A DNA stretch of 64,000 bases from Gallionella sp. (GCA_013044075.1 JABEVG010000038.1:1-64000), one strand, 5' to 3'; counted from the first letter of the stretch, positions 1 through 64,000 are shown. Made by a program: numbers and translations. The notes: generated from the sequence alone by a model not told the origin.

Positions 1-23
1 ATATCGAAATTTACTTTAGGCAT
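1..23 (-). CDS. pilM: probable start of pilM (partial, runs off the left edge)
   Basis: The minus strand reads ATG then codons for MPKVNFD before the window ends, so only seven residues are visible. A good sigma70-type promoter lies just upstream (60-88) and points at it. In beta- and gammaproteobacteria mrcA is usually divergent from the pilMNOPQ operon, which makes the N-terminus of PilM (an actin-like cytoplasmic partner of the type IV pilus) the likeliest identity. The residues alone cannot prove it, and the ribosome-binding site is weak. Confidence 0.35.
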
Positions 24-59
24 AGACCGTTTAGAGCTGTTCTGTATAAAGTGGTTTAA

Positions 60-88
60 ATCCTAGCAATAACTACAGAAAGTGTAAA
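60..88 (-). promoter_or_regulatory. sigma70-type promoter for the leftward (pil) gene
   Basis: On the minus strand TTTACA (83-88) and TAGGAT (60-65) are separated by exactly 17 bases, giving 5/6 and 4/6 matches to the consensus hexamers. The predicted start near 53 leaves a leader of about 30 bases before the ATG at 23. No equally good promoter was found for mrcA. A TATAAT hexamer at 126-131 on the plus strand is in the right place but has no recognisable -35 partner. Confidence 0.5.
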
Positions 89-188
89 GCCATTTTTAGG
101 ACGCCAGACTAGGTGCCGAAGTCGATATAATGCGAGACGTTTTTCTACCCACCTCAAAGTACATTTCAATCTTGCGGGATATCTTTAC

Positions 189-2495
189 ATGCTCTCACGC
201 CGACTGACACTCCCTCTATTGGTTCTCACCGCGATTCTGCTGTTACCGCTCATCTTGTTGAGTATCGCCGTCCTATTGACTTATCCCACCTTGCCCTCTT
301 TAGAGTCTCTTACTGACTATCACCCCAAAATCCCATTGCGGGTCTATAGCCAGGAAGGTTCATTGCTGGGTGAGTTTGGCGAAGAACGTCGTGCGCTCGT
401 GACGATAGGCGATGTACCTGATCTCATGAAGAAGGCGATCCTTGCTGCCGAGGATGATCGTTTCTATCAACACGGCGGGGTTGACTATGCTGGTGTCGTT
501 CGCGCTGCCATCTCCAACTTCACTTCCGGAGGAGCCAAACAAGGGGCCAGCACGATCACGATGCAAGTTGCCCGTAACTTTTTTCTATCCAAGGAAAAAA
601 CACTCACGCGCAAATTTAACGAGGTCCTCCTTGCCTTCAAAATTGAACACTCGCTGACTAAAGACGAAATTCTACAGCTGTACATCAACCAAATATACTT
701 GGGGCAGCGCGCATACGGATTCGCGGCAGCCTCTCAAGTTTATTTTGGCAAGCCGCTCAACCAGCTATCCATATCTGAATTTGCCATGCTGGCCGGATTA
801 CCCAAAGCACCCTCTTCTTACAATCCGGTGATCAATCCGAAGCGTGCCAAACTTCGCCAGCTCTACGTACTCCGCCGTATGCACGAACTGCATTTCATCA
901 ATGACGCTGAGTTTCAGCTCGCCCAGACCCAGCCGATCAGCACGCATCACGCTTCCGATACAGACATACAAGCTGACTATCTGACAGAAATGGTCAGGAG
1001 CGTTATGTTTGAGAAGTTTGGTGATGCTACTTATACGCAGGGTTTCAAGGTTTTCACAACAATCCGTCGCCAAGATCAGATTGCGGCGTACCAAGCCGTC
1101 CGCAAAGGTGTACTTGATTATGATCGTCGTCACGGCTATCGCGGCCCGGAAGGTTTTGCGGAGTTGCCGGAGGGCAGCGGAGACGATCGTTTGGAAGAAG
1201 TTTTGCAGGACATCACAGACAGTGGAGACTTACTTGCCGCTATCGTCACGAACGTAACCGGCAAGTCATTGACAGCCTATGTTAAGGGTGGTGAAAGAGT
1301 AGAAGTTAAGGGTGATGCACTTCATTATGTCGAGCGCTCTTTAGGTAATAAGGCACCTCTCAATCAACGCATAACTGTAGGCTCCATAATCCGTTTGCAG
1401 AAAGATGGGAAAGGTGTCTGGCAAATCAGCCAGCTCCCCCAGGTAGAGTCGGCATTTGTGTCGGCTAATCCGCAAGACGGGGCAATCTATGCTTTGATTG
1501 GCGGGTTCGATTTCAATAAGAATCAGTTCAATCACGTCACCCAAGCATGGCGACAACCCGGTTCCAGCTTCAAGCCATTCATATACTCGGCGGCATTGGA
1601 AAAAGGATTAACGCCAGCCACTGTTATCAATGACGCGCCGTTGGAGTTTGATGCGGAACAAACCGGCAGTGAGCCTTGGCAACCGAAGAACTACGAGGGT
1701 ACCTATGATGGTCCTATGCGGATGCGCCAGGCTCTCATCAAATCCAAAAACATGGTCTCGATCCGTATCCTACAATCCATCACGCCGCAATACGCGCAGG
1801 ACTACGTCACGAAATTTGGCTTTGATGCCGACAAAATACCGCCCTACCTGACGATGGCTCTGGGCGCAGGCTTGGTCACACCGATGCAATTACTGACTGG
1901 CTATTCCGTTTTTGCCAATGGAGGATTCAAGGTGAATCCTTATTTCATCCAACGCATCGAGGATGATAGAGGCAACATTCTTAGCCAAGCTAGTCCTGCG
2001 GTTGCGGCGAATGGCGCAGAACAGATCATAGACACACGTAACGCCTTCACTATGGTCAACATGATGCAAGACGTGGTCAAACACGGTACTGCGATTCGCG
2101 CCATGTCTTTGGGAAGGCAAGACCTTGCGGGCAAGACTGGCACGACCAGCGATTCTATCGATGCTTGGTTCTGCGGCTTTCAACCGACTGTAGTAGGCAT
2201 CGCATGGATAGGTTTTGACCAGCCGCGCAGCCTGGGAGACAAGGAAACAGGCGGGGGGGCGGCATTGCCGATTTGGATCGGTTATATGGGAAATGTCTTA
2301 AAGGATGTGCCAGAAGCCACCTACACCGTACCAGACGGCATCGTTGCGGCACGTATCAATGAGTCTGGGCAATTGGATAGTAACGGTACGCGCGTCGAAT
2401 ATTTTTACAACGAGAACGTACCCTCTGTCCAAACTGCGCCTAATCCGAACGAGACCACTCCCCAAACCGACATCGTCAAGGACCAGTTATTCTGA
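189..2495 (+). CDS. mrcA: penicillin-binding protein 1A (bifunctional glycosyltransferase/transpeptidase)
   Basis: Class A PBP that polymerises and cross-links peptidoglycan at the outer face of the inner membrane. The 768-residue protein has an N-terminal membrane anchor (about residues 8-32). A GT51 glycosyltransferase domain follows with EDDRFYQHGG and STITMQVARNFF (about 88-135), then an OB-like insert, then a transpeptidase domain with the serine motif SSFK near residue 459, SKN, and KTGT near 649. Length and motif order fit MrcA/PonA of betaproteobacteria. The gene is divergent from the probable pilM, the usual arrangement. It ends 6 bases before the next gene, so the two are probably co-transcribed. 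The start at 189 is the first ATG that keeps the anchor, although its Shine-Dalgarno is weak. Confidence 0.95.
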   Translation: MLSRRLTLPLLVLTAILLLPLILLSIAVLLTYPTLPSLESLTDYHPKIPLRVYSQEGSLLGEFGEERRALVTIGDVPDLMKKAILAAEDDRFYQHGGVDYAGVVRAAISNFTSGGAKQGASTITMQVARNFFLSKEKTLTRKFNEVLLAFKIEHSLTKDEILQLYINQIYLGQRAYGFAAASQVYFGKPLNQLSISEFAMLAGLPKAPSSYNPVINPKRAKLRQLYVLRRMHELHFINDAEFQLAQTQPISTHHASDTDIQADYLTEMVRSVMFEKFGDATYTQGFKVFTTIRRQDQIAAYQAVRKGVLDYDRRHGYRGPEGFAELPEGSGDDRLEEVLQDITDSGDLLAAIVTNVTGKSLTAYVKGGERVEVKGDALHYVERSLGNKAPLNQRITVGSIIRLQKDGKGVWQISQLPQVESAFVSANPQDGAIYALIGGFDFNKNQFNHVTQAWRQPGSSFKPFIYSAALEKGLTPATVINDAPLEFDAEQTGSEPWQPKNYEGTYDGPMRMRQALIKSKNMVSIRILQSITPQYAQDYVTKFGFDADKIPPYLTMALGAGLVTPMQLLTGYSVFANGGFKVNPYFIQRIEDDRGNILSQASPAVAANGAEQIIDTRNAFTMVNMMQDVVKHGTAIRAMSLGRQDLAGKTGTTSDSIDAWFCGFQPTVVGIAWIGFDQPRSLGDKETGGGAALPIWIGYMGNVLKDVPEATYTVPDGIVAARINESGQLDSNGTRVEYFYNENVPSVQTAPNPNETTPQTDIVKDQLF

Positions 2496-2501
2496 GGCCG
2501 C

Positions 2502-3095
2502 ATGACTAAAGAAACCGTTTACCGACGCGACCTCATGCGGGAACAACTCGCGCACCGGGCCGCCAAGTTGATGGCCGAGGATGGCATCACCGACCACGCT
2601 TATGCCAAACGCAAAGCGGCCAGACAGCTCGGCGCGTCCGACACGCATCATCTGCCCAGCAACGACGAAATAGACATGGCTTTGCGCAGTTTCCGCATGT
2701 TGTTCCAAAGTGCGCAACACCCTCCCATCCTGCGTGAGTTACGCGTGGAGGCATTGGAAAACATGCGGTTGTTGGCTGACTTCCACCCTTATTTGACAGG
2801 CTCGGTATTGACAGGGACAGCGGGTGCGCAATCTGACATCAACATCCTGCTATTTTCAGATGACGCGAAAGCTGTGCTGCTGTTCCTGCTCAAGCACGAC
2901 ATCAAATTCGAAGACGGAGAATGGAAAGTGCGATTGGGCGGGCATGATGAAAATGTGCCCAGCTACACGCTGACAGGCGCATCCGGCGTACAGACTCATG
3001 TCATCGTCCTACCCGAAAACGCCCGCCACAGCGGTGGCCGCCACCCGGAGACTCATGCTGACATTGCAGCAGTGACGGTATTGCTGGCTGGCTAA
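2502..3095 (+). CDS. conserved hypothetical protein, possible nucleotidyltransferase fold
   Basis: A 197-residue soluble protein with no signal peptide or membrane segment, probably in one operon with mrcA (6-base gap). The first 60 residues are basic and helical. The middle carries LTGSVLTGTAGAQSDINILL (about 97-117), which resembles the GS...SDID signature of minimal nucleotidyltransferases, although the second acidic position is Asn here and not Asp. I do not recognise a characterised family. Enzyme activity is therefore doubtful, and a degenerate or regulatory NTase-like protein is only an inference. The gene is convergent with hemB and ends 30 bases from it. Confidence 0.7.
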   Translation: MTKETVYRRDLMREQLAHRAAKLMAEDGITDHAYAKRKAARQLGASDTHHLPSNDEIDMALRSFRMLFQSAQHPPILRELRVEALENMRLLADFHPYLTGSVLTGTAGAQSDINILLFSDDAKAVLLFLLKHDIKFEDGEWKVRLGGHDENVPSYTLTGASGVQTHVIVLPENARHSGGRHPETHADIAAVTVLLAG

Positions 3096-3125
3096 CTCGC
3101 ACCGGGAAAGGTCTCAGGAGGGCTT

Positions 3126-4148
<1,023 letters not shown>

Positions 4149-4162
4149 TTATTTTTGAACTA

Positions 4163-4192
4163 ATTTTAAAACCGCCACTCAGATGCAGTGAA
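4163..4192 (-). promoter_or_regulatory. putative hemB promoter
   Basis: Read on the minus strand, TTCACT (4187-4192) and TAAAAT (4163-4168) are 18 bases apart. The -10 matches consensus at 5 of 6 positions and the -35 at 4 of 6. Transcription would start near 4156, leaving about 28 bases before the hemB ATG. The weak -35 overlaps the dyad at 4190-4207, the geometry expected for an activator-dependent promoter. Confidence 0.4.
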
Positions 4193-4207
4193 TGATGTGA
4201 ATCATTC
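4190..4207. promoter_or_regulatory. FNR/Anr-type binding site upstream of hemB
   Basis: The sequence GAATGATGTGAATCATTC is a perfect 7-4-7 inverted repeat. Its core TGAT-N4-ATCA is exactly the FNR half-site pair with FNR spacing (consensus TTGAT-N4-ATCAA, 8 of 10 here). Its centre is about 42.5 bases upstream of the predicted hemB start, close to the class II activation position of -41.5. A Fur box was considered, but only about 8 of 21 positions match. Confidence 0.5.
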
Positions 4208-4280
4208 CACGTTTCTCCTCCCTGAGCGTGCATCTTAACCCTGTTAAGATTTTGAGCCCCCGTGATCGGGGGCTTTTTTT
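4208..4280 (+). ncRNA. candidate small RNA in the hemB-engB gap
   Basis: The gap has no protein gene on the plus strand, yet it ends in a strong plus-strand terminator. Just before it is a second perfect hairpin (ATCTTAAC-CCT-GTTAAGAT, 4232-4250). Before that is an unpaired CTCCTCCC (4215-4222), complementary to Shine-Dalgarno sequences as in many trans-acting sRNA seeds. A weak promoter (TTGAAC 4155-4160, TCAGAT 4179-4184) would start RNA near 4190. The exact 5' end is unknown. The alternative is only a structured 3' end of the engB transcript read on the other strand. Confidence 0.35.
4255..4280 (+). terminator. Rho-independent terminator
   Basis: An eight-base-pair stem AGCCCCCG/CGGGGGCT with a TGAT loop is followed by seven T residues on the plus strand. 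No plus-strand gene precedes it within the gap. On the minus strand, where engB would need it, the stem is followed by CAAAATC and not by a T tract. Confidence 0.7.
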
Positions 4281-4326
4281 GTCCGCGAATTCCAATCGCC
4301 CTTAACCTACCGAACGGTCCAGGGAT

Positions 4327-4950
4327 TTATTCTTCAGCACCCAATTCTTGCTCCGCTTCGGCCGCAAACCATCCTGCGATCACCGCCTCGGCTTCCTCTA
4401 TACCCTGCTTCTTCAAACTCGAAAACAACTGCACGGTGCAATGTGGAAAATACTCCGTCAAATGCGCCTTCACTTTGTTAAGCGTCAACGTAGCTTGTTG
4501 GCGACTGAACTTGTCCGACTTGGTCAGCAAAATATGCACGGGCTTGTTAGTCGGCTGGAACCAGTCCAGCATGTTCTCATCCAGCTCGGTAAGCGGGTGG
4601 CGCGCATCCATGATGACCACCAACCCGCATAATTCCTCGCGTTTTTGCAGGTACTCGGTAAGCAGACCTTCCCAATGTTTTTTGCTTTCCGGCGGCACTT
4701 TCGCATAACCATACCCAGGCAAATCGACCAAGTAAGTATTCGGGCTCAAAGAAAAGAAGTTCAGATGCTGTGTACGTCCAGGGGTCTTGCTGACGTAAGC
4801 CAGGCGCACGTGGTTCGCCAACGTGTTGATCGCTGAGGACTTACCCGCATTGGAACGTCCGACGAACGCGACTTCCTTGCCGCCGTGCAACGGTAAATCC
4901 TTAAAATGATTTACCGTTGTAAAAAACGTCGCTTGAGAAAAAAGACCCAT
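4327..4950 (-). CDS. engB: ribosome biogenesis GTP-binding protein EngB/YsxC
   Basis: Essential small GTPase of the TRAFAC class involved in large-ribosomal-subunit assembly and needed for division. The 207-residue protein shows the P-loop GRSNAGKSS (about 32-40), the switch region TPGRT, the G3 motif DLPGYG, and the G4 motif TKSDK, in the correct order. Its ATG overlaps the hemL stop by one base (TAATG), and GGAG sits directly in front. It is therefore translated from the hemL transcript. In many betaproteobacteria a cytochrome c gene lies next to engB; none is present here. Confidence 0.93.
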
Positions 4951-6233
4951 TATCTCCAGCCTGAAAAAATCTTGTCAGCCGCCGCAACCGTTGCCGCGAT
5001 GTCCGCTTCGGTATGTGCCGCTGAAACAAAACCCGCCTCGAATGCCGAGGGTGCGAGATACACACCCTCATCCAGCATCGCATGGAAGAATCGGTTGAAC
5101 GCTGCTTTGTCACAACTCATCACTTCGTCATAACTGGTCGGCAAGGTCTTGCTGAAATACAGCCCGAACATGCCGCCCACGGATTGCGCGCAGAACGCGA
5201 TTCCATGCTTATGTGCCGCAATCGTCAGTCCTTCGGTGAGCTGCCTGGCACGTTGTGCGAGGTATTCATAGAAGCCCGGGGCTTGCACCAATTTCAGCGT
5301 GGTCAGTCCGGCTGCGACTGCGACCGGATTTCCAGACAGTGTACCGGCTTGGTACACCGCACCCAAAGGCGAAAGACACTGCATGATGTCGCGTCGTCCG
5401 CCGAAAGCCGCAGCGGGCAGACCGCCGCCCATCACTTTGCCCAGCGTGACCAGATCGGGTTTAACGCCGTAATAACCTTGCGCGCCTTGCAAACTCACGC
5501 GGAATCCCGTCATCACCTCGTCGAGTATCAACACTGCGCCGTGCTGGGTACAAAGCTTGCGCAACGCGTCCAGAAACTCGCGCTTGGGCGTGACCAGGTT
5601 CATGTTGCCGGCGACCGGCTCGACGATCACCGCCGCAATCTCATGCCCCATCTCGGCAAAACATTTTTCCAATCCTGCCGCATCGTTATAGGCCAGCACC
5701 GTCGTCAGCGCGGCGATTTCGGCTGGCACACCCGACGAGCTGGGCTGGCCGAACGTCAACGCCCCTGAACCCGCCTTGACCAGCAGGCCATCGGAGTGTC
5801 CGTGGTAGCAGCCTTCGAATTTGATGATGCGGGAACGACCGGTAAACCCACGCGCCAACCGTATCGCGGTCATGGTCGCTTCCGTGCCCGAGCTGACCAG
5901 CCGTACCATTTCCAGACTCGGCAACAGTTTGCACAACAGCTCCGCCATCTCCAGTTCGCTGGCAGTCGGCGCGCCAAAGCCCAAGCCTTGTGCGGCCGCA
6001 TCCTGTACCGCCTTGACCACGTCTGGGTGACAGTGGCCGACAATCATCGGCCCCCATGAGCCGACATAGTCGGTGTATTTTTTTCCGTCTGCATCCCACA
6101 CGTAAGCACCTAGTCCGCGCTGGAAGAACAACGGCGTACCGCCCACGGAACGGAACGCACGCACGGGTGAGTTAACCCCCCCAGGAATGAGTTTTTGCGA
6201 GTCGGTAAAGAGTTGTTGGTTATGTGTCGTCAT
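4950..6233 (-). CDS. hemL: glutamate-1-semialdehyde 2,1-aminomutase
   Basis: PLP enzyme that turns glutamate-1-semialdehyde into 5-aminolevulinate, the step before HemB in the C5 pathway. The 427-residue length is normal. Family landmarks are [11 protein letters not shown] near the N-terminus, [15 protein letters not shown] for phosphate binding, DEVMTGFR, and the PLP lysine in [11 protein letters not shown] (about residue 267). engB overlaps its stop codon. thiE lies 24 bases upstream on the same strand, so heme and thiamine genes appear to share a transcript. Confidence 0.96.
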
Positions 6234-6257
6234 GTTGATTCATTCCACTTCAAAAAA

Positions 6258-6899
6258 TTATTCGTCCGCCAATGCGGAAAATTGCCGGGCTGTTTGTTCA
6301 ATATCGTGTGCGGAAAATACCGCCGAAATTACCGCCAGTACGTCCGCGCCTGCCGCCAATAATTGCGCGCCATTCTGTAACGTGATCCCACCTATCGCCA
6401 CGATAGGCAGTGTCAACCGCGATCTTGCTTCGCGCAACGATTCCAGGCTCGCAACGACTGCACCGGGCTTGACGGCTGAGGCAAAAAACGCACCGAACGC
6501 CACATAATCTGCTCCCTCCTGCTCCGCCTGCTGCGCCAAATCCGGTCGATTATAACAAGACACGCCTATCAATTTGTCTGTACCGATCAGCTTGCGCGCG
6601 GTGCGGATACTGCCATCCTCTCCACCCAGATGCACACCATCCGCATCGACCCGCCTAGACAACCCAGCATCATCATTGACAATAAAAGTTGCCGCAAACT
6701 CATGGGTCAACCGGCGCAACTCGGTGGCCTGATCCAAGCGCAATATCGCGTCCGCAAGCTTGTTTCGATACTGCACAATCCGCGCGCCACCTTGCAATGC
6801 CAGTCTGACTTTACGCAACAGTGCCTCCGTATCCAGCTCGTCCGGGGTGATTGCGTACAGGGTTTTAGTTCTAATTGATGAGCGGGGTATCTTCTTCAT
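6258..6899 (-). CDS. thiE: thiamine-phosphate synthase
   Basis: Couples HMP-PP and the thiazole phosphate to thiamine monophosphate. The TIM-barrel motifs are visible: QYRNK (about 43-47), VNDDAGLSRRVDADGVHLGGED, and the phosphate-binding AIGGIT near the C-terminus. The ORF track begins 9 bases earlier at a GTG (6908). I chose the ATG at 6899; neither start has a well-spaced Shine-Dalgarno. The 5' end overlaps thiD by about 29 bases, implying translational coupling with the kinase that supplies HMP-PP. Confidence 0.9.
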   Translation of the reverse strand: MKKIPRSSIRTKTLYAITPDELDTEALLRKVRLALQGGARIVQYRNKLADAILRLDQATELRRLTHEFAATFIVNDDAGLSRRVDADGVHLGGEDGSIRTARKLIGTDKLIGVSCYNRPDLAQQAEQEGADYVAFGAFFASAVKPGAVVASLESLREARSRLTLPIVAIGGITLQNGAQLLAAGADVLAVISAVFSAHDIEQTARQFSALADE

Positions 6900-7710
6900 C
6901 CTCTTCACCGCGCGCCCAAAACAAACGGTCGGGAATATGCTGCCCCATACCGGGACGAAAGCCCGCGTTCAGCGTCTGCCAGGTATATTCCTGCGCCTCT
7001 TTCACGGCTTCCGGCACGTCCACATTCTGCGCCAGCAAAGCCGCGATAGCGGAAGCCAAAGTACAACCGGAGCCGTGGTAGATGCCGGGCAGCCGTTCCC
7101 AGCTATCGCTGCGCACCACGCCGCGCTCACTGTACAAAGTATTGGTAACTTTAGCGGTCTGCTCATGCGTGCCGGTGATGAGCACATATTCACAACCCAT
7201 CGCGAGTATGCGTTTGGCGCACTCCTCCAGCGAGGGGTCATCGTTCTCGTCATCTTCATTGATAGCCAGTCGGCGCGCCTCGATACTGTTGGGCGTGATG
7301 ATGGTCGTTTGCGGGATCAGCAATTCACACATCGCTTCCAGCATATCCTCATCGGCCAACTCGTCACCACGTCCGGAAGCCAACACCGGGTCGAGTACCA
7401 GCGGCACATCGGGGTAATCAGCCAGCACCTCGGCGATCGCCGGGATGTTGTCCACGCTGCCCAGCAAGCCTATCTTGAATGCCGCCACCGGCACGTCTTC
7501 CAGCATCGCGCGCGCCTGATCGATCACCCAATCGGCATCCATCGCCAGCACATCATCCACGCCGCTGGTGTCCTGCACCGTGATTGCGGTGACCACCGAC
7601 AGCGGGTGACATCCCATGCTGGCGATGGTCAAAATATCGGCTTGCAAACCGGCACCGCCGCTGGGGTCGGTGGCGGCAAAACACATTACTAAAGGGAACG
7701 ATTCAGACAT
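6871..7710 (-). CDS. thiD: hydroxymethylpyrimidine/phosphomethylpyrimidine kinase
   Basis: Phosphorylates HMP and then HMP-P to HMP-PP for thiamine synthesis. The 279-residue ribokinase-fold protein has the substrate motif [12 protein letters not shown] near the N-terminus, [12 protein letters not shown] in the middle, and the anion-hole/catalytic motif [11 protein letters not shown] (about 224-234). The C-terminus is acidic (EEDEEDTP). It is first in the thiD-thiE-hemL-engB run and divergent from the rubredoxin gene with only 47 bases between start codons, so the two promoters must overlap. Confidence 0.94.
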
Positions 7711-7757
7711 ATTGATGAAGATGTTAAGATGTGAGGCGTACTTGCATTTTACCCTAT

Positions 7758-7940
7758 ATGACTACGATTACCGAATACAAAACCTACATGTGCCTGATTT
7801 GCGGTTGGATTTACGACGAAGCGGCAGGCGCGCCCGACGATGGTCTGCCGCCCGGTACGCGCTGGGAGGATGTGCCGATGAACTGGTCATGCCCGGAATG
7901 CGAAGCGCGCAAGGAAGATTTCGAGCTGGTGGAGATCTGA
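7758..7940 (+). CDS. rubredoxin
   Basis: Small cytoplasmic electron carrier with one Fe(Cys)4 centre. The 60-residue protein has the two iron-binding knuckles [10 protein letters not shown] and [11 protein letters not shown], and the usual aromatic and Pro/Gly-rich segment between them. The ORF track starts earlier (7731), but rubredoxins begin only a few residues before the first knuckle, so the ATG at 7758 is preferred. Its stop overlaps the start of the following glyoxalase-like gene by one base. Its redox partner is not in the window. Confidence 0.92.
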
Positions 7941-8341
7941 TGCGTATCCTGCACACCATGCTGCGCGTGGTCGATCTGGACAAGTCTCTCGCGTTCTACA
8001 CCGAAGTCCTCGGCATGCAACTGCTGCGCCGCAAAGACTACCCGGACGGAGAATTTACGCTTGCCTTTGTCGGCTATGGCAACGAATCCGATGGGGCGGT
8101 CATCGAACTCACGCACAATTGGGGCGTGCAAGAATACCGACTCGGCAACGCCTACGGACACATCGCCATCGAAGTCCCCGATGCCTGCGCTGCCTGTGCC
8201 GCCATCAAACAGCTGGGCGGCAAAGTGGTGCGTGAAGCGGGGCCCATGAAGCATGGCAGCACGGTGATCGCCTTCGTCGTCGATCCTGATGGTTACACCA
8301 TAGAACTGATCGAAAGAACGCCCCAGCATGCTGCTCAATAA
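7940..8341 (+). CDS. gloA: lactoylglutathione lyase (glyoxalase I)
   Basis: Isomerises the methylglyoxal-glutathione hemithioacetal to S-lactoylglutathione. The 133-residue length and residues [53 protein letters not shown] and [11 protein letters not shown] match GloA. Metal-ligand positions His5, Glu56, His74 and Glu122 (approximate) appear present, typical of the Ni-type enzyme. The track ORF is much longer because it stays open upstream inside thiD and the rubredoxin gene. The ATG at 7940 overlaps the rubredoxin stop (TGATG) and is the real start. Confidence 0.92.
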
Positions 8342-8388
8342 GTGCTGAGTCCGGATCAGACCTGCTCACCAAACCAAGCGGAGGAAAA

Positions 8389-9213
8389 ATGGCTGCTCAA
8401 CCTGAAATCACCAACATGGCTTTGTTCTGCGATTTCGAGAACGTGGCACTGGGTGTGCGCGATGCCAAATATGCGCAGTTTGACATCAAGAAGGTACTAG
8501 AACGCCTGCTGCTCAAGGGCAGCATCGTGGTCAAGAAAGCCTATTGCGACTGGGATCGCTACAAAGAGTTCAAGGCGACCATGCACGAAGCGGCGTTCGA
8601 ACTAATCGAGATCCCGCACGTGCGCCAGTCGGGCAAGAACTCCGCCGACATCCGCATGGTCGTCGACGCGCTCGACCTGTGCTACACCAAGGCACATGTC
8701 GATACCTTCGTCATCATCAGCGGGGATTCGGATTTTTCGCCGCTGGTCTCCAAGCTGCGCGAGAACAACAAATACGTGATCGGCATCGGTGTCAAAGACT
8801 CCACATCAGACTTGCTGAGTGCCAACTGCGACGAGTTCATCTTCTACGACGATCTGGTGCGCGAGCAGGAAGCAAAGCAAAAACGCGCCGAGAAAAAAAC
8901 CCCGGTGAAGGCCGCGCCGGGCAAGGCCAGAACACCGACCGCAAAACCCGAGGATGACAAGCGTCAGGAAGCTCTCGATTTCATCGTGGAGACCGTAGAG
9001 GCTCTGATCGCGGAACGCGGCTCGGATGAAAAGATCTGGGGTTCTATGGTCAAGACCACCATGCAGCGTCGCAAACCGGGCTTCACCGAATCCTCTTACG
9101 GCTACCGCTCGTTCAAAGAATTGGTCGAGGACGCGCAGCGGCACAAGCTACTGACCGTGATGCGTGACGAAAAATCCGGTCAGTACACCATACGTTTGAC
9201 TGCGGCGGATTAA
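8389..9213 (+). CDS. NYN-domain (LabA/DUF88-like) protein with C-terminal OST-HTH/LOTUS domain
   Basis: The 274-residue protein has an N-terminal NYN domain of the PIN-like nuclease superfamily. Acidic clusters lie at ALFCDFENV (about 11-19), NSADIRMVVDALDL and IISGDSDFSPLV, so the likely metal-binding aspartates are intact. A basic linker (about 160-195, KKTPVKAAPGKARTPT) leads to a C-terminal OST-HTH/LOTUS domain (about 200-272) ending in YGYRSFKELVEDAQ...GQYTIRL. Such proteins are predicted RNA-processing enzymes; the substrate is unknown. A GGAGGAAAA Shine-Dalgarno precedes the ATG. The gene follows gloA by 47 bases and ends at a terminator. Confidence 0.88.
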   Translation: MAAQPEITNMALFCDFENVALGVRDAKYAQFDIKKVLERLLLKGSIVVKKAYCDWDRYKEFKATMHEAAFELIEIPHVRQSGKNSADIRMVVDALDLCYTKAHVDTFVIISGDSDFSPLVSKLRENNKYVIGIGVKDSTSDLLSANCDEFIFYDDLVREQEAKQKRAEKKTPVKAAPGKARTPTAKPEDDKRQEALDFIVETVEALIAERGSDEKIWGSMVKTTMQRRKPGFTESSYGYRSFKELVEDAQRHKLLTVMRDEKSGQYTIRLTAAD

Positions 9214-9216
9214 GCA

Positions 9217-9250
9217 AACACCGGCTTATTCCGATTGCCCGGTGTTCTTT
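9217..9250 (+). terminator. Rho-independent terminator between convergent genes
   Basis: AACACCGG (9217-9224) and CCGGTGTT (9239-9246) form an eight-base-pair stem around a 14-base loop, followed by CTTTTATT. It ends the NYN gene transcript and may also serve the efflux operon coming from the other side. Confidence 0.55.
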
Positions 9251-10800
9251 TATTGTGCGTCGTTTGCCGCGACGGTCTGAGCATGATTCCACCATCCTCC
9301 TCCCAAGGCCTGATACAGCGCGGCGGTGTCGCCCAGTCGGCTGGTCTGGGCCTGCACCAGGTTAATCAAGGCTTGCTGGTAATTCTGTTCGGCCAGCAGC
9401 ACTGCCTGATAGCTCACATTGCCTTCCTCGTATTGCTTGCGCGTGAGGTGTTGCGCCGCAAGCAAAGCTTGCTCTGTTCTGGATGCCGCCGCCAGAAAAT
9501 CAGCATCAAACTGTATGGTGTACAAGGTATCCGCGACATTTTGCAGGGCACTGATCACCGTACCGCGATATTGCGCCCCGGCCTGAAGCAGTGCCTGTTC
9601 CGCCGCGTGTGATTTGGCACGCAACGTGCCACCATCGAAAATAGTCTGACTCACGCTGGCGGCAAGATTAAAGAATCCGCCACCGCTTTGAAACATCCAA
9701 GCCGGTGTATCAGCCATTCCGCCTATCGCTCCCGTGATTGCAAATTGCGGCAAACGGTTGGCGACCGCCACACCCGCCTGGGCACTGGCAAAATGCAGCT
9801 GCTCTTCTGCCGCACGGACATCCGGACGTTGTTCGACGATCTTGGAAGGCAGGCTCAACGGCAATTCCTGAGGCAAGCGCAATGCCGAGAGTTCAAATCT
9901 TTCTTCGATGTCCTCGTTGGGCAAATTCCCTGCCAGAGCGCGAATCAGATCGCGCGTCTGCGCTAATTGTTTTCTGAGCGGGATGAGCAATTGTTCGGTC
10001 TGTGCCAGCGCGGACTCCTGCACCGCCACATCCAATTCGGAGACATCTCCCAGCTCGAGTTGCTTTTTCACGATCCCCAGATTTTCCCGGTTGACGCTGA
10101 CGATCTTTTCCATTGCCGCAATCTGGGCGCGCAGCGAGGCCTCCTGAATGGCGGCGGCGACCACATTGGAAGCCAGCGTGATGTAGGTGGCTTCCATCTG
10201 AAGTTTTTGCACGGCCACTTGCGCCTCGGCCGATTCAACCAGCCTGCGGTTGAGCCCGAACACATCCGGCACATAGCCCACTGATAATTGCGCGACGTGA
10301 AAATTATAATAAGCCGGCGCGTTGTAGGGTGCGGGGCCTGCCGGATTCGAATAGGTCTGTATCACATTGCCGTTGCCCTGAACGCCGGGCGAATTTCCGC
10401 CCATATTACCCGCCAACTTGTTCCGTGATGGCGAGTAGCTCGCGGCGACGGTGGGATAAAAGAACCCCTGCTGCGCGATGACCGACTCCTGCGCCTGGCG
10501 CAATGCCGCTTGCGCGGCCTCTATGCTCGGATTGGCCTTGAACGCGCGTTGGATCAGCGAGTTGATCTGGGGCGATTGAAACAGCGTCCACCAGTCGAAC
10601 GGAATGTCCGCTGCGGTGTTGAAGCGTTGCGCTTCCCCGGCAAAAACCGGTGCTGAAGTTGTCGTTTCGGTCAACTTGTTGTCGGGCGCGTAAGCCTGCG
10701 CGGTGGGTGCTTGCGGCTTTTTGAAATCCGGCCCGACCGCGCAACCCGCAAGCAGCACGAGCGGGATCGACAGCCAACAACTCGATCGATTTTTTTTCAT
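9250..10800 (-). CDS. outer membrane efflux lipoprotein (NodT/OprM family)
   Basis: TolC-like outer membrane channel of the RND system encoded upstream. The 516-residue protein has a lipoprotein signal peptide with lipobox LLAGC, then CAVGPDFKKPQ, the standard start of mature NodT-family proteins. It has two repeated long helical hairpin regions with many Ala, Gln and Leu residues. The track ORF runs further upstream inside the RND gene. The ATG at 10800 overlaps the RND stop by four bases (ATGA) and directly precedes the signal peptide, so it is the start. Confidence 0.92.
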   Translation of the reverse strand: MKKNRSSCWLSIPLVLLAGCAVGPDFKKPQAPTAQAYAPDNKLTETTTSAPVFAGEAQRFNTAADIPFDWWTLFQSPQINSLIQRAFKANPSIEAAQAALRQAQESVIAQQGFFYPTVAASYSPSRNKLAGNMGGNSPGVQGNGNVIQTYSNPAGPAPYNAPAYYNFHVAQLSVGYVPDVFGLNRRLVESAEAQVAVQKLQMEATYITLASNVVAAAIQEASLRAQIAAMEKIVSVNRENLGIVKKQLELGDVSELDVAVQESALAQTEQLLIPLRKQLAQTRDLIRALAGNLPNEDIEERFELSALRLPQELPLSLPSKIVEQRPDVRAAEEQLHFASAQAGVAVANRLPQFAITGAIGGMADTPAWMFQSGGGFFNLAASVSQTIFDGGTLRAKSHAAEQALLQAGAQYRGTVISALQNVADTLYTIQFDADFLAAASRTEQALLAAQHLTRKQYEEGNVSYQAVLLAEQNYQQALINLVQAQTSRLGDTAALYQALGGGWWNHAQTVAANDAQ

Positions 10801-13800
10801 CGCACGCCCTCCCCTACCGCAGCCCTGACCTGCGCCACGGATTTGCGCCGCGAAAACAAATCGATCAGCAAAGGCAGAATGATCAACACCAGCACCGGCG
10901 CGAGCAAGATACCGCCCACCACCACCAGTGCCAGCGGTTTCTGTACCTGCGAGCCTATGCCTGTGGCGAAGGCGGCGGGTAACAGACCCACGCAGGCCGC
11001 GCTGCAAGTCATCATCACCGGACGCAAGCGCGTGTTGCAGGAATTCAGGATCGCCTGCGAACGTTCCATCCCGCTCTCCAGCATCTGATTAAAGTAGGTC
11101 ACCACGATGATGCCCTCCATCACCGAGATGCCGAACAGCCCGATGAAACCGATGGCGGCGGACACGCTGAACGGCGTGCCGGTCAGATACAGCGCGAATA
11201 TCCCGCCAATCAGAGCCATCGGCATCACACTTGCCGCAAGCAACGTGTCGGCAACCGAGTTGAAGTTAAAGAACAGCAACAACAGGATGAGGCCAAGACT
11301 CAGGGGCACGACAATCTTCAGGCGCGCGATCGCATCTTCCAACTGGCCAAATTCGCCCACCCATTCCATGCGATACCCGCCAGGAAGCTGGACCTGTTCC
11401 GCCACTTTGCGTTGCGCTTCCGTGACCGCGCCACCCAGGTCGCGTCCGCGCACGCTGAACTTGATCGGGATATAGCGTTCCTGGTTTTCCCGATAGATGA
11501 AGGATGCGCCGGAGACCAGATTGACGCTGGCGACATCGGTCAACGGGATCTGCACCACGCCGTTGCCGTTCGGATTCGGCGCGCCGATTGTGATGCGCCG
11601 GATCGACTCCAGACTCTGGCGATAGTTCGCGGCCAGACGCACGACCATAGGGAAATTCCGGTCGCTGCCGTCTTCATACAGATTGCCCGCCGCCTGCCCG
11701 CCGATGGCGGCTTGCACCGTCGCATTGATGTCGCCGGGCGCGAGTCCGTAGCGTGCCGCACGCGCCCTGTCCACATCGATCTTCACCGTCGGTTGGCCGA
11801 GTGCCTTGAAGATCGACAGGTCGGCGATCCCCGGCACGGTCGCCATCACCGCCTGTATCTTCGTGGCGGTCTTTTCCAGCTCGGCGAGATCGTTGCCATA
11901 CAGCTTGACCGAGTTCTGACCTTTCACACCCGAGGACGCTTCTTCCACATTATCTTCGATGTATTGCGAGAAATTGAACTCCACGCCCGGAAATTCCGGC
12001 TGCATCCTGGCACTGATTTCCTCGGTCAGTTTTTCCTTGTCGACCCCTTTCGGCCAGGTATCGAAGGGCTTGAGCGGCACAAAGAATTCCGCATTGAAAT
12101 ATCCCGTGGCATCCGTGCCATCGTCGGGTCGGCCATTTTGCGAGATGACGGTTTCAACTTCGGGGTATTCTTTGATCAGCGTGCGCATGCGGTTGACGTA
12201 GGCATTGCCCTCTTCCAGCGAGATCGATGCGGGCATGGACGCTCTGACCCACATGTTGCCTTCCTCCAGCTTGGGCAGGAATTCGAGCCCCAATGAATGC
12301 ACCGCCAGCCCGGCGGCGATCACCAGCATGGCCGTACCGGCCAGCATCAATATCCGGTTTGCCAGCGAGAATCTGATTAACGGTTCGTACAGTCGGCGCA
12401 TCCCGCGCACGACGATGGTTTCGGTCTCTTCAACATGTGCGGGCAACAGCAAAGAACTAAGGGCGGGCGCGATGGTGAAGGTCGCGATCAGCCCGCCGAT
12501 GATGGCGTAGGCATAAGTCGATGCCATGGGGCCGAAGATGTGCCCTTCCACCCCGCTCAAGGTAAACAGGGGGATGAATCCGGCAATGATGATAGCGGCG
12601 GAAAAGAAGATCGAGCGATTGACTTCGGTCGCGGCGAAAGCGATGGTCGCCATTTTTCCATGCAGCGACGTGTCCGGAAAAATGTGCTGCATAAAAAGCG
12701 GCGTCCCCGCGTCGCGCTTTTCTTTGCTTTCGGCGAGATGGCGGAAAATATTCTCGACCATGATTACCGTTGCATCGACAATCAGACCGAAATCTATCGC
12801 TCCCACCGACAGCAGATTGGCCGACTCGCCGCGCAGCGTCATAATGATAATCGCGAAGAACATCGCGAACGGGATCGTGGCACTGACGATGATTGCGCTG
12901 CGCAGATTGCCCAGGAATATCCACTGCACGAAGAAGATCAGCACGATGCCAAATATCAGGTTTTCCAGAACGGTATGGGTGGTGACGCTGATCAATTGGG
13001 CGCGATCATAGATGCGCTCGATGTGCACGCCCGGCGGCAACACTCCCGACTTGTTAATCTTTTCCAGCTCGGCTTCCACCCTTTGGATGGTAGGCGTGCT
13101 TTGCTCGCCGCGCCGCATCAGCACGATACCCTGAACGATATCGTCATCGGCATCATTGCCGGCCACACCCAGGCGCGGCAGATTACCGACGCTGACCGTG
13201 GCGATGTCGCCAATCAATACCGGAGAGCCGTTGTTCGATGCCAGCATCGTGCTGCGTATATCCTGCATCGAACGGATCAATCCGACCCCGCGCACCACCG
13301 CCGCCTGCGCGCCGAAATTAACGGTCTGTCCGCCCACATTGATATTGCTGTTGTTGAGCGATGCCAGCACCTGCGGGATGGTCAGACCGTAGCCCGCCAA
13401 TTTGGACATATCGATGCTGATCTCATAGTCCTTGGTCTTGCCACCCCAGCCATTAACATCGATCACACCGGGTACCGCTTTGAAACGGCGTTCCAACATC
13501 CAGTCTTCGATGGTCTTCAAATCCTGCACCGAGTAGCCCGGCGGGCCGTACACGCGATAGCGAAATATCTCGCCTATCGGGCTGGTTGGAGAGATTTGCG
13601 GCACGACACCATTCGGCAAGGGCGGCAGTTGCGAAAGCCGGTTGATAATCCGCTGCTCCGCCTCTTTGTAGGTCGCGTCGTAACTGAACTGCACTTTCAC
13701 ATCGGACAGACCGAACAGCGAGATCGTGCGTATCGCGGTGACATGCGGAATGCCAGCCAACTGGATCTCCAGCGGAATCGTGATGTAACGCTCCATCTCC

Positions 13801-13973
13801 TCTGCGGACTGCCCGCTGCTCTGGGTGATGATGTCCACCAAAGGGGGGACAGGATCGGGATAGGCTTCAATATTCAGTTTGACAAAACAAAACAGACCGA
13901 CGATGAACAGTGCCGCCAGCATGACGACGACGGCGATCTGCTGTTTGAGCGAAAAGGTGACGACGCGATTCAT
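10797..13973 (-). CDS. RND efflux pump inner-membrane transporter, HME (CzcA/CusA)-like
   Basis: A 1058-residue proton-driven pump with the typical RND topology: one N-terminal helix, a large periplasmic loop, helices 2-6, a second loop, and helices 8-12. TM4 reads GAIDFGLIVDATVIMVEN (about 392-409). The paired acidic residues resemble heavy-metal (HME) pumps more than drug (HAE) pumps, though the DAT in place of DGA is not a classical CzcA motif. Substrate cannot be read from sequence; metal cations are the first guess. It lies between its membrane fusion gene (2-base gap) and outer membrane gene (4-base overlap), so all three subunits come from one operon. Confidence 0.93.
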   Translation of the reverse strand: MNRVVTFSLKQQIAVVVMLAALFIVGLFCFVKLNIEAYPDPVPPLVDIITQSSGQSAEEMERYITIPLEIQLAGIPHVTAIRTISLFGLSDVKVQFSYDATYKEAEQRIINRLSQLPPLPNGVVPQISPTSPIGEIFRYRVYGPPGYSVQDLKTIEDWMLERRFKAVPGVIDVNGWGGKTKDYEISIDMSKLAGYGLTIPQVLASLNNSNINVGGQTVNFGAQAAVVRGVGLIRSMQDIRSTMLASNNGSPVLIGDIATVSVGNLPRLGVAGNDADDDIVQGIVLMRRGEQSTPTIQRVEAELEKINKSGVLPPGVHIERIYDRAQLISVTTHTVLENLIFGIVLIFFVQWIFLGNLRSAIIVSATIPFAMFFAIIIMTLRGESANLLSVGAIDFGLIVDATVIMVENIFRHLAESKEKRDAGTPLFMQHIFPDTSLHGKMATIAFAATEVNRSIFFSAAIIIAGFIPLFTLSGVEGHIFGPMASTYAYAIIGGLIATFTIAPALSSLLLPAHVEETETIVVRGMRRLYEPLIRFSLANRILMLAGTAMLVIAAGLAVHSLGLEFLPKLEEGNMWVRASMPASISLEEGNAYVNRMRTLIKEYPEVETVISQNGRPDDGTDATGYFNAEFFVPLKPFDTWPKGVDKEKLTEEISARMQPEFPGVEFNFSQYIEDNVEEASSGVKGQNSVKLYGNDLAELEKTATKIQAVMATVPGIADLSIFKALGQPTVKIDVDRARAARYGLAPGDINATVQAAIGGQAAGNLYEDGSDRNFPMVVRLAANYRQSLESIRRITIGAPNPNGNGVVQIPLTDVASVNLVSGASFIYRENQERYIPIKFSVRGRDLGGAVTEAQRKVAEQVQLPGGYRMEWVGEFGQLEDAIARLKIVVPLSLGLILLLLFFNFNSVADTLLAASVMPMALIGGIFALYLTGTPFSVSAAIGFIGLFGISVMEGIIVVTYFNQMLESGMERSQAILNSCNTRLRPVMMTCSAACVGLLPAAFATGIGSQVQKPLALVVVGGILLAPVLVLIILPLLIDLFSRRKSVAQVRAAVGEGVR

Positions 13974-13975
13974 GG

Positions 13976-15205
13976 CTAGTCCCCCAAGGTCGCGCGGTCG
14001 ATGAACAGCGCGCCGTGGGTCACGATCTTTTCTCCGGCGGCAAGCCCGGCGGTCACTTCCAGCATCGAGCCGCTAATGCGGCCGGCCTTGATGGGGCGCA
14101 CCGCCAGCGAGTGGTCGGCATTGGCAACGAACACATGTGCGTCGCTGCCTTCATACACCACCGCGCTTTGCGGCACACCCAACGCCTGCACTTCATTGCC
14201 GGTGACAATGCTGAAATTGGCGAACATCATCGGCTTCAACATACCGTCTTTGTTGCCGATCTCGGCGCGCACCGGCAAACGGTGCGTGTTGGGGTCGACC
14301 GCCGGGGCGACCCAGGCGATCTTGGCTTTAAAGACCTGTCCGGGCAACGCCAGCACATGGACTTCTATGCTTTGCCCGACACGCATCAACGGCGCGTCGG
14401 CCTCGCGCACATTCGCCACCAGCCATACACTGGACAAATTCCCTATCGTGTATACCGGAACAGCCGCACCGCCTACCGCGCTCTGGATGTTCTGGCCGTT
14501 ACCCACTTGGCGTTGCGTCACGGTGCCAGAGACCGGAGCGCGTACCAAGGCCTCCGGACTGACTGCCAGCGCGCCCGATTCGTTTTCGATGGCGTTGATC
14601 TCCTCCTCGGACTTTCCCAGGATGCTCAGTTGATTTCGGGCGGATAGCAGATTGGCCTTAGCCGTGGCCAGATCAGACTGGCTTTGCAGCCAGTCCTTGA
14701 GGGCGGCGGCTTTGGCCTCATAAAGTCCGTGCAGCCGTTTCTCGTTCGCCGTTGCCAGCGTCACTTGCGCATGCGCGACCAGCAGATTGCTGCGCGACTG
14801 GGCGAACTCCGTCGCGGCCACCGCCATCAGCGGATCGCCTTTCTTGACCGCATCCCCGAGTTTCGCAATCACCCGGGTCACTTGACCCGAGTAAGGCGAG
14901 AAGACAGGTGTCGTCGTGTCGTCGTTATACGCGATGACCCCGTCGGTGATTTCTTCGCTGCGAAAACTCATGGCTAATACCGGTGCGGTCTTCAGACTGT
15001 CCCATTGCGTCTTGGTAGGCAGAAAAGTCCCCGGTGGCGCAAGGCGCGCGGGTGGCGCGACCGGCGCATCTTCCATGCGATGGAATATCCATACACCGGC
15101 GATAAGCAGCAGGCTGATGCCGGCGGTGATCGCTATCTGGATACGCGGTGAGAACGCGGTCGCCCGGCGGGAAATATCGCCTGAAATTTCAGTGTGCTGG
15201 TTCAT
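13976..15205 (-). CDS. RND efflux membrane fusion (periplasmic adaptor) protein
   Basis: Links the inner-membrane pump to the outer membrane channel. The 409-residue protein has one N-terminal membrane segment (about 25-42). A biotinyl-lipoyl half (PYSGQVTRVIAKLGDAVKKG), a long alpha-hairpin (about 135-200) and the returning lipoyl half (VRAPVSGTVTQRQVGNGQ) follow, then beta-barrel and membrane-proximal domains. No His/Met-rich metal-binding tail is visible. It is the first gene of the efflux operon and divergent from a response regulator gene 243 bases away, which probably controls it. Confidence 0.92.
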   Translation of the reverse strand: MNQHTEISGDISRRATAFSPRIQIAITAGISLLLIAGVWIFHRMEDAPVAPPARLAPPGTFLPTKTQWDSLKTAPVLAMSFRSEEITDGVIAYNDDTTTPVFSPYSGQVTRVIAKLGDAVKKGDPLMAVAATEFAQSRSNLLVAHAQVTLATANEKRLHGLYEAKAAALKDWLQSQSDLATAKANLLSARNQLSILGKSEEEINAIENESGALAVSPEALVRAPVSGTVTQRQVGNGQNIQSAVGGAAVPVYTIGNLSSVWLVANVREADAPLMRVGQSIEVHVLALPGQVFKAKIAWVAPAVDPNTHRLPVRAEIGNKDGMLKPMMFANFSIVTGNEVQALGVPQSAVVYEGSDAHVFVANADHSLAVRPIKAGRISGSMLEVTAGLAAGEKIVTHGALFIDRATLGD

Positions 15206-15448
15206 ATTGATTCACTTCAAAGATTGAGCGTTACCGTTACGCGGATTGCGGACAGCAAAAGTGCGCGCAGTCTACCCACGCAACCTTGCAAGTCACGCCG
15301 CAGCTGCTTTCACGACACTGACAATCTGAAATGTTTTTGTAAACCCATTTTATTTGTTATATGGTGAACGCTTGGGTGAAGGTTTCTGATCGGGGCTCGT
15401 CGCGGGTCCAAACCTAAGGTTGTCTCTAAAATATTGATGAGGTGATTC

Positions 15449-16132
15449 GTGCGTATATTGTTGGTGGAAGACGACCCTTCGTTGGGAGAAACGACAGCCC
15501 GGGCATTACGCTCGCAGAATTGGGCGGTCGATTGGGCAAAGAACGGCGAGTCCGTTGCCAATGCCGTGAGGTTGGTCAATTACGATCTGGTGCTGCTGGA
15601 TGTGGGCTTGCCGGACATAGACGGCTTTGAAGTGCTGCGCCGTCTGCGCGATCAGCACAAAGCCATGCCCGTCCTGATGCTCACCGCCAGAGATGCCGTT
15701 GAGGATCGCGTGCACGGGCTGCAACTGGGTGCCGACGATTATCTGGTAAAGCCCTACGCGCTGACCGAGTTGCTGGCGCGCATCCAGGCCCTCTCGCGGC
15801 GTTACCATGCGCGCGAACGCAATGAACTCGTGCTGGGCACGTTGCGCATCGACTTGATCGCCAAACGCGCCTTCCTGGCCGACAAACCGCTGGAGCTGTT
15901 ACCCCGCGAGTGGGCGGTGCTGGTGTATCTGCTGAATAATATCGGCAAGGTGGTGAGCAAGGAGCAAATCATGGAAGCGATCTCGGGGTGGGACGAGACA
16001 CCTTCGGCTAACGCGATCGAGGTGTATATCTCGCGTCTGCGCGCAAAACTTGCCGGCTCCGGCATTTCGATCCGATCCATACGCGGCTTCGGATATCTGG
16101 TTGAGGACACGGTCCATGATCCCCAGCCTTAA
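15449..16132 (+). CDS. OmpR/PhoB-family response regulator
   Basis: A 227-residue two-component regulator. The receiver domain (1-112) has the acidic pocket E7-D8-D9, phospho-acceptor Asp51 in LLDVGLPD, and Lys in VKPYAL. The C-terminal winged helix (about 125-222) ends in the conserved SIRGFGYLVE. It starts at GTG with GAGGTG in front. The sensor kinase gene overlaps its 3' end by 17 bases. It most resembles the PmrA/QseB/TctD group. Position opposite the RND operon suggests it regulates efflux, but no binding repeats were identified with confidence in the 243-base gap. Confidence 0.92.
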   Translation: MRILLVEDDPSLGETTARALRSQNWAVDWAKNGESVANAVRLVNYDLVLLDVGLPDIDGFEVLRRLRDQHKAMPVLMLTARDAVEDRVHGLQLGADDYLVKPYALTELLARIQALSRRYHARERNELVLGTLRIDLIAKRAFLADKPLELLPREWAVLVYLLNNIGKVVSKEQIMEAISGWDETPSANAIEVYISRLRAKLAGSGISIRSIRGFGYLVEDTVHDPQP

Positions 16133-17486
16133 ACGGCTGCTGCTCATCTGGCTCCTCGTGCCGCTGCTGATCATCATGCCCGTTGCGGCAGTGGTTCAAT
16201 ACTGGCTCGCGCTCATCCCCGCCAAACAGGAGATTGATCATCAGCTCGGGGATATCGCCATCGCCATTTCCGGTTTTCTCAAAGTGGAGGGCGACTCGGT
16301 ACGCTTCGACATGAACCCGGAAACCGAACACCTGCTGCGCACCGATCAACTGGATAAGGAATTCTTTGTGGTGCTTGATCCGGCGGGAAAAATGATCGCC
16401 GGTGATGCGGTGCTCGACCTCCCCGAAGCGGCAATCGCCGCGGGTGAATTACGCTACGTGGACAGGGAGATTGCCGGGCGGGCGATACGCATGCTGGTAT
16501 ACGGTGTGCCTTGCGGCTCGAACACCTGTCAGGTACGCATCGCCGAAACACTGGTGAAACGCGAACGGCTGCATTTCCAGGCACTGATCGCCACCCTGCT
16601 GTCTATTCTGGTGTTGGGGTTGAGTACGGCCGGGGTGATGTTGCTGGCCGTGCGGCATGGTTTGCGTCCGCTACAGGATCTTCGCACCCAGCTCGCCGAG
16701 CGTTCTCTCGGTGATCTGCGTCCGCTGGATGTACCCAAAATACCCAGCGAAGTTCAACCGCTGGTCAACGCACTCAATCAATTATTGGTCCGCCTGGACA
16801 AAGCCAGCAAGGCGCAACAATCGTTTCTTGCCGACGCGGCACATCAGCTGCGCACCCCTTTGTCGGTCCTCCAGACAGAATCCGAGCTGGCACTGTTGGA
16901 GCCGCATCCCCAATCCTTGCACGCCACACTGCAACGATTGCAGCATTCGGCGAGTCGCGCAGCCAAATTGGCCAACCAGCTTTTAACAATCGCCCGCGCG
17001 GATTCCAGCGTCCAGAAGCAACCCGATTTTGGCCCGTTGGACCTCAAGGACATCGCTTCCTGGGCGGCCAACGAGTGGTCACATCTTGCCTTTGTCGCGG
17101 GAGTCGATCTGGGTTTTGAATTGCAGACCGCACCGGTGAACGGTCAGTCCCTGCTGCTTCAGGAACTGTTATCCAACTTGATACACAACTCAATAGAGCA
17201 CGCCGGAAAAGGGGCGCAAGTCACCATCAGGACCTATATTGGAAATAACGCCCCGATTCTCGAGGTTGAAGACGACGGGCCGGGAATCATGGAAGAAGAG
17301 CGGCAAAAAGTTTTACAGCGTTTTTTTCGCGGTAGTCAGGCAAAAGGCAGCGGCAGCGGGCTGGGCCTGGCGATCGTCAAGGAGATCGCCCGGACACATA
17401 GTGCGAAGGTCAGCCTGAACACGCCGGATAGCGGTCGCGGATTATTGGTGCGCGTGACATTCAATGCCAGTCGCGGCACGGGCTGA
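16116..17486 (+). CDS. two-component sensor histidine kinase (TctE/QseC type)
   Basis: Partner of the regulator just upstream. The 456-residue protein has TM1 (about 8-28), a periplasmic sensor of the 2CSK_N type (about 30-160) with two nearby cysteines (CGSNTC), and TM2 (about 163-185). HAMP-like and HisKA regions follow with the phospho-acceptor histidine in AAHQLRTPLSVL, then a HATPase with NLIHNSIEHA, DDGPGI and GSGSGLGLAI. I use the ATG at 16116 (GAGGA 8 bases upstream) and not the earlier track start because it begins directly before TM1. The cysteine pair could be a redox-sensitive disulfide; that is inference. Confidence 0.92.
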   Translation: MIPSLKRLLLIWLLVPLLIIMPVAAVVQYWLALIPAKQEIDHQLGDIAIAISGFLKVEGDSVRFDMNPETEHLLRTDQLDKEFFVVLDPAGKMIAGDAVLDLPEAAIAAGELRYVDREIAGRAIRMLVYGVPCGSNTCQVRIAETLVKRERLHFQALIATLLSILVLGLSTAGVMLLAVRHGLRPLQDLRTQLAERSLGDLRPLDVPKIPSEVQPLVNALNQLLVRLDKASKAQQSFLADAAHQLRTPLSVLQTESELALLEPHPQSLHATLQRLQHSASRAAKLANQLLTIARADSSVQKQPDFGPLDLKDIASWAANEWSHLAFVAGVDLGFELQTAPVNGQSLLLQELLSNLIHNSIEHAGKGAQVTIRTYIGNNAPILEVEDDGPGIMEEERQKVLQRFFRGSQAKGSGSGLGLAIVKEIARTHSAKVSLNTPDSGRGLLVRVTFNASRGTG

Positions 17487-17659
17487 CAAGGCTCGCCTTT
17501 TTATAACGAAAAAAAGCACCCGATTTTCAGCAACCAACAAAATAGTCGATGGTCAATTCTAGAAAGTTCGGGTGTTCCCGGATGAGAACTAGAGAATCTG
17601 CTGCAACACGGGTTTCGATGTCGAGTTGTTGGGCAAAGATCCGCAGAAAGAAATGAAAA

Positions 17660-19168
17660 ATGAGTACGCACACAGAGCCAACCGAAATGGGCGACATGCA
17701 TGCCTATACCATCCCGAGACTTTTGCGGCATTATCCCAAATCATTCCTGAAACTCATCCTTGTCGGGTTCCTGCTCGCCGCATTGCCGTTAATTTTCGCG
17801 CTCATATACAGTGCCGTTTCAATTGATCGACTGGCCAATCAAAGTCGAGAAACCGTATATCAGGCCGAACAAATAGCGCATGGCAGCCGTGTGCTTGTAA
17901 ATGAAATCGCAGAAATGGAGCGCAGCGTCCGTTTATCACTGATCCTTGGTGACGCATCTTTGCTCGAAGGTTATTTCCAAGCACACACAAAATTCGAAAA
18001 CACGGCAGAAAACCTTGCCACCCTGTCTTTGAGTGCTGATCAGAAGCTGTTACTGAACAGTCTGCATGGTTCCGAGACCACAATCTTTCAACGTATAGCG
18101 GGTGCGCGCAAAACACCCAAAGAGCTCAACAAGTGGGTGGATGAGTTTGTGCCCTTGCTGGATAGCGCGCGAAATTTTCTGGCCCAGGGTTTTGTGCCGA
18201 TTGAGCGTGAGGTGAATGCCATGCAGGAACAGGCGGCTCAGGCTCGTCAAATTGTCGTTTGGCAGTTGCTCGCACTAATCCCATTCGCGGTTTTATTGGC
18301 TTTGGGGTTTTCCGTATTGATAGCCCGTCCCATTCGTCAAATCGACGAGGCCATCCGCCATATGGGGCAAGGCGAACTAACGCATACCGTGACCGTGGAT
18401 GGCCCGCAAGATTTAAGACAACTCGGGGTGCGTTTGGATTGGATGCGCCGCCGCTTGCTGGAACTTGAAGAACAAAAGACCAGATTCCTGCAGCATATTT
18501 CGCACGAACTGAAGACTCCTCTCACCTCAATCCGAGAAGGTGCAGACCTGCTGGCGGAAGGCGTGATCGGTGAACTGAATCTGGAACAAAAGCACGTAGC
18601 GAAGATACTCCTCGGCAACAGTGTACAATTGCAAGCCCGCATCGAAGACCTACTGAGCTACAGTGCACTTCAAACCGAAAAACCCATATTTGTCGGCCAC
18701 AGGGTGTGGCTCCGGCATGTTCTGGAAGATGTTGTGCAAGATCAACAACTCGCCATCAGAAGCAAGGGGCTACAAGTCGATCTTGCTTGCCCGGACTTGA
18801 CGATTGAGTGCGACGAACAAAAAATCAGGACCATCGTGGACAACATCCTATCCAACGCAGTGAAGTTTTCACCCCTCAACGGCCGTATCAAGATTCGTGC
18901 CTGTCAAGTAATCGGGCATATCCAATTGGATATCATCGATGCGGGGCCAGGCGTGGCTCCCGTAGACCTGGACAAAATATTCGACGCGTTCTACCAGGGC
19001 CAAAGAACACCTCAGGGTCACATCAAAGGAACCGGGCTAGGATTGTCCATCGCGCGCGAGTACGCGCTCGAACATGGTGGGCTCATCGAGATAGTAGAAC
19101 AATCGGATACCGGCGCACACTTCCGCTTGACCTTGCCCGCAGAACATAGTCGGGTGCCGCATGCGTAA
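17660..19168 (+). CDS. sensor histidine kinase, GlrK/QseE-like
   Basis: First gene of a three-gene operon with the order of enterobacterial glrK-qseG-glrR. The 502-residue protein has TM1 (about 32-54), a helical periplasmic domain (about 58-195), and TM2 (about 198-220). A HAMP domain follows, then HisKA with the phospho-acceptor in ISHELKTPLTSI (about 278) and HATPase with NILSNAVKFSP, DAGPGV and GTGLGLSIARE. It overlaps the next gene by 8 bases. In enterobacteria this kinase phosphorylates the sigma54 activator GlrR, which controls an sRNA (glmY). I found no glmY-like gene or convincing -24/-12 promoter in the 173-base gap upstream. Confidence 0.9.
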   Translation: MSTHTEPTEMGDMHAYTIPRLLRHYPKSFLKLILVGFLLAALPLIFALIYSAVSIDRLANQSRETVYQAEQIAHGSRVLVNEIAEMERSVRLSLILGDASLLEGYFQAHTKFENTAENLATLSLSADQKLLLNSLHGSETTIFQRIAGARKTPKELNKWVDEFVPLLDSARNFLAQGFVPIEREVNAMQEQAAQARQIVVWQLLALIPFAVLLALGFSVLIARPIRQIDEAIRHMGQGELTHTVTVDGPQDLRQLGVRLDWMRRRLLELEEQKTRFLQHISHELKTPLTSIREGADLLAEGVIGELNLEQKHVAKILLGNSVQLQARIEDLLSYSALQTEKPIFVGHRVWLRHVLEDVVQDQQLAIRSKGLQVDLACPDLTIECDEQKIRTIVDNILSNAVKFSPLNGRIKIRACQVIGHIQLDIIDAGPGVAPVDLDKIFDAFYQGQRTPQGHIKGTGLGLSIAREYALEHGGLIEIVEQSDTGAHFRLTLPAEHSRVPHA

Positions 19169-19703
19169 TCTCGCCCGGCGATTCCTGGTTCTGCCAACAA
19201 TAATGGCGGCCGTATTGTTCAGCGCGTGTTCGAACATAGCGGACCGGCCCCGCAAGGCATGTGCGGACATGCCGGCACTGACTGAAGCCAGCCGAACTGC
19301 TGAGATCATGCGGAATTACGACACCCTGAGCAGACAGCCCGCGTCCGAGCTCGCCAATGAATACTCGAAAGCCTTACAGGACTTTTCGATCACAAAGAGC
19401 GACTCGAACCGACTCAGGGTCGCGATGTTACTTGCCTTACCCGACACCCCTTTTCACGATATATCAACAGCACTCAAGCTACTCAACGACTGGCCACAAG
19501 ACTCGACCGCCCCACCCTCTGCCCTGCGTGGTTTCGCCCGCCTGTTAAACGAGATGCTGATACAGCAGCAGCAATCGAACATCGCTTTGAATGAGATGGC
19601 GCAAAAAAACAAGGAGGCACAAAAACATAGTGATGCACTTCAAGAGAAAATAGATGCCGTCAAAGACATGGAAAAGAACTTGATGGGCCGAAACAAGCAA
19701 TGA
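19161..19703 (+). CDS. QseG-like lipoprotein
   Basis: A 180-residue putative lipoprotein between the kinase and the regulator. Its signal peptide ends in lipobox FSAC (about residues 20-23), then a small globular part, and a C-terminal coiled coil rich in Gln, Glu and Lys (about 128-175). Sequence similarity to QseG (YfhG) is weak by eye; the assignment rests mainly on synteny. In E. coli QseG is an outer membrane lipoprotein that activates the cognate kinase and is itself linked to a small RNA pathway. The start overlaps the kinase gene by 8 bases and the stop is 13 bases before the regulator. Confidence 0.72.
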   Translation: MRNLARRFLVLPTIMAAVLFSACSNIADRPRKACADMPALTEASRTAEIMRNYDTLSRQPASELANEYSKALQDFSITKSDSNRLRVAMLLALPDTPFHDISTALKLLNDWPQDSTAPPSALRGFARLLNEMLIQQQQSNIALNEMAQKNKEAQKHSDALQEKIDAVKDMEKNLMGRNKQ

Positions 19704-19716
19704 GTGTGATGTAAAA

Positions 19717-21069
19717 ATGAACGTACCCCGCCACAATATCCTGATCGTGGATGACGACACGGATCTGTTGCAACTTCTTTCTATCCGTCTCACCGCAGCT
19801 GGCTTCAAAGTTGAAACAGCTGAAAGTGCCGAGGCCGCACTCAACCGTTTGGACGTGTCTCACCCACATCTGGTGATCACGGATATGCAGATGAGCGGGA
19901 TGGACGGCATGACCCTGTTTGAACGCATTCATCAGACCACCCCCACACTGCCTGTCATTATCCTGACGGCTCACGGCACGATCCCTGATGCTGTTGCCGC
20001 GACACAGAAGGGGGTATTCGGCTACTTAACCAAACCGTTCGATAGCAAGACACTGATGGATCAGATTTCGCGCGCGCTCAGACTGCACGCGGGCATCGCG
20101 CCTCAGAATGAAGCACTGCAATCTGCCTGGCGCAAGGACATCGTCACCCAAAGTGCCACGATGGAAAACCTCCTCACAAAAGCCAGACTCGTCGCGGAAA
20201 GCGATGCCAGCGTGCTGATCCATGGCGCAAGCGGTGCGGGTAAAGAGCTGTTCGCCCGTGCCATCCACAACGCGAGTCGGCGCAAACACCGACTCTTTGT
20301 GGACATCAATTGCGCTGCCATACCGGAACAACTGCTTGAGTCCGAACTCTTCGGACACGCCAAAGGCGCGTTCACCGGAGCGGTCAGGGATCACAAAGGA
20401 CTGTTCCAGATAGCGGAGGGAGGCACGATCTTCCTCGATGAAATCGGCGATATGCCGCTTCCGATTCAAGCCAAGCTATTGCGTGTTCTCCAAGAAAGAC
20501 AGGTACGGCCTATCGGTTCCAGCCAGACGATCGGTTTGGATGTGCGCGTTATCTCCGCGACCCACCGTGACCTGAAAGCGGAAATTGCCGCCGGCAACTT
20601 CCGCGAGGACATCTACTACCGGCTTAACGTGGTTGAACTGGCAATCCCGTCTTTGTCCCAGCGGCGCGAGGACATTCCTTTGTTGGCCAACCATTTTCTG
20701 GCATCTCTGGCCGAGAAGTACCACAAGAGCATAAACGGGTTTTCTACCGATGCGATGGAGATGCTTGTTGACGCATCCTGGCCGGGCAACGTGCGTCAGC
20801 TTCTGAACGTGGTCGAACAAAGTGTCGCCCTGTGCACGACACCACTGATTTCGTCAGCACTGGTGCAGGGTACGATACACAAAGAGGAAGAACACCTGGT
20901 TTCGTTCGAGGAAGCCAGAAGACGCTTCGAAAGGGATTACTTGGTTCGCATCCTGAAAATTACAGCGGGAAACGTGACCCAGGCCGCACAGTTATCCAAG
21001 CGGAATCGCACCGAATTTTACAAGCTGCTTCAGAGGCATCAACTCACCCCAGCTGCATTCAAACCCTAA
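19717..21069 (+). CDS. sigma54-dependent response regulator, GlrR/QseF-like
   Basis: A 450-residue NtrC-family activator. It has a receiver domain with Asp56 (VITDMQMSGMDG), a central AAA+ domain with Walker A GASGAGKELFAR, the sigma54-contacting GAFTGA loop, and Walker B GGTIFLDEIGDMP. A C-terminal Fis-type helix-turn-helix follows (ITAGNVTQAAQLSKRNR, about 420-445). All parts needed for sigma54 activation are intact. Synteny with the upstream kinase and lipoprotein marks it as the output of a QseEGF-like system. Target promoters are not apparent in this window. Confidence 0.92.
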   Translation: MNVPRHNILIVDDDTDLLQLLSIRLTAAGFKVETAESAEAALNRLDVSHPHLVITDMQMSGMDGMTLFERIHQTTPTLPVIILTAHGTIPDAVAATQKGVFGYLTKPFDSKTLMDQISRALRLHAGIAPQNEALQSAWRKDIVTQSATMENLLTKARLVAESDASVLIHGASGAGKELFARAIHNASRRKHRLFVDINCAAIPEQLLESELFGHAKGAFTGAVRDHKGLFQIAEGGTIFLDEIGDMPLPIQAKLLRVLQERQVRPIGSSQTIGLDVRVISATHRDLKAEIAAGNFREDIYYRLNVVELAIPSLSQRREDIPLLANHFLASLAEKYHKSINGFSTDAMEMLVDASWPGNVRQLLNVVEQSVALCTTPLISSALVQGTIHKEEEHLVSFEEARRRFERDYLVRILKITAGNVTQAAQLSKRNRTEFYKLLQRHQLTPAAFKP

Positions 21070-21095
21070 AGTGTAAGCTTTGACTAATCAGCTCT

Positions 21096-22712
21096 TCAGG
21101 CAGGGTGGTATTGATAGAGCCAAGTTTCGCTGAGTGTTTTTCCCGCGATCCGGAGAAAGAGGCGTATTTCGACGGGATCTGTCCCTGTTTCCAATGCACC
21201 TAAATCAAACAGGGTGCGCCAATGTCCAGGCACGCCATTCGGGTTGGCCTCTGTCCATGCGTTCAATATCTTGCCACGAGAAATCGTTAATACTGTCTCG
21301 GGTACGGAGCCGGGCGGCAATTGGTCGAGTGCGCCTCCCTTGAATTCCACCTCAAACTTATGAGCATCTGACAGACGTTTTGCCGGTTCGCCAGCGCGTC
21401 CGATACGAGTAGCCACACAGTGCGCCAGATTGGTTTTAAACGGTTCTTGTGACCCCCAGTGCAGGCGGTAGTGCAAACGATAACTGGAGCCAGCGATGGC
21501 CTTTGCACGGGGGACCCACATTGCGACCACGTTATCGTAGATCTCTTCGTCAGTGGGCAGCTCGACTAACTGCACCGAACCCTCGCCCCACTCTTCCAAA
21601 GGCTCGATCCATAGACTGGGTCTGCGCTCATAATGAACAGCATCCAGATACTCGCTGAAACGGCGTTCTCGCTGCATCAGGCCAAATCCCCGAGGGTTGT
21701 GGTCAGCAAAGGCCGAAACATTGATGCCCTTGGGATCAATGAGGGGACGCCAGATATGTTCATTGGCACCCGTCCACAGGGCCAGGCCATCCGAATCATG
21801 TACTTCAGGACGCCAGTCTATATTGGATGCCTTGTCCTTTTCCGAAAACCAGTACATCGAAGTTGCTGGCGCAATACCAAATCGTGCAACGTCTTTACGC
21901 AGGAACAGGTTGGCTTCAATGTCCATCACCACGCCGGATCCCCGTGTCATCGCAAAGCGATAGGCACCGGTGATGCTGGGGCCATCCAGCAGGGAGTAGA
22001 CGATTACCGTATCAGCACCCTCTTTAGGGGGTTCAAAATAGAATCGGCTGAAAACGGGAAATTCTTCTGCTTGGCCTGTTTCTACGACGTTGATTGCGAT
22101 GCCACGCGCAGACAAACCATATTGGTATTCATCGCCAATTGCACGAAAGTAGGAGGCACCCAAAAATGCAGCCCAGTCGTTATGTTGCCAATTGAGGCGC
22201 GATTGATCGCCAAAACGGCTTTCCTGAATGCGAAACCCGGCATAGTGGGTCTGCACTCCCATATGTTGAGCGGGGCTGTCGATCGGCATCTCAAAATGGT
22301 GTTTGTCGAACAGAATTTCGCGCGCGATGACATGAGGTGATTTTTCGTTCGACGATCTATCCAGACGATACATCTGCACCGGAGACTGAAAAAAACGCCC
22401 CGGATGAAAGAACTCGATAGGATACTGTCCGGGACCGTCGGCAAACAAGGCATCTTGTGACTTGAATCGGATTTTTCCGTGGGCTTCCCAATCAATTTGT
22501 TCGAGCACGCCCCGGTCAAGTTGCGTGGCGGGCAGATAAGCGTGCTTCGCCATGAGCCGCGCCTCATTGATTAGTCCTTCCCAGGAAAAGACAGAGGCTG
22601 AGCCTAGAGCCAAGCCCGCCTCGGCGGATATGGCATTAGACCAAGGGAAGGCAGTTGTGGCGGCAGCAGTGGCCAACAGGCCAAGGAATCGGCGGCGGTT
22701 AAATTCGGGCAT
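21096..22712 (-). CDS. opgD: glucans biosynthesis protein D (periplasmic, Tat-exported)
   Basis: Periplasmic protein shaping osmoregulated periplasmic glucans (OPGs). The 538-residue protein begins with a twin-arginine signal (NRRRFLGLLATAAATTAF), as in OpgD; OpgG by contrast is Sec-exported. The mature part has the MdoG-domain pattern, for example IEFFHPGRFFQSPVQMY and SWEGL. The track ORF starts at 22730. The ATG at 22712 places the RRR motif 6 residues from the start; neither start has a good Shine-Dalgarno. It follows opgH on the same strand, 77 bases downstream. It is convergent with the GlrR-like gene. Confidence 0.88.
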   Translation of the reverse strand: MPEFNRRRFLGLLATAAATTAFPWSNAISAEAGLALGSASVFSWEGLINEARLMAKHAYLPATQLDRGVLEQIDWEAHGKIRFKSQDALFADGPGQYPIEFFHPGRFFQSPVQMYRLDRSSNEKSPHVIAREILFDKHHFEMPIDSPAQHMGVQTHYAGFRIQESRFGDQSRLNWQHNDWAAFLGASYFRAIGDEYQYGLSARGIAINVVETGQAEEFPVFSRFYFEPPKEGADTVIVYSLLDGPSITGAYRFAMTRGSGVVMDIEANLFLRKDVARFGIAPATSMYWFSEKDKASNIDWRPEVHDSDGLALWTGANEHIWRPLIDPKGINVSAFADHNPRGFGLMQRERRFSEYLDAVHYERRPSLWIEPLEEWGEGSVQLVELPTDEEIYDNVVAMWVPRAKAIAGSSYRLHYRLHWGSQEPFKTNLAHCVATRIGRAGEPAKRLSDAHKFEVEFKGGALDQLPPGSVPETVLTISRGKILNAWTEANPNGVPGHWRTLFDLGALETGTDPVEIRLFLRIAGKTLSETWLYQYHPA

Positions 22713-22789
22713 AGATAAAACTTGGTACATTATTGATTCGTTATTGAATCGATCAGCAGCGATATCGCTTTAGGAAATAAGCGAACCAA

Positions 22790-24685
22790 TCACACCCAGG
22801 CGCGTAGCAGGACGGCTGGAATCGTGCGTTCTTCTGGCGTGAGCAGCCAGAGGCGACGGCGTAAGGACAGCCCCCAACGGGATTCGCTCGTCAGCACCGT
22901 CAATGGGGCTGACAGTAGCAAGGGCAAACCTACGGGCAACAGCCACCACGCCGCATCTTGATGAACTTGAAAGGTCGTCAACAGACCCAAGGCAACAATG
23001 ATCATGATGGGCACGAACCGCAGTAACGCATCGCGCCATTGTATAGAGTGGGCTTCACGCATCGGAGACTTCCACTCCAGATCCAGTCCGGTGAGTGCTG
23101 TAATTACGAACAGCGTATGAGCAATCATACGGATGGGTGCTTGCAGGGCAGATAGGATGGCTTCCAGAATGGAGCTTTTGATCAATGCCGAGCTGCCACC
23201 ATAATTTGCCTGTTCCCCACGAAGCAGAATTGCGGCTACTGCTAGCAGCCGTGGCAAAAACAACAGTGTCAGGGTTAGTCCCCACAGCCATTCCAGCTGG
23301 GGAGACAATTCCAGATAAGAAAAGAATCCCGTCGCTCCGGTATGCGGTTCCAGCAGTCTCAGGCTTAAACTGACCAGAAGAAAGCACAGCCACAGCGGAG
23401 CCGAAACATAAGCCATCGCACCGGTGAACAACATGGCGCGATGAACCGGCTGGAATCCCGGTTCGGTAATCAGACGAAAATTCATCAGATTACCTTGACA
23501 CCAGCGCCGGTCGCGCTGAAGCTCTTCCATCAGGTTGGAAGGTTGCTGCTCGTAACTGCCTTCCAGGTCGGTGGTGAGCCAGGTGTAATAACCGGCACGG
23601 CGCATCAGTGCTGCTTCGACAAAATCGTGGGAAAGTATTTCTCCGGAGAGTCCTCCGCGACCGGGCAATTTGGCCAATGCGCAATGCTTCATGAACGGTT
23701 CGACACGGATGATGGCGTTATGCCCCCAGTAATGGGATTCCCCCAGTTGCCAATACATCATCCCGGCTGTGAACAAACGTCCAACCACCCGTCCGGCAAA
23801 CTGCTGGGCACGGGCATGCAAGGTCTGTACGCCGCAGGCACGGGGGGCAGTTTGAATAATTCCTGCTTTCGGATATGCCTCCATCATGCGAACCAACATG
23901 GTGATGGTCTCTCCGGTCATTACGCTATCCGCATCGAGTACCACCATGTAACGGTAATTGCCTCCCCAGCGGCGGCAAAAATCGGCCACATTGCCAGCCT
24001 TGCGCCGGGTGCGGCGTTCGCGCAGCCGGTAATAAAGCCGGCAACGATCACCCAGTTGCGATTGCAGCGTGGACCAGGCAGCCAGTTCTTGTGCACGCAT
24101 GACGGGGTCGTAAGTGTCGGAAAGCACGTAAACATCAAACAAGTCGGCTCCCTCGCTATCCGCCAAGGATTCGCAGGTGGCGCGCAATCCCGCGAACACG
24201 GGATCAACTGGCTCATTACAGATTGGCATGATGACGGCTGTACGTGCATCACGACCCAAAGTCTGGCGGCGCGCAACATCAAGAGACAGCGCGTGCGGGT
24301 CGGGTCGCCATAACACCCACAATCCCATCAGCGCGGTCACGAAACCCGCCGTCACCCAGCCGAGCAACAAAGCAAACAGCACCAGCTGAATAAAATGCAG
24401 AACCGGATGGATGCTTTCAACCGTCCCGGTGTGGGAAAGGAGGCTGGCAGCGGCGCAGGCACTGGCGACCACGAGCGTCGTCAAAGCCATACGCCGCACA
24501 GATGCTGCCTTTTTCCAAGAGGGTGAGGGGGAGCTTACCTCTTGGACTAAACCGATTCTGCGAAACAGTATGATCCATAGCCCACGCCAGAAACCAGTCC
24601 AAGAACGCGGGGTCATGCTGACGCGACGGATAGGTGGAGCAATCTTTACGGAATGAGTTACAACCTCGACGTTGTGTGGATTCAT
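22790..24685 (-). CDS. opgH: glucans biosynthesis glucosyltransferase H
   Basis: Inner-membrane GT2 enzyme that makes the beta-1,2-glucan backbone of OPGs from UDP-glucose. The 631-residue protein has two N-terminal membrane segments (about 68-125). The cytoplasmic catalytic domain follows with VIMPICNE, LDADSVM (the DxD metal motif), SHDFVEAALMRRAG and QRDRRWCQGN (the QxxRW motif), and then several C-terminal membrane helices. E. coli OpgH is about 847 residues; this shorter form lacks most of the long N-terminal extension. It pairs with opgD, and no opgG is present in the window. Confidence 0.92.
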   Translation of the reverse strand: MNPHNVEVVTHSVKIAPPIRRVSMTPRSWTGFWRGLWIILFRRIGLVQEVSSPSPSWKKAASVRRMALTTLVVASACAAASLLSHTGTVESIHPVLHFIQLVLFALLLGWVTAGFVTALMGLWVLWRPDPHALSLDVARRQTLGRDARTAVIMPICNEPVDPVFAGLRATCESLADSEGADLFDVYVLSDTYDPVMRAQELAAWSTLQSQLGDRCRLYYRLRERRTRRKAGNVADFCRRWGGNYRYMVVLDADSVMTGETITMLVRMMEAYPKAGIIQTAPRACGVQTLHARAQQFAGRVVGRLFTAGMMYWQLGESHYWGHNAIIRVEPFMKHCALAKLPGRGGLSGEILSHDFVEAALMRRAGYYTWLTTDLEGSYEQQPSNLMEELQRDRRWCQGNLMNFRLITEPGFQPVHRAMLFTGAMAYVSAPLWLCFLLVSLSLRLLEPHTGATGFFSYLELSPQLEWLWGLTLTLLFLPRLLAVAAILLRGEQANYGGSSALIKSSILEAILSALQAPIRMIAHTLFVITALTGLDLEWKSPMREAHSIQWRDALLRFVPIMIIVALGLLTTFQVHQDAAWWLLPVGLPLLLSAPLTVLTSESRWGLSLRRRLWLLTPEERTIPAVLLRAWV

Positions 24686-25071
24686 GGTCTATCTTTATGT
24701 TGAACTGAATTGGCTCAGTTACCATAGAGCAATTATCAGGCCATTTACTTTATAAATTTTTAACCTATTGATTGTTATATGCCTTGACCCGTCTGTGTCG
24801 GAATAAAAAGCCGTTTTTATTGAATTGTTCTTTGGATTTGGAATGTGGTGTCGCTATTTAACGACATTATTTTTGAGGCGTATCGACAACGTGGCTGTAA
24901 CTTGACGAAAACAAAGGGAATTATTCTGTCTCAAAAAGGAGACAATGTCGCAAGATATCGCGGTAAGTTAGAATGTCCCCAGTAAGTTTTAAAATGCGCG
25001 CCGACACACTGAACACCGTCAGTTTATTTGCTGTCGCCAGCCAACAATACAGTGACGGCCATATTTGGGTG
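24686..25071. other. AT-rich intergenic region with no confident gene
   Basis: 386 bases between divergent opgH and an unknown exported protein, clearly richer in A+T than the flanks. The track ORF of the next gene extends back to 24973, but its first 33 codons look non-coding. A mini-ORF of eight codons (ATG at 24945, MSQDIAVS, stop TAG at 24969-24971) has AAGGAG three bases upstream and ends one base before that ATG. It may be a leader peptide or chance. TTGACC (about 24785) and TTGACG (24903) hexamers lack convincing -10 partners. Confidence 0.5.
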
Positions 25072-25695
25072 ATGAACATATTGCGAAAAATCATGTTGGG
25101 TGTAGCCGCTGTTTCGGCATGTGCCGTGGCTCGTGTCGCATGGGGCGAGGTGGACGCGCGCATCGTAGTTCAACCTAAGCCGCAAGCCGAGCAGCGTACC
25201 ATCGAACACAAGCCGCAGCGTTCGGTCGGGTCTGGAGAGGCCAATAAAAATGCCCCAGTTGCTGCAGCAAACCTTCGGCACCAGATTGGAAAACCGGCGG
25301 GACAGTTACGAACCCCGCAAAGAGTCATAGAGCTGGCACCGGTGACACGGAAGATACCATCTGGGAACCTGCTGACAAAACTCATAAACAGCGATCCGGT
25401 TGAAATGAACCTTCAGCAAAGTACTCTCGCTAAATCAGAAATGGCAGGGAGTACAGAAGCTGCTGTTGGATTCGGTCTCGATATCGGAAATGGTCTTCCC
25501 TTGCCTACCCCGGATAGTGTTTTGATTGCACCCCAGGACAAGCCTGCTGGATTTCATGTCGGCGTGGATTACAGCCTGGATCAAAAATGGGGATTAACAG
25601 GGCTGGCAGGCGTGATGACGACAGGAGGTATCGTTGCAAATCCCGTGAAACCTTCCGTCAACCAGGTCGGAGTCCGGGCCAGTTACCGGTTTTGA
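25072..25695 (+). CDS. hypothetical exported protein, possible outer-membrane C-terminus
   Basis: I do not recognise a family. From the ATG at 25072 the 207-residue protein starts with a clean Sec signal peptide (MNILRKIMLGVAAVSACAVA, predicted cleavage after AWG near residue 29). A low-complexity Gln/Pro/Lys-rich middle follows (about 35-110). The C-terminus has alternating Gly/aromatic residues and ends in VGVRASYRF, an aromatic terminal residue typical of outer-membrane beta strands. That C-terminal part is too short for a full barrel by itself. The start was chosen because the signal peptide begins there. It is convergent with the Gcr-family gene. Confidence 0.6.
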   Translation: MNILRKIMLGVAAVSACAVARVAWGEVDARIVVQPKPQAEQRTIEHKPQRSVGSGEANKNAPVAAANLRHQIGKPAGQLRTPQRVIELAPVTRKIPSGNLLTKLINSDPVEMNLQQSTLAKSEMAGSTEAAVGFGLDIGNGLPLPTPDSVLIAPQDKPAGFHVGVDYSLDQKWGLTGLAGVMTTGGIVANPVKPSVNQVGVRASYRF

Positions 25696-25717
25696 AGTGT
25701 CTTGCAAGACCGGTTGC

Positions 25718-27781
25718 TCATGGCTGTGGCGGCCCGTTCAATTCCTTGGTTTTCTCATCTGCAATTTTTTTCGGCGGCGCAAGAAAATCCATCGGTGCTG
25801 TAAAGAAACGCATCAGTACTGCCTTGAACAATTTTGGCCATTGGGCGAAACGCACCTGGCGCGAGCGCAATGCCACGAACAGTGCCAGGGAAAAGCTGAC
25901 CAACAGGTTTACTGCGCCTATGCCCAGTACACCCAAAGTGGAAATAACGGCGGTTTGCCACGTGATGGAATTTTCCAAGCCGACCAATGAGGTGGCGAAA
26001 TAGGCGGTAGAAAACGTGACGTGACGAATATCTATGGGCAGGCCGAGCAGGAAACCCAGTGTTCCCATGCTGCCGAGCAATATCCCGAAATAGAAATTAC
26101 CCATCAACCCTCCCAGATTATTTTCGATATAACCCGCAAGTTTTTTTAGGCGGATTTCTCCCAGCAAGCGACGCAGCCAGCGCAACTGGGCTATACGCGC
26201 AGGAATGTGGGCGTAAGCGGCTTTGTTATCGTAATAACCGGATATCAGCCCAGCCACAAACAAACACCCCCCCGCGATAGCCGCATAAAAGAGTGCGAGG
26301 CTGTGTATAGGGTCGATGTCGTGCAATAGATGCCCCGCTTTTTCCGGTGTGACAAGGTGATGTCCTTGCAGGTAAAAATATCCCCAGGCGATCAGATAGG
26401 CCATCGGGAAGGCGATGATGATATTGCCTAACACCGCGACGAATTGGGTGCGTATTACCTTAACGATCAGTTCCACCAGACTATCAAGATCGAGGTTGCG
26501 GCCGTCGCGACTGTGCAAGCCGGCGGCGATGTGTGAGGCGGTCATGGCCGGCTGCTTGGTAGCAACCGTAAAGTGCAGCACGTGGATCAACATGAAGCCC
26601 AGCGAGTAATTCATGCTGAACAGGAAAGCCTCCACCAACGGTGCGGCACGCAAGTAGGAAGCGAGGATTTTGAACATCGCCATGAAGCTGATAAAAAAAC
26701 CGGCACCGGCTGCCGAACGTAACATCGCAAAATATTCGCGGCGATTTTCCGCGACATAGTGCTCGCCGGTGCGGCTGGCATTTTCCGTGACATTGCGCGC
26801 CAGCAGGTTGATATTGCTGGCGAACAGCTCACGCAGCGCATATTTGCGATTGTGTGCCTCAATCAGCTCCAAGCCCAATGCCAAGGCGGCACTACACTTT
26901 GGGGAGTGCGTAGTACCGGTGTCGCAGTCCTGAACAAGGGAGGAAGCGTGGGTCACATCTACCAGCACCAGCAACTTGCGCAACCGGTCGATACTCTGGG
27001 TGAGTCGTACCAGCAAATAGGTAAGTGCCACACTGGTGCCATGGTGCAGCGTGTTTTTGCGAATTTTGGTGACGACCGTTGCGCACTGGTCCAACATCAC
27101 CAGCAAATGTCTGGCATCTTCGACTAGCACCGAGTCACCATTTAAAAAGCGGGCATAGTCATCAAGGTAGCGGTGCACCTCGACATTCTGCATCAAAAAG
27201 GGTGATGCGAAGGTTTCGAGATCCGGGTTGTTGCGGATCAATTCCGGCTCCAGCCCCATCGCACCGATGCGGTAAGACAACGTCTGAATCGCCTCCAGCA
27301 GCTGCACGGTCGTTTTTTGCTGGCCTGCTGTGTCTTCCCCTGTCTCACCGGCGTTAGCCAAGGTGTTAAACAGTGCCAGCCAATCTGCCGCAGGCACGCC
27401 GCTCATCCACAGGTAATCGGTATTACCGGGCAGTATCCGGTCCAGACAATCGCGCAAATAATTATCATCCACTGCGGGTGGCAGCAGGCGGTAGGCGAGA
27501 CGCTGGAACAGCTCGGTGAAAAACCCGCTGCTGGAAAGGACACCGGTATCGGTATAAAGACTGGTCTGATGCCGTGCCGATAGCACACGCAGCAGGTAGC
27601 GGCGTAAAGCCACGGCGTGGCAGTGATTGCCTTGCAGCAACTGCGTGAGGGTGCGGACGTTGGTGGTGGCCCGATCAATCTGGTGTGGCTTCGCCGGCCG
27701 CAATCTCTGGACGAGATCCGCCAGATTGTCGATGGTGCAGGTGTCGGGGTGGGCGGCAATACGTTCAAGTAGGTTTAGCAT
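25718..27781 (-). CDS. Gcr-family membrane protein (annotated in databases as site-specific recombinase)
   Basis: A 687-residue protein of the family usually named site-specific recombinase Gcr, after the neisserial protein. The N-terminal half (about 1-350) is soluble and helical. The C-terminal half has at least six strong hydrophobic segments, for example LGNIIIAFPMAYLIAWGYFY and LGSMGTLGFLLGLPI, and LGVLGIGAVNLLVSFSLALF near the end. No tyrosine or serine recombinase catalytic pattern is visible. The family assignment is fairly secure; the recombinase label is not supported by what can be seen. It is monocistronic by position, with 240 bases without a gene upstream. Confidence 0.78.
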   Translation of the reverse strand: MLNLLERIAAHPDTCTIDNLADLVQRLRPAKPHQIDRATTNVRTLTQLLQGNHCHAVALRRYLLRVLSARHQTSLYTDTGVLSSSGFFTELFQRLAYRLLPPAVDDNYLRDCLDRILPGNTDYLWMSGVPAADWLALFNTLANAGETGEDTAGQQKTTVQLLEAIQTLSYRIGAMGLEPELIRNNPDLETFASPFLMQNVEVHRYLDDYARFLNGDSVLVEDARHLLVMLDQCATVVTKIRKNTLHHGTSVALTYLLVRLTQSIDRLRKLLVLVDVTHASSLVQDCDTGTTHSPKCSAALALGLELIEAHNRKYALRELFASNINLLARNVTENASRTGEHYVAENRREYFAMLRSAAGAGFFISFMAMFKILASYLRAAPLVEAFLFSMNYSLGFMLIHVLHFTVATKQPAMTASHIAAGLHSRDGRNLDLDSLVELIVKVIRTQFVAVLGNIIIAFPMAYLIAWGYFYLQGHHLVTPEKAGHLLHDIDPIHSLALFYAAIAGGCLFVAGLISGYYDNKAAYAHIPARIAQLRWLRRLLGEIRLKKLAGYIENNLGGLMGNFYFGILLGSMGTLGFLLGLPIDIRHVTFSTAYFATSLVGLENSITWQTAVISTLGVLGIGAVNLLVSFSLALFVALRSRQVRFAQWPKLFKAVLMRFFTAPMDFLAPPKKIADEKTKELNGPPQP

Positions 27782-28021
27782 CGGGGAAATTATAGTGCCG
27801 ATTCAGGTCGAGGTGATCGGTCTAGCGCATCCGTAGACACTTGACAAGCTAGAGACGGGACCCAGAACCCGCCGCGACGGTCGGCATTCAGTGTGGATTT
27901 TATCAAGCTGCACTCCGAAATCTTTTGACCGGGCCGCAGGTGAAAAACTTATCCGGCCCACGAAGCAAACGACGCCCGCCATGCACTGCTTATTGCCGTG
28001 CAATCTCATGTAGCGGAAAAA

Positions 28022-29539
28022 TTAGCGCGATAGTTCCCAAACCATTTGCAACAGCAGAATCAGCGCGATCACCATAAGCAAGGTATTGCGGCGTTTCTGC
28101 TGCACCAACAGTTGCTGCATGATGCCGTCGAGTTCGGCACGGGTATTTTTTTCATGCAGACGCTGATGCAACAGACGCGGTATCTGCGGCAACAGCGTGG
28201 CGTAATGGGGTGCTTCTTCGCGCAAGGTTTTGAGCAGTCCGCGCCAGCCGACCTGCTCGCTCATCCAGCGTTCCAGCCAGGGCTTGGCGGTCTTCCACAG
28301 ATCGAGCTCGGGATCAAGTTGCAGCCCCAGACCCTCAATGTTGAGCAATGTCTTTTGCAGCAGCACCAGTTGCGGCTGGATCTCGATGCCGAAACGGCGC
28401 GAGGTCTGGAACAGGCGCAGCAGCACCTTGCCGAACGACACTTCGCGCAACGGTTTGTCGAAGATCGGTTCGCACACCGCGCGTATCGCGGCTTCCAGCT
28501 CATCGACGCGGGTGTCGGCCGGGGCCCAGCCGGACTCGATATGCACTTCGGCGACGCGCTTGTAATCGCGGCGGAAGAAAGCGATGAAGTTCTGCGCGAG
28601 ATAATGTTTGTCGCTATCGGTCAGCGTGCCCATGATGCCGAAGTCCAGCGCGATATAACGGCCATCGCTGGCCACCTGGACATTGCCGGGATGCATGTCG
28701 GCATGAAAAAATCCGTCGCGGAAAACCTGCGTGTAGAAGATCTCCACGCCGTCCGAAGCCAGCTTGGAGATGTTCACGCCCGCGCTGCGCAAACTCTCCA
28801 CCTGATTGACCGGCGTGCCATACATCCTTTCCATCACCATCACTTCCGAGCTGCAAAAGTCCCAATACATCTCGGGAACCAGCAGCAACTTGGATGTGGC
28901 GAAATTGCGCTTGAGCTGGCTGGCGTTGGCGGCTTCGCGGGTCAGGTCCAGCTCGTCGCCGAGGTATTTCTCGAACTCGTTCACCACCAGTTTCGGCTTG
29001 AGACGGCGGCCATCCGCCCACAGTTTTTCCATCAGATCGGCGGCGACTTTCAGCAGCGCGATGTCATGCGCGATGACCTTGGTAATGCCGGGCCGCAAGA
29101 TCTTCACCGCCGCGTGGCGACCATCCGGCAGCACAGCAAAATGCACTTGCGCGACCGACGCGCTGGCAACCGGCAGCTCTTCGAAACTTTGAAAGACCTC
29201 GCCCAAGGGGCGGCGATAGTTGGCTTCCAGGATCGCGATGGCTTGCGCCGAGGGAAACGGCGGCACCTGGTCCTGCAACTTGGCCAGCTCGTCGGCGATG
29301 TCGGCGGGCATCAGGTCGCGCCGCGTGGACAACATCTGTCCGAACTTGACGAAGATCGGCCCCAGGTTTTCCAGTGCCAAGCGCAAGCGCACCGCGCGTG
29401 GCCGTTTGGTGCTGCGGAAAAACAACAGGATGTTGAGCGGCACGCGCAGCCAGCGTACCCGTTCATGCGCGAGCAAGAACTCGTCCAGACCAAAACGCAG
29501 CACGACGAAGATGATTGTGATCAGACGAAAGAGACGCAT
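28022..29539 (-). CDS. ubiB: ubiquinone biosynthesis protein UbiB (ABC1/ADCK kinase-like)
   Basis: Atypical protein-kinase-like ATPase needed for ubiquinone synthesis, membrane-associated. From the ATG at 29539 it is 505 residues. It shows the family KxGQ motif in [14 protein letters not shown], the Ala-rich loop [12 protein letters not shown], and the catalytic and metal motifs DMHPGNV and [10 protein letters not shown]. Two hydrophobic C-terminal segments end in [17 protein letters not shown], the membrane anchor. The longer track ORF adds about 83 residues of basic low-complexity sequence overlapping ubiJ in another frame and is not used. It lies 16 bases after ubiJ. Confidence 0.94.
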
Positions 29540-29555
29540 GCTTGGTGGGTGGGGT

Positions 29556-30128
29556 CTATTTATCGGAGAGTCGTTTGACGCGCAGTGCCAGCCGCGCCAC
29601 ATCGTCGCGCAAGGTATCGACGGATGCCGAGAACGCCGCGACTTGATCGGGCTTGGCCAACAGGGGGCTTTCCTCGGTCCAGTATTCGGCTGCCGCCTGC
29701 GACAGATGCAGAGCGGAATCGCCGACTTGCCCGTGCGCGTTTTGCATGAATTGCACGACGCGCTCCGCGGCGATGTCGCCGGTGACACGGCTCAAATCTT
29801 CCGCCGCATCCCAGCGCAGATTCCGCGACAAATAAAAAATCTCGGCCAGCAAAGCGGCATCGCCCTGGCTGGCGACTCCCGCATGGGCCTGCTCGTCTTG
29901 CACCAACAAGCGCGGCAACAAGGATGGCGCGATGTTCAGCACCGCATCGGCGGAAGCCTTGCTGTCCGTGGCTTGCAGCGACCCGTCGCTCAACACGATA
30001 TAGGCAAAAGAAAACGGTGCGATATGGAATCGCACCGTCTTTCCGGCGAACCTCAGCAGCCTGGGCCCCGCCCAACTGTTCTGCGCGAGCACATGATTCA
30101 GCGCGGCGGCAGACGGCTGGGCGAGCAT
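29556..30128 (-). CDS. ubiJ: ubiquinone biosynthesis accessory factor UbiJ (SCP2 domain)
   Basis: A 190-residue protein with an N-terminal SCP2 sterol-carrier-like lipid-binding domain (about 10-110: [23 protein letters not shown]). A helical C-terminus (about 150-188) ends in [16 protein letters not shown], a short coiled coil. In E. coli UbiJ binds ubiquinone intermediates and works with the UbiE-I complex. The gene lies directly upstream of ubiB as in most proteobacteria; ubiE, the usual third member, is absent and a Tim44-domain gene occupies its place 2 bases upstream. Confidence 0.9.
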
Positions 30129-30130
30129 GG

Positions 30131-30985
30131 TTAGTGCAGCACAGTCTGCTGGATGCCCGACAGCAGCCAGACCGCTTTGTCATCGCGCAGGTTTTTCTGC
30201 ACGTGCCATATCTCATCCACCGCTTCCGGCGCGCCGTTGTTCTCGGTCAACGAACCGGTGAAGCGCACGCTGGCAACCGCCCAATCGCCTTCGTTGGCGA
30301 CTTCCAGCAATTCACCGTCGATATGAACGACATCGGTTTTTTGCAGCGTGTTGTCGCGTTCCTGCATCTGCATGGAGATCTCGGCGAACATCTCCGGCGT
30401 GGTGTACTCGCGGATGTCGTTCAAATCCTTGCGGTCATTCGCGGCTTGCAGGCGGATGAAGGAAGTCTTGGCACTACGCAGGAAACTCTCCACCGGAAAA
30501 TCGGCGGGGATGTTCTTGGCTGGTGCTGGCGTGCTGAACGAACTGCCGGTCGCCGACGTTGCCTGAGCGGGAATCGGCTCATTGTAGGCGGCACCCGCTC
30601 CCGCATACTGCATCGCGGCTGGTGCTTGCTTCTTGCGGAAGTAGGAGATGGCGAACATGACCGCCGCGCCGATCACCAGCATCATCAGGATATTGCCCAT
30701 TGCACCGCCGAGTCCGCCCAGACCGCCGCCGGCGAACATCGCACCCAGACCCGCACCGATTGCCAAGCCAGCCAATGGGCCCAGCCATTTATTGCCCGAA
30801 GGAGCGGCGGCTGGCGCGGCGTTCGGTGCCGGTGCGGCCGTTGGGGCTTTGGGCGCGGCTTGCGGAGTCATGGTGCGTTGTTTGCCGATACTGCTACCAC
30901 CGCCGAAACGCTTGGCTTCGGCGGTGGCCGTGAACAAACTTAGACTGGTCAGAGCAATCATCAAGATCATCAGAAAACGTTTCAT
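30131..30985 (-). CDS. Tim44-like domain membrane protein
   Basis: A 284-residue protein with a signal peptide (MKRFLMILMIALTSLSLFTA). An RFGGGSSIG stretch and an Ala/Pro-rich linker (about 40-75) follow, then a Gly-rich hydrophobic segment (about 82-125). The C-terminal Tim44-like domain (about 155-280) includes FLRSAKTSFIRLQAANDRKD and VDEIWHVQKN. Betaproteobacterial members commonly sit beside ubiquinone genes; their role is unknown. The ATG at 30985 has GAGGA upstream and begins the signal peptide, so the earlier track start is rejected. It is 2 bases from ubiJ, strongly suggesting one operon. Confidence 0.88.
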   Translation of the reverse strand: MKRFLMILMIALTSLSLFTATAEAKRFGGGSSIGKQRTMTPQAAPKAPTAAPAPNAAPAAAPSGNKWLGPLAGLAIGAGLGAMFAGGGLGGLGGAMGNILMMLVIGAAVMFAISYFRKKQAPAAMQYAGAGAAYNEPIPAQATSATGSSFSTPAPAKNIPADFPVESFLRSAKTSFIRLQAANDRKDLNDIREYTTPEMFAEISMQMQERDNTLQKTDVVHIDGELLEVANEGDWAVASVRFTGSLTENNGAPEAVDEIWHVQKNLRDDKAVWLLSGIQQTVLH

Positions 30986-31100
30986 ATATTCCTCGTGTGT
31001 GGGTGAAACAAAGCTTGTAAACACCAAGCCCGCCTTAACATGGAGTCATCTCGCAAAATTGCAAGCGCGGGTTGTAGACAAGCAGATCGCCGATAGTTCA

Positions 31101-31475
31101 TTAGGGCTGCGCCGCCCTGATACCTGTCACAAAAAATTCGGTATCGCCAAAACACGTTCCCGGCAAGCCTTTGTGCTGCTCATAAATCAGCGAGACGCGT
31201 GTGCCCACTTGCAGATTGATGCGTTCGGCTACGGCATCGTCGCGCACGGTAAAGTAGAACTTTTCCGGTATCGCGCCGGGCATCGACACCAGAACCAACT
31301 CACCTTCCCAAGTCTTGCACAGCCACCCTTTTTTCGACAGCTTCTGAATGAACCCGGCACGCTCACCTTCTGAATAATTCCAGTGCAGCGCGAGCCAAAG
31401 GTAAAGCGCGAAGATCACCGAGATGGCGACGACGAAAGCCGCGAGATAAATCGCTGCACGTTTGGCGGTGGGCAT
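31101..31475 (-). CDS. conserved hypothetical single-pass membrane protein
   Basis: A 124-residue protein with one membrane helix near the N-terminus (IYLAAFVVAISVIFALYLWL, about 9-28). A periplasmic-looking domain follows containing KKGWLCKTWEGELVL, FYFTVRD and GTRVSLIYEQHKGLPGTCFG, with two cysteines that could pair. I know no function for it. The ATG at 31475 is preferred because GGAG sits 8 bases upstream and the longer track start adds about 67 non-hydrophobic residues. It is upstream of the Tim44-like gene on the same strand with 115 bases between. Confidence 0.75.
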   Translation of the reverse strand: MPTAKRAAIYLAAFVVAISVIFALYLWLALHWNYSEGERAGFIQKLSKKGWLCKTWEGELVLVSMPGAIPEKFYFTVRDDAVAERINLQVGTRVSLIYEQHKGLPGTCFGDTEFFVTGIRAAQP

Positions 31476-31585
31476 ATCCAACTCCGGTTTAATTTCAGGA
31501 ACGTGTTTCTCGAATGGCCGCGGATTATAGCGGATGACCGGTCGCGCGGGTGGCTGCGCATCGACACGCTGATTCTGGGATGCCG

Positions 31586-32236
31586 CTAAAAATCCGGCGC
31601 ACTGATGCACGCCAGCCACTCGCCCCGCTGCGGATGCACAAAGCCCAGTTTGCTGGCGTGCAGCAGCAAGCGGCACGCGCTCGCCGCGTCTCCGTACAAA
31701 GCATCGCCGAGTATGGGATGGCCTCGCGTCGTCAGATGCACGCGCAGTTGATGGGTGCGGCCCGTGACGGGCTCCAGCTCCACGCGGCTGGTGTGCGTGC
31801 CGCTATCGTATGACAACAGGCGATAGCGAGTGAGCGATGGCTTACCCTGCGCCATATCCACTTTTTGTCTGGGACGATTATCCCAGTCGCTGCCCAGGGG
31901 CAGGGCTATCTCGCCCGTCGCGTGTTCCAACTTGCCGGCCACCACCGCGACATAGCGTTTTTCCATGCCACGCTCGCGAAACATTGCGGAGAGTTGTCGC
32001 TGCATCTGCTCGCCGCGCGCGAACAACATCAAACCCGATGTCGCCATGTCCAATCTATGCACGACCAGCGCGTCAGGAAATTCGGCTTGCACCCGGGTCG
32101 CCAAACTGTCCGATTTGTCCGCGCCGCGACCCGGCACCGCCAGCAGCCCAGCCGGTTTGTTCAGTACCAATAGCAGCTCGTCGCGATAGACTAGGTCGAG
32201 ATCGGCACGGCGCGGAGGCAGATAATCGGGAGGCAT
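31586..32236 (-). CDS. RluA-family 23S rRNA/tRNA pseudouridine synthase
   Basis: Isomerises specific uridines in structured RNA. The 216-residue protein has the catalytic aspartate in HRLDMATSGLMLFA (about 62-75), VLNKPAGLLAVPGRG at the start of the domain, and the RTHQLRVHL and GHPILGDALYG motifs. It has no S4 domain and is short, which fits RluA (dual 23S rRNA U746/tRNA U32) more than RluC or RluD. The ATG at 32236 places the domain normally; the track extension to 32332 is not needed. It is divergent from the glycosyltransferase cluster. Confidence 0.88.
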   Translation of the reverse strand: MPPDYLPPRRADLDLVYRDELLLVLNKPAGLLAVPGRGADKSDSLATRVQAEFPDALVVHRLDMATSGLMLFARGEQMQRQLSAMFRERGMEKRYVAVVAGKLEHATGEIALPLGSDWDNRPRQKVDMAQGKPSLTRYRLLSYDSGTHTSRVELEPVTGRTHQLRVHLTTRGHPILGDALYGDAASACRLLLHASKLGFVHPQRGEWLACISAPDF

Positions 32237-32467
32237 GTTGTGCAATTTCTTGTCGCTGGTGTACCGGGCGGCATAGTGTGAACGATAAATCGGCTTCCCG
32301 CCAACGTGTCCGGCAAACTGGCGCGCGCTCAACTGTTGGTTGCTAGGGGCTATGAAATGCCCGATAATTTGCGCGTTTTTCCAAACACACGGTTTGCATC
32401 ATTTTCTCACCAGCGACCTGGCGACTTCTTTGTCCCGCACGGGGATCATCACCAACGACACACAATC

Positions 32468-33694
32468 ATGGATATTAACCACCAGCGCGCAGTTGATCGA
32501 TACGTAGGCGTGCCAGTCTGCTGGCTGCTATCTGGCGTGAATCGCCTCATCAGCAACGATCCGGATGGCGTCGCGCCGAAGAAGATCGTGGTGATCCTGC
32601 TTTCGGAGATGGGCAGTCTCGTGCTGGCACACCCGATGTTCATGCGTTTGAAGCAGCAATATCCAGAAGCGTCCCTCCATGTGCTGATGTTCGCCAAGAA
32701 CCGCGAAGTGCTGGACTTGATGGGGATCGTTCCGCGCGTGAATGTCATCACGCTGGATGACAGCGGCTTCAAGAGCCTGGTCAGAGACAGCATCAAGGCG
32801 ATCTTCACGTTGCGCAGATTGAAGATAGACGCGGCCATCGATTGCGAATTGTTCGCGCGCATCAGCAGCATTTTTTCTTATCTGTCCGGCGCAAGCTATC
32901 GCGTCGGTTTTCATCGCCATACGCAGGAAGGTCTGTATCGCGGCAACTTCATCAACCGCGCGGTGACTTACAACCCGTACCGGCACCTGACCCAGCAGTT
33001 TTTAAGTCTGGCGGCAGCTCTCGATTCCGACACCACGCCCGCCAACAAACTGTTGCCCGAGCCCTATACCGGCAAGACGCCGGTGCTGGAATTCCCCGAC
33101 GAGGAATTGCTGCAAACCACCAAAGATCTGCACAACTTCTTCCCACCCATCAAAGACAAGAAGCTGGTGCTGATCTATCCCAGCGGAGGCATTTTGCCTA
33201 TACGTGCCTGGCCGCTGAAGCACTATTGCCAATTGGCGCAGACATTATTGGACGAAGGCTATGCGGTCGGGGTCATCGGGCTCAAAGGCGATCGTGCGAT
33301 TGCGCAACAAGTGGTCGAGTTCTGCAAGAACCCGGCCTGTGTGAACCTGGCGGGCTATACCAAATCGGTGCGGCATCTACTGGCGGTGTTCCATCGCGCC
33401 TCGCTGCTGGTGACCAATGACGGCGGCCCCGGGCAATTCGCGGCACTCACGCCCAAGTTGCCGACCATCATTTTCTTCGGCCCCGAAACCCCCGCGCTCT
33501 ACAAGTCGCTGGGCGACAATTCCTATTGCTTCTATCGCGGCCTGCCCTGCTCGCCCTGCCTGACCGCATACAACCACAGAAGCTCACCCTGCGATGGCGA
33601 CAACCAATGCCTGAAGCAGATCTCAGCGGAGCAAGTGCTTGCCAAAGCGCGTGAGATGCTGGCGACGAAGCAAGCAGGCGGTGTGGCTGCATGA
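32468..33694 (+). CDS. glycosyltransferase family 9 (heptosyltransferase-like)
   Basis: A 408-residue GT-B enzyme of the ADP-heptose:LPS heptosyltransferase group. It shows KKIVVILLSEMGSLVLAHP near the N-terminus, an EASLHVLMFAKNREVLDL acceptor-side region, and the donor-side TNDGGPGQFAAL and IIFFGPETPALY. A C-terminal Cys-rich tail (GLPCSPCLTAYNHRSSPC) is common in GT9 proteins of this subtype. It probably adds a sugar to LPS core or another envelope glycan; the acceptor is unknown. The start at 32468 gives normal domain spacing, though it has a poor Shine-Dalgarno. It overlaps gtrA by four bases. Confidence 0.88.
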   Translation: MDINHQRAVDRYVGVPVCWLLSGVNRLISNDPDGVAPKKIVVILLSEMGSLVLAHPMFMRLKQQYPEASLHVLMFAKNREVLDLMGIVPRVNVITLDDSGFKSLVRDSIKAIFTLRRLKIDAAIDCELFARISSIFSYLSGASYRVGFHRHTQEGLYRGNFINRAVTYNPYRHLTQQFLSLAAALDSDTTPANKLLPEPYTGKTPVLEFPDEELLQTTKDLHNFFPPIKDKKLVLIYPSGGILPIRAWPLKHYCQLAQTLLDEGYAVGVIGLKGDRAIAQQVVEFCKNPACVNLAGYTKSVRHLLAVFHRASLLVTNDGGPGQFAALTPKLPTIIFFGPETPALYKSLGDNSYCFYRGLPCSPCLTAYNHRSSPCDGDNQCLKQISAEQVLAKAREMLATKQAGGVAA

Positions 33695-34206
33695 GTCTGT
33701 TCGCGCGCCTGTCACAGCAACCTTTGCTGGCCTGGGTATTCAAACGACGCTTCATGAAATTCGGCACGGTAGGCGCGTCCGGCGTGGTGGTCAATCTGGC
33801 CGTGTTGTACGTCTGCCAGGAATTCTTATTCCGTGCCATAGAGTCTGCCAACATGCGCCTGAATGTGTCATTGGCAGTGGCGATCTTCTTTGCCACGGTC
33901 AATAATTTCTATTGGAACCGCGCCTGGACCTGGCGTGACCGCCAGCATCACCCCGACAAACATCTGCTGCTGCACTTCGGCCAGTACGCGCTGGCGGTGT
34001 GGGTCGGCATCGTGTTGCAAGTGATTCTGACTAAACTGCTCGTGCTGCATTTGCATTACCTCATTGCCAACGCCTCCGCCATCGTGCTGGCCAGCGTGTT
34101 CAATTTTCTGGTAAACAACTTCTGGACGTTCCGCCACCACAAACCCGCCGACGAAATGGCCTTGCCCAATATTCCCGAGCTCGACGACGAGGCGGTGAAA
34201 AAATAG
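33691..34206 (+). CDS. GtrA-family membrane protein
   Basis: A 171-residue protein with four predicted membrane helices (about 25-45, 57-75, 88-108, 118-140) and the family-typical FGTVGASGVVVNLAVLYV and FNFLVNNFWTFRHH. GtrA proteins are thought to help move lipid-linked sugars, such as undecaprenyl-phosphate glucose, across the inner membrane. The start overlaps the GT9 stop by four bases (ATGA), and the next gene, a membrane glycosyltransferase that would use such lipid-linked sugars, begins 3 bases after its stop. The C-terminus is acidic. Confidence 0.9.
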   Translation: MSLFARLSQQPLLAWVFKRRFMKFGTVGASGVVVNLAVLYVCQEFLFRAIESANMRLNVSLAVAIFFATVNNFYWNRAWTWRDRQHHPDKHLLLHFGQYALAVWVGIVLQVILTKLLVLHLHYLIANASAIVLASVFNFLVNNFWTFRHHKPADEMALPNIPELDDEAVKK

Positions 34207-34209
34207 ACC

Positions 34210-35934
34210 ATGTCGAACCCGACGCGGCTTTTGCTTTGGTATGTCTGCGCAACCTTGCTTGCGGTCTGCACTTATTTCTACGGTCTGGATAGCCAGTTCA
34301 TCCCGAAGAACGGCGACGAATATCCTTATGAGCACATCACCCGTCTGACCGCTGCCAGCGGGGAGTGGCTGCCATTGCAGTCGCAGCTGGACAACATGCG
34401 CAACACCAAACCACCGCTGCTGTTCTGGCAGGGCATCGCTTCCACCCACGGCGGGCAAAACTGGACCTTGTGGGACTTGCGTTATCCGAGTGTGATCTAC
34501 ACTTTACTGACCGCCGGGCTGCTGTTCCTGCTCGGCTGGAAGCTCACCGCGAAAATCGAGACGGGCTTCATCGCCGCGCTGACGTTTCTCGCCTTCTTCA
34601 CCACCTACCGTTTCGGTCGGCCCTTTCTGACCAACGCACCGGAAGTGTTCTGGCTGTTCCTGCCCTTTTTCGCATTGTTATATTGGCGGCAGGCTTTCCA
34701 ATCACGCTTCATTATTCCGGCACTGCTGGGCATCAGCATCGGTATCGCCTTCCTGTATAAGTCATTCGCGCTTGGGCTGCCCGTCACGCTGGGCCTGTGT
34801 GGCTGGCACCTGCATCAGCGGCAATATCGCGTGCTTGCCTTCATCAAACAGGACGCTCTGAAAGTCTGCATCACGATCAGCGTCGCGGTAGGGATGTTCG
34901 CGCTGTGGTTCGCGCTGGACCCCGATCCGCAAGCGGTGTGGAAGGAGTTCGTGGTCGGCGAGAACGTCGGCAAGTTCGACCCGCACGGCCCGAGTTATCT
35001 CGCAAAATTGCTGTGGGGCGGCTCCAGTGTGTGGAGTTTCACCGCCGCCTTTTTGACCAATGCCGGACTGCTCACTTTCGTCGTCATCGCACTGTTCGTC
35101 GTGGCCTTTCAAAACCGTCGCCAGATGAGCAACGAACACAAATTATTGTGGCTGTGGATCGCGGCTCTGTTCTTCAGCTTCTGTCTGCCCAGCCAACGCT
35201 CGGGACGCTATCTGCTCGCCGCCATGCCCGCCGTCGCCTTGTTGTGCGCGCTAGATTGGCAGCACATCAGCCGCAAAGTTTTTGTTGCGACGCTGGTGTT
35301 GTGCGGCGCGCTGTTGCTCGGCCTGGCCTTGCTGGCGGTACGTTTACAAAGCGGGATCGGCGACGCACATTTGTTCCCGTCCAGTTTCTGGTTGCTGCTG
35401 ACCGGCAGCGGCATGCTGTTGTTGGTGGCCATCGTGTTGCCCGGCTTCACGCGCCCCGCCGTCAACGTGGTGGCCTTGCTGGTGCTGCTGAGTTTCGCGG
35501 CGTTCCTGCGCCCGCTGGATAACAGGCTGGCGAACTACAGCGGCGATGCGCAACGTTACGCGCAAGACAAAACAGTCGCCGTGCCGTGCAATTTCCGCGC
35601 GCACGACGAAGGGCATCGTTTCCTGTTGCCGGGCGCGCATATCGTCGGCTACCAGGAAAGCCAGAATTTGAGCGTGACGCAATTATCCGAACGGTATGAT
35701 TTGTTCGCGGTGCAGCTTCCCTTGCAGTCATCCGTTGCGGACAGTGCCTGCGCCGAATGCAAGATCATCGGCCAGCGTCTGGACATACGCGGACGACAAA
35801 GCGATGAGGAGTTGCGCGACATGTTCTTCCACGGCAGGTTCTTCGAGCATCTGTTCATCCGCGAAGTGTTGATGGCATCGTCGGTCACGCCAAAAGTCGT
35901 GGTCTCGCACACGCTTGCGGAAGTGTGCCGCTGA
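34210..35934 (+). CDS. PMT/ArnT-like dolichyl-phosphate-type glycosyltransferase (GT39/GT83)
   Basis: A 574-residue polytopic membrane protein with about ten to twelve hydrophobic helices. The first periplasmic loop after TM1 carries the acidic GDEYPYEH motif, the usual catalytic site of GT-C transferases. RFGRPFLTNAPEVFWLF and PSQRSGRYLLAAMPAVALL are also family-like. A C-terminal periplasmic domain (about 430-570) contains two close cysteines (SACAEC). Such enzymes transfer a sugar from a polyprenyl-phosphate donor to lipid A or another envelope acceptor. The ATG-region overlap with the next gene (TGATG) implies strict co-translation. Confidence 0.87.
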   Translation: MSNPTRLLLWYVCATLLAVCTYFYGLDSQFIPKNGDEYPYEHITRLTAASGEWLPLQSQLDNMRNTKPPLLFWQGIASTHGGQNWTLWDLRYPSVIYTLLTAGLLFLLGWKLTAKIETGFIAALTFLAFFTTYRFGRPFLTNAPEVFWLFLPFFALLYWRQAFQSRFIIPALLGISIGIAFLYKSFALGLPVTLGLCGWHLHQRQYRVLAFIKQDALKVCITISVAVGMFALWFALDPDPQAVWKEFVVGENVGKFDPHGPSYLAKLLWGGSSVWSFTAAFLTNAGLLTFVVIALFVVAFQNRRQMSNEHKLLWLWIAALFFSFCLPSQRSGRYLLAAMPAVALLCALDWQHISRKVFVATLVLCGALLLGLALLAVRLQSGIGDAHLFPSSFWLLLTGSGMLLLVAIVLPGFTRPAVNVVALLVLLSFAAFLRPLDNRLANYSGDAQRYAQDKTVAVPCNFRAHDEGHRFLLPGAHIVGYQESQNLSVTQLSERYDLFAVQLPLQSSVADSACAECKIIGQRLDIRGRQSDEELRDMFFHGRFFEHLFIREVLMASSVTPKVVVSHTLAEVCR

Positions 35935-37214
35935 TGTCGCGCATCACTGCCCATCGTGTGCTGCCGGTCTTGATCGTATTGGCCTGCGCGACTTCGGCCT
36001 ACAAACTCACCCATCGCCCACCACTTGCCGCATTTCAGATGCCGAGTATCGCCACATCGAACGATGCCATGCGGTTCACCACCGACTTCGTTTCCAAAGC
36101 GGAATACATTTCGACCCATGCCTCCTCGCTCATCGAATTGAACGATGGCCGCGTGCGCGCCTTCTGGTTCGCCGGGAGCCGCGAAGGGGCGCAGGATGTC
36201 GAGATACGCAGCGCGGTGTTCGACGGCAAACAATGGAGCAATGAACGCGGCATCATCGATCGCGAACACACCCAACAGGCCCTGCTGCGCTATGTAAAGA
36301 AGCTCGGCAACCCGGTCGCGGCGCGCGCGCCCGATGGGGCGATATGGTTGTATTACGTGACCGTGTCGCTGGGCGGCTGGGCGGGCAGTTCGCTGACCAC
36401 CATGACTTCGCGCGACGAGGGCGCGACCTGGAGCGCGCCGCGCCGACTCGTCACTTCGCCGTTCATCAACATCAGCACGCTCATCAAAGGCACGCCGTTT
36501 GCCTATAGCGACGGCACGCTAGGCCTGCCGGTCTATCACGAGTTCCTCGGCAAATTCGGCGAGCTGCTGCATTTTTCCCGCAACGGCGACATCCTCGACA
36601 AACAACGCTTGAGCAAAGGTAAAGCGGGCATCCAGCCCGTCATGCTGATTGAGAACCCCAACCTGGCTCTGGTGTTGATGCGCTACACCGGCGCGCCGAC
36701 CATGCGCGTGCTCGCCACACAGACCCGGGATGGCGGGCAAACATGGAGCGCACCGGTCAAGACCGATCTGCCCAATCCCGATGCAGCACTTAGCGGTGTG
36801 GTGTTGAACGATGGCCGCATGCTGGTGGTGGCCAACGATCTGGAGCAGGGCCGGGATGCCTTGTCTTTATTGGTATCCAGCAATCACGGCACAACTTGGA
36901 GCAAGGTCTATAGTCTGGAAGACCAGCGCGGGCAATCGACTCTACCGGACGACTTTCTGCGCAACTCCGCACAGCTTGCGCTCGCCTCCGATGCACACAT
37001 CACCGATGCGAATGCTTATGCGAAGTCCGCGCAGCGCAACCGCTGCGAAGCCGATCATTGCGGCTATGAATTCTCCTATCCGTATCTGATCCAGACCCGC
37101 AACGGCGACTTCCATCTGGTCTACACCTGGAACCGCAGCTTCATCAAACACGTGCAATTCAACCGCGCCTGGCTGGATGCGCGCATGACGGAATCCGATG
37201 CCGCACTACACTGA
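35934..37214 (+). CDS. sialidase-fold protein (BNR/Asp-box, exo-alpha-sialidase-like)
   Basis: A 426-residue secreted or membrane-anchored protein. The N-terminus is hydrophobic (VLPVLIVLACATSAY), acting as signal peptide or anchor. A six-bladed propeller-type domain follows with three clear Asp boxes (SRDEGATWSAP, TRDGGQTWSAP, SSNHGTTWSKV) and an Arg in FWFAGSREG near the start. Two cysteines lie late in the protein (RCEADHCGYEF). True sialidase activity is unproven; members of this family also act on other sugars or only bind. It sits in a glycosyltransferase operon, so a glycan-trimming or glycan-transferring role is a reasonable inference. Start taken at 35934, overlapping the previous stop. 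Confidence 0.85.
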   Translation: MSRITAHRVLPVLIVLACATSAYKLTHRPPLAAFQMPSIATSNDAMRFTTDFVSKAEYISTHASSLIELNDGRVRAFWFAGSREGAQDVEIRSAVFDGKQWSNERGIIDREHTQQALLRYVKKLGNPVAARAPDGAIWLYYVTVSLGGWAGSSLTTMTSRDEGATWSAPRRLVTSPFINISTLIKGTPFAYSDGTLGLPVYHEFLGKFGELLHFSRNGDILDKQRLSKGKAGIQPVMLIENPNLALVLMRYTGAPTMRVLATQTRDGGQTWSAPVKTDLPNPDAALSGVVLNDGRMLVVANDLEQGRDALSLLVSSNHGTTWSKVYSLEDQRGQSTLPDDFLRNSAQLALASDAHITDANAYAKSAQRNRCEADHCGYEFSYPYLIQTRNGDFHLVYTWNRSFIKHVQFNRAWLDARMTESDAALH

Positions 37215-37821
37215 TCTGACCGGACTCGCGGGCATCGCCAGCCTGATCGCGGCATGGGTGCTGCGACTGCCGCGCGTCAAACGCCTGCCCAAACGCCATC
37301 TGGCGATGCTCGTGGCGGCGGTATTGATCGTCTCGCTCATCCCCTTCAACGGCTTGCCGCTGGCGGCATATGTGCGCGGCATGGTGGGCGATCTGAGCAT
37401 CACCACGATGGTGTTGCTGTGGGCGGCGTTATTGCAACCCTGCCACGCGGCGACGGAACGCGGGCAGCGTGACCGCTTGCTGATGTTGATCGCGGCAACT
37501 GCTCTGGTTTTTTATCCCATGACTCTGGGCATGAGCCTGTATGACCCGTACCGCATGGGTTACGGCAATGCGGTGTTTGTCGCGTTCGTGCTGCTCATCG
37601 CCAGCGTGGCCTGGCTGTTGCGATATTCCCTGATCGCGCTTTGCCTCACCCTCGCCACGCTGGCTTGGGCACTGGGCTGGTATGAATCGACCAACCTGTG
37701 GGATTACCTGCTCGATCCGCTGGTGGCGGTTTACGCGCTGGGTGCGCTGCTTAGGCTGGGAATAAACAAACACAGAGTTTTCGGCGCGAAATCCAACCGC
37801 CAGAGATTAAGCGTTGATTGA
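37198..37821 (+). CDS. hypothetical polytopic membrane protein
   Basis: A 207-residue protein with about six hydrophobic helices (for example LAMLVAAVLIVSLIPF, ITTMVLLWAALLQP, VFVAFVLLIASVAWLLRY, DPLVAVYALGALLRLG). I do not recognise a family. It overlaps the sialidase-like gene by 17 bases and is the last gene of the GT9-GtrA-PMT cluster. This makes it a likely working partner of the periplasmic sialidase-fold protein, perhaps an anchor or transporter. The C-terminus is basic and cytoplasmic (KHRVFGAKSNRQRL). Confidence 0.78.
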   Translation: MPHYTDLTGLAGIASLIAAWVLRLPRVKRLPKRHLAMLVAAVLIVSLIPFNGLPLAAYVRGMVGDLSITTMVLLWAALLQPCHAATERGQRDRLLMLIAATALVFYPMTLGMSLYDPYRMGYGNAVFVAFVLLIASVAWLLRYSLIALCLTLATLAWALGWYESTNLWDYLLDPLVAVYALGALLRLGINKHRVFGAKSNRQRLSVD

Positions 37822-37876
37822 TGCCAAGACCAAACCGACCACACACAGAATTTCGGATACCCCGCCGTCCCGACTA

Positions 37877-38656
37877 TCACTCTTGTCTCTTCAGAATCTC
37901 TTCCATCAAATAGGTATTGAGAGACGACACCAGTTCTTTTTCTGCCTTATGCAAACTGGCCTGTAATTGCACTTCCTTATTCTTTTTTTCGTCTTCGCTC
38001 ATACTCTTCAACTCATCGCTATTCTCGGTGATGAACGAGCTATCTTTCCATATTATTTGGCTATCCTTGGACGACACCAACCCACCTTCCAAAGTAACCG
38101 GTGCATAAGTCTCGCCCATCAGCCAATCGATGCCATTCCAGGTCAGGTACTCCTGACCAAACTCCTCTGCGGCAACAGCAACGCCAAGCCACGGATTTTG
38201 AGTTGCAGTACCAACGACGACTCCTTGAACGACCCCTTCTATAATCCCGGAGCCAATAAATATTTTTTTCCACCTTTCATTTAAGCTCCCATAACCGCTC
38301 AGCGTAATCGTCAGGTACAGCGCTGTCGGACTGTCGGGCAATGTTGCCGTTAACTCCTGACAGGATGGCAATTTCTTGATCACCAGATAGGGTGATTTGA
38401 TCATGTTTGCATTCACATAATCGTCAATCGTACCGAGTGATAATTTTCTGTTTTCTTCAAACTTATTTTCATTCTTTTCTTTGCTAAGCGCGTTATCCAA
38501 TATGTTCATCTGTGCCGTCGATTCAACACAATAGTAGACAGGAACAGCATCCTTTTGCTGTATGGCAAAAGGATCGTGCACAGACACTGACGAGCACCCT
38601 GAGCAAATTAACGAAACGATTGCTATGCTTACTGAACAGAGTTTGTACTGTTTCAT
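37877..38656 (-). CDS. putative lipoprotein, AT-rich gene of unknown family
   Basis: A 259-residue protein with a signal peptide ending in ICSGCSSVS, an imperfect lipobox (Cys in place of Leu at -3). A soluble domain follows that includes ALYLTITLSGYGSL and EGVVQGVVVGTATQNPWLGV, a Gly/Val-rich hairpin-like hydrophobic segment. A charged C-terminal helix is rich in Lys and Glu (about 215-255). No family is recognised. Codon use is clearly richer in A/T than in neighbours on both sides, suggesting recent acquisition. It is convergent with the glycosylation cluster and preceded by a leader with nested inverted repeats. Confidence 0.7.
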   Translation of the reverse strand: MKQYKLCSVSIAIVSLICSGCSSVSVHDPFAIQQKDAVPVYYCVESTAQMNILDNALSKEKNENKFEENRKLSLGTIDDYVNANMIKSPYLVIKKLPSCQELTATLPDSPTALYLTITLSGYGSLNERWKKIFIGSGIIEGVVQGVVVGTATQNPWLGVAVAAEEFGQEYLTWNGIDWLMGETYAPVTLEGGLVSSKDSQIIWKDSSFITENSDELKSMSEDEKKNKEVQLQASLHKAEKELVSSLNTYLMEEILKRQE

Positions 38657-38657
38657 T

Positions 38658-38722
38658 TTAGCGAGTCACCAAAAATTAATTGGGATACGGGAACGCGCTA
38701 ACGTTCACCGTTGCGGTGACTC
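38658..38722 (-). repeat. nested inverted repeats in the leader of the lipoprotein gene
   Basis: Read 5' to 3' on the minus strand: GAGTCACC (38715-38722) can pair with GGTGACTC (38663-38670), which lies just before the ATG. Alternatively a local TCACCG-CAA-CGGTGA hairpin forms, and TTAGCG (38696-38701) pairs with CGCTAA (38658-38663). The two pairings exclude each other, and both touch the ribosome-binding region. Confidence 0.45.
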
Positions 38723-38865
38723 TACGCTGTCAAAATTAGGGCGGGATTAGTAGGGCTAACGGGATGACGAATAAATCGGCATTTCCCTAAAAAGCCGGTG
38801 ACATCAAAAATGACCGTTGAAAAGTCATCTTCGGTTTTCGCATTGTCTAAGTGGCGACATGTTGT

Positions 38866-39387
38866 CTACTGCAAGGCAGCCAGTGCCGCGTCGTAGTTCG
38901 GTTCGTGGGTGATGTCATCGACCAGTTCGGCATGCACCACGCGATCATGTTCATCCAGCACCAGCACCGCGCGCGCGGTCACGCCGGCGAGGGCGGTATC
39001 GGCGATCTTCACGCCGTAGTTGCGCATGAAATCTCGCCCGCGCATCAGCGACAACGTGACGACATTCTCCAGTCCTTCCGCCACGCAGAAGCGGCTCATG
39101 GCAAAGGGCAGATCGGCGGAAATCACCAACACCACAGTGTTGTTCAGCTTGCTTGCGGCCTCGTTGAATTTGCGCGCAGAGGTGGCGCACACGGCAGTGT
39201 CCAGACTGGGGACGATGTTCAGCACCTTGCGCTTGCCCGCGAAACTTTGCAGCGACACATCTTTCAGGTCTTTATCCACCAGCGTGAATGCTGGCGCGGT
39301 CTGGCCGACACCGGGAAACGTGCCGAACAACGTGACGGGCGCGCCACCCAAGGTGACGGCGGTTTTATTGCTGATATCTTTGGACAT
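38866..39387 (-). CDS. tpx: thiol peroxidase (atypical 2-Cys peroxiredoxin)
   Basis: Reduces hydrogen peroxide and alkyl hydroperoxides using thioredoxin. The 173-residue protein has the peroxidatic cysteine in [15 protein letters not shown] (about residue 67) and the resolving cysteine in MSRFCVAEG (about residue 101), as in Tpx. [19 protein letters not shown] at the N-terminus is typical. The start is fixed by AAGGAG 8 bases upstream. Mid-chain [17 protein letters not shown] and the C-terminal [11 protein letters not shown] match the family. The gene lies downstream of gcvP, separated by a palindromic repeat. Confidence 0.95.
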
Positions 39388-39409
39388 GATGGGTCTCCTT
39401 TACCTATCT

Positions 39410-39435
39410 GTCATTCCCGAGCAGGCGGGAATGAC
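39410..39435. repeat. palindromic GTCATTCCCG repeat between gcvP and tpx
   Basis: GTCATTCCCG, six spacer bases and CGGGAATGAC form a perfect ten-base-pair inverted repeat. Elements of this GTCATTCCCG...CGGGAATGAC type are dispersed in many proteobacterial genomes between genes. It sits just past the gcvP stop and could also act as transcript end structure, though no clear T tract follows on either strand. Confidence 0.7.
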
Positions 39436-39444
39436 AACGTGGTG

Positions 39445-42291
39445 TTAAATATAATTCTCTATTGGCGGACACGCGCAAATGAGATTCTTGTCGCCGTACA
39501 CATTATCCACCCTCGCGACGCTGGGCCAGAATTTATTGTCGCGCACATAATGCAAAGGGTAAGCGGCTTGCTCGCGGGTATAAGGCCGCGTCCACTCGTC
39601 CGCGCAAACTGTTTTTGCGGTATGCGGCGCGTGTTTGAGGATGTTATCTTTCTTGTCTACCTTGCCGGACAACACAGCTTCGATTTCGCCGCGTATCGCA
39701 ATCATCGCCGCGCAGAATCTGTCCAGCTCGGCTTTGGATTCGCTTTCGGTCGGCTCGACCATCAGCGTATCGACCACCGGAAAAGAAGTCGTGGGCGCGT
39801 GGAAGCCATAATCCATCAGGCGTTTCGCGATGTCGGCGACTTCCACGCCTTCGCGTTTGAAGTCGCGGCAATCCAGAATCATCTCGTGCGCGCAGCGGCC
39901 ATTCGCACCGCTGTACAGGGTCGCGTAATGATCTTTGAGCGATTCCTTGATGTAGTTCGCGTTCAGGATCGCCATCCGGGTCGCCTCACGCAGCCCCGTG
40001 CCGCCCAGCATCTTGATGTAACCGTAGGAGATCAGCAGGATTAGCGCGCTGCCATGAGGCGCGGCGGACACCGCGTGTATGCCTTGCGCGCCGCCGGTCT
40101 TGACCACCGGGTGTGCAGGCAGAAAAGGCACCAGATGCGCCGCCACGCCGATCGGTCCAGCACCCGGTCCGCCGCCGCCGTGCGGAATCGCAAAGGTCTT
40201 GTGCAAATTGAGATGGCACACGTCCGCGCCGATGTTGCCGGGACTGGTCAGGCCCACCTGCGCGTTCATGTTCGCGCCGTCCATATACACCTGCCCGCCG
40301 TTGTCGTGAACGATTTGCGTGATGTCGCGGATCGACTCCTCATACACGCCGTGTGTGCTGGGGTAGGTCACCATCAGGCACGACAGGTCGGCGCGATGCT
40401 ACTCGGCTTTCTCGCGCAGGTCGGCCACATCGATGTTGCCCTGTTTGTCGCATTTCACCACCACGATGGTCATGCCGCACATCGCCGCACTCGCCGGATT
40501 CGTGCCGTGTGCCGATGAAGGAATCAGGGCCACGTTGCGCTGGCCTTCGCCGCGTGAACGGTGATACGCCTGGATCACCAGCAGCCCGGCGTATTCGCCA
40601 GACGCGCCGCTGTTGGGTTGGAAGCTCATCTTGGCGAAGCCGGTAATCTCGGACAGGTCGGCATCCAATCCGGCGATGACCTCCTGATACCCCGCAGCTT
40701 GTTCGACCGGCACGAAGGGATGCAGGTTGGCGAATTCCGGCCAGGTCAGCGGCAACAATTCCGCTGCGGCATTCAGCTTCATCGTGCACGATCCCAGCGA
40801 AATCATCGAGTGCGTCAGCGACAGGTCTTTGTTTTCGAGTCGCTTGATGTACCGCATCATCTCGGTTTCGGAGTGATAGGTATTGAACACCGGATGGCCC
40901 AGGATCGCCGACTGGCGCGCTTTGACACGCATCGTCGCGGAAGATATCCGTACCTGTGTGACGCGCGGCGCGGACTTGCCCGCCGCTTGCGCGAACACAC
41001 TCAGCATCGCATTCAATGCATCCGCATCGGTGGTCTGATCGACGGCGATGCTCAGGCCGTCATCGGTGTAGCGGAAATTGATGCGGGCAGATTCGGCCAG
41101 TGTGCGCAATTTCACGTTATCGGTGTGCGCCACTTTGAGGGTGTCAAAGAACACCGCATCGTTCACTGTGTAACCGAGTTTTTTCAATTCGTCCGCCAGC
41201 GTCACGGCGGTCAGATGGACTTGCTGCGCGATGCCGCGCAAGCCGTCAGCACCGTGATACACCGCATACATGCCCGCCATGATCGCCAGCAACGCCTGTG
41301 CGGTACAGATGTTCGAGGTGGCCTTTTCGCGGCGTATATGTTGCTCGCGGGTTTGCAGTGCCATGCGCAAAGCAGGGTTGCCGTCGGCATCCACCGACAC
41401 GCCGATGATGCGTCCCGGCATCGAGCGTTTGTGCGCATCGCGGCAGGCAAAATACGCAGCGTGCGGACCGCCATAACCCATCGGCACACCGAACCTTTGA
41501 GTCGAACCGAACACCACGTCCGCACCCCACTCACCCGGCGGGGTGAGCAACACCAGACTCAGCATATCCGCCGCGACGGCGATGCTCATGCCATGCGCTT
41601 TAGCGCGTGTGACGAAGTCCGCGTAGTCGTGCACCGCACCATCGGCAGCGGGATATTGCAGCAACGCGCCGTACAGGTTCTCGTTCAGCGTGACGGTTTT
41701 GAAATCGCCGATGACCAACTCTATGCCCAGCGGTTTGGCGCGTGTTTTGAGTAATTCTATGGTCTGGGGAAAACAATCATGCGACACGAAAAAACTATTT
41801 TTCGCCACTTCTTCACGCGAGCGTAATCCATGCAACATGGTCATCGCTTCCGCCGCCGCCGTCGCTTCGTCCAGCAACGAGGCATTGGCGATTTCCATGC
41901 CCGTCAAATCGATGACCATCGTTTGGAAATTCAACAACGCTTCCAGACGCCCTTGCGCGATCTCGGCCTGATACGGCGTATAGGCCGTGTACCAACCCGG
42001 ATTCTCCAGGATGTTGCGTTGGATCACGGATGGCAGGATGGTGTCGTAATAGCCCAGACCGATGTAGCTCTTGTACAACTTGTTCTTCGCCGCGATGCCG
42101 CGCAGATGCTGGAGGTACGCGTATTCAGACATACCTTCCGGCAGGTTCAGCGGCTGCTTCAAACGGATGGCGGCAGGGATGGTCTGGTCTATCAGTTCAT
42201 CCACCGTGCGCGCATCGATCTTGCGCAACATGTCTTGAATGTCCTGCCCGGATGGGCCGTTGTGGCGATTTACAAATTGGTCGGTCTTCAT
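39445..42291 (-). pseudogene. gcvP: glycine dehydrogenase (P-protein), interrupted by an in-frame TAG
   Basis: P-protein of the glycine cleavage system decarboxylates glycine with PLP. A reading frame of 949 codons, the normal length, runs from the ATG at 42291 ([15 protein letters not shown]) to 39445. It is broken by TAG at 40399-40401 (about codon 631), and both halves are in the same frame. Before the stop the protein reads [11 protein letters not shown] and right after it [17 protein letters not shown], where homologues have Gln or a similar residue; CAG to TAG would explain it. The PLP lysine (LNLHKTF) and Gly-rich loop lie beyond the stop, so a truncated product would be inactive. TAG is an ordinary stop elsewhere in the window (prmA, gtrA). 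The start codon has no Shine-Dalgarno, since a repeat element abuts it. Confidence 0.88.
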
Positions 42292-42397
42292 AGGATTCAG
42301 GAATCGGGGTACAGGATTCAGGGGTGGTAATTCAGGATGCGCAGGAGTTGGATTCGAAGCAGCGGGGTTGCCGAATCCTGGCTCCCGACTCCTGCCT
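42292..42397. repeat. repeat-rich inverted-repeat sequence between gcvH and gcvP
   Basis: The 106-base gap is made of short repeated units around GGATTCAGG (three close variants in the gcvP-proximal half). It also holds a larger imperfect inverted repeat, with CAGGAGTTGGATTCG on one arm and CGAATCCTGGCTCCCGACTC on the other. Units of this kind resemble dispersed intergenic repeats. The element ends one base before the gcvP ATG. Confidence 0.6.
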
Positions 42398-42787
42398 TTA
42401 GTGCGCTTCGCTATCGACGTGTGCCTGGTACGCGGTCGCGTCCAACAGTACCGACACGTCGGTCGCACTATCCGGCTTCATCTTGAATATCCACGCGCCG
42501 TACGGGTCACTGTTGATGGTTTCGGGCGAACTGTCCAGCGCGCTGTTCGCGGCGACGACCTCACCGGACACGGGCGCGTACACATCGGCGGCGGCCTTCA
42601 CCGATTCCACTACGGCACATTCTTCCTTCGCCTTCAGCTTACGCCCGACAGCGGGTGCTTCGACGAATACCATGTCGCCGAGCAGTTCCTGTGCGTGTTG
42701 CGTAATGCCTATGGTGATCGTGCCGTCGGTTTCGGTTTTCACCCACTCGTGGGAAGCGGTGTATTTCAGGTTGCTTGGATTGCTCAT
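42398..42787 (-). CDS. gcvH: glycine cleavage system H protein
   Basis: Lipoyl carrier that shuttles the aminomethyl group between P-, T- and L-proteins. The 129-residue length is standard. The lipoylated lysine lies in [12 protein letters not shown] (about residue 65), with HEWV near the N-terminus and [12 protein letters not shown] before the lipoyl loop. AAGGAAA, 6 bases upstream of the ATG, is a good Shine-Dalgarno. It is downstream of gcvT but separated by a 130-base repeat-bearing gap, and upstream of the broken gcvP. Confidence 0.95.
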
Positions 42788-42802
42788 TTTTGGTTTCCTT
42801 TT

Positions 42803-42918
42803 AGTTGTAAGTCGTAAGTGGGAAGTTGCAAGACGTAAGTCATGTTGTCGCTACGCGACTTAATGATGGGGCTAATAAAAACCCCCAACATTAACTGCCA
42901 ACTTACGTCTTACGACTT
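42803..42918. repeat. MITE-like inverted-repeat element between gcvT and gcvH
   Basis: One end reads AAGTCGTAAGTGGGAAGTTG and continues GCAAGACGTAAGTC. The other end, read in reverse complement, is AAGTCGTAAGACGTAAGTTG. Together they form imperfect terminal inverted repeats of about 30 bases around a core with two more hairpins (GTCGC-TAC-GCGAC and TGGGG...CCCCA). It has no coding capacity, and its right end reaches the gcvT stop codon. Confidence 0.55.
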
Positions 42919-44000
42919 CAAATTGCCTTCCCGTTTCTGGCAAACGGATACTTCACCACTTGCGCCGCCAGCATCTTATCGCGGATGGCGACCTGCACGG
43001 TGTCGCCAATCTGCACACCGTTCGGCACCCGTGCCAGCGCGATGGATTTTTCAAGTGTAGGCGAAAAACTGCCGCTGGTGATTTCGCCCGCACCGTGTGC
43101 GGTGTGTACTTGCTGATGTCCGCGCAGCACGCCGCGATCCAACAGCAACAGCCCCACCAGCTTGCGTGTAGGCGGATTCGCCAGCAACGTAGCCTTGCCG
43201 ATGAAGTCGCGTTCGCTCTTCAAGTCCACCGTCCACGCAAGGCCGGATTCCAAAGGGCCGACGCTCTCGTCCATGTCCTGCCCGTACAGGTTCATGCCTG
43301 CCTCCAAACGCAGTGTGTCACGCGCGCCGAGTCCAATGGGTTGCACCCCTGCCTGGTTCAGCGCGTACCAGAAGGCTTCCGCTTTTTCCTTCGGCAGCAT
43401 CACCTCGAAACCGTCTTCCCCGGTGTAGCCAGTTCGCGCAACGAAGTATTCACCGCACTCGGCAGCTTGGAAGTTTTGCAGACCTTCGGTGGCTGCTCGC
43501 GTGTGCGGCAAGACTTGCCACACCTTGGCGCGCGCGTTCGGTCCCTGGATGGCGACCATAGCGAGATCGTCGCGGGAGGTGATAGTAAGTGCCGGCGCAT
43601 GGGTATAGGCCTGCTGCTTCATCCAGGCGATGTCCTTGTCCGCCGTGCCCGCATTCACCACGACACGGAACCACTGCTCGGTCATAAAGTAAATGATGAG
43701 ATCGTCGATCACGCCGCCGTCCGGGCGCAGCATCGCGGAATACAGTGCTTTGCCGGGCAGGGCAATCTTGTCGGCATTGTTTGCCAGCAGATAACGCAGA
43801 AAGGCCCGGACGCCGTCGCCCTTTATGTCCACCACGCGCATATGGCATACATCGAACATGCCGCAGTCATTGCGCACCTGGTGATGCTCGTCGATTTGCG
43901 ATCCGTAATTCACCGGCATGTCCCAGCCGCCGAAATCCACCATTTTCGCACCCATCGCGCGGTGGGCGGCATTCAAGGGAGTCGTCTTCAAAGTCGTCAT
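42918..44000 (-). CDS. gcvT: glycine cleavage system T protein (aminomethyltransferase)
   Basis: Transfers the methylene group from the H protein to tetrahydrofolate and releases ammonia. The 360-residue protein has [20 protein letters not shown] near the N-terminus, [15 protein letters not shown] in the middle, [16 protein letters not shown] for folate binding, and the C-terminal barrel (about 280-355). Two ATGs lie close together. GGAA touches the first (44006) but is spaced 6 bases from the second (44000), so the second is used. The gene is preceded by a terminator and tandem glycine riboswitch that control it. Confidence 0.95.
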
Positions 44001-44016
44001 GGTCATTTCCAGAAAA

Positions 44017-44050
44017 TAAAAAAGGCGCAGCACGAAAATCGCGCTGCGCC
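44017..44050 (-). terminator. riboswitch expression-platform terminator before gcvT
   Basis: On the minus strand GGCGCAGC and GCTGCGCC pair, extended by CGA/TCG across one mismatch, followed by seven T residues (44017-44023). It lies directly after the second glycine aptamer and 16 bases before the gcvT ATG. This is the arrangement expected for an ON switch, where glycine binding would prevent termination. Confidence 0.8.
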
Positions 44051-44051
44051 C

Positions 44052-44219
44052 CATCTGTCCTTGATACCTGAGAGATTACGGATAATCCGCCTGCCCCTTC
44101 GGTGGCTGCCTGCGCAGCACTCTCCAGATTTGCCTGTTCCGATTGGTTCTTGAGCCTGAGCGGTTACGGGTGTTGCGCCTTCGGCGGTGCCAAAAATCAG
44201 CACACTCTCCCAGTCGGTT
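44052..44219 (-). promoter_or_regulatory. tandem glycine riboswitch
   Basis: Two aptamers in series are readable on the minus strand. Aptamer 1 has GGGAGAGTG, CACCGCCGAAGG and CCGCTCAGGCTCA. Aptamer 2 has GGAGAGTGCTGC, CCACCGAAGGGGCA and ATCTCTCAGGTATCAAGG and ends near 44052. These are the conserved elements of the glycine riboswitch (gcvT motif). The linker between them is short. It controls gcvT and probably gcvH and gcvP through the adjoining terminator. Confidence 0.93.
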
Positions 44220-44311
44220 TGAACGGCAGGCGAATTATGCCGGAACAAATATATTTTTGCGCGGGGAATTCACGCGCCAGCAATCCCATACTGAAAACAG
44301 GCAGGCGGATG

Positions 44312-45205
44312 TCATCGGGTCGACGGATAGAGCACCACCAGACGATAACCGTTCGGATTGAGGTCTGTCGTATCCAACAACAACTTGAGGCTGAGTTCGT
44401 GATTGGGTTGCAGCCCCGTCTGTTCATTTTCGAGCGGGGGCAAATAATCCGCAGGTTTGAATGTGCGTCGCGCGACGGGTTTGTCTTGCCTGTCGTTGAG
44501 TGTCAATTCCAGATCGGGGTAGGCGAGCGGATAGGTGGCGCGATTGCGCAACAAAGCGTTCAGGGTGATTTGTGCGGCGTTGCCGGGATCGGCTTCCAGG
44601 CTGGACGATTCGATACTCATCAGATCATTTTTCTGCGGCAAGGAAACCGTACAGCCCAGCAATCCGCAATATCTCACCAATACCGGCTTGATGTCGGGCA
44701 TGCGCGCGGCGATCTCTGCTCGGAAAAAATAGGCGGTTTGGCCAAACAAAAAGAGCACGAGCAGCGATGAGGATAGCCCCCACAACCAGGTTCGTTTTTT
44801 TGGCGGCGCGACAATGACCGCTTCCTCCTCCCTCACCTCTACCTGCTCGGCCAACGTGAGGTCCTGTTCTGCCTCTGGGTTAGTTTGTGCCGAGGGTTCG
44901 GTGCCGACCGTTGCGAATGGCGGAACTATAAAATCCAGATTGTCCGGATGACGTTCTTCAACAGGCGCGTCCGCAAACTCATCGTTATCCTGGGTGATGA
45001 TCGGCTCGTCGATAGCCGCTGGGATAGCCGCCGGCGACATCTCCAATTCGAGCTGGGGGTGCGGCGCATCGGGAATGAAATTGGGGCGGGCATCGAAGAC
45101 TTGCAGGCAATGCCCGCAACGCACCATACCCTGATGTACTTCCAGTTGCGCGGCCACGATTTTGAAGCGTGTTTCGCAATGCGGGCAAAGTGTCGTTCCG
45201 TCCAT
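44312..45205 (-). CDS. zinc-ribbon and DUF3426 domain membrane protein
   Basis: A 297-residue protein with an N-terminal zinc ribbon (CPHCETRFKI and VRCGHCLQVFDA, about 5-42). An acidic linker follows (about 45-145), then one membrane helix (GLSSSLLVLFLFGQTAYFF, about 152-170). A C-terminal DUF3426 domain (about 175-295) contains SIESSSLEADPG and ELTLNDRQDKPVARR. Betaproteobacterial members often carry the MJ0042-type finger and follow prmA, as here (12-base gap). Function is unknown; the topology suggests a cytoplasmic metal site coupled to a periplasmic beta domain. Confidence 0.88.
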   Translation of the reverse strand: MDGTTLCPHCETRFKIVAAQLEVHQGMVRCGHCLQVFDARPNFIPDAPHPQLELEMSPAAIPAAIDEPIITQDNDEFADAPVEERHPDNLDFIVPPFATVGTEPSAQTNPEAEQDLTLAEQVEVREEEAVIVAPPKKRTWLWGLSSSLLVLFLFGQTAYFFRAEIAARMPDIKPVLVRYCGLLGCTVSLPQKNDLMSIESSSLEADPGNAAQITLNALLRNRATYPLAYPDLELTLNDRQDKPVARRTFKPADYLPPLENEQTGLQPNHELSLKLLLDTTDLNPNGYRLVVLYPSTR

Positions 45206-45217
45206 GCTGGTCCGACC

Positions 45218-46111
45218 CTAACGTTTTCGCCCGGACAAGCACGACCACCCGTCTTCGAATACGGGCGGATTAAGGTCGAACCATTGCCGGTAAATCGCCA
45301 TCACCTCTTCCGCCTGTTCCTGCAATATGCCGGACAACACGATTCGTCCGCCAGGCTTGGTCACGTCGGCGAGCAACGGAGCCAGCATACGCAAGGGGTT
45401 GGTCAAAATATTCGCTACCACCAGATCATAAGTCGCCTGCGGGGCCGCGTCCGGCAAATGAAATTGAACGTTCTCCACCTGGTTCGCAACGGCATTGTCA
45501 CGACTGGCGATCACGGCTTGTTTATCCACGTCGACCCCGACCGCGCGCGCCGCCCCCAGCTTGAGTGCGGCAATCGCCAATATGCCGGAACCACAACCGT
45601 AGTCGAGTACGCTCACGCCTTCGGCCAGATGGCTATCCAGCCAGCGCAGACACAGGCGCGTGGTCGGATGACTGCCCGTACCGAAGGCCAATCCGGGATC
45701 GAGGACGATGTTAATCGCGTCCGGGTCGGCAGGTTTATGCCAAGTCGGGACGATCCACAAACGGGGGGAGATTGGGATGGGATCGAACTGCGACTGGGTC
45801 AGACGTACCCAATCGTTGTCGGCCAAGGTTTCGATGCGATATTCGGGAAGTTTTACCAAGCCGGTTGCGGCGGCCGCAGCCCGCAAAATTGCCGCCACAT
45901 CCTGATCGTTATCGAACAAAGCACTGATGCGGTTGTGTTGCCACACGCCGGGAGGCGGCTCACCGGGTTCGCCGAAGATCGCCTGTTCATCCGGCGTGTC
46001 CGCGTCCGCATCCAGCAGATCGACCGACAACGCGCCGCGTTCCAGCAATGCTTCGCTAAGTGCCTCGGCATGTTGGGCATCGGTATCGGCGATCAGAGTT
46101 AACCAGGCCAT
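45218..46111 (-). CDS. prmA: ribosomal protein L11 methyltransferase
   Basis: SAM-dependent enzyme that trimethylates ribosomal protein L11. The 297-residue protein has an N-terminal L11-binding domain (about 1-60) and a Rossmann domain. The SAM motif is DYGCGSGILAIAALKLGA (about 168-185). VVANILTNPLRMLAP, the catalytic-loop region with its N-P-L, and FGTGSHPTTRLCL also match PrmA. The ATG overlaps the accC stop by one base (TAATG), a conserved betaproteobacterial arrangement. It ends in TAG, showing that this codon is a normal stop here. Confidence 0.95.
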   Translation of the reverse strand: MAWLTLIADTDAQHAEALSEALLERGALSVDLLDADADTPDEQAIFGEPGEPPPGVWQHNRISALFDNDQDVAAILRAAAAATGLVKLPEYRIETLADNDWVRLTQSQFDPIPISPRLWIVPTWHKPADPDAINIVLDPGLAFGTGSHPTTRLCLRWLDSHLAEGVSVLDYGCGSGILAIAALKLGAARAVGVDVDKQAVIASRDNAVANQVENVQFHLPDAAPQATYDLVVANILTNPLRMLAPLLADVTKPGGRIVLSGILQEQAEEVMAIYRQWFDLNPPVFEDGWSCLSGRKR

Positions 46112-47466
46112 TATTTTGCTTTGTTGCGCTCGGCCAGACGTTCTTCCAGATAATGAATACTCGTTCCGCCGCGAATAAAAGCCGCGTCCTGCAACAATTC
46201 ACGATGCAGCGCGATGTTGGTATCAATGCCTTCCACAGCCATCTCCGACAGCGCGGTGCGCATCCGCGCCATCGCCTGTTCACGCGTGTCGCCGTAGGCG
46301 ATCAGCTTGCCTATCATCGAGTCGTAATGGGGCGGCACGAAGTAGTTGGCATACACATGCGAATCAACACGGATGCCGGGGCCGCCGGGTGTATGCCAAG
46401 TCGTGATACGACCCGGTGAAGGGGTAAATTTATAGGGGTGCTCCGCGTTGATGCGGCACTCGATCGCATGACCCCGGAATTGGATGTCGCGTTGGCGGAA
46501 CGGCAGTCTCTCGCCGGCGGCGATGCGGATTTGTTGTTGCACGATATCGATGCCGGTGATCATTTCGGTCACCGGATGTTCGACCTGCACGCGCGTGTTC
46601 ATCTCAATGAAGAAGAATTCGCCGTTCTCGTACAGGAACTCGAACGTGCCCGCGCCGCGATAGCCGATCTTGCGGCACGCTTCCGCGCAGCGTTCTCCGA
46701 CCTTGTTGCGCATCTTCACATCCAGCAATGGTGCAGGTGCTTCTTCCAGTACTTTTTGGTGACGGCGCTGCATGGAACAATCACGTTCGCCCAGATACAC
46801 GGCGTTGCCATGCTGGTCAGCCAGTACCTGAATCTCGATATGGCGCGGGTTCTCCAGAAACTTTTCCATGTACACCATGGGATTGTTGAAGGCCGCCTGC
46901 GCTTCGGTCTTGGTCATGGTGACCGCATTGAGCAGTGCCGCCTCGGTGTGAACCACACGCATACCGCGACCACCTCCACCGCCCGAGGCCTTGATGATGA
47001 CCGGGTAACCGATGCTGCGCGCGATTTTGACGATCTCGGCAGGATTATCCGGCAACGCGCCCTCGACTCCAGGAACACAGGGAACACCCGCTTTTTTCAT
47101 GGCGATTTTTGCCGAAACTTTATCGCCCATCAAACGGATGGTTTCCGCTCGCGGGCCGATGAAGACGAAGCCGCATTTTTCCACGCGCTCGGAAAAATCG
47201 GCATTCTCGGAGAGGAAGCCGTAGCCCGGGTGTATGGCTTGCGCATCGGTCACTTCCGCCGCGCTGATGATGGCGGGGATGCTCAGATAACTTTGCGACG
47301 AGGCTGCCGGGCCGATACACACCGACTCGTCCGCCAATTTGACATACTTGGCATCGGCATCCGCTTCGGAATGCACGACCACGGTTTTGATACCAAGTTC
47401 GCGGCAGGCACGTTGAATGCGTAAAGCGATTTCGCCACGATTGGCGATGAGGATTTTTTCAAACAT
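46111..47466 (-). CDS. accC: acetyl-CoA carboxylase, biotin carboxylase subunit
   Basis: ATP-dependent carboxylation of the biotin on AccB, first step of fatty acid synthesis. The 451-residue ATP-grasp protein has [17 protein letters not shown] at the N-terminus, the Gly-rich ATP loop GGGGRGMR (about 163-170), and [14 protein letters not shown] (about 288-301). The track ORF starts 48 bases earlier; the ATG at 47466 gives the canonical N-terminus. accB lies 55 bases upstream on the same strand and prmA overlaps its stop. Confidence 0.96.
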
Positions 47467-47521
47467 GATAGGAGACTCCGGGCCAGGCGCAACAAGCTTT
47501 TCGCGCCATTGCATTGTTTGA

Positions 47522-47986
47522 TTAACCGATGACGAACAAAGGTTGGCCGAATTCTACCGGCTGACCGTTCTCTACCAAGATGGCCTTGATAACACCTGCC
47601 TGGTCGGAGTCGATTTCGTTGAGCAGCTTCATCGCCTCGATGATGCACAAGGTGTCGCCGCTATTGACGTTCTGACCGACATCGACAAACGGTTTGGAAC
47701 CCGGCGAAGCAGAACGGTAAAAAGTCCCAACCATAGGCGATTTGACCACATGGCCTTCGGCAACCGCAGGCTTGGCAGCTTCAACGGGTGCGGCGGCGAC
47801 AGCTATCACTGGAGCAGGGGGTGCGCTCGTCATCGTGTGTTGAGGAGGAGCAGAAGAATACATTTGCTGGCCAGCTGCGACAGTACGCGTGATACGCACC
47901 CGCTCTTCTCCTTCGCTGATTTCCAGTTCAGCGATACCGGAACCTTCGACCAGCTCGATCAGTGTTTTTAGTTTGCGCAAGTCCAT
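47522..47986 (-). CDS. accB: acetyl-CoA carboxylase, biotin carboxyl carrier protein
   Basis: Carries the biotin that AccC carboxylates. The 154-residue protein has the N-terminal [20 protein letters not shown], an Ala/Pro-rich linker (about 45-75), and a C-terminal biotinyl domain (about 78-153). The biotinylated lysine lies in EAMKLLNEI (about residue 120), with [10 protein letters not shown] at the domain start. It follows aroQ by 10 bases and is followed by accC; aroQ-accB-accC is a common proteobacterial cluster. Confidence 0.96.
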
Positions 47987-47996
47987 TGTTTACTCC

Positions 47997-48470
47997 TTAT
48001 TGTTTTTTATAACTCAGTGCATATTGCACTGCAAATTCGTAACCAGAGGCACCCAAGCCGCTGATGACACCGATAGCCAGATCAGAAAAAAAAGATTTTT
48101 TACGGAATGCTTCGCGAGCATGCACGTTAGAAAGGTGTACCTCGATGAAGGGGATGTCCACAGCCGCCAACGCATCACGCAACGCGACACTGGTATGGGT
48201 AAAGGCAGCCGGATTGATGACGATAAACGCTGTCCCGTCGTCGCGCGCCTGATGTAAACGTTCCAGCAGGACGGCCTCAGAATTACTCTGGAGGCATTGC
48301 ACAACCGCGCCACTTTTGACGGCTAAAGCCTTCAAGTTAGCGTTAATTTCTTCTAAGGTGGTGCGGCCATACACCGCTGGCTCGCGGCTTCCGAGCAGGT
48401 TAAGGTTAGGCCCATGCAGCACCAAGATGTGTTTTGCGGGACTCGCTGGGTTAGCAGGACTCGTTTTCAT
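47997..48470 (-). CDS. aroQ: 3-dehydroquinate dehydratase, type II
   Basis: Third step of the shikimate pathway, a dodecameric type II dehydratase. The 157-residue protein has [18 protein letters not shown] near the N-terminus, then the catalytic Tyr in [10 protein letters not shown] (about 34). The His/Asn motif [16 protein letters not shown] (about 85-100) and [14 protein letters not shown] follow. The first 13 residues (Ser/Pro/Ala) are an unusual extension and the true start could be a little downstream, but no other ATG is available before the domain. It is followed by accB. Confidence 0.94.
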
Positions 48471-48534
48471 GCGCGCAGTTTGCCGTAAATTGGGGAGAGT
48501 TGTCTAGATTTTTTCCGAAGATAAGCAAAAAGCA

Positions 48535-50352
48535 TTACAGCTTGGCATGTTGCAGGCTTTTAACAAATTGTGCGGCATCCTGATAGCCCACCACGCGCGC
48601 GGTTTGGATTTCCTTGCCTTGTGCATCAAAAAACAGGGTCGCAGGCGGACCGAACAAACCGTATTGCTTGAGCAAGGCTTTGTCCTCAAGCGTGTTTGCG
48701 GTCACATCCGCCTGCAGCAGGAGGGCGGATTTTAATTTGGCTTGTACCACCGGATCGGTGAACGTGTAACGCTCCATTTCTTTGCAAGACACGCACCAGT
48801 CCGCATAAAAATCCAGCACCACGATTTTCCCGTTCGCACTTGCAATGCGTTGCTCCAGCTCGGCGAGATCTTTGATACGCGTCCATTGCAATGAGCTTGT
48901 GTTGGCCGACTCGGCCTTGCCTATCGTACCCAGCGGTCGCAAGATGTCGCGGGCACCGGATAGCGATCCAACCAAATAGGAAATACCCAACAACAACAGT
49001 ACCAGCCCAATGCCTTTACGCATTTTGTGCCAACCGTTGGTATGCTGCGGTAGCGCATCCAACACACGCATATAAGCCGCCGTGAGTATCAGCAACAATG
49101 CCCACAAGAACATCTGCACACCCATCGGCAGCAAAGGTTGGATGATCCATATAGCCAAGGCCAACAGCATGACACCAAAGAATCGCTTGACGGCATCCAT
49201 CCAGGCTCCGGCTTTGGGCAACAACACCCCGGCGGACGTACCAATCAACAACAGTGGTGACCCCATGCCCAAAGCCAAAGCGAACAGTGCCACGCCACCG
49301 AGGGCGGCATCATGTGTTTGGCTGATGTAAAGCAACGCGCCAGCCAGGGGAGCGGCGACACACGGGCCCATGATGATGGCGGACAATGCGCCCATGATGA
49401 ACACGCCGCTCAGATGCCCGCCATGCAAACGGTTACTGGTGTCAGCCAGTTTGCTTTGCAGCGCAGTGGGGAGTTGCAGCTCGTACACGCCAAACATGGA
49501 CAGCGACAACAGCACGAACACTGTCGCAAATCCACCCAGCACCCACGGGGTTTGCAGGGCATTGGAAACCAAGTCACCGGAAAAACCGGCGGTCACCCCG
49601 GCCAGCGCGTAGGTGATCGCCATACCCATCACATAGGACAATGAAAGAATAAAAGCATGTGTCCTGGTAATGTGATGCCCTCGCCCGACGATGATGCCGG
49701 ACAAGATGGGAATCATCGGAAATACGCACGGCGTGAATGCCAGCAAGAGACCCGCCCCAAAAAAGAATGTCACGACCAGCCAAAAACTACCGCTTCTAAA
49801 AAGCTGTTTGATCCTGGAATCTTCTGTGGATGAATCGAGAACCTCGGATGATGCCACGCTGGTAAGGCTCGGCACAGTGGTCTGCACACCGCCGCCCGGC
49901 ATATCAAGCACGAACGTTTTTTCTATTGGCGGGTAACACAAACCCTGCTCGCTACAGCCCTGATATTCCACTGCCAGCGAAATCTTATCTTTAGACCGCG
50001 CCGTGGTCAGCGGAATCGCCGCCTGAAACGAATGATGGAAGACTTCCATCTCGCCAAAGTTGCGATCTTGTTTGATTTCTCCTTTTGGAAAATCAGGCTC
50101 GGAGAATTTTGTCTCATCATCCAGAGACCTGAAAATGATCTTGTTGCGATACAGATAATAGCCCGGCGTAATGCTGAAGTTCGCTTGTAGCGTATTAGCA
50201 TCCTGAACCAATACGGAAAGTTTGAAGGCTTGATCGGGAAGCAGAAAAACCGGTTTTTTGTCGCCCCCCAAAAGCGGCAGTCGGTCCAGGAAGTTTTCCG
50301 CGTGTACCCCCGCATTCAACACACAAAGCAACATGAAACAAACAAAGCGCAT
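48535..50352 (-). CDS. dsbD: thiol:disulfide interchange protein DsbD
   Basis: Moves electrons from cytoplasmic thioredoxin across the inner membrane to periplasmic thiol proteins, including those of cytochrome c maturation. The 605-residue protein has a signal peptide (MRFVCFMLLCVLNAGVHA). An N-terminal DsbD-alpha domain follows (about 25-145, with YQGCSEQGLCYPP cysteines), then an eight-helix membrane domain (about 188-470; FTPCVFPMIPILSG and GPCVAAPLAGALLY). A C-terminal thioredoxin-like domain carries FYADWCVSCKEME. All three cysteine pairs are present. It is 3 bases after cutA. Confidence 0.95.
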   Translation of the reverse strand: MRFVCFMLLCVLNAGVHAENFLDRLPLLGGDKKPVFLLPDQAFKLSVLVQDANTLQANFSITPGYYLYRNKIIFRSLDDETKFSEPDFPKGEIKQDRNFGEMEVFHHSFQAAIPLTTARSKDKISLAVEYQGCSEQGLCYPPIEKTFVLDMPGGGVQTTVPSLTSVASSEVLDSSTEDSRIKQLFRSGSFWLVVTFFFGAGLLLAFTPCVFPMIPILSGIIVGRGHHITRTHAFILSLSYVMGMAITYALAGVTAGFSGDLVSNALQTPWVLGGFATVFVLLSLSMFGVYELQLPTALQSKLADTSNRLHGGHLSGVFIMGALSAIIMGPCVAAPLAGALLYISQTHDAALGGVALFALALGMGSPLLLIGTSAGVLLPKAGAWMDAVKRFFGVMLLALAIWIIQPLLPMGVQMFLWALLLILTAAYMRVLDALPQHTNGWHKMRKGIGLVLLLLGISYLVGSLSGARDILRPLGTIGKAESANTSSLQWTRIKDLAELEQRIASANGKIVVLDFYADWCVSCKEMERYTFTDPVVQAKLKSALLLQADVTANTLEDKALLKQYGLFGPPATLFFDAQGKEIQTARVVGYQDAAQFVKSLQHAKL

Positions 50353-50355
50353 AGA

Positions 50356-50685
50356 TTATTCCTTGTGAGTCTGGATTTCAGCATTTACCCAATGCAAATA
50401 TTCGGGCAAGGCCTCCGTCACCGGAAACGCAATAATTTCGGGCAGTTCATAAGGGTGTGCGGCACGAATTAATTTTTCAAGCCGGGCGTACGCCGGGCGG
50501 GTCGTTTTAATCAGCACGGGTATTTCGGTCGCCGTCTCGACCTTGCCTTGCCAGCGATAAACCGATGTACAAGGTGCAAGTCGGTTCACACAGGCCGCCG
50601 CACGTGCCTCGATGATTTGCAGGGCGAGTTTATCGGCAGACGCCACATCGGGCAAATTAGTCATGACGAGCAAGCCATCCATCAT
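50356..50685 (-). CDS. cutA: divalent-cation tolerance protein CutA
   Basis: Small trimeric protein linked to copper tolerance in E. coli, with unknown molecular activity. From the ATG at 50685 it is 109 residues with LLVMTNLPDVASADKLALQI, AAACVNRLAPCTSVYRW and HPYELPEIIAFP, all family hallmarks. The track start 15 codons earlier lies inside holA. The ATG at 50685 overlaps the holA stop by four bases (ATGA). cutA-dsbD order is common in proteobacteria and fits a shared role in envelope redox or metal handling. Confidence 0.93.
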   Translation of the reverse strand: MMDGLLVMTNLPDVASADKLALQIIEARAAACVNRLAPCTSVYRWQGKVETATEIPVLIKTTRPAYARLEKLIRAAHPYELPEIIAFPVTEALPEYLHWVNAEIQTHKE

Positions 50686-51695
50686 GCTGCTTTTGCGAAA
50701 CGCTGGCCCAGTTGCAGCAGCTCGTCCCATACGTCACCTGTCCGCAGGCCTTTGATGGTCTTGTCGAGGCGAGCCGCCTGTTGCATGGCGCGTTCGATGT
50801 GGGCGAATTTAATCCGGCGCGCGGCATTCTCGATCTGGCTCAGGCTGGCTCCCCAGATACGCGCCCCACGCATGGCATTGCTGATATTGCTGCCGCGCTG
50901 CATAGCTTGCAATACGCGCCCCAATTTTCTGATGTCTTCGCTCATCGCCCACAGCACCAGCGCGGTCGCCGTGCCTTCCGCGCGCAGCCCGTCGAGTATG
51001 CGTGCGAACCTTGCCGCATTGCCGCTCAACATCGCCTCGGTAAGTTTGCTGATGTCGTAACGCGCCACGTCCATCACCGCGTCTTTCACTTGCTCAAAGG
51101 ACAACAAGCCCGCCGGATGCAACAACGCAAGCTTTTGCACCTCTTGAAAAGCGGCAAGCAGGTTACCTTCCGAGCGATCCGCCAAAAATTCCAATGTGGC
51201 GGATTCCGCGCTTTGTCCTTGGCGTTTTAATCGTCCGGCCAACCAGCCGGGTAGCGCACCACGCGAAATGTCGTCGGCCTGGATAACCACGCTGTGCTGC
51301 TCCAGCGCGGTGAACCATTTACTGTTCTGCGCGGTTTTGTCGAGCCTGGGCAAGCTGATCAAAGTGAGAATGTCCGGGCTCAAGTTAGCAACATAATCTT
51401 GCAGGGCCTGCGCGCCTTCTACTCCCGGCTTGCCGGAAGGAATACGGATGTCCATCACTTTTCGTTCGGCAAACAAGGACCTACTTTGCGCGCTGTTGCG
51501 CAACTCCGCCCACTTGAAGTATTGCTCAACGACGAAGGTCTCGCGCTCGCTGTAGCCGGCTTTGCGCGCGGCTGCGCGTATGCTGTCCGCCGCTTCGGTA
51601 GCCAACAACAGCGCGTCGCCCATCACCACGTAGAGCGGCTTTAATCCGTTCGCAAGGTGGCGCGGCAGGTCTTCGCTGTTGAGGGTGGTCATCAT
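50682..51695 (-). CDS. holA: DNA polymerase III, delta subunit
   Basis: Clamp-loader subunit that opens the beta ring. The 337-residue protein has the N-terminal ATPase-like domain without functional nucleotide motifs (LKPLYVVMGDALLLATEAAD), then RKVMDIRIPSGKPG, the middle DRSEGNLLAAFQEVQKLALL, and the helical C-terminal collar (about 215-330). The ATG-side overlaps the lptE stop by four bases and its own stop overlaps cutA. The leuS-lptE-holA order is conserved across beta- and gammaproteobacteria. Confidence 0.94.
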   Translation of the reverse strand: MMTTLNSEDLPRHLANGLKPLYVVMGDALLLATEAADSIRAAARKAGYSERETFVVEQYFKWAELRNSAQSRSLFAERKVMDIRIPSGKPGVEGAQALQDYVANLSPDILTLISLPRLDKTAQNSKWFTALEQHSVVIQADDISRGALPGWLAGRLKRQGQSAESATLEFLADRSEGNLLAAFQEVQKLALLHPAGLLSFEQVKDAVMDVARYDISKLTEAMLSGNAARFARILDGLRAEGTATALVLWAMSEDIRKLGRVLQAMQRGSNISNAMRGARIWGASLSQIENAARRIKFAHIERAMQQAARLDKTIKGLRTGDVWDELLQLGQRFAKAA

Positions 51696-52183
51696 TGGGC
51701 TTGCGGCTTGGCGTGGCTCAAGCGGCGCATGATCTTCTGCACCATGTCCGAGCGCATGCCCTGAAAAAGCATATTCGACTCGGCTTCTTTTGCAAGAATG
51801 ATGGTGTCGTTGTAGGAGTAATTGCGGTACAGCACCATTTGCTCTGCGGGTATCCAGTTTTGCTGCTTGTTATCATATGCCCGTAACGACACCCGAAAAT
51901 GCATCTCGAATTCATTCACACGTCCGCTACCGGCCACAGTCAGAATCTGCTGATCGGCGATCTCACTAGCGATATTAAGCACCACATCCGCCTGTTCGGC
52001 GGTAGCCGCCACAGTGACTTTGTTGATCAGCAGATTGCGCCGCAACTCGTTTACAAACGGTGAATTCAAATCTGGGGCGATGATGTATATCGTCTTGAAC
52101 GGCATGCCTTCCTGACCGCGCAAATGAAAGCCGCAGGCACTGAGCAAGCAAACCGCCATGACAAGAATTACGCGCAACGTCAT
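51692..52183 (-). CDS. lptE: LPS-assembly lipoprotein LptE
   Basis: Outer membrane lipoprotein that plugs the LptD barrel for LPS export. The 163-residue protein has a signal peptide with lipobox LLSAC, then CGFHLRGQ, the classic start of mature LptE (RlpB). A two-sheet sandwich follows (about 30-150) with a long C-terminal helix (IMRRLSHAKPQAQ). It starts 2 bases after the leuS stop and overlaps holA by four bases, so the three genes are one transcription unit. Confidence 0.93.
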   Translation of the reverse strand: MTLRVILVMAVCLLSACGFHLRGQEGMPFKTIYIIAPDLNSPFVNELRRNLLINKVTVAATAEQADVVLNIASEIADQQILTVAGSGRVNEFEMHFRVSLRAYDNKQQNWIPAEQMVLYRNYSYNDTIILAKEAESNMLFQGMRSDMVQKIMRRLSHAKPQAQ

Positions 52184-52185
52184 GC

Positions 52186-54822
<2,637 letters not shown>

Positions 54823-54968
54823 TTATTCTGGAGGCAAAAATATTTGTGTCATTATAACGTCTCGACTAGATGCCGCGTTTGACTTCTCAACTGCAGTCGT
54901 GCTTATTGGGATACTTGATGCCACAAGGTCAATTGTTACGCGCCGATTTCAGCGGGAATAAACCTCTG

Positions 54969-54998
54969 TTAGAATCGCGTTCTACAATTTTTTATAAT
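54969..54998 (+). promoter_or_regulatory. putative prk promoter
   Basis: A perfect TATAAT (54993-54998) follows TTAGAA (54969-54974) with an 18-base spacer. The -35 matches at 3 of 6 positions. The predicted start near 55005 leaves about 15 bases, including GAGGAG, before the prk ATG. The weak -35 would suit an activator such as CbbR, but no CbbR site was confirmed. Confidence 0.4.
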
Positions 54999-55019
54999 AC
55001 CTCTGAGGAGATACATACT

Positions 55020-55916
55020 ATGTCAAGCAAACACCCTGTGATTGCCATCACCGGCTCTTCCGGTGCAGGCACTACAACAGCTAAACGCGCATTTGAAAAT
55101 ATTTTCCGACGTGAAAAAATCAAAGCTGCGGTCATCGAGGGCGATAGCCTGCATAGTTTGGACCGCATGGCATTCCGTGCTGCGGCAGCTGACGCCGCCA
55201 AAGCGGGCAACAACACTTTCAGTCACTTTGGTCCGGAAGCCAACCATTTTGACAAGATCGAAGGCATGTTCAAGCAATACGGTGAAACGGGCATGTGCAA
55301 ACGTCGCTACTACGTCCATAGCGAACAGGAGGCGGTGGAACATAACAAGCACTTCGGCTTAAAGGATTTGACACCGGGGGTATTTACCCCCTGGGAAGAC
55401 ATCGAAGCTGACTCTGATTTATTGTTTTATGAGGGCTTACATGGTCTGGCCACCGATGATAGCCAGGGCATCGATGCCGGTCAATATGTTGATTTGGGTA
55501 TCGGTGTCGTACCTGTTGTCAACCTTGAATGGATACAAAAAATCCATCGTGATAAAGCCGAGCGTGGCTACTCTGCTGAAGCAACGGTGGATACCATCAT
55601 GCGTCGTATGCCCGACTACATTAAATTTATCACCCCGCAATTCTCCCGAACACACATCAATTTCCAGCGTGTCGCTACGGTCGACACCTCCAATCCTTTT
55701 ATTGCCCGCGATATTCCTACGCCCGATGAAAGTTTTGTTATCTGCCGTTTCCGTGACCCCAAAGGGGTGGATTTCCAATACATGTTGAGTATGATTCCAC
55801 ACTCCTTCATGTCTCGTGCAAATACCTTGGTCGTCCCCGGTGGAAAGATGAGCTATGCGATGGAAATCATCCTGGCTCCTATCATGCATGACATGATCGC
55901 CAAAAAGAAAGGGTAA
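55020..55916 (+). CDS. prk: phosphoribulokinase
   Basis: Makes ribulose-1,5-bisphosphate from ribulose-5-phosphate and ATP, a Calvin-cycle-specific step. The 298-residue length and sequence match the proteobacterial octameric type. It has P-loop GSSGAGTTTAK (about 12-22), EGDSLHSLDR, the acidic FYEGLHGL catalytic segment, and IPHSFMSRANTLVVPGGKM near the end. The track ORF begins 50 codons earlier; the ATG at 55020 has GAGGAG 8 bases upstream and is the true start. The regulatory cysteine pair of plastid enzymes is absent. No RuBisCO gene is in the window. Confidence 0.96.
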   Translation: MSSKHPVIAITGSSGAGTTTAKRAFENIFRREKIKAAVIEGDSLHSLDRMAFRAAAADAAKAGNNTFSHFGPEANHFDKIEGMFKQYGETGMCKRRYYVHSEQEAVEHNKHFGLKDLTPGVFTPWEDIEADSDLLFYEGLHGLATDDSQGIDAGQYVDLGIGVVPVVNLEWIQKIHRDKAERGYSAEATVDTIMRRMPDYIKFITPQFSRTHINFQRVATVDTSNPFIARDIPTPDESFVICRFRDPKGVDFQYMLSMIPHSFMSRANTLVVPGGKMSYAMEIILAPIMHDMIAKKKG

Positions 55917-55941
55917 AACCTGCTGATTGGCCAAATGAAAA

Positions 55942-55970
55942 GGGGCTGTCATCATCGACAGCCCCCTTAT
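55942..55970. terminator. bidirectional terminator between prk and atpC
   Basis: GGGGCTGTC (55942-55950) and GACAGCCCC (55957-55965) pair perfectly around a six-base loop. CTTAT follows on the plus strand and TTTTCATTT on the minus strand. It can end both the prk transcript and, after about 100 bases of trailer, the ATP synthase operon. Confidence 0.75.
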
Positions 55971-56042
55971 TTATCGGCTTTAAATTTGTCATCAAATGCA
56001 ACACAGGCTTAAACCAGACTGCATTTTTTCACAACGTTCTGC

Positions 56043-56471
56043 TTAATGACCGCCGTGTTTACGCAAGTGTTTAATGGCTGCCAACTGTGCAATCGCTTCA
56101 GCCAACTCAGCTTGTGCCTGGGCATAGTCGATATCTGAAGTACGATTCTTCATCGCTTCTTCTGCATCCTGTTTGGCTTTCAAAGCACGCGCCTCGTCCA
56201 AATCAGCTCCCCGCGTAGCGGTGTCTGCCAAAATGGTGACTACATCAGGCTGCACCTCCAGCATTCCGCCAGAAACATAAATCAACTCTTCTGCTTCCTG
56301 GTCGGGCAGCTTCAAACGCACGGAGCCCGGCTTGATACGAGTCATCAAAGCAGTATGGCGCGGATAAATGCCCAACTCGCCCATCTCACCGGGAACAATG
56401 ACAATTTCGGCGAGGCCGGAAAAAATCAAAGCCTCCGCACTTACAATATCTACATGAACAGTCATTGCCAT
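56043..56471 (-). CDS. atpC: ATP synthase epsilon subunit
   Basis: Part of the F1 central stalk and an inhibitor of ATP hydrolysis. The 142-residue protein has the N-terminal beta-sandwich (about 1-85) with [24 protein letters not shown] and a C-terminal helical hairpin (about 90-138) rich in Ala, Glu and Gln. Last gene of the operon, 13 bases after atpD, with a terminator about 75 bases downstream. Length and motifs are normal. Confidence 0.96.
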
Positions 56472-56484
56472 GATTTACCTCTAA

Positions 56485-57900
<1,416 letters not shown>

Positions 57901-57939
57901 CTAAATTAATTCTGTAATTAACTATCTGCCGTGGCCGTA

Positions 57940-58806
57940 TCAGCCTACCGCTGCTGCACCGCTACAGATTTCTGAAATCTCACGGGTAATCGCAGCTTGA
58001 CGCGCTTTGTTATACACCAACTTCAGGTCCGCAATGACGCTCTTCGCATTGTCCGAAGCGGCTTTCATTGCCACCATGCGTGAACTTTGTTCAGATGCCA
58101 TGTTCTCGACCACACCTTGATATACCAGCGACTCGATATAGCGCAGCAGCAGTGCATCAATGACTAGCTTGGCATCAGGTTCGTAGATGTAATCCCAGCT
58201 GCCCTTTGCTTCTCCCAATTTGTCATTGGTCAGGGGCAACAGTTGCTCCATGCACGGCTCTTGTTTCATGGTGTTGACGAAATGGTTGTAACTGATATGT
58301 ATCGCGTCAATCTCGCCCGCGACATATGCATCCAACATTACTTTAACCGCGCCGATCAAGTTCTCAACGTGAGGAACATCCCCCAGCCCCGTCAGATGGG
58401 ACTTCACTTCTGCACCGGTACGATTCATAAAACCGAATGCCTTGTTGCCGATCGCGCAAACAGCCACTGCCTTGCCCTCCGCTTCCCACGCTTTCATGCG
58501 ATTGATTGCCAAGCGCAATACGTTGGTATTCAAGCCGCCACACAATCCTTTGTCGGACGTAACGATGATTACGCCCACTTTTTTGATGCTGTCTCGCTTG
58601 ACCAAAAAGGGGTGCTTATATTCTGGATTGGCGCGAGAAAGATGGGCTGCTACGGCACGAATCTTTTCCGCATAAGGGCGAGCTGCACGCATACGCTCTT
58701 GCGCTTTGCGCATTTTGGCTGCGGCAACCATTTCCATGGCGCGCGTGATCTTGCGTGTATTTTCTACACTCTTGATCTTTGCGCGTATCTCTTTACTGCC
58801 AGCCAT
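57940..58806 (-). CDS. atpG: ATP synthase gamma subunit
   Basis: Rotating central shaft of F1. The 288-residue protein has the N-terminal coiled coil [27 protein letters not shown] and the conserved [10 protein letters not shown] (about 80-89). The C-terminal helix reads [26 protein letters not shown], the pattern expected at the top of the shaft. It begins 13 bases after atpA and precedes atpD. No regulatory redox insert of the chloroplast type is present. Confidence 0.97.
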
Positions 58807-58819
58807 GTATCACCTCGAT

Positions 58820-60361
58820 TTAGTAAACAGCTGATGCTTTGAACTTTTCAATTGCAGCGGACAATAGCTTTTCGTTATCAGCATTCAAATCTTTGGTTGA
58901 TTCAATCGCATCCATCAGGCTCTTATTGTTAGATTTCAAATATGCATGCGCTGCCGATTCAAATGCCAAAGCTTTAGCAACTGGCACGTCATCGAAATAA
59001 CCTTTGTTGACTGCAAACAATGTCACCGCCATTTCGGCCACAGACAATGGACAATATTGCAACTGCTTCATCAATTCAGTAACCAAACGACCCCGTTCCA
59101 ATTGCTTGCGAGTTGCCTCATCTAAGTCGGATGCGAATTGTGCGAAAGCTGCCAATTCACGGTATTGAGCCAGAGCCAAACGCACACCGCCACCAAGTTT
59201 CTTGATGACCTTAGTTTGGGCTGCACCACCCACGCGAGAAACCGATATACCCGCATTAATCGCTGGACGGATACCCGCATTAAACAAGTCGGTCTCCAAA
59301 AATATCTGTCCGTCGGTGATCGAAATTACGTTGGTCGGAACGAATGCCGAAACGTCGCCCGCCTGAGTCTCAATGATGGGCAGAGCAGTCAAAGAACCCG
59401 TCTTACCCTTAACTGCACCCTTGGTGAAAGCTTCTACGTAGTCAGCATTCACACGCGCTGCACGCTCCAACAAACGGGAGTGCAAATAGAACACGTCGCC
59501 TGGGTAAGCTTCGCGGCCAGGTGGGCGGCGCAACAACAGAGAGATTTGACGATATGCCCAAGCCTGCTTGGTCAAATCATCGTAAACGATCAACGCATCT
59601 TCACCGCGATCGCGGAAGTACTCACCCATGGTACAACCAGCATAAGGAGCCAGGAATTGCATTGCAGCGGAATCAGATGCAGTAGCGGCAACCACGATGG
59701 TGTAACCCAACGCGCCGTGTTCTTCCAGCTTGCGCACCACGTTAGCGATTGTCGAGGCCTTTTGGCCAATCGCAACATAGATACAAGTGATGCCCTGCCC
59801 TTTTTGGTTGATGATTGCATCAATTGCCACCGCGGTCTTGCCAGTTTGGCGATCACCGATAATCAATTCGCGCTGACCGCGACCAACTGGAACCATAGAG
59901 TCAATAGACTTCAAACCGGTTTGTACCGGTTGATCGACAGATTTACGCGCAATAACCCCTGGCGCAACTTTTTCGATTTTGTCCGTCATTTTTGCGTTGA
60001 TTGGGCCTTTGCCATCGATAGGCTGTCCCAATGCGTTCACCACCCGACCACACAATTCAGGTCCGACTGGCACTTCTAAGATACGACCTGTGCACTTGAC
60101 TGTGTCACCTTCTTTGATATGCTCGTACTCACCCAGAACCACCGTGCCGACTGAATCACGCTCCAAGTTCAACGCCAAGCCGAACGTGTTACCAGGGAAT
60201 TCCAACATTTCACCTTGCATCACATCGGACAACCCGTGTACACGCACGATACCGTCCGTCACACTGACTACCGTGCCTTCCGTGCGAGCCTGCGTTGCCG
60301 CATCAAAATTTTCGATGCGGCTGCGAATCAAATTACTAATTTCAGAAGGGTTGAGCTTCAT
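58820..60361 (-). CDS. atpA: ATP synthase alpha subunit
   Basis: Non-catalytic nucleotide-binding F1 subunit. The 513-residue protein has the Walker [14 protein letters not shown] (about 169-181), Walker [21 protein letters not shown], and the conserved [17 protein letters not shown]. The N-terminal helix binding the delta subunit is intact ([15 protein letters not shown]). It lies 31 bases after atpH in the standard order. Length is typical of proteobacteria. Confidence 0.97.
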
Positions 60362-60392
60362 CTGAGTTTTCCTTATTCCGATTATTCGATCA

Positions 60393-60923
60393 TTAAGCTA
60401 GTGCGTATGCCAATTCGGCAAGGCGGGTGTTGGCAGAACCATCAATCACTTTATCGCCCATGCGAATCACAATTCCGCCTAGCAAGGCTTTGTTCACATC
60501 ACAGCTGAGCTTAATGTCGCACCCTAAGCGAACCTTTAGAGCCGCAGCGATTTTTTCTTGTTGCACATCGTTCAAAACAAAAGCCGAACTGATAGTCACT
60601 TGTGCGGATTTTTCTGCTTCAGCACGCAAGACTTCAAACATCTCTGCGATTTCAGCAGCAACCGTCAAGCGACCACCTTGTGCCAAGACGCGAACAAAAT
60701 TACTTTGCTCCTTATTCAGTACGCCCGCCAATTCCAATATCAATGCTTCGATTTGGTCGCGTTTTATTCGCGGGCTTGATACCACAGCGCGTATGTCCGC
60801 ATTTGCCATCAAATCTGACAAAGTATGAATGAACACTGACCAGCCTTTTAAGTCGGCCTGTTTTTGCGCAACTTCAAAGGCAGCTTGGACATAGGGGCGT
60901 GCAATAGTATTGTCTTCGGACAT
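60393..60923 (-). CDS. atpH: ATP synthase delta subunit
   Basis: Peripheral-stalk cap joining F1 alpha to the b dimer. The 176-residue protein has an N-terminal helical bundle (about 1-105; [17 protein letters not shown]), and a C-terminal domain with [20 protein letters not shown] and the family-typical [19 protein letters not shown]. It starts 5 bases after the atpF stop, so the stalk subunits are translationally close. Confidence 0.95.
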
Positions 60924-60928
60924 AACGT

Positions 60929-61399
60929 TTAAAGTTCCGCGACGAGTTTGTCGAGCAGGTCATCGTGCGCTTTCGCGTCAATTTCACGACCCAAAATCTT
61001 GCTCGCACCGGCCAACGCAATCGCGGACACCTGCCCACGCAATTGTTCTTTGGCGCGAAACACCTCTTGATCGACTTCAGCTTTTGCACCAGCAATGATG
61101 CGATCGCCTTCAACTTTAGCTTGAATCTTGGCTGTTTCGACAATTTCACTGGCTCGCTTTTCACCATTGGTCATAATCTCACTGACCTTTTCTTTGGCTT
61201 CACGCAGGATTTCTGCAGAACGCTTGGCAGCCAATTCCAAATCGTGCTTTGCACGCTCGGCGTCCGCCAAACCATCTGCAATTTGTTTTTTGCGTTGATC
61301 TAGTGCCGCCATGATTGGCGGCCAGACAAACCTCATGCAGAACCATACAAACAGTGCAAACATGATTGTTTGTGCTAGAAGAGTTGCATTGATATTCAT
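60929..61399 (-). CDS. atpF: ATP synthase b subunit
   Basis: Membrane-anchored peripheral stalk. The 156-residue protein has one N-terminal membrane helix ([21 protein letters not shown], about 5-25), then a long charged helix/coiled coil rich in Ala, Glu and Lys, ending in a short delta-binding tail. One b gene only, so the stalk is a homodimer as in E. coli. It lies 42 bases after atpE. Confidence 0.96.
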
Positions 61400-61441
61400 G
61401 CAAGCTACCTTTCTTTAGTTATACGCTGCTACTTGGCAAAC

Positions 61442-61684
<243 letters not shown>

Positions 61685-61725
61685 TTATTTCTCCTGTTAA
61701 TAAAGTTAAAGTTGATAAATTGATT

Positions 61726-63004
<1,279 letters not shown>

Positions 63005-63068
63005 GATAGCGGCGTTTCTCAGGGGTGTCAAACATTGGTGACGCAAATTATCTACCCCTTTATTCAAT

Positions 63069-63929
63069 TTATTTGCACTTTTTCAATCCATTTAGGAATT
63101 CTTCTAGCTGATCATGATCTGTGTATTCAATAACCAATTTACCCCCACCCTTATTACTCGGCTTGATTTCTACCGTGACTCCTAGGTGTGCGCCCACTTC
63201 TTCCTGTAGGCGTTGCGTATCGCGACTTAACTCGCTTGGTTTTCTTTGTTTAATTTTTTCCGGGTCGCGCATTTGTTTCTGAACAAGCTTTTCCGTCTCA
63301 CGCACAGAAAGTTGCTCAAGTACAATTTTATTTGCCAACTGTATTTGCTGCACGCTTTCCATCGATAATAATGCGCGTGCATGCCCCATATCTAACTTGC
63401 CCGTAAGTAGCATGTTTTGGACAGATTGCGAAAGATTTAACAGGCGCAACAGGTTGCTTGTCGTACTACGTGATCGACCAACGGCTTCAGCCGCGGTTTG
63501 GTGTGTCATTTCAAACTCATCAATCAAACGCTGTATTCCTAAAGCCTCCTCCAATGGATTAAGATTTTCGCGCTGAATATTTTCTATCAACGCCATAGCC
63601 AGAGCGACATTATCCTGGACGCTGCGCACCAAAACAGGTACGTGCAACAAGCCCGCTAATTGCGCAGCGCGCCAACGCCTTTCGCCTGCAATAATCTCAT
63701 AACTTTCGTCATTCAATTGACGCACCAGTATTGGTTGCATCACGCCTTGTGCCTTAATTGATGCCGCAAGCTCTTTTAATGACTCCTCGTCCATATATGA
63801 ACGCGGCTGATATTTACCAGGCTTGAGCAGTGACACGCTTAAATCGCGCAACACATCATCTTTTTCGCTTTTACTGCCTGACAGCAAGGCATCCAAGCCA
63901 CGCCCAAGCCCTTTATTCGGTTTAGCCAT
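63069..63929 (-). CDS. parB: chromosome partitioning protein ParB (Spo0J)
   Basis: CTPase and parS-binding protein of chromosome segregation. The 286-residue protein has KGLGRGLDALLSG at the N-terminus and the arginine-rich CTP pocket in GERRWRAAQLAGL. ALIENIQRENLNPLEEA, the helix-turn-helix QTAAEAVGRSRSTTSNLLRLL (about 150-170), and a C-terminal dimer domain with LVIEYTDHDQLEEFL follow. AAGGG is upstream of the ATG. No 16-base parS palindrome was seen in the sequence available. Confidence 0.96.
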   Translation of the reverse strand: MAKPNKGLGRGLDALLSGSKSEKDDVLRDLSVSLLKPGKYQPRSYMDEESLKELAASIKAQGVMQPILVRQLNDESYEIIAGERRWRAAQLAGLLHVPVLVRSVQDNVALAMALIENIQRENLNPLEEALGIQRLIDEFEMTHQTAAEAVGRSRSTTSNLLRLLNLSQSVQNMLLTGKLDMGHARALLSMESVQQIQLANKIVLEQLSVRETEKLVQKQMRDPEKIKQRKPSELSRDTQRLQEEVGAHLGVTVEIKPSNKGGGKLVIEYTDHDQLEEFLNGLKKCK

Positions 63930-63942
63930 TATTTGCCCTTTT

Positions 63943-64000
63943 TCATGCTGATTCTATTTTTGCGTGCATATTCAACATTTCCCCTGCCAACGCCAAATAC
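63943..64000 (-). CDS. parA: ParA (Soj), last 19 codons only
   Basis: The final visible codons on the minus strand read YLALAGEMLNMHAKIESA and a TGA at 63943-63945. This matches the usual C-terminus of chromosomal ParA ATPases (YLALAGEML). The gap to the parB start is 13 bases, the normal parAB operon. The rest of the gene, including the Walker motifs, lies beyond the right edge. Confidence 0.9.
   Translation of the reverse strand, partial: YLALAGEMLNMHAKIESA

Follow-up and report, generated by a model that had tools for sequence, protein, structure and literature searches.

A putative two-component Kdo hydrolase encoded in a glycosyltransferase operon of Gallionella sp.

The last two genes of a compact five-gene operon in Gallionella sp. 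very probably encode, to judge by homology and gene order, a two-component Kdo hydrolase, KdoH1/KdoH2. These two genes are the invariant core of the operon. The subfamily of membrane glycosyltransferase (GT-C) encoded immediately upstream tracks the pair, and the two remaining genes, for a GT9 glycosyltransferase and a GtrA-type membrane protein, are optional. The enzyme pair is already known, and the operon around it appears to be a new variant.

Organization of the operon

The window, that is, the whole stretch of Gallionella sp. DNA analyzed here, comprises 64,000 nt. Reading of its open reading frames (ORFs) revealed five plus-strand ORFs at 32468-37821, as follows:

32468-33694, plus strand: GT9 glycosyltransferase (PF01075, 2.9e-19; TIGR02195, 108.8 bits against a cut-off of 134.6)
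33691-34206, plus strand: GtrA-type membrane protein (PF04138, 3.9e-24)
34210-35934, plus strand: GT-C membrane glycosyltransferase, ArnT/PMT-like (PF02366, 3.3e-9; ArnT model, 38.9 bits against a cut-off of 567)
35934-37214, plus strand, ATG at 35934: KdoH1-like sialidase-fold BNR protein (BNR_2, 1.2e-84)
37198-37821, plus strand: KdoH2-like membrane protein with approximately seven transmembrane helices (motifs, a model with a pLDDT of 92.8, and adjacency to KdoH1)

The GT9 and GtrA genes overlap by 4 bases, GtrA and GT-C are separated by a 3-base gap, and overlaps of 1 and 17 bases join GT-C to KdoH1 and KdoH1 to KdoH2, respectively. An earlier note, made from the sequence alone, had described five compact plus-strand genes with these overlaps, and its coordinates and junctions were reproduced exactly. 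The profile matches listed above also bear out its GT9, GtrA, and GT-C assignments. The GT9 ORF opens at 32306, and 32468 is the start that is conserved among relatives. Because the flanking genes on both sides lie on the minus strand, the five-gene unit is self-contained.

Just downstream of the operon, the minus strand encodes a probable lipoprotein without a Pfam family (37877-38656), which is also found in the closest relative of the window locus, L025. Farther along the same strand, gcvP (39445-42468) is divided between two ORFs that match TIGR00461 positions 1-623 and 633-939. It is a single ORF of 950-981 amino acids in the relatives L025, L026, and L031, and the split therefore points to a frameshift near 40375-40400, either real or due to assembly.

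Features of the KdoH1-like and KdoH2-like proteins

The KdoH1-like protein has one hydrophobic segment, an N-terminal membrane helix at residues 6-26, behind which a six-bladed propeller is predicted on the periplasmic side. Its AlphaFold model is confident (pLDDT of 91.8) and matches sialidases in the PDB (E value of 7.6e-15). Two of the three Asp boxes proposed in the earlier note are canonical (SRDEGATW at 159 and TRDGGQTW at 264), and the third (SSNHGTTW at 315) is degenerate.

The propeller fold and the position of the catalytic Tyr are shared with GH33 sialidases. When KdoH1 was aligned by profile with a derivative of a bacterial sialidase, Tyr382 (EFSYP) coincided with the Tyr of the SYS motif. 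Together with Glu203 and Arg250, it is presumed from sequence comparison to act in catalysis; each of the three residues is conserved in 44 of 45 KdoH1 sequences, down to approximately 30% identity. The earlier note had allowed that the protein might lack a catalytic Tyr/Glu/Arg site, and this level of conservation speaks against it. The active site nevertheless departs from the GH33 set of an Arg triad, an Asp acid/base, and a Tyr/Glu pair in that the RIP-motif Arg, the first of the triad, is replaced by His62, as it is in 42 of the 45 sequences. Because of this replacement, the substrate of the protein cannot be assumed. It also differs from GH33 sialidases in its obligate membrane partner and in that no sialic acid synthase was found in the genome of the window.

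Seven hydrophobic segments were counted in the KdoH2-like protein, and its confident model contains about seven long helices, one more than the six given in the earlier note. Invariant residues cluster in the motifs RGxxGDLS, DPYxxGY, and NLWDYLxDP. No Pfam family was matched, NCBIfam matches were insignificant with none near a cut-off, and the predicted model matched no structure in the PDB. The earlier description of a protein of no known family thus holds for these collections, but a counterpart has been described, namely, KdoH2 of the Kdo hydrolase.

Linkage of KdoH1 and KdoH2 across genomes

A search of genome contigs with KdoH2 yielded 13 relatives, from Gallionella, Sulfuricella, Polynucleobacter, Opitutae, Legionellaceae, and other metagenome-assembled genomes (MAGs), all with a KdoH1-like gene directly upstream. 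When 150 genomes of the same order were searched with KdoH1, 11 loci besides that of the window were recovered, each with an adjoining KdoH2. A further 20 loci were picked from wider samples (phylum and class) for strong KdoH1 matches, and the two genes stood side by side in all of them. In total, the last two genes of the operon were therefore adjacent at all 44 distinct loci other than the window, and since this was so in every relative examined, the linkage is not due to chance. Within a sample of 399 genomes of the phylum, KdoH2 was carried by 20, all 20 of which also carry KdoH1, and it was absent from genomes with only weaker BNR_2 matches.

Evolutionary distances in the two proteins were strongly correlated (mirror-tree r = 0.88 for 45 pairs, a value reached in none of 1,000 permutations), with shared descent of the linked genes contributing to this correlation. 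Outgroup BNR_2 proteins (L110, L112, and L113) cluster apart from KdoH1, and no partner was recognized in the short stretches flanking their genes.

Relationship to described Kdo hydrolases

A two-component Kdo hydrolase has been described in Francisella novicida (Zhao & Raetz 2010), in which FTN0495 is kdoH1 and FTN0494 is kdoH2 (PMC4688374). Next to these genes, annotated as encoding a BNR protein (FTN_0495) and a membrane protein (FTN_0494), lies mtn (FTN_0493) (PMC2928790), and slt (FTN_0496) is located on the opposite strand (PMC6587636). The enzyme takes off the terminal Kdo at the periplasmic face (PMC5371381, PMC3245313, PMC12342981). In Helicobacter pylori, HP0579/HP0580 is the Kdo hydrolase (Stead 2010; PMC5371381, PMC3245313, PMC12342981), one review designating HP0579 as KdoH1 and HP0580 as KdoH2. 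When this hydrolase is lost, subsequent steps on lipid A and resistance to polymyxin are impaired (PMC3245313, PMC5371381, PMC12342981). The H. pylori proteins are likened here to the window pair by their published description.

Homologues of both window proteins were found at a single locus (L114) of a genome of 2.14 Mb and 32% GC (G808), whose pair served as a stand-in for the characterized sequences. The KdoH1 homologue has 396 amino acids and matched the KdoH1 profile with an E value of 1.4e-69; the KdoH2 homologue has 201 amino acids (KdoH2 profile, 3.4e-10), and its gene overlaps kdoH1 by 8 bases. The gene order is slt, a short membrane gene, KdoH1, KdoH2, a second slt, mtn, and parC. 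The nucleosidase of this genome is closest, by a wide margin, to PDB entry 4jos, which we take to be from F. philomiragia. We infer with strong confidence that the genome belongs to the Francisella lineage. The two slt (lytic transglycosylase) genes at L114 (6526-8502 and 11109-13091) flank the kdoH pair, whereas the F. novicida papers mention one. In a midpoint-rooted tree, the L114 KdoH1 falls on a long branch near the partnerless BNR_2 proteins; it nevertheless carries the residues diagnostic of KdoH1.

Homology and synteny with this Francisella-lineage pair are the reason for considering the window pair a Kdo hydrolase, and the corresponding activity would be expected in the window organism. 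The architecture agrees as well. As in F. novicida, the gene for a sialidase-like protein, anchored by one N-terminal membrane helix, overlaps the next gene, whose product spans the membrane several times; in the window, the overlap is 17 bases and that product has seven hydrophobic segments. The published Francisella KdoH2 presumably has about seven transmembrane helices, and its KdoH1 presumably one at the N terminus. The window proteins differ in their low identity to the Francisella pair, approximately 20% over the C-terminal half, and in their setting, a glycosyltransferase operon instead of the interval between slt and mtn.

The genome also points to a Kdo-lipid A substrate, in that it encodes KdtA (N-terminal domain, 1.4e-56) and separate, canonical WaaC and WaaF, the true WaaF scoring 463 bits with TIGR02195. 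A NeuB-type sialic acid synthase was not found in the 93%-complete assembly. The only NeuB-family match is a DAHP synthase, and for this reason a sialidase directed at endogenous sialic acids was rejected.

Action of the sialidase-fold protein on a different ulosonic acid or on some other glycan, as a sialidase, Ko-hydrolase, or transglycosidase, is unlikely. The fold itself, the breadth of the BNR_2 family, and the substitution of His for the first triad Arg would agree with such a role, but the missing NeuB-type synthase, the invariant membrane partner, and the homologous pair in Francisella kdoH synteny argue against it. Less likely still, and in our view quite improbable, is a noncatalytic glycan-binding propeller with a structural partner. 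The loss of the first Arg would be in keeping with this, yet the other three active-site residues persist across distant KdoH1 sequences, and catalytic activity is ascribed to the pairs of Francisella and H. pylori.

Genes upstream of the KdoH pair

The GT9 enzyme of the operon is heptosyltransferase II-like and falls below the TIGR02195 cut-off for WaaF. Of the three GT9 enzymes encoded in the genome, it is the most divergent. Because canonical WaaF, WaaC, and KdtA are encoded separately, it is regarded as an extra enzyme, and its assignment as the ordinary WaaF was rejected. GtrA probably acts on a polyprenyl-phosphate sugar, as a flippase or a helper. On contig C105, a GT2 (L001, 13-828) resembling polyprenyl-phosphate sugar synthases is encoded near a second GtrA and may supply a lipid-linked sugar. 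The GT-C protein shares the PMT-type GT-C fold with ArnT, the GT83 aminoarabinose transferase, and matches its model weakly, far below the NCBIfam equivalog threshold. In contrast to ArnT, it represents a separate subfamily tied to KdoH, and the operon contains no Arn genes.

The order GT9-GtrA-GTC-KdoH1-KdoH2 was observed in the window and in L025, L026, L028 (included although the end of the contig cuts GT9), L031, L032, L034, L037, and L039. The Legionellaceae locus L036 lacks only GtrA. GTC-KdoH1-KdoH2 without GT9 and GtrA was found in L033, L035 (Polynucleobacter), L038, L041, L043, L130, and L131. Five of the 150 genomes of the order contain the GT9 subfamily, which lies beside the KdoH pair in only two; in Polynucleobacter-like genomes it is unlinked to the pair they carry. 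A single obligate five-gene system was rejected, since neither GT9 nor GtrA always accompanies the pair and GT9 is also found apart from it. The envelope glycan pathway with its own trimming step, as proposed in the earlier note, fits the evidence.

The window-type GT-C subfamily was detected in 5 of the 150 genomes, always directly beside the KdoH pair, and in none of the 138 KdoH-negative ones (chance of approximately 1e-6 in a simple hypergeometric calculation that ignores kinship). The pair is present in 12 of these genomes, 7 of which lack this GT-C.

Other lineages have different neighbors. An LtaS-like, sulfatase-family membrane transferase replaces GT-C on the same strand as the pair in L027 (4648-6702), L040 (9033-11015), L125, L126, L129, L132, and L133, and it is convergent with the pair in L029 and L030. 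In L124, an unrelated GT-C adjoins the pair, and some KdoH loci are without any neighboring transferase. A GFO/IDH/MocA sugar oxidoreductase is encoded beside or near the pair in one family of the order (L046, 6852-7853; L047, 3036-4046; L048, 10671-11690).

DISCUSSION

In the model that we propose, Kdo2-lipid A would be synthesized by KdtA in the cytoplasm, its core would be extended by the operon GT9 along with the two canonical heptosyltransferases, and the molecule would then be flipped outward. The KdoH1 propeller, tethered at the periplasmic face, would remove the outer Kdo together with KdoH2 in the inner membrane. With GtrA helping to flip an undecaprenyl-phosphate carrier, GT-C would transfer the sugar from this carrier to LPS, probably on the trimmed inner core or close to it. 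As a whole, this sequence of outer-Kdo trimming and addition of a lipid-carried sugar is likely. The trimming step is well supported by sequence comparison; the identity of the sugar, the position to which it is attached, and the link between trimming and capping are what we infer around it.

That GT-C acts on the trimmed product is plausible rather than probable. Its capping role follows from guilt by association and is plausible with the same reserve, given that the GT-C is missing from more than half of the KdoH-positive genomes of the order. More specifically, the outer Kdo might be removed so that the inner Kdo, once freed, can receive a different sugar from the operon GT-C, a dedicated trim-and-cap scheme that we put forward tentatively. 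It is also possible, if short of probable, that the pair is a Kdo hydrolase whose upstream genes are merely co-operonic, with GT-C modifying lipid A or a different acceptor whether or not Kdo is removed. The variety of KdoH neighbors (GT-C, LtaS-like transferase, sugar oxidoreductase, or none) and the location of GT9 elsewhere in Polynucleobacter-like genomes with the pair favor such independence. Against it stand the confinement of the GT-C subfamily to the immediate vicinity of the pair, in five of five genomes and in no KdoH-negative one, and the filling of the same place by a different GT-C or the LtaS-like transferase in other lineages. If the trim-and-cap scheme is true, the LtaS-like transferase would add a phospho-substituent at the inner Kdo, and KdoH would serve as a transferable unit exposing the inner core to decorations that differ between lineages.

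In the open-licence literature searched, no paper describing the five-gene combination was found, and the operon, the KdoH-tied GT-C subfamily, and the wide environmental spread are apparently undescribed there. The earlier view of an unfamiliar gene set stands for the five genes together, but the last two match the known KdoH1/KdoH2. This match provides candidate names for two genes that family models place in a generic family at best or in none.

A few pathogens are known to remove Kdo, and in them subsequent lipid A modification and resistance to peptides depend on this step. Here, the KdoH pair is found in environmental iron-oxidizing and freshwater bacteria, in a Legionellaceae MAG, and in MAGs of Opitutae (Verrucomicrobiota), and in environmental genomes it recurrently lies beside membrane transferases. 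Because the pair repeatedly adjoins such transferases across lineages, these findings suggest a general coupling between Kdo trimming and renewed decoration of the LPS inner core.
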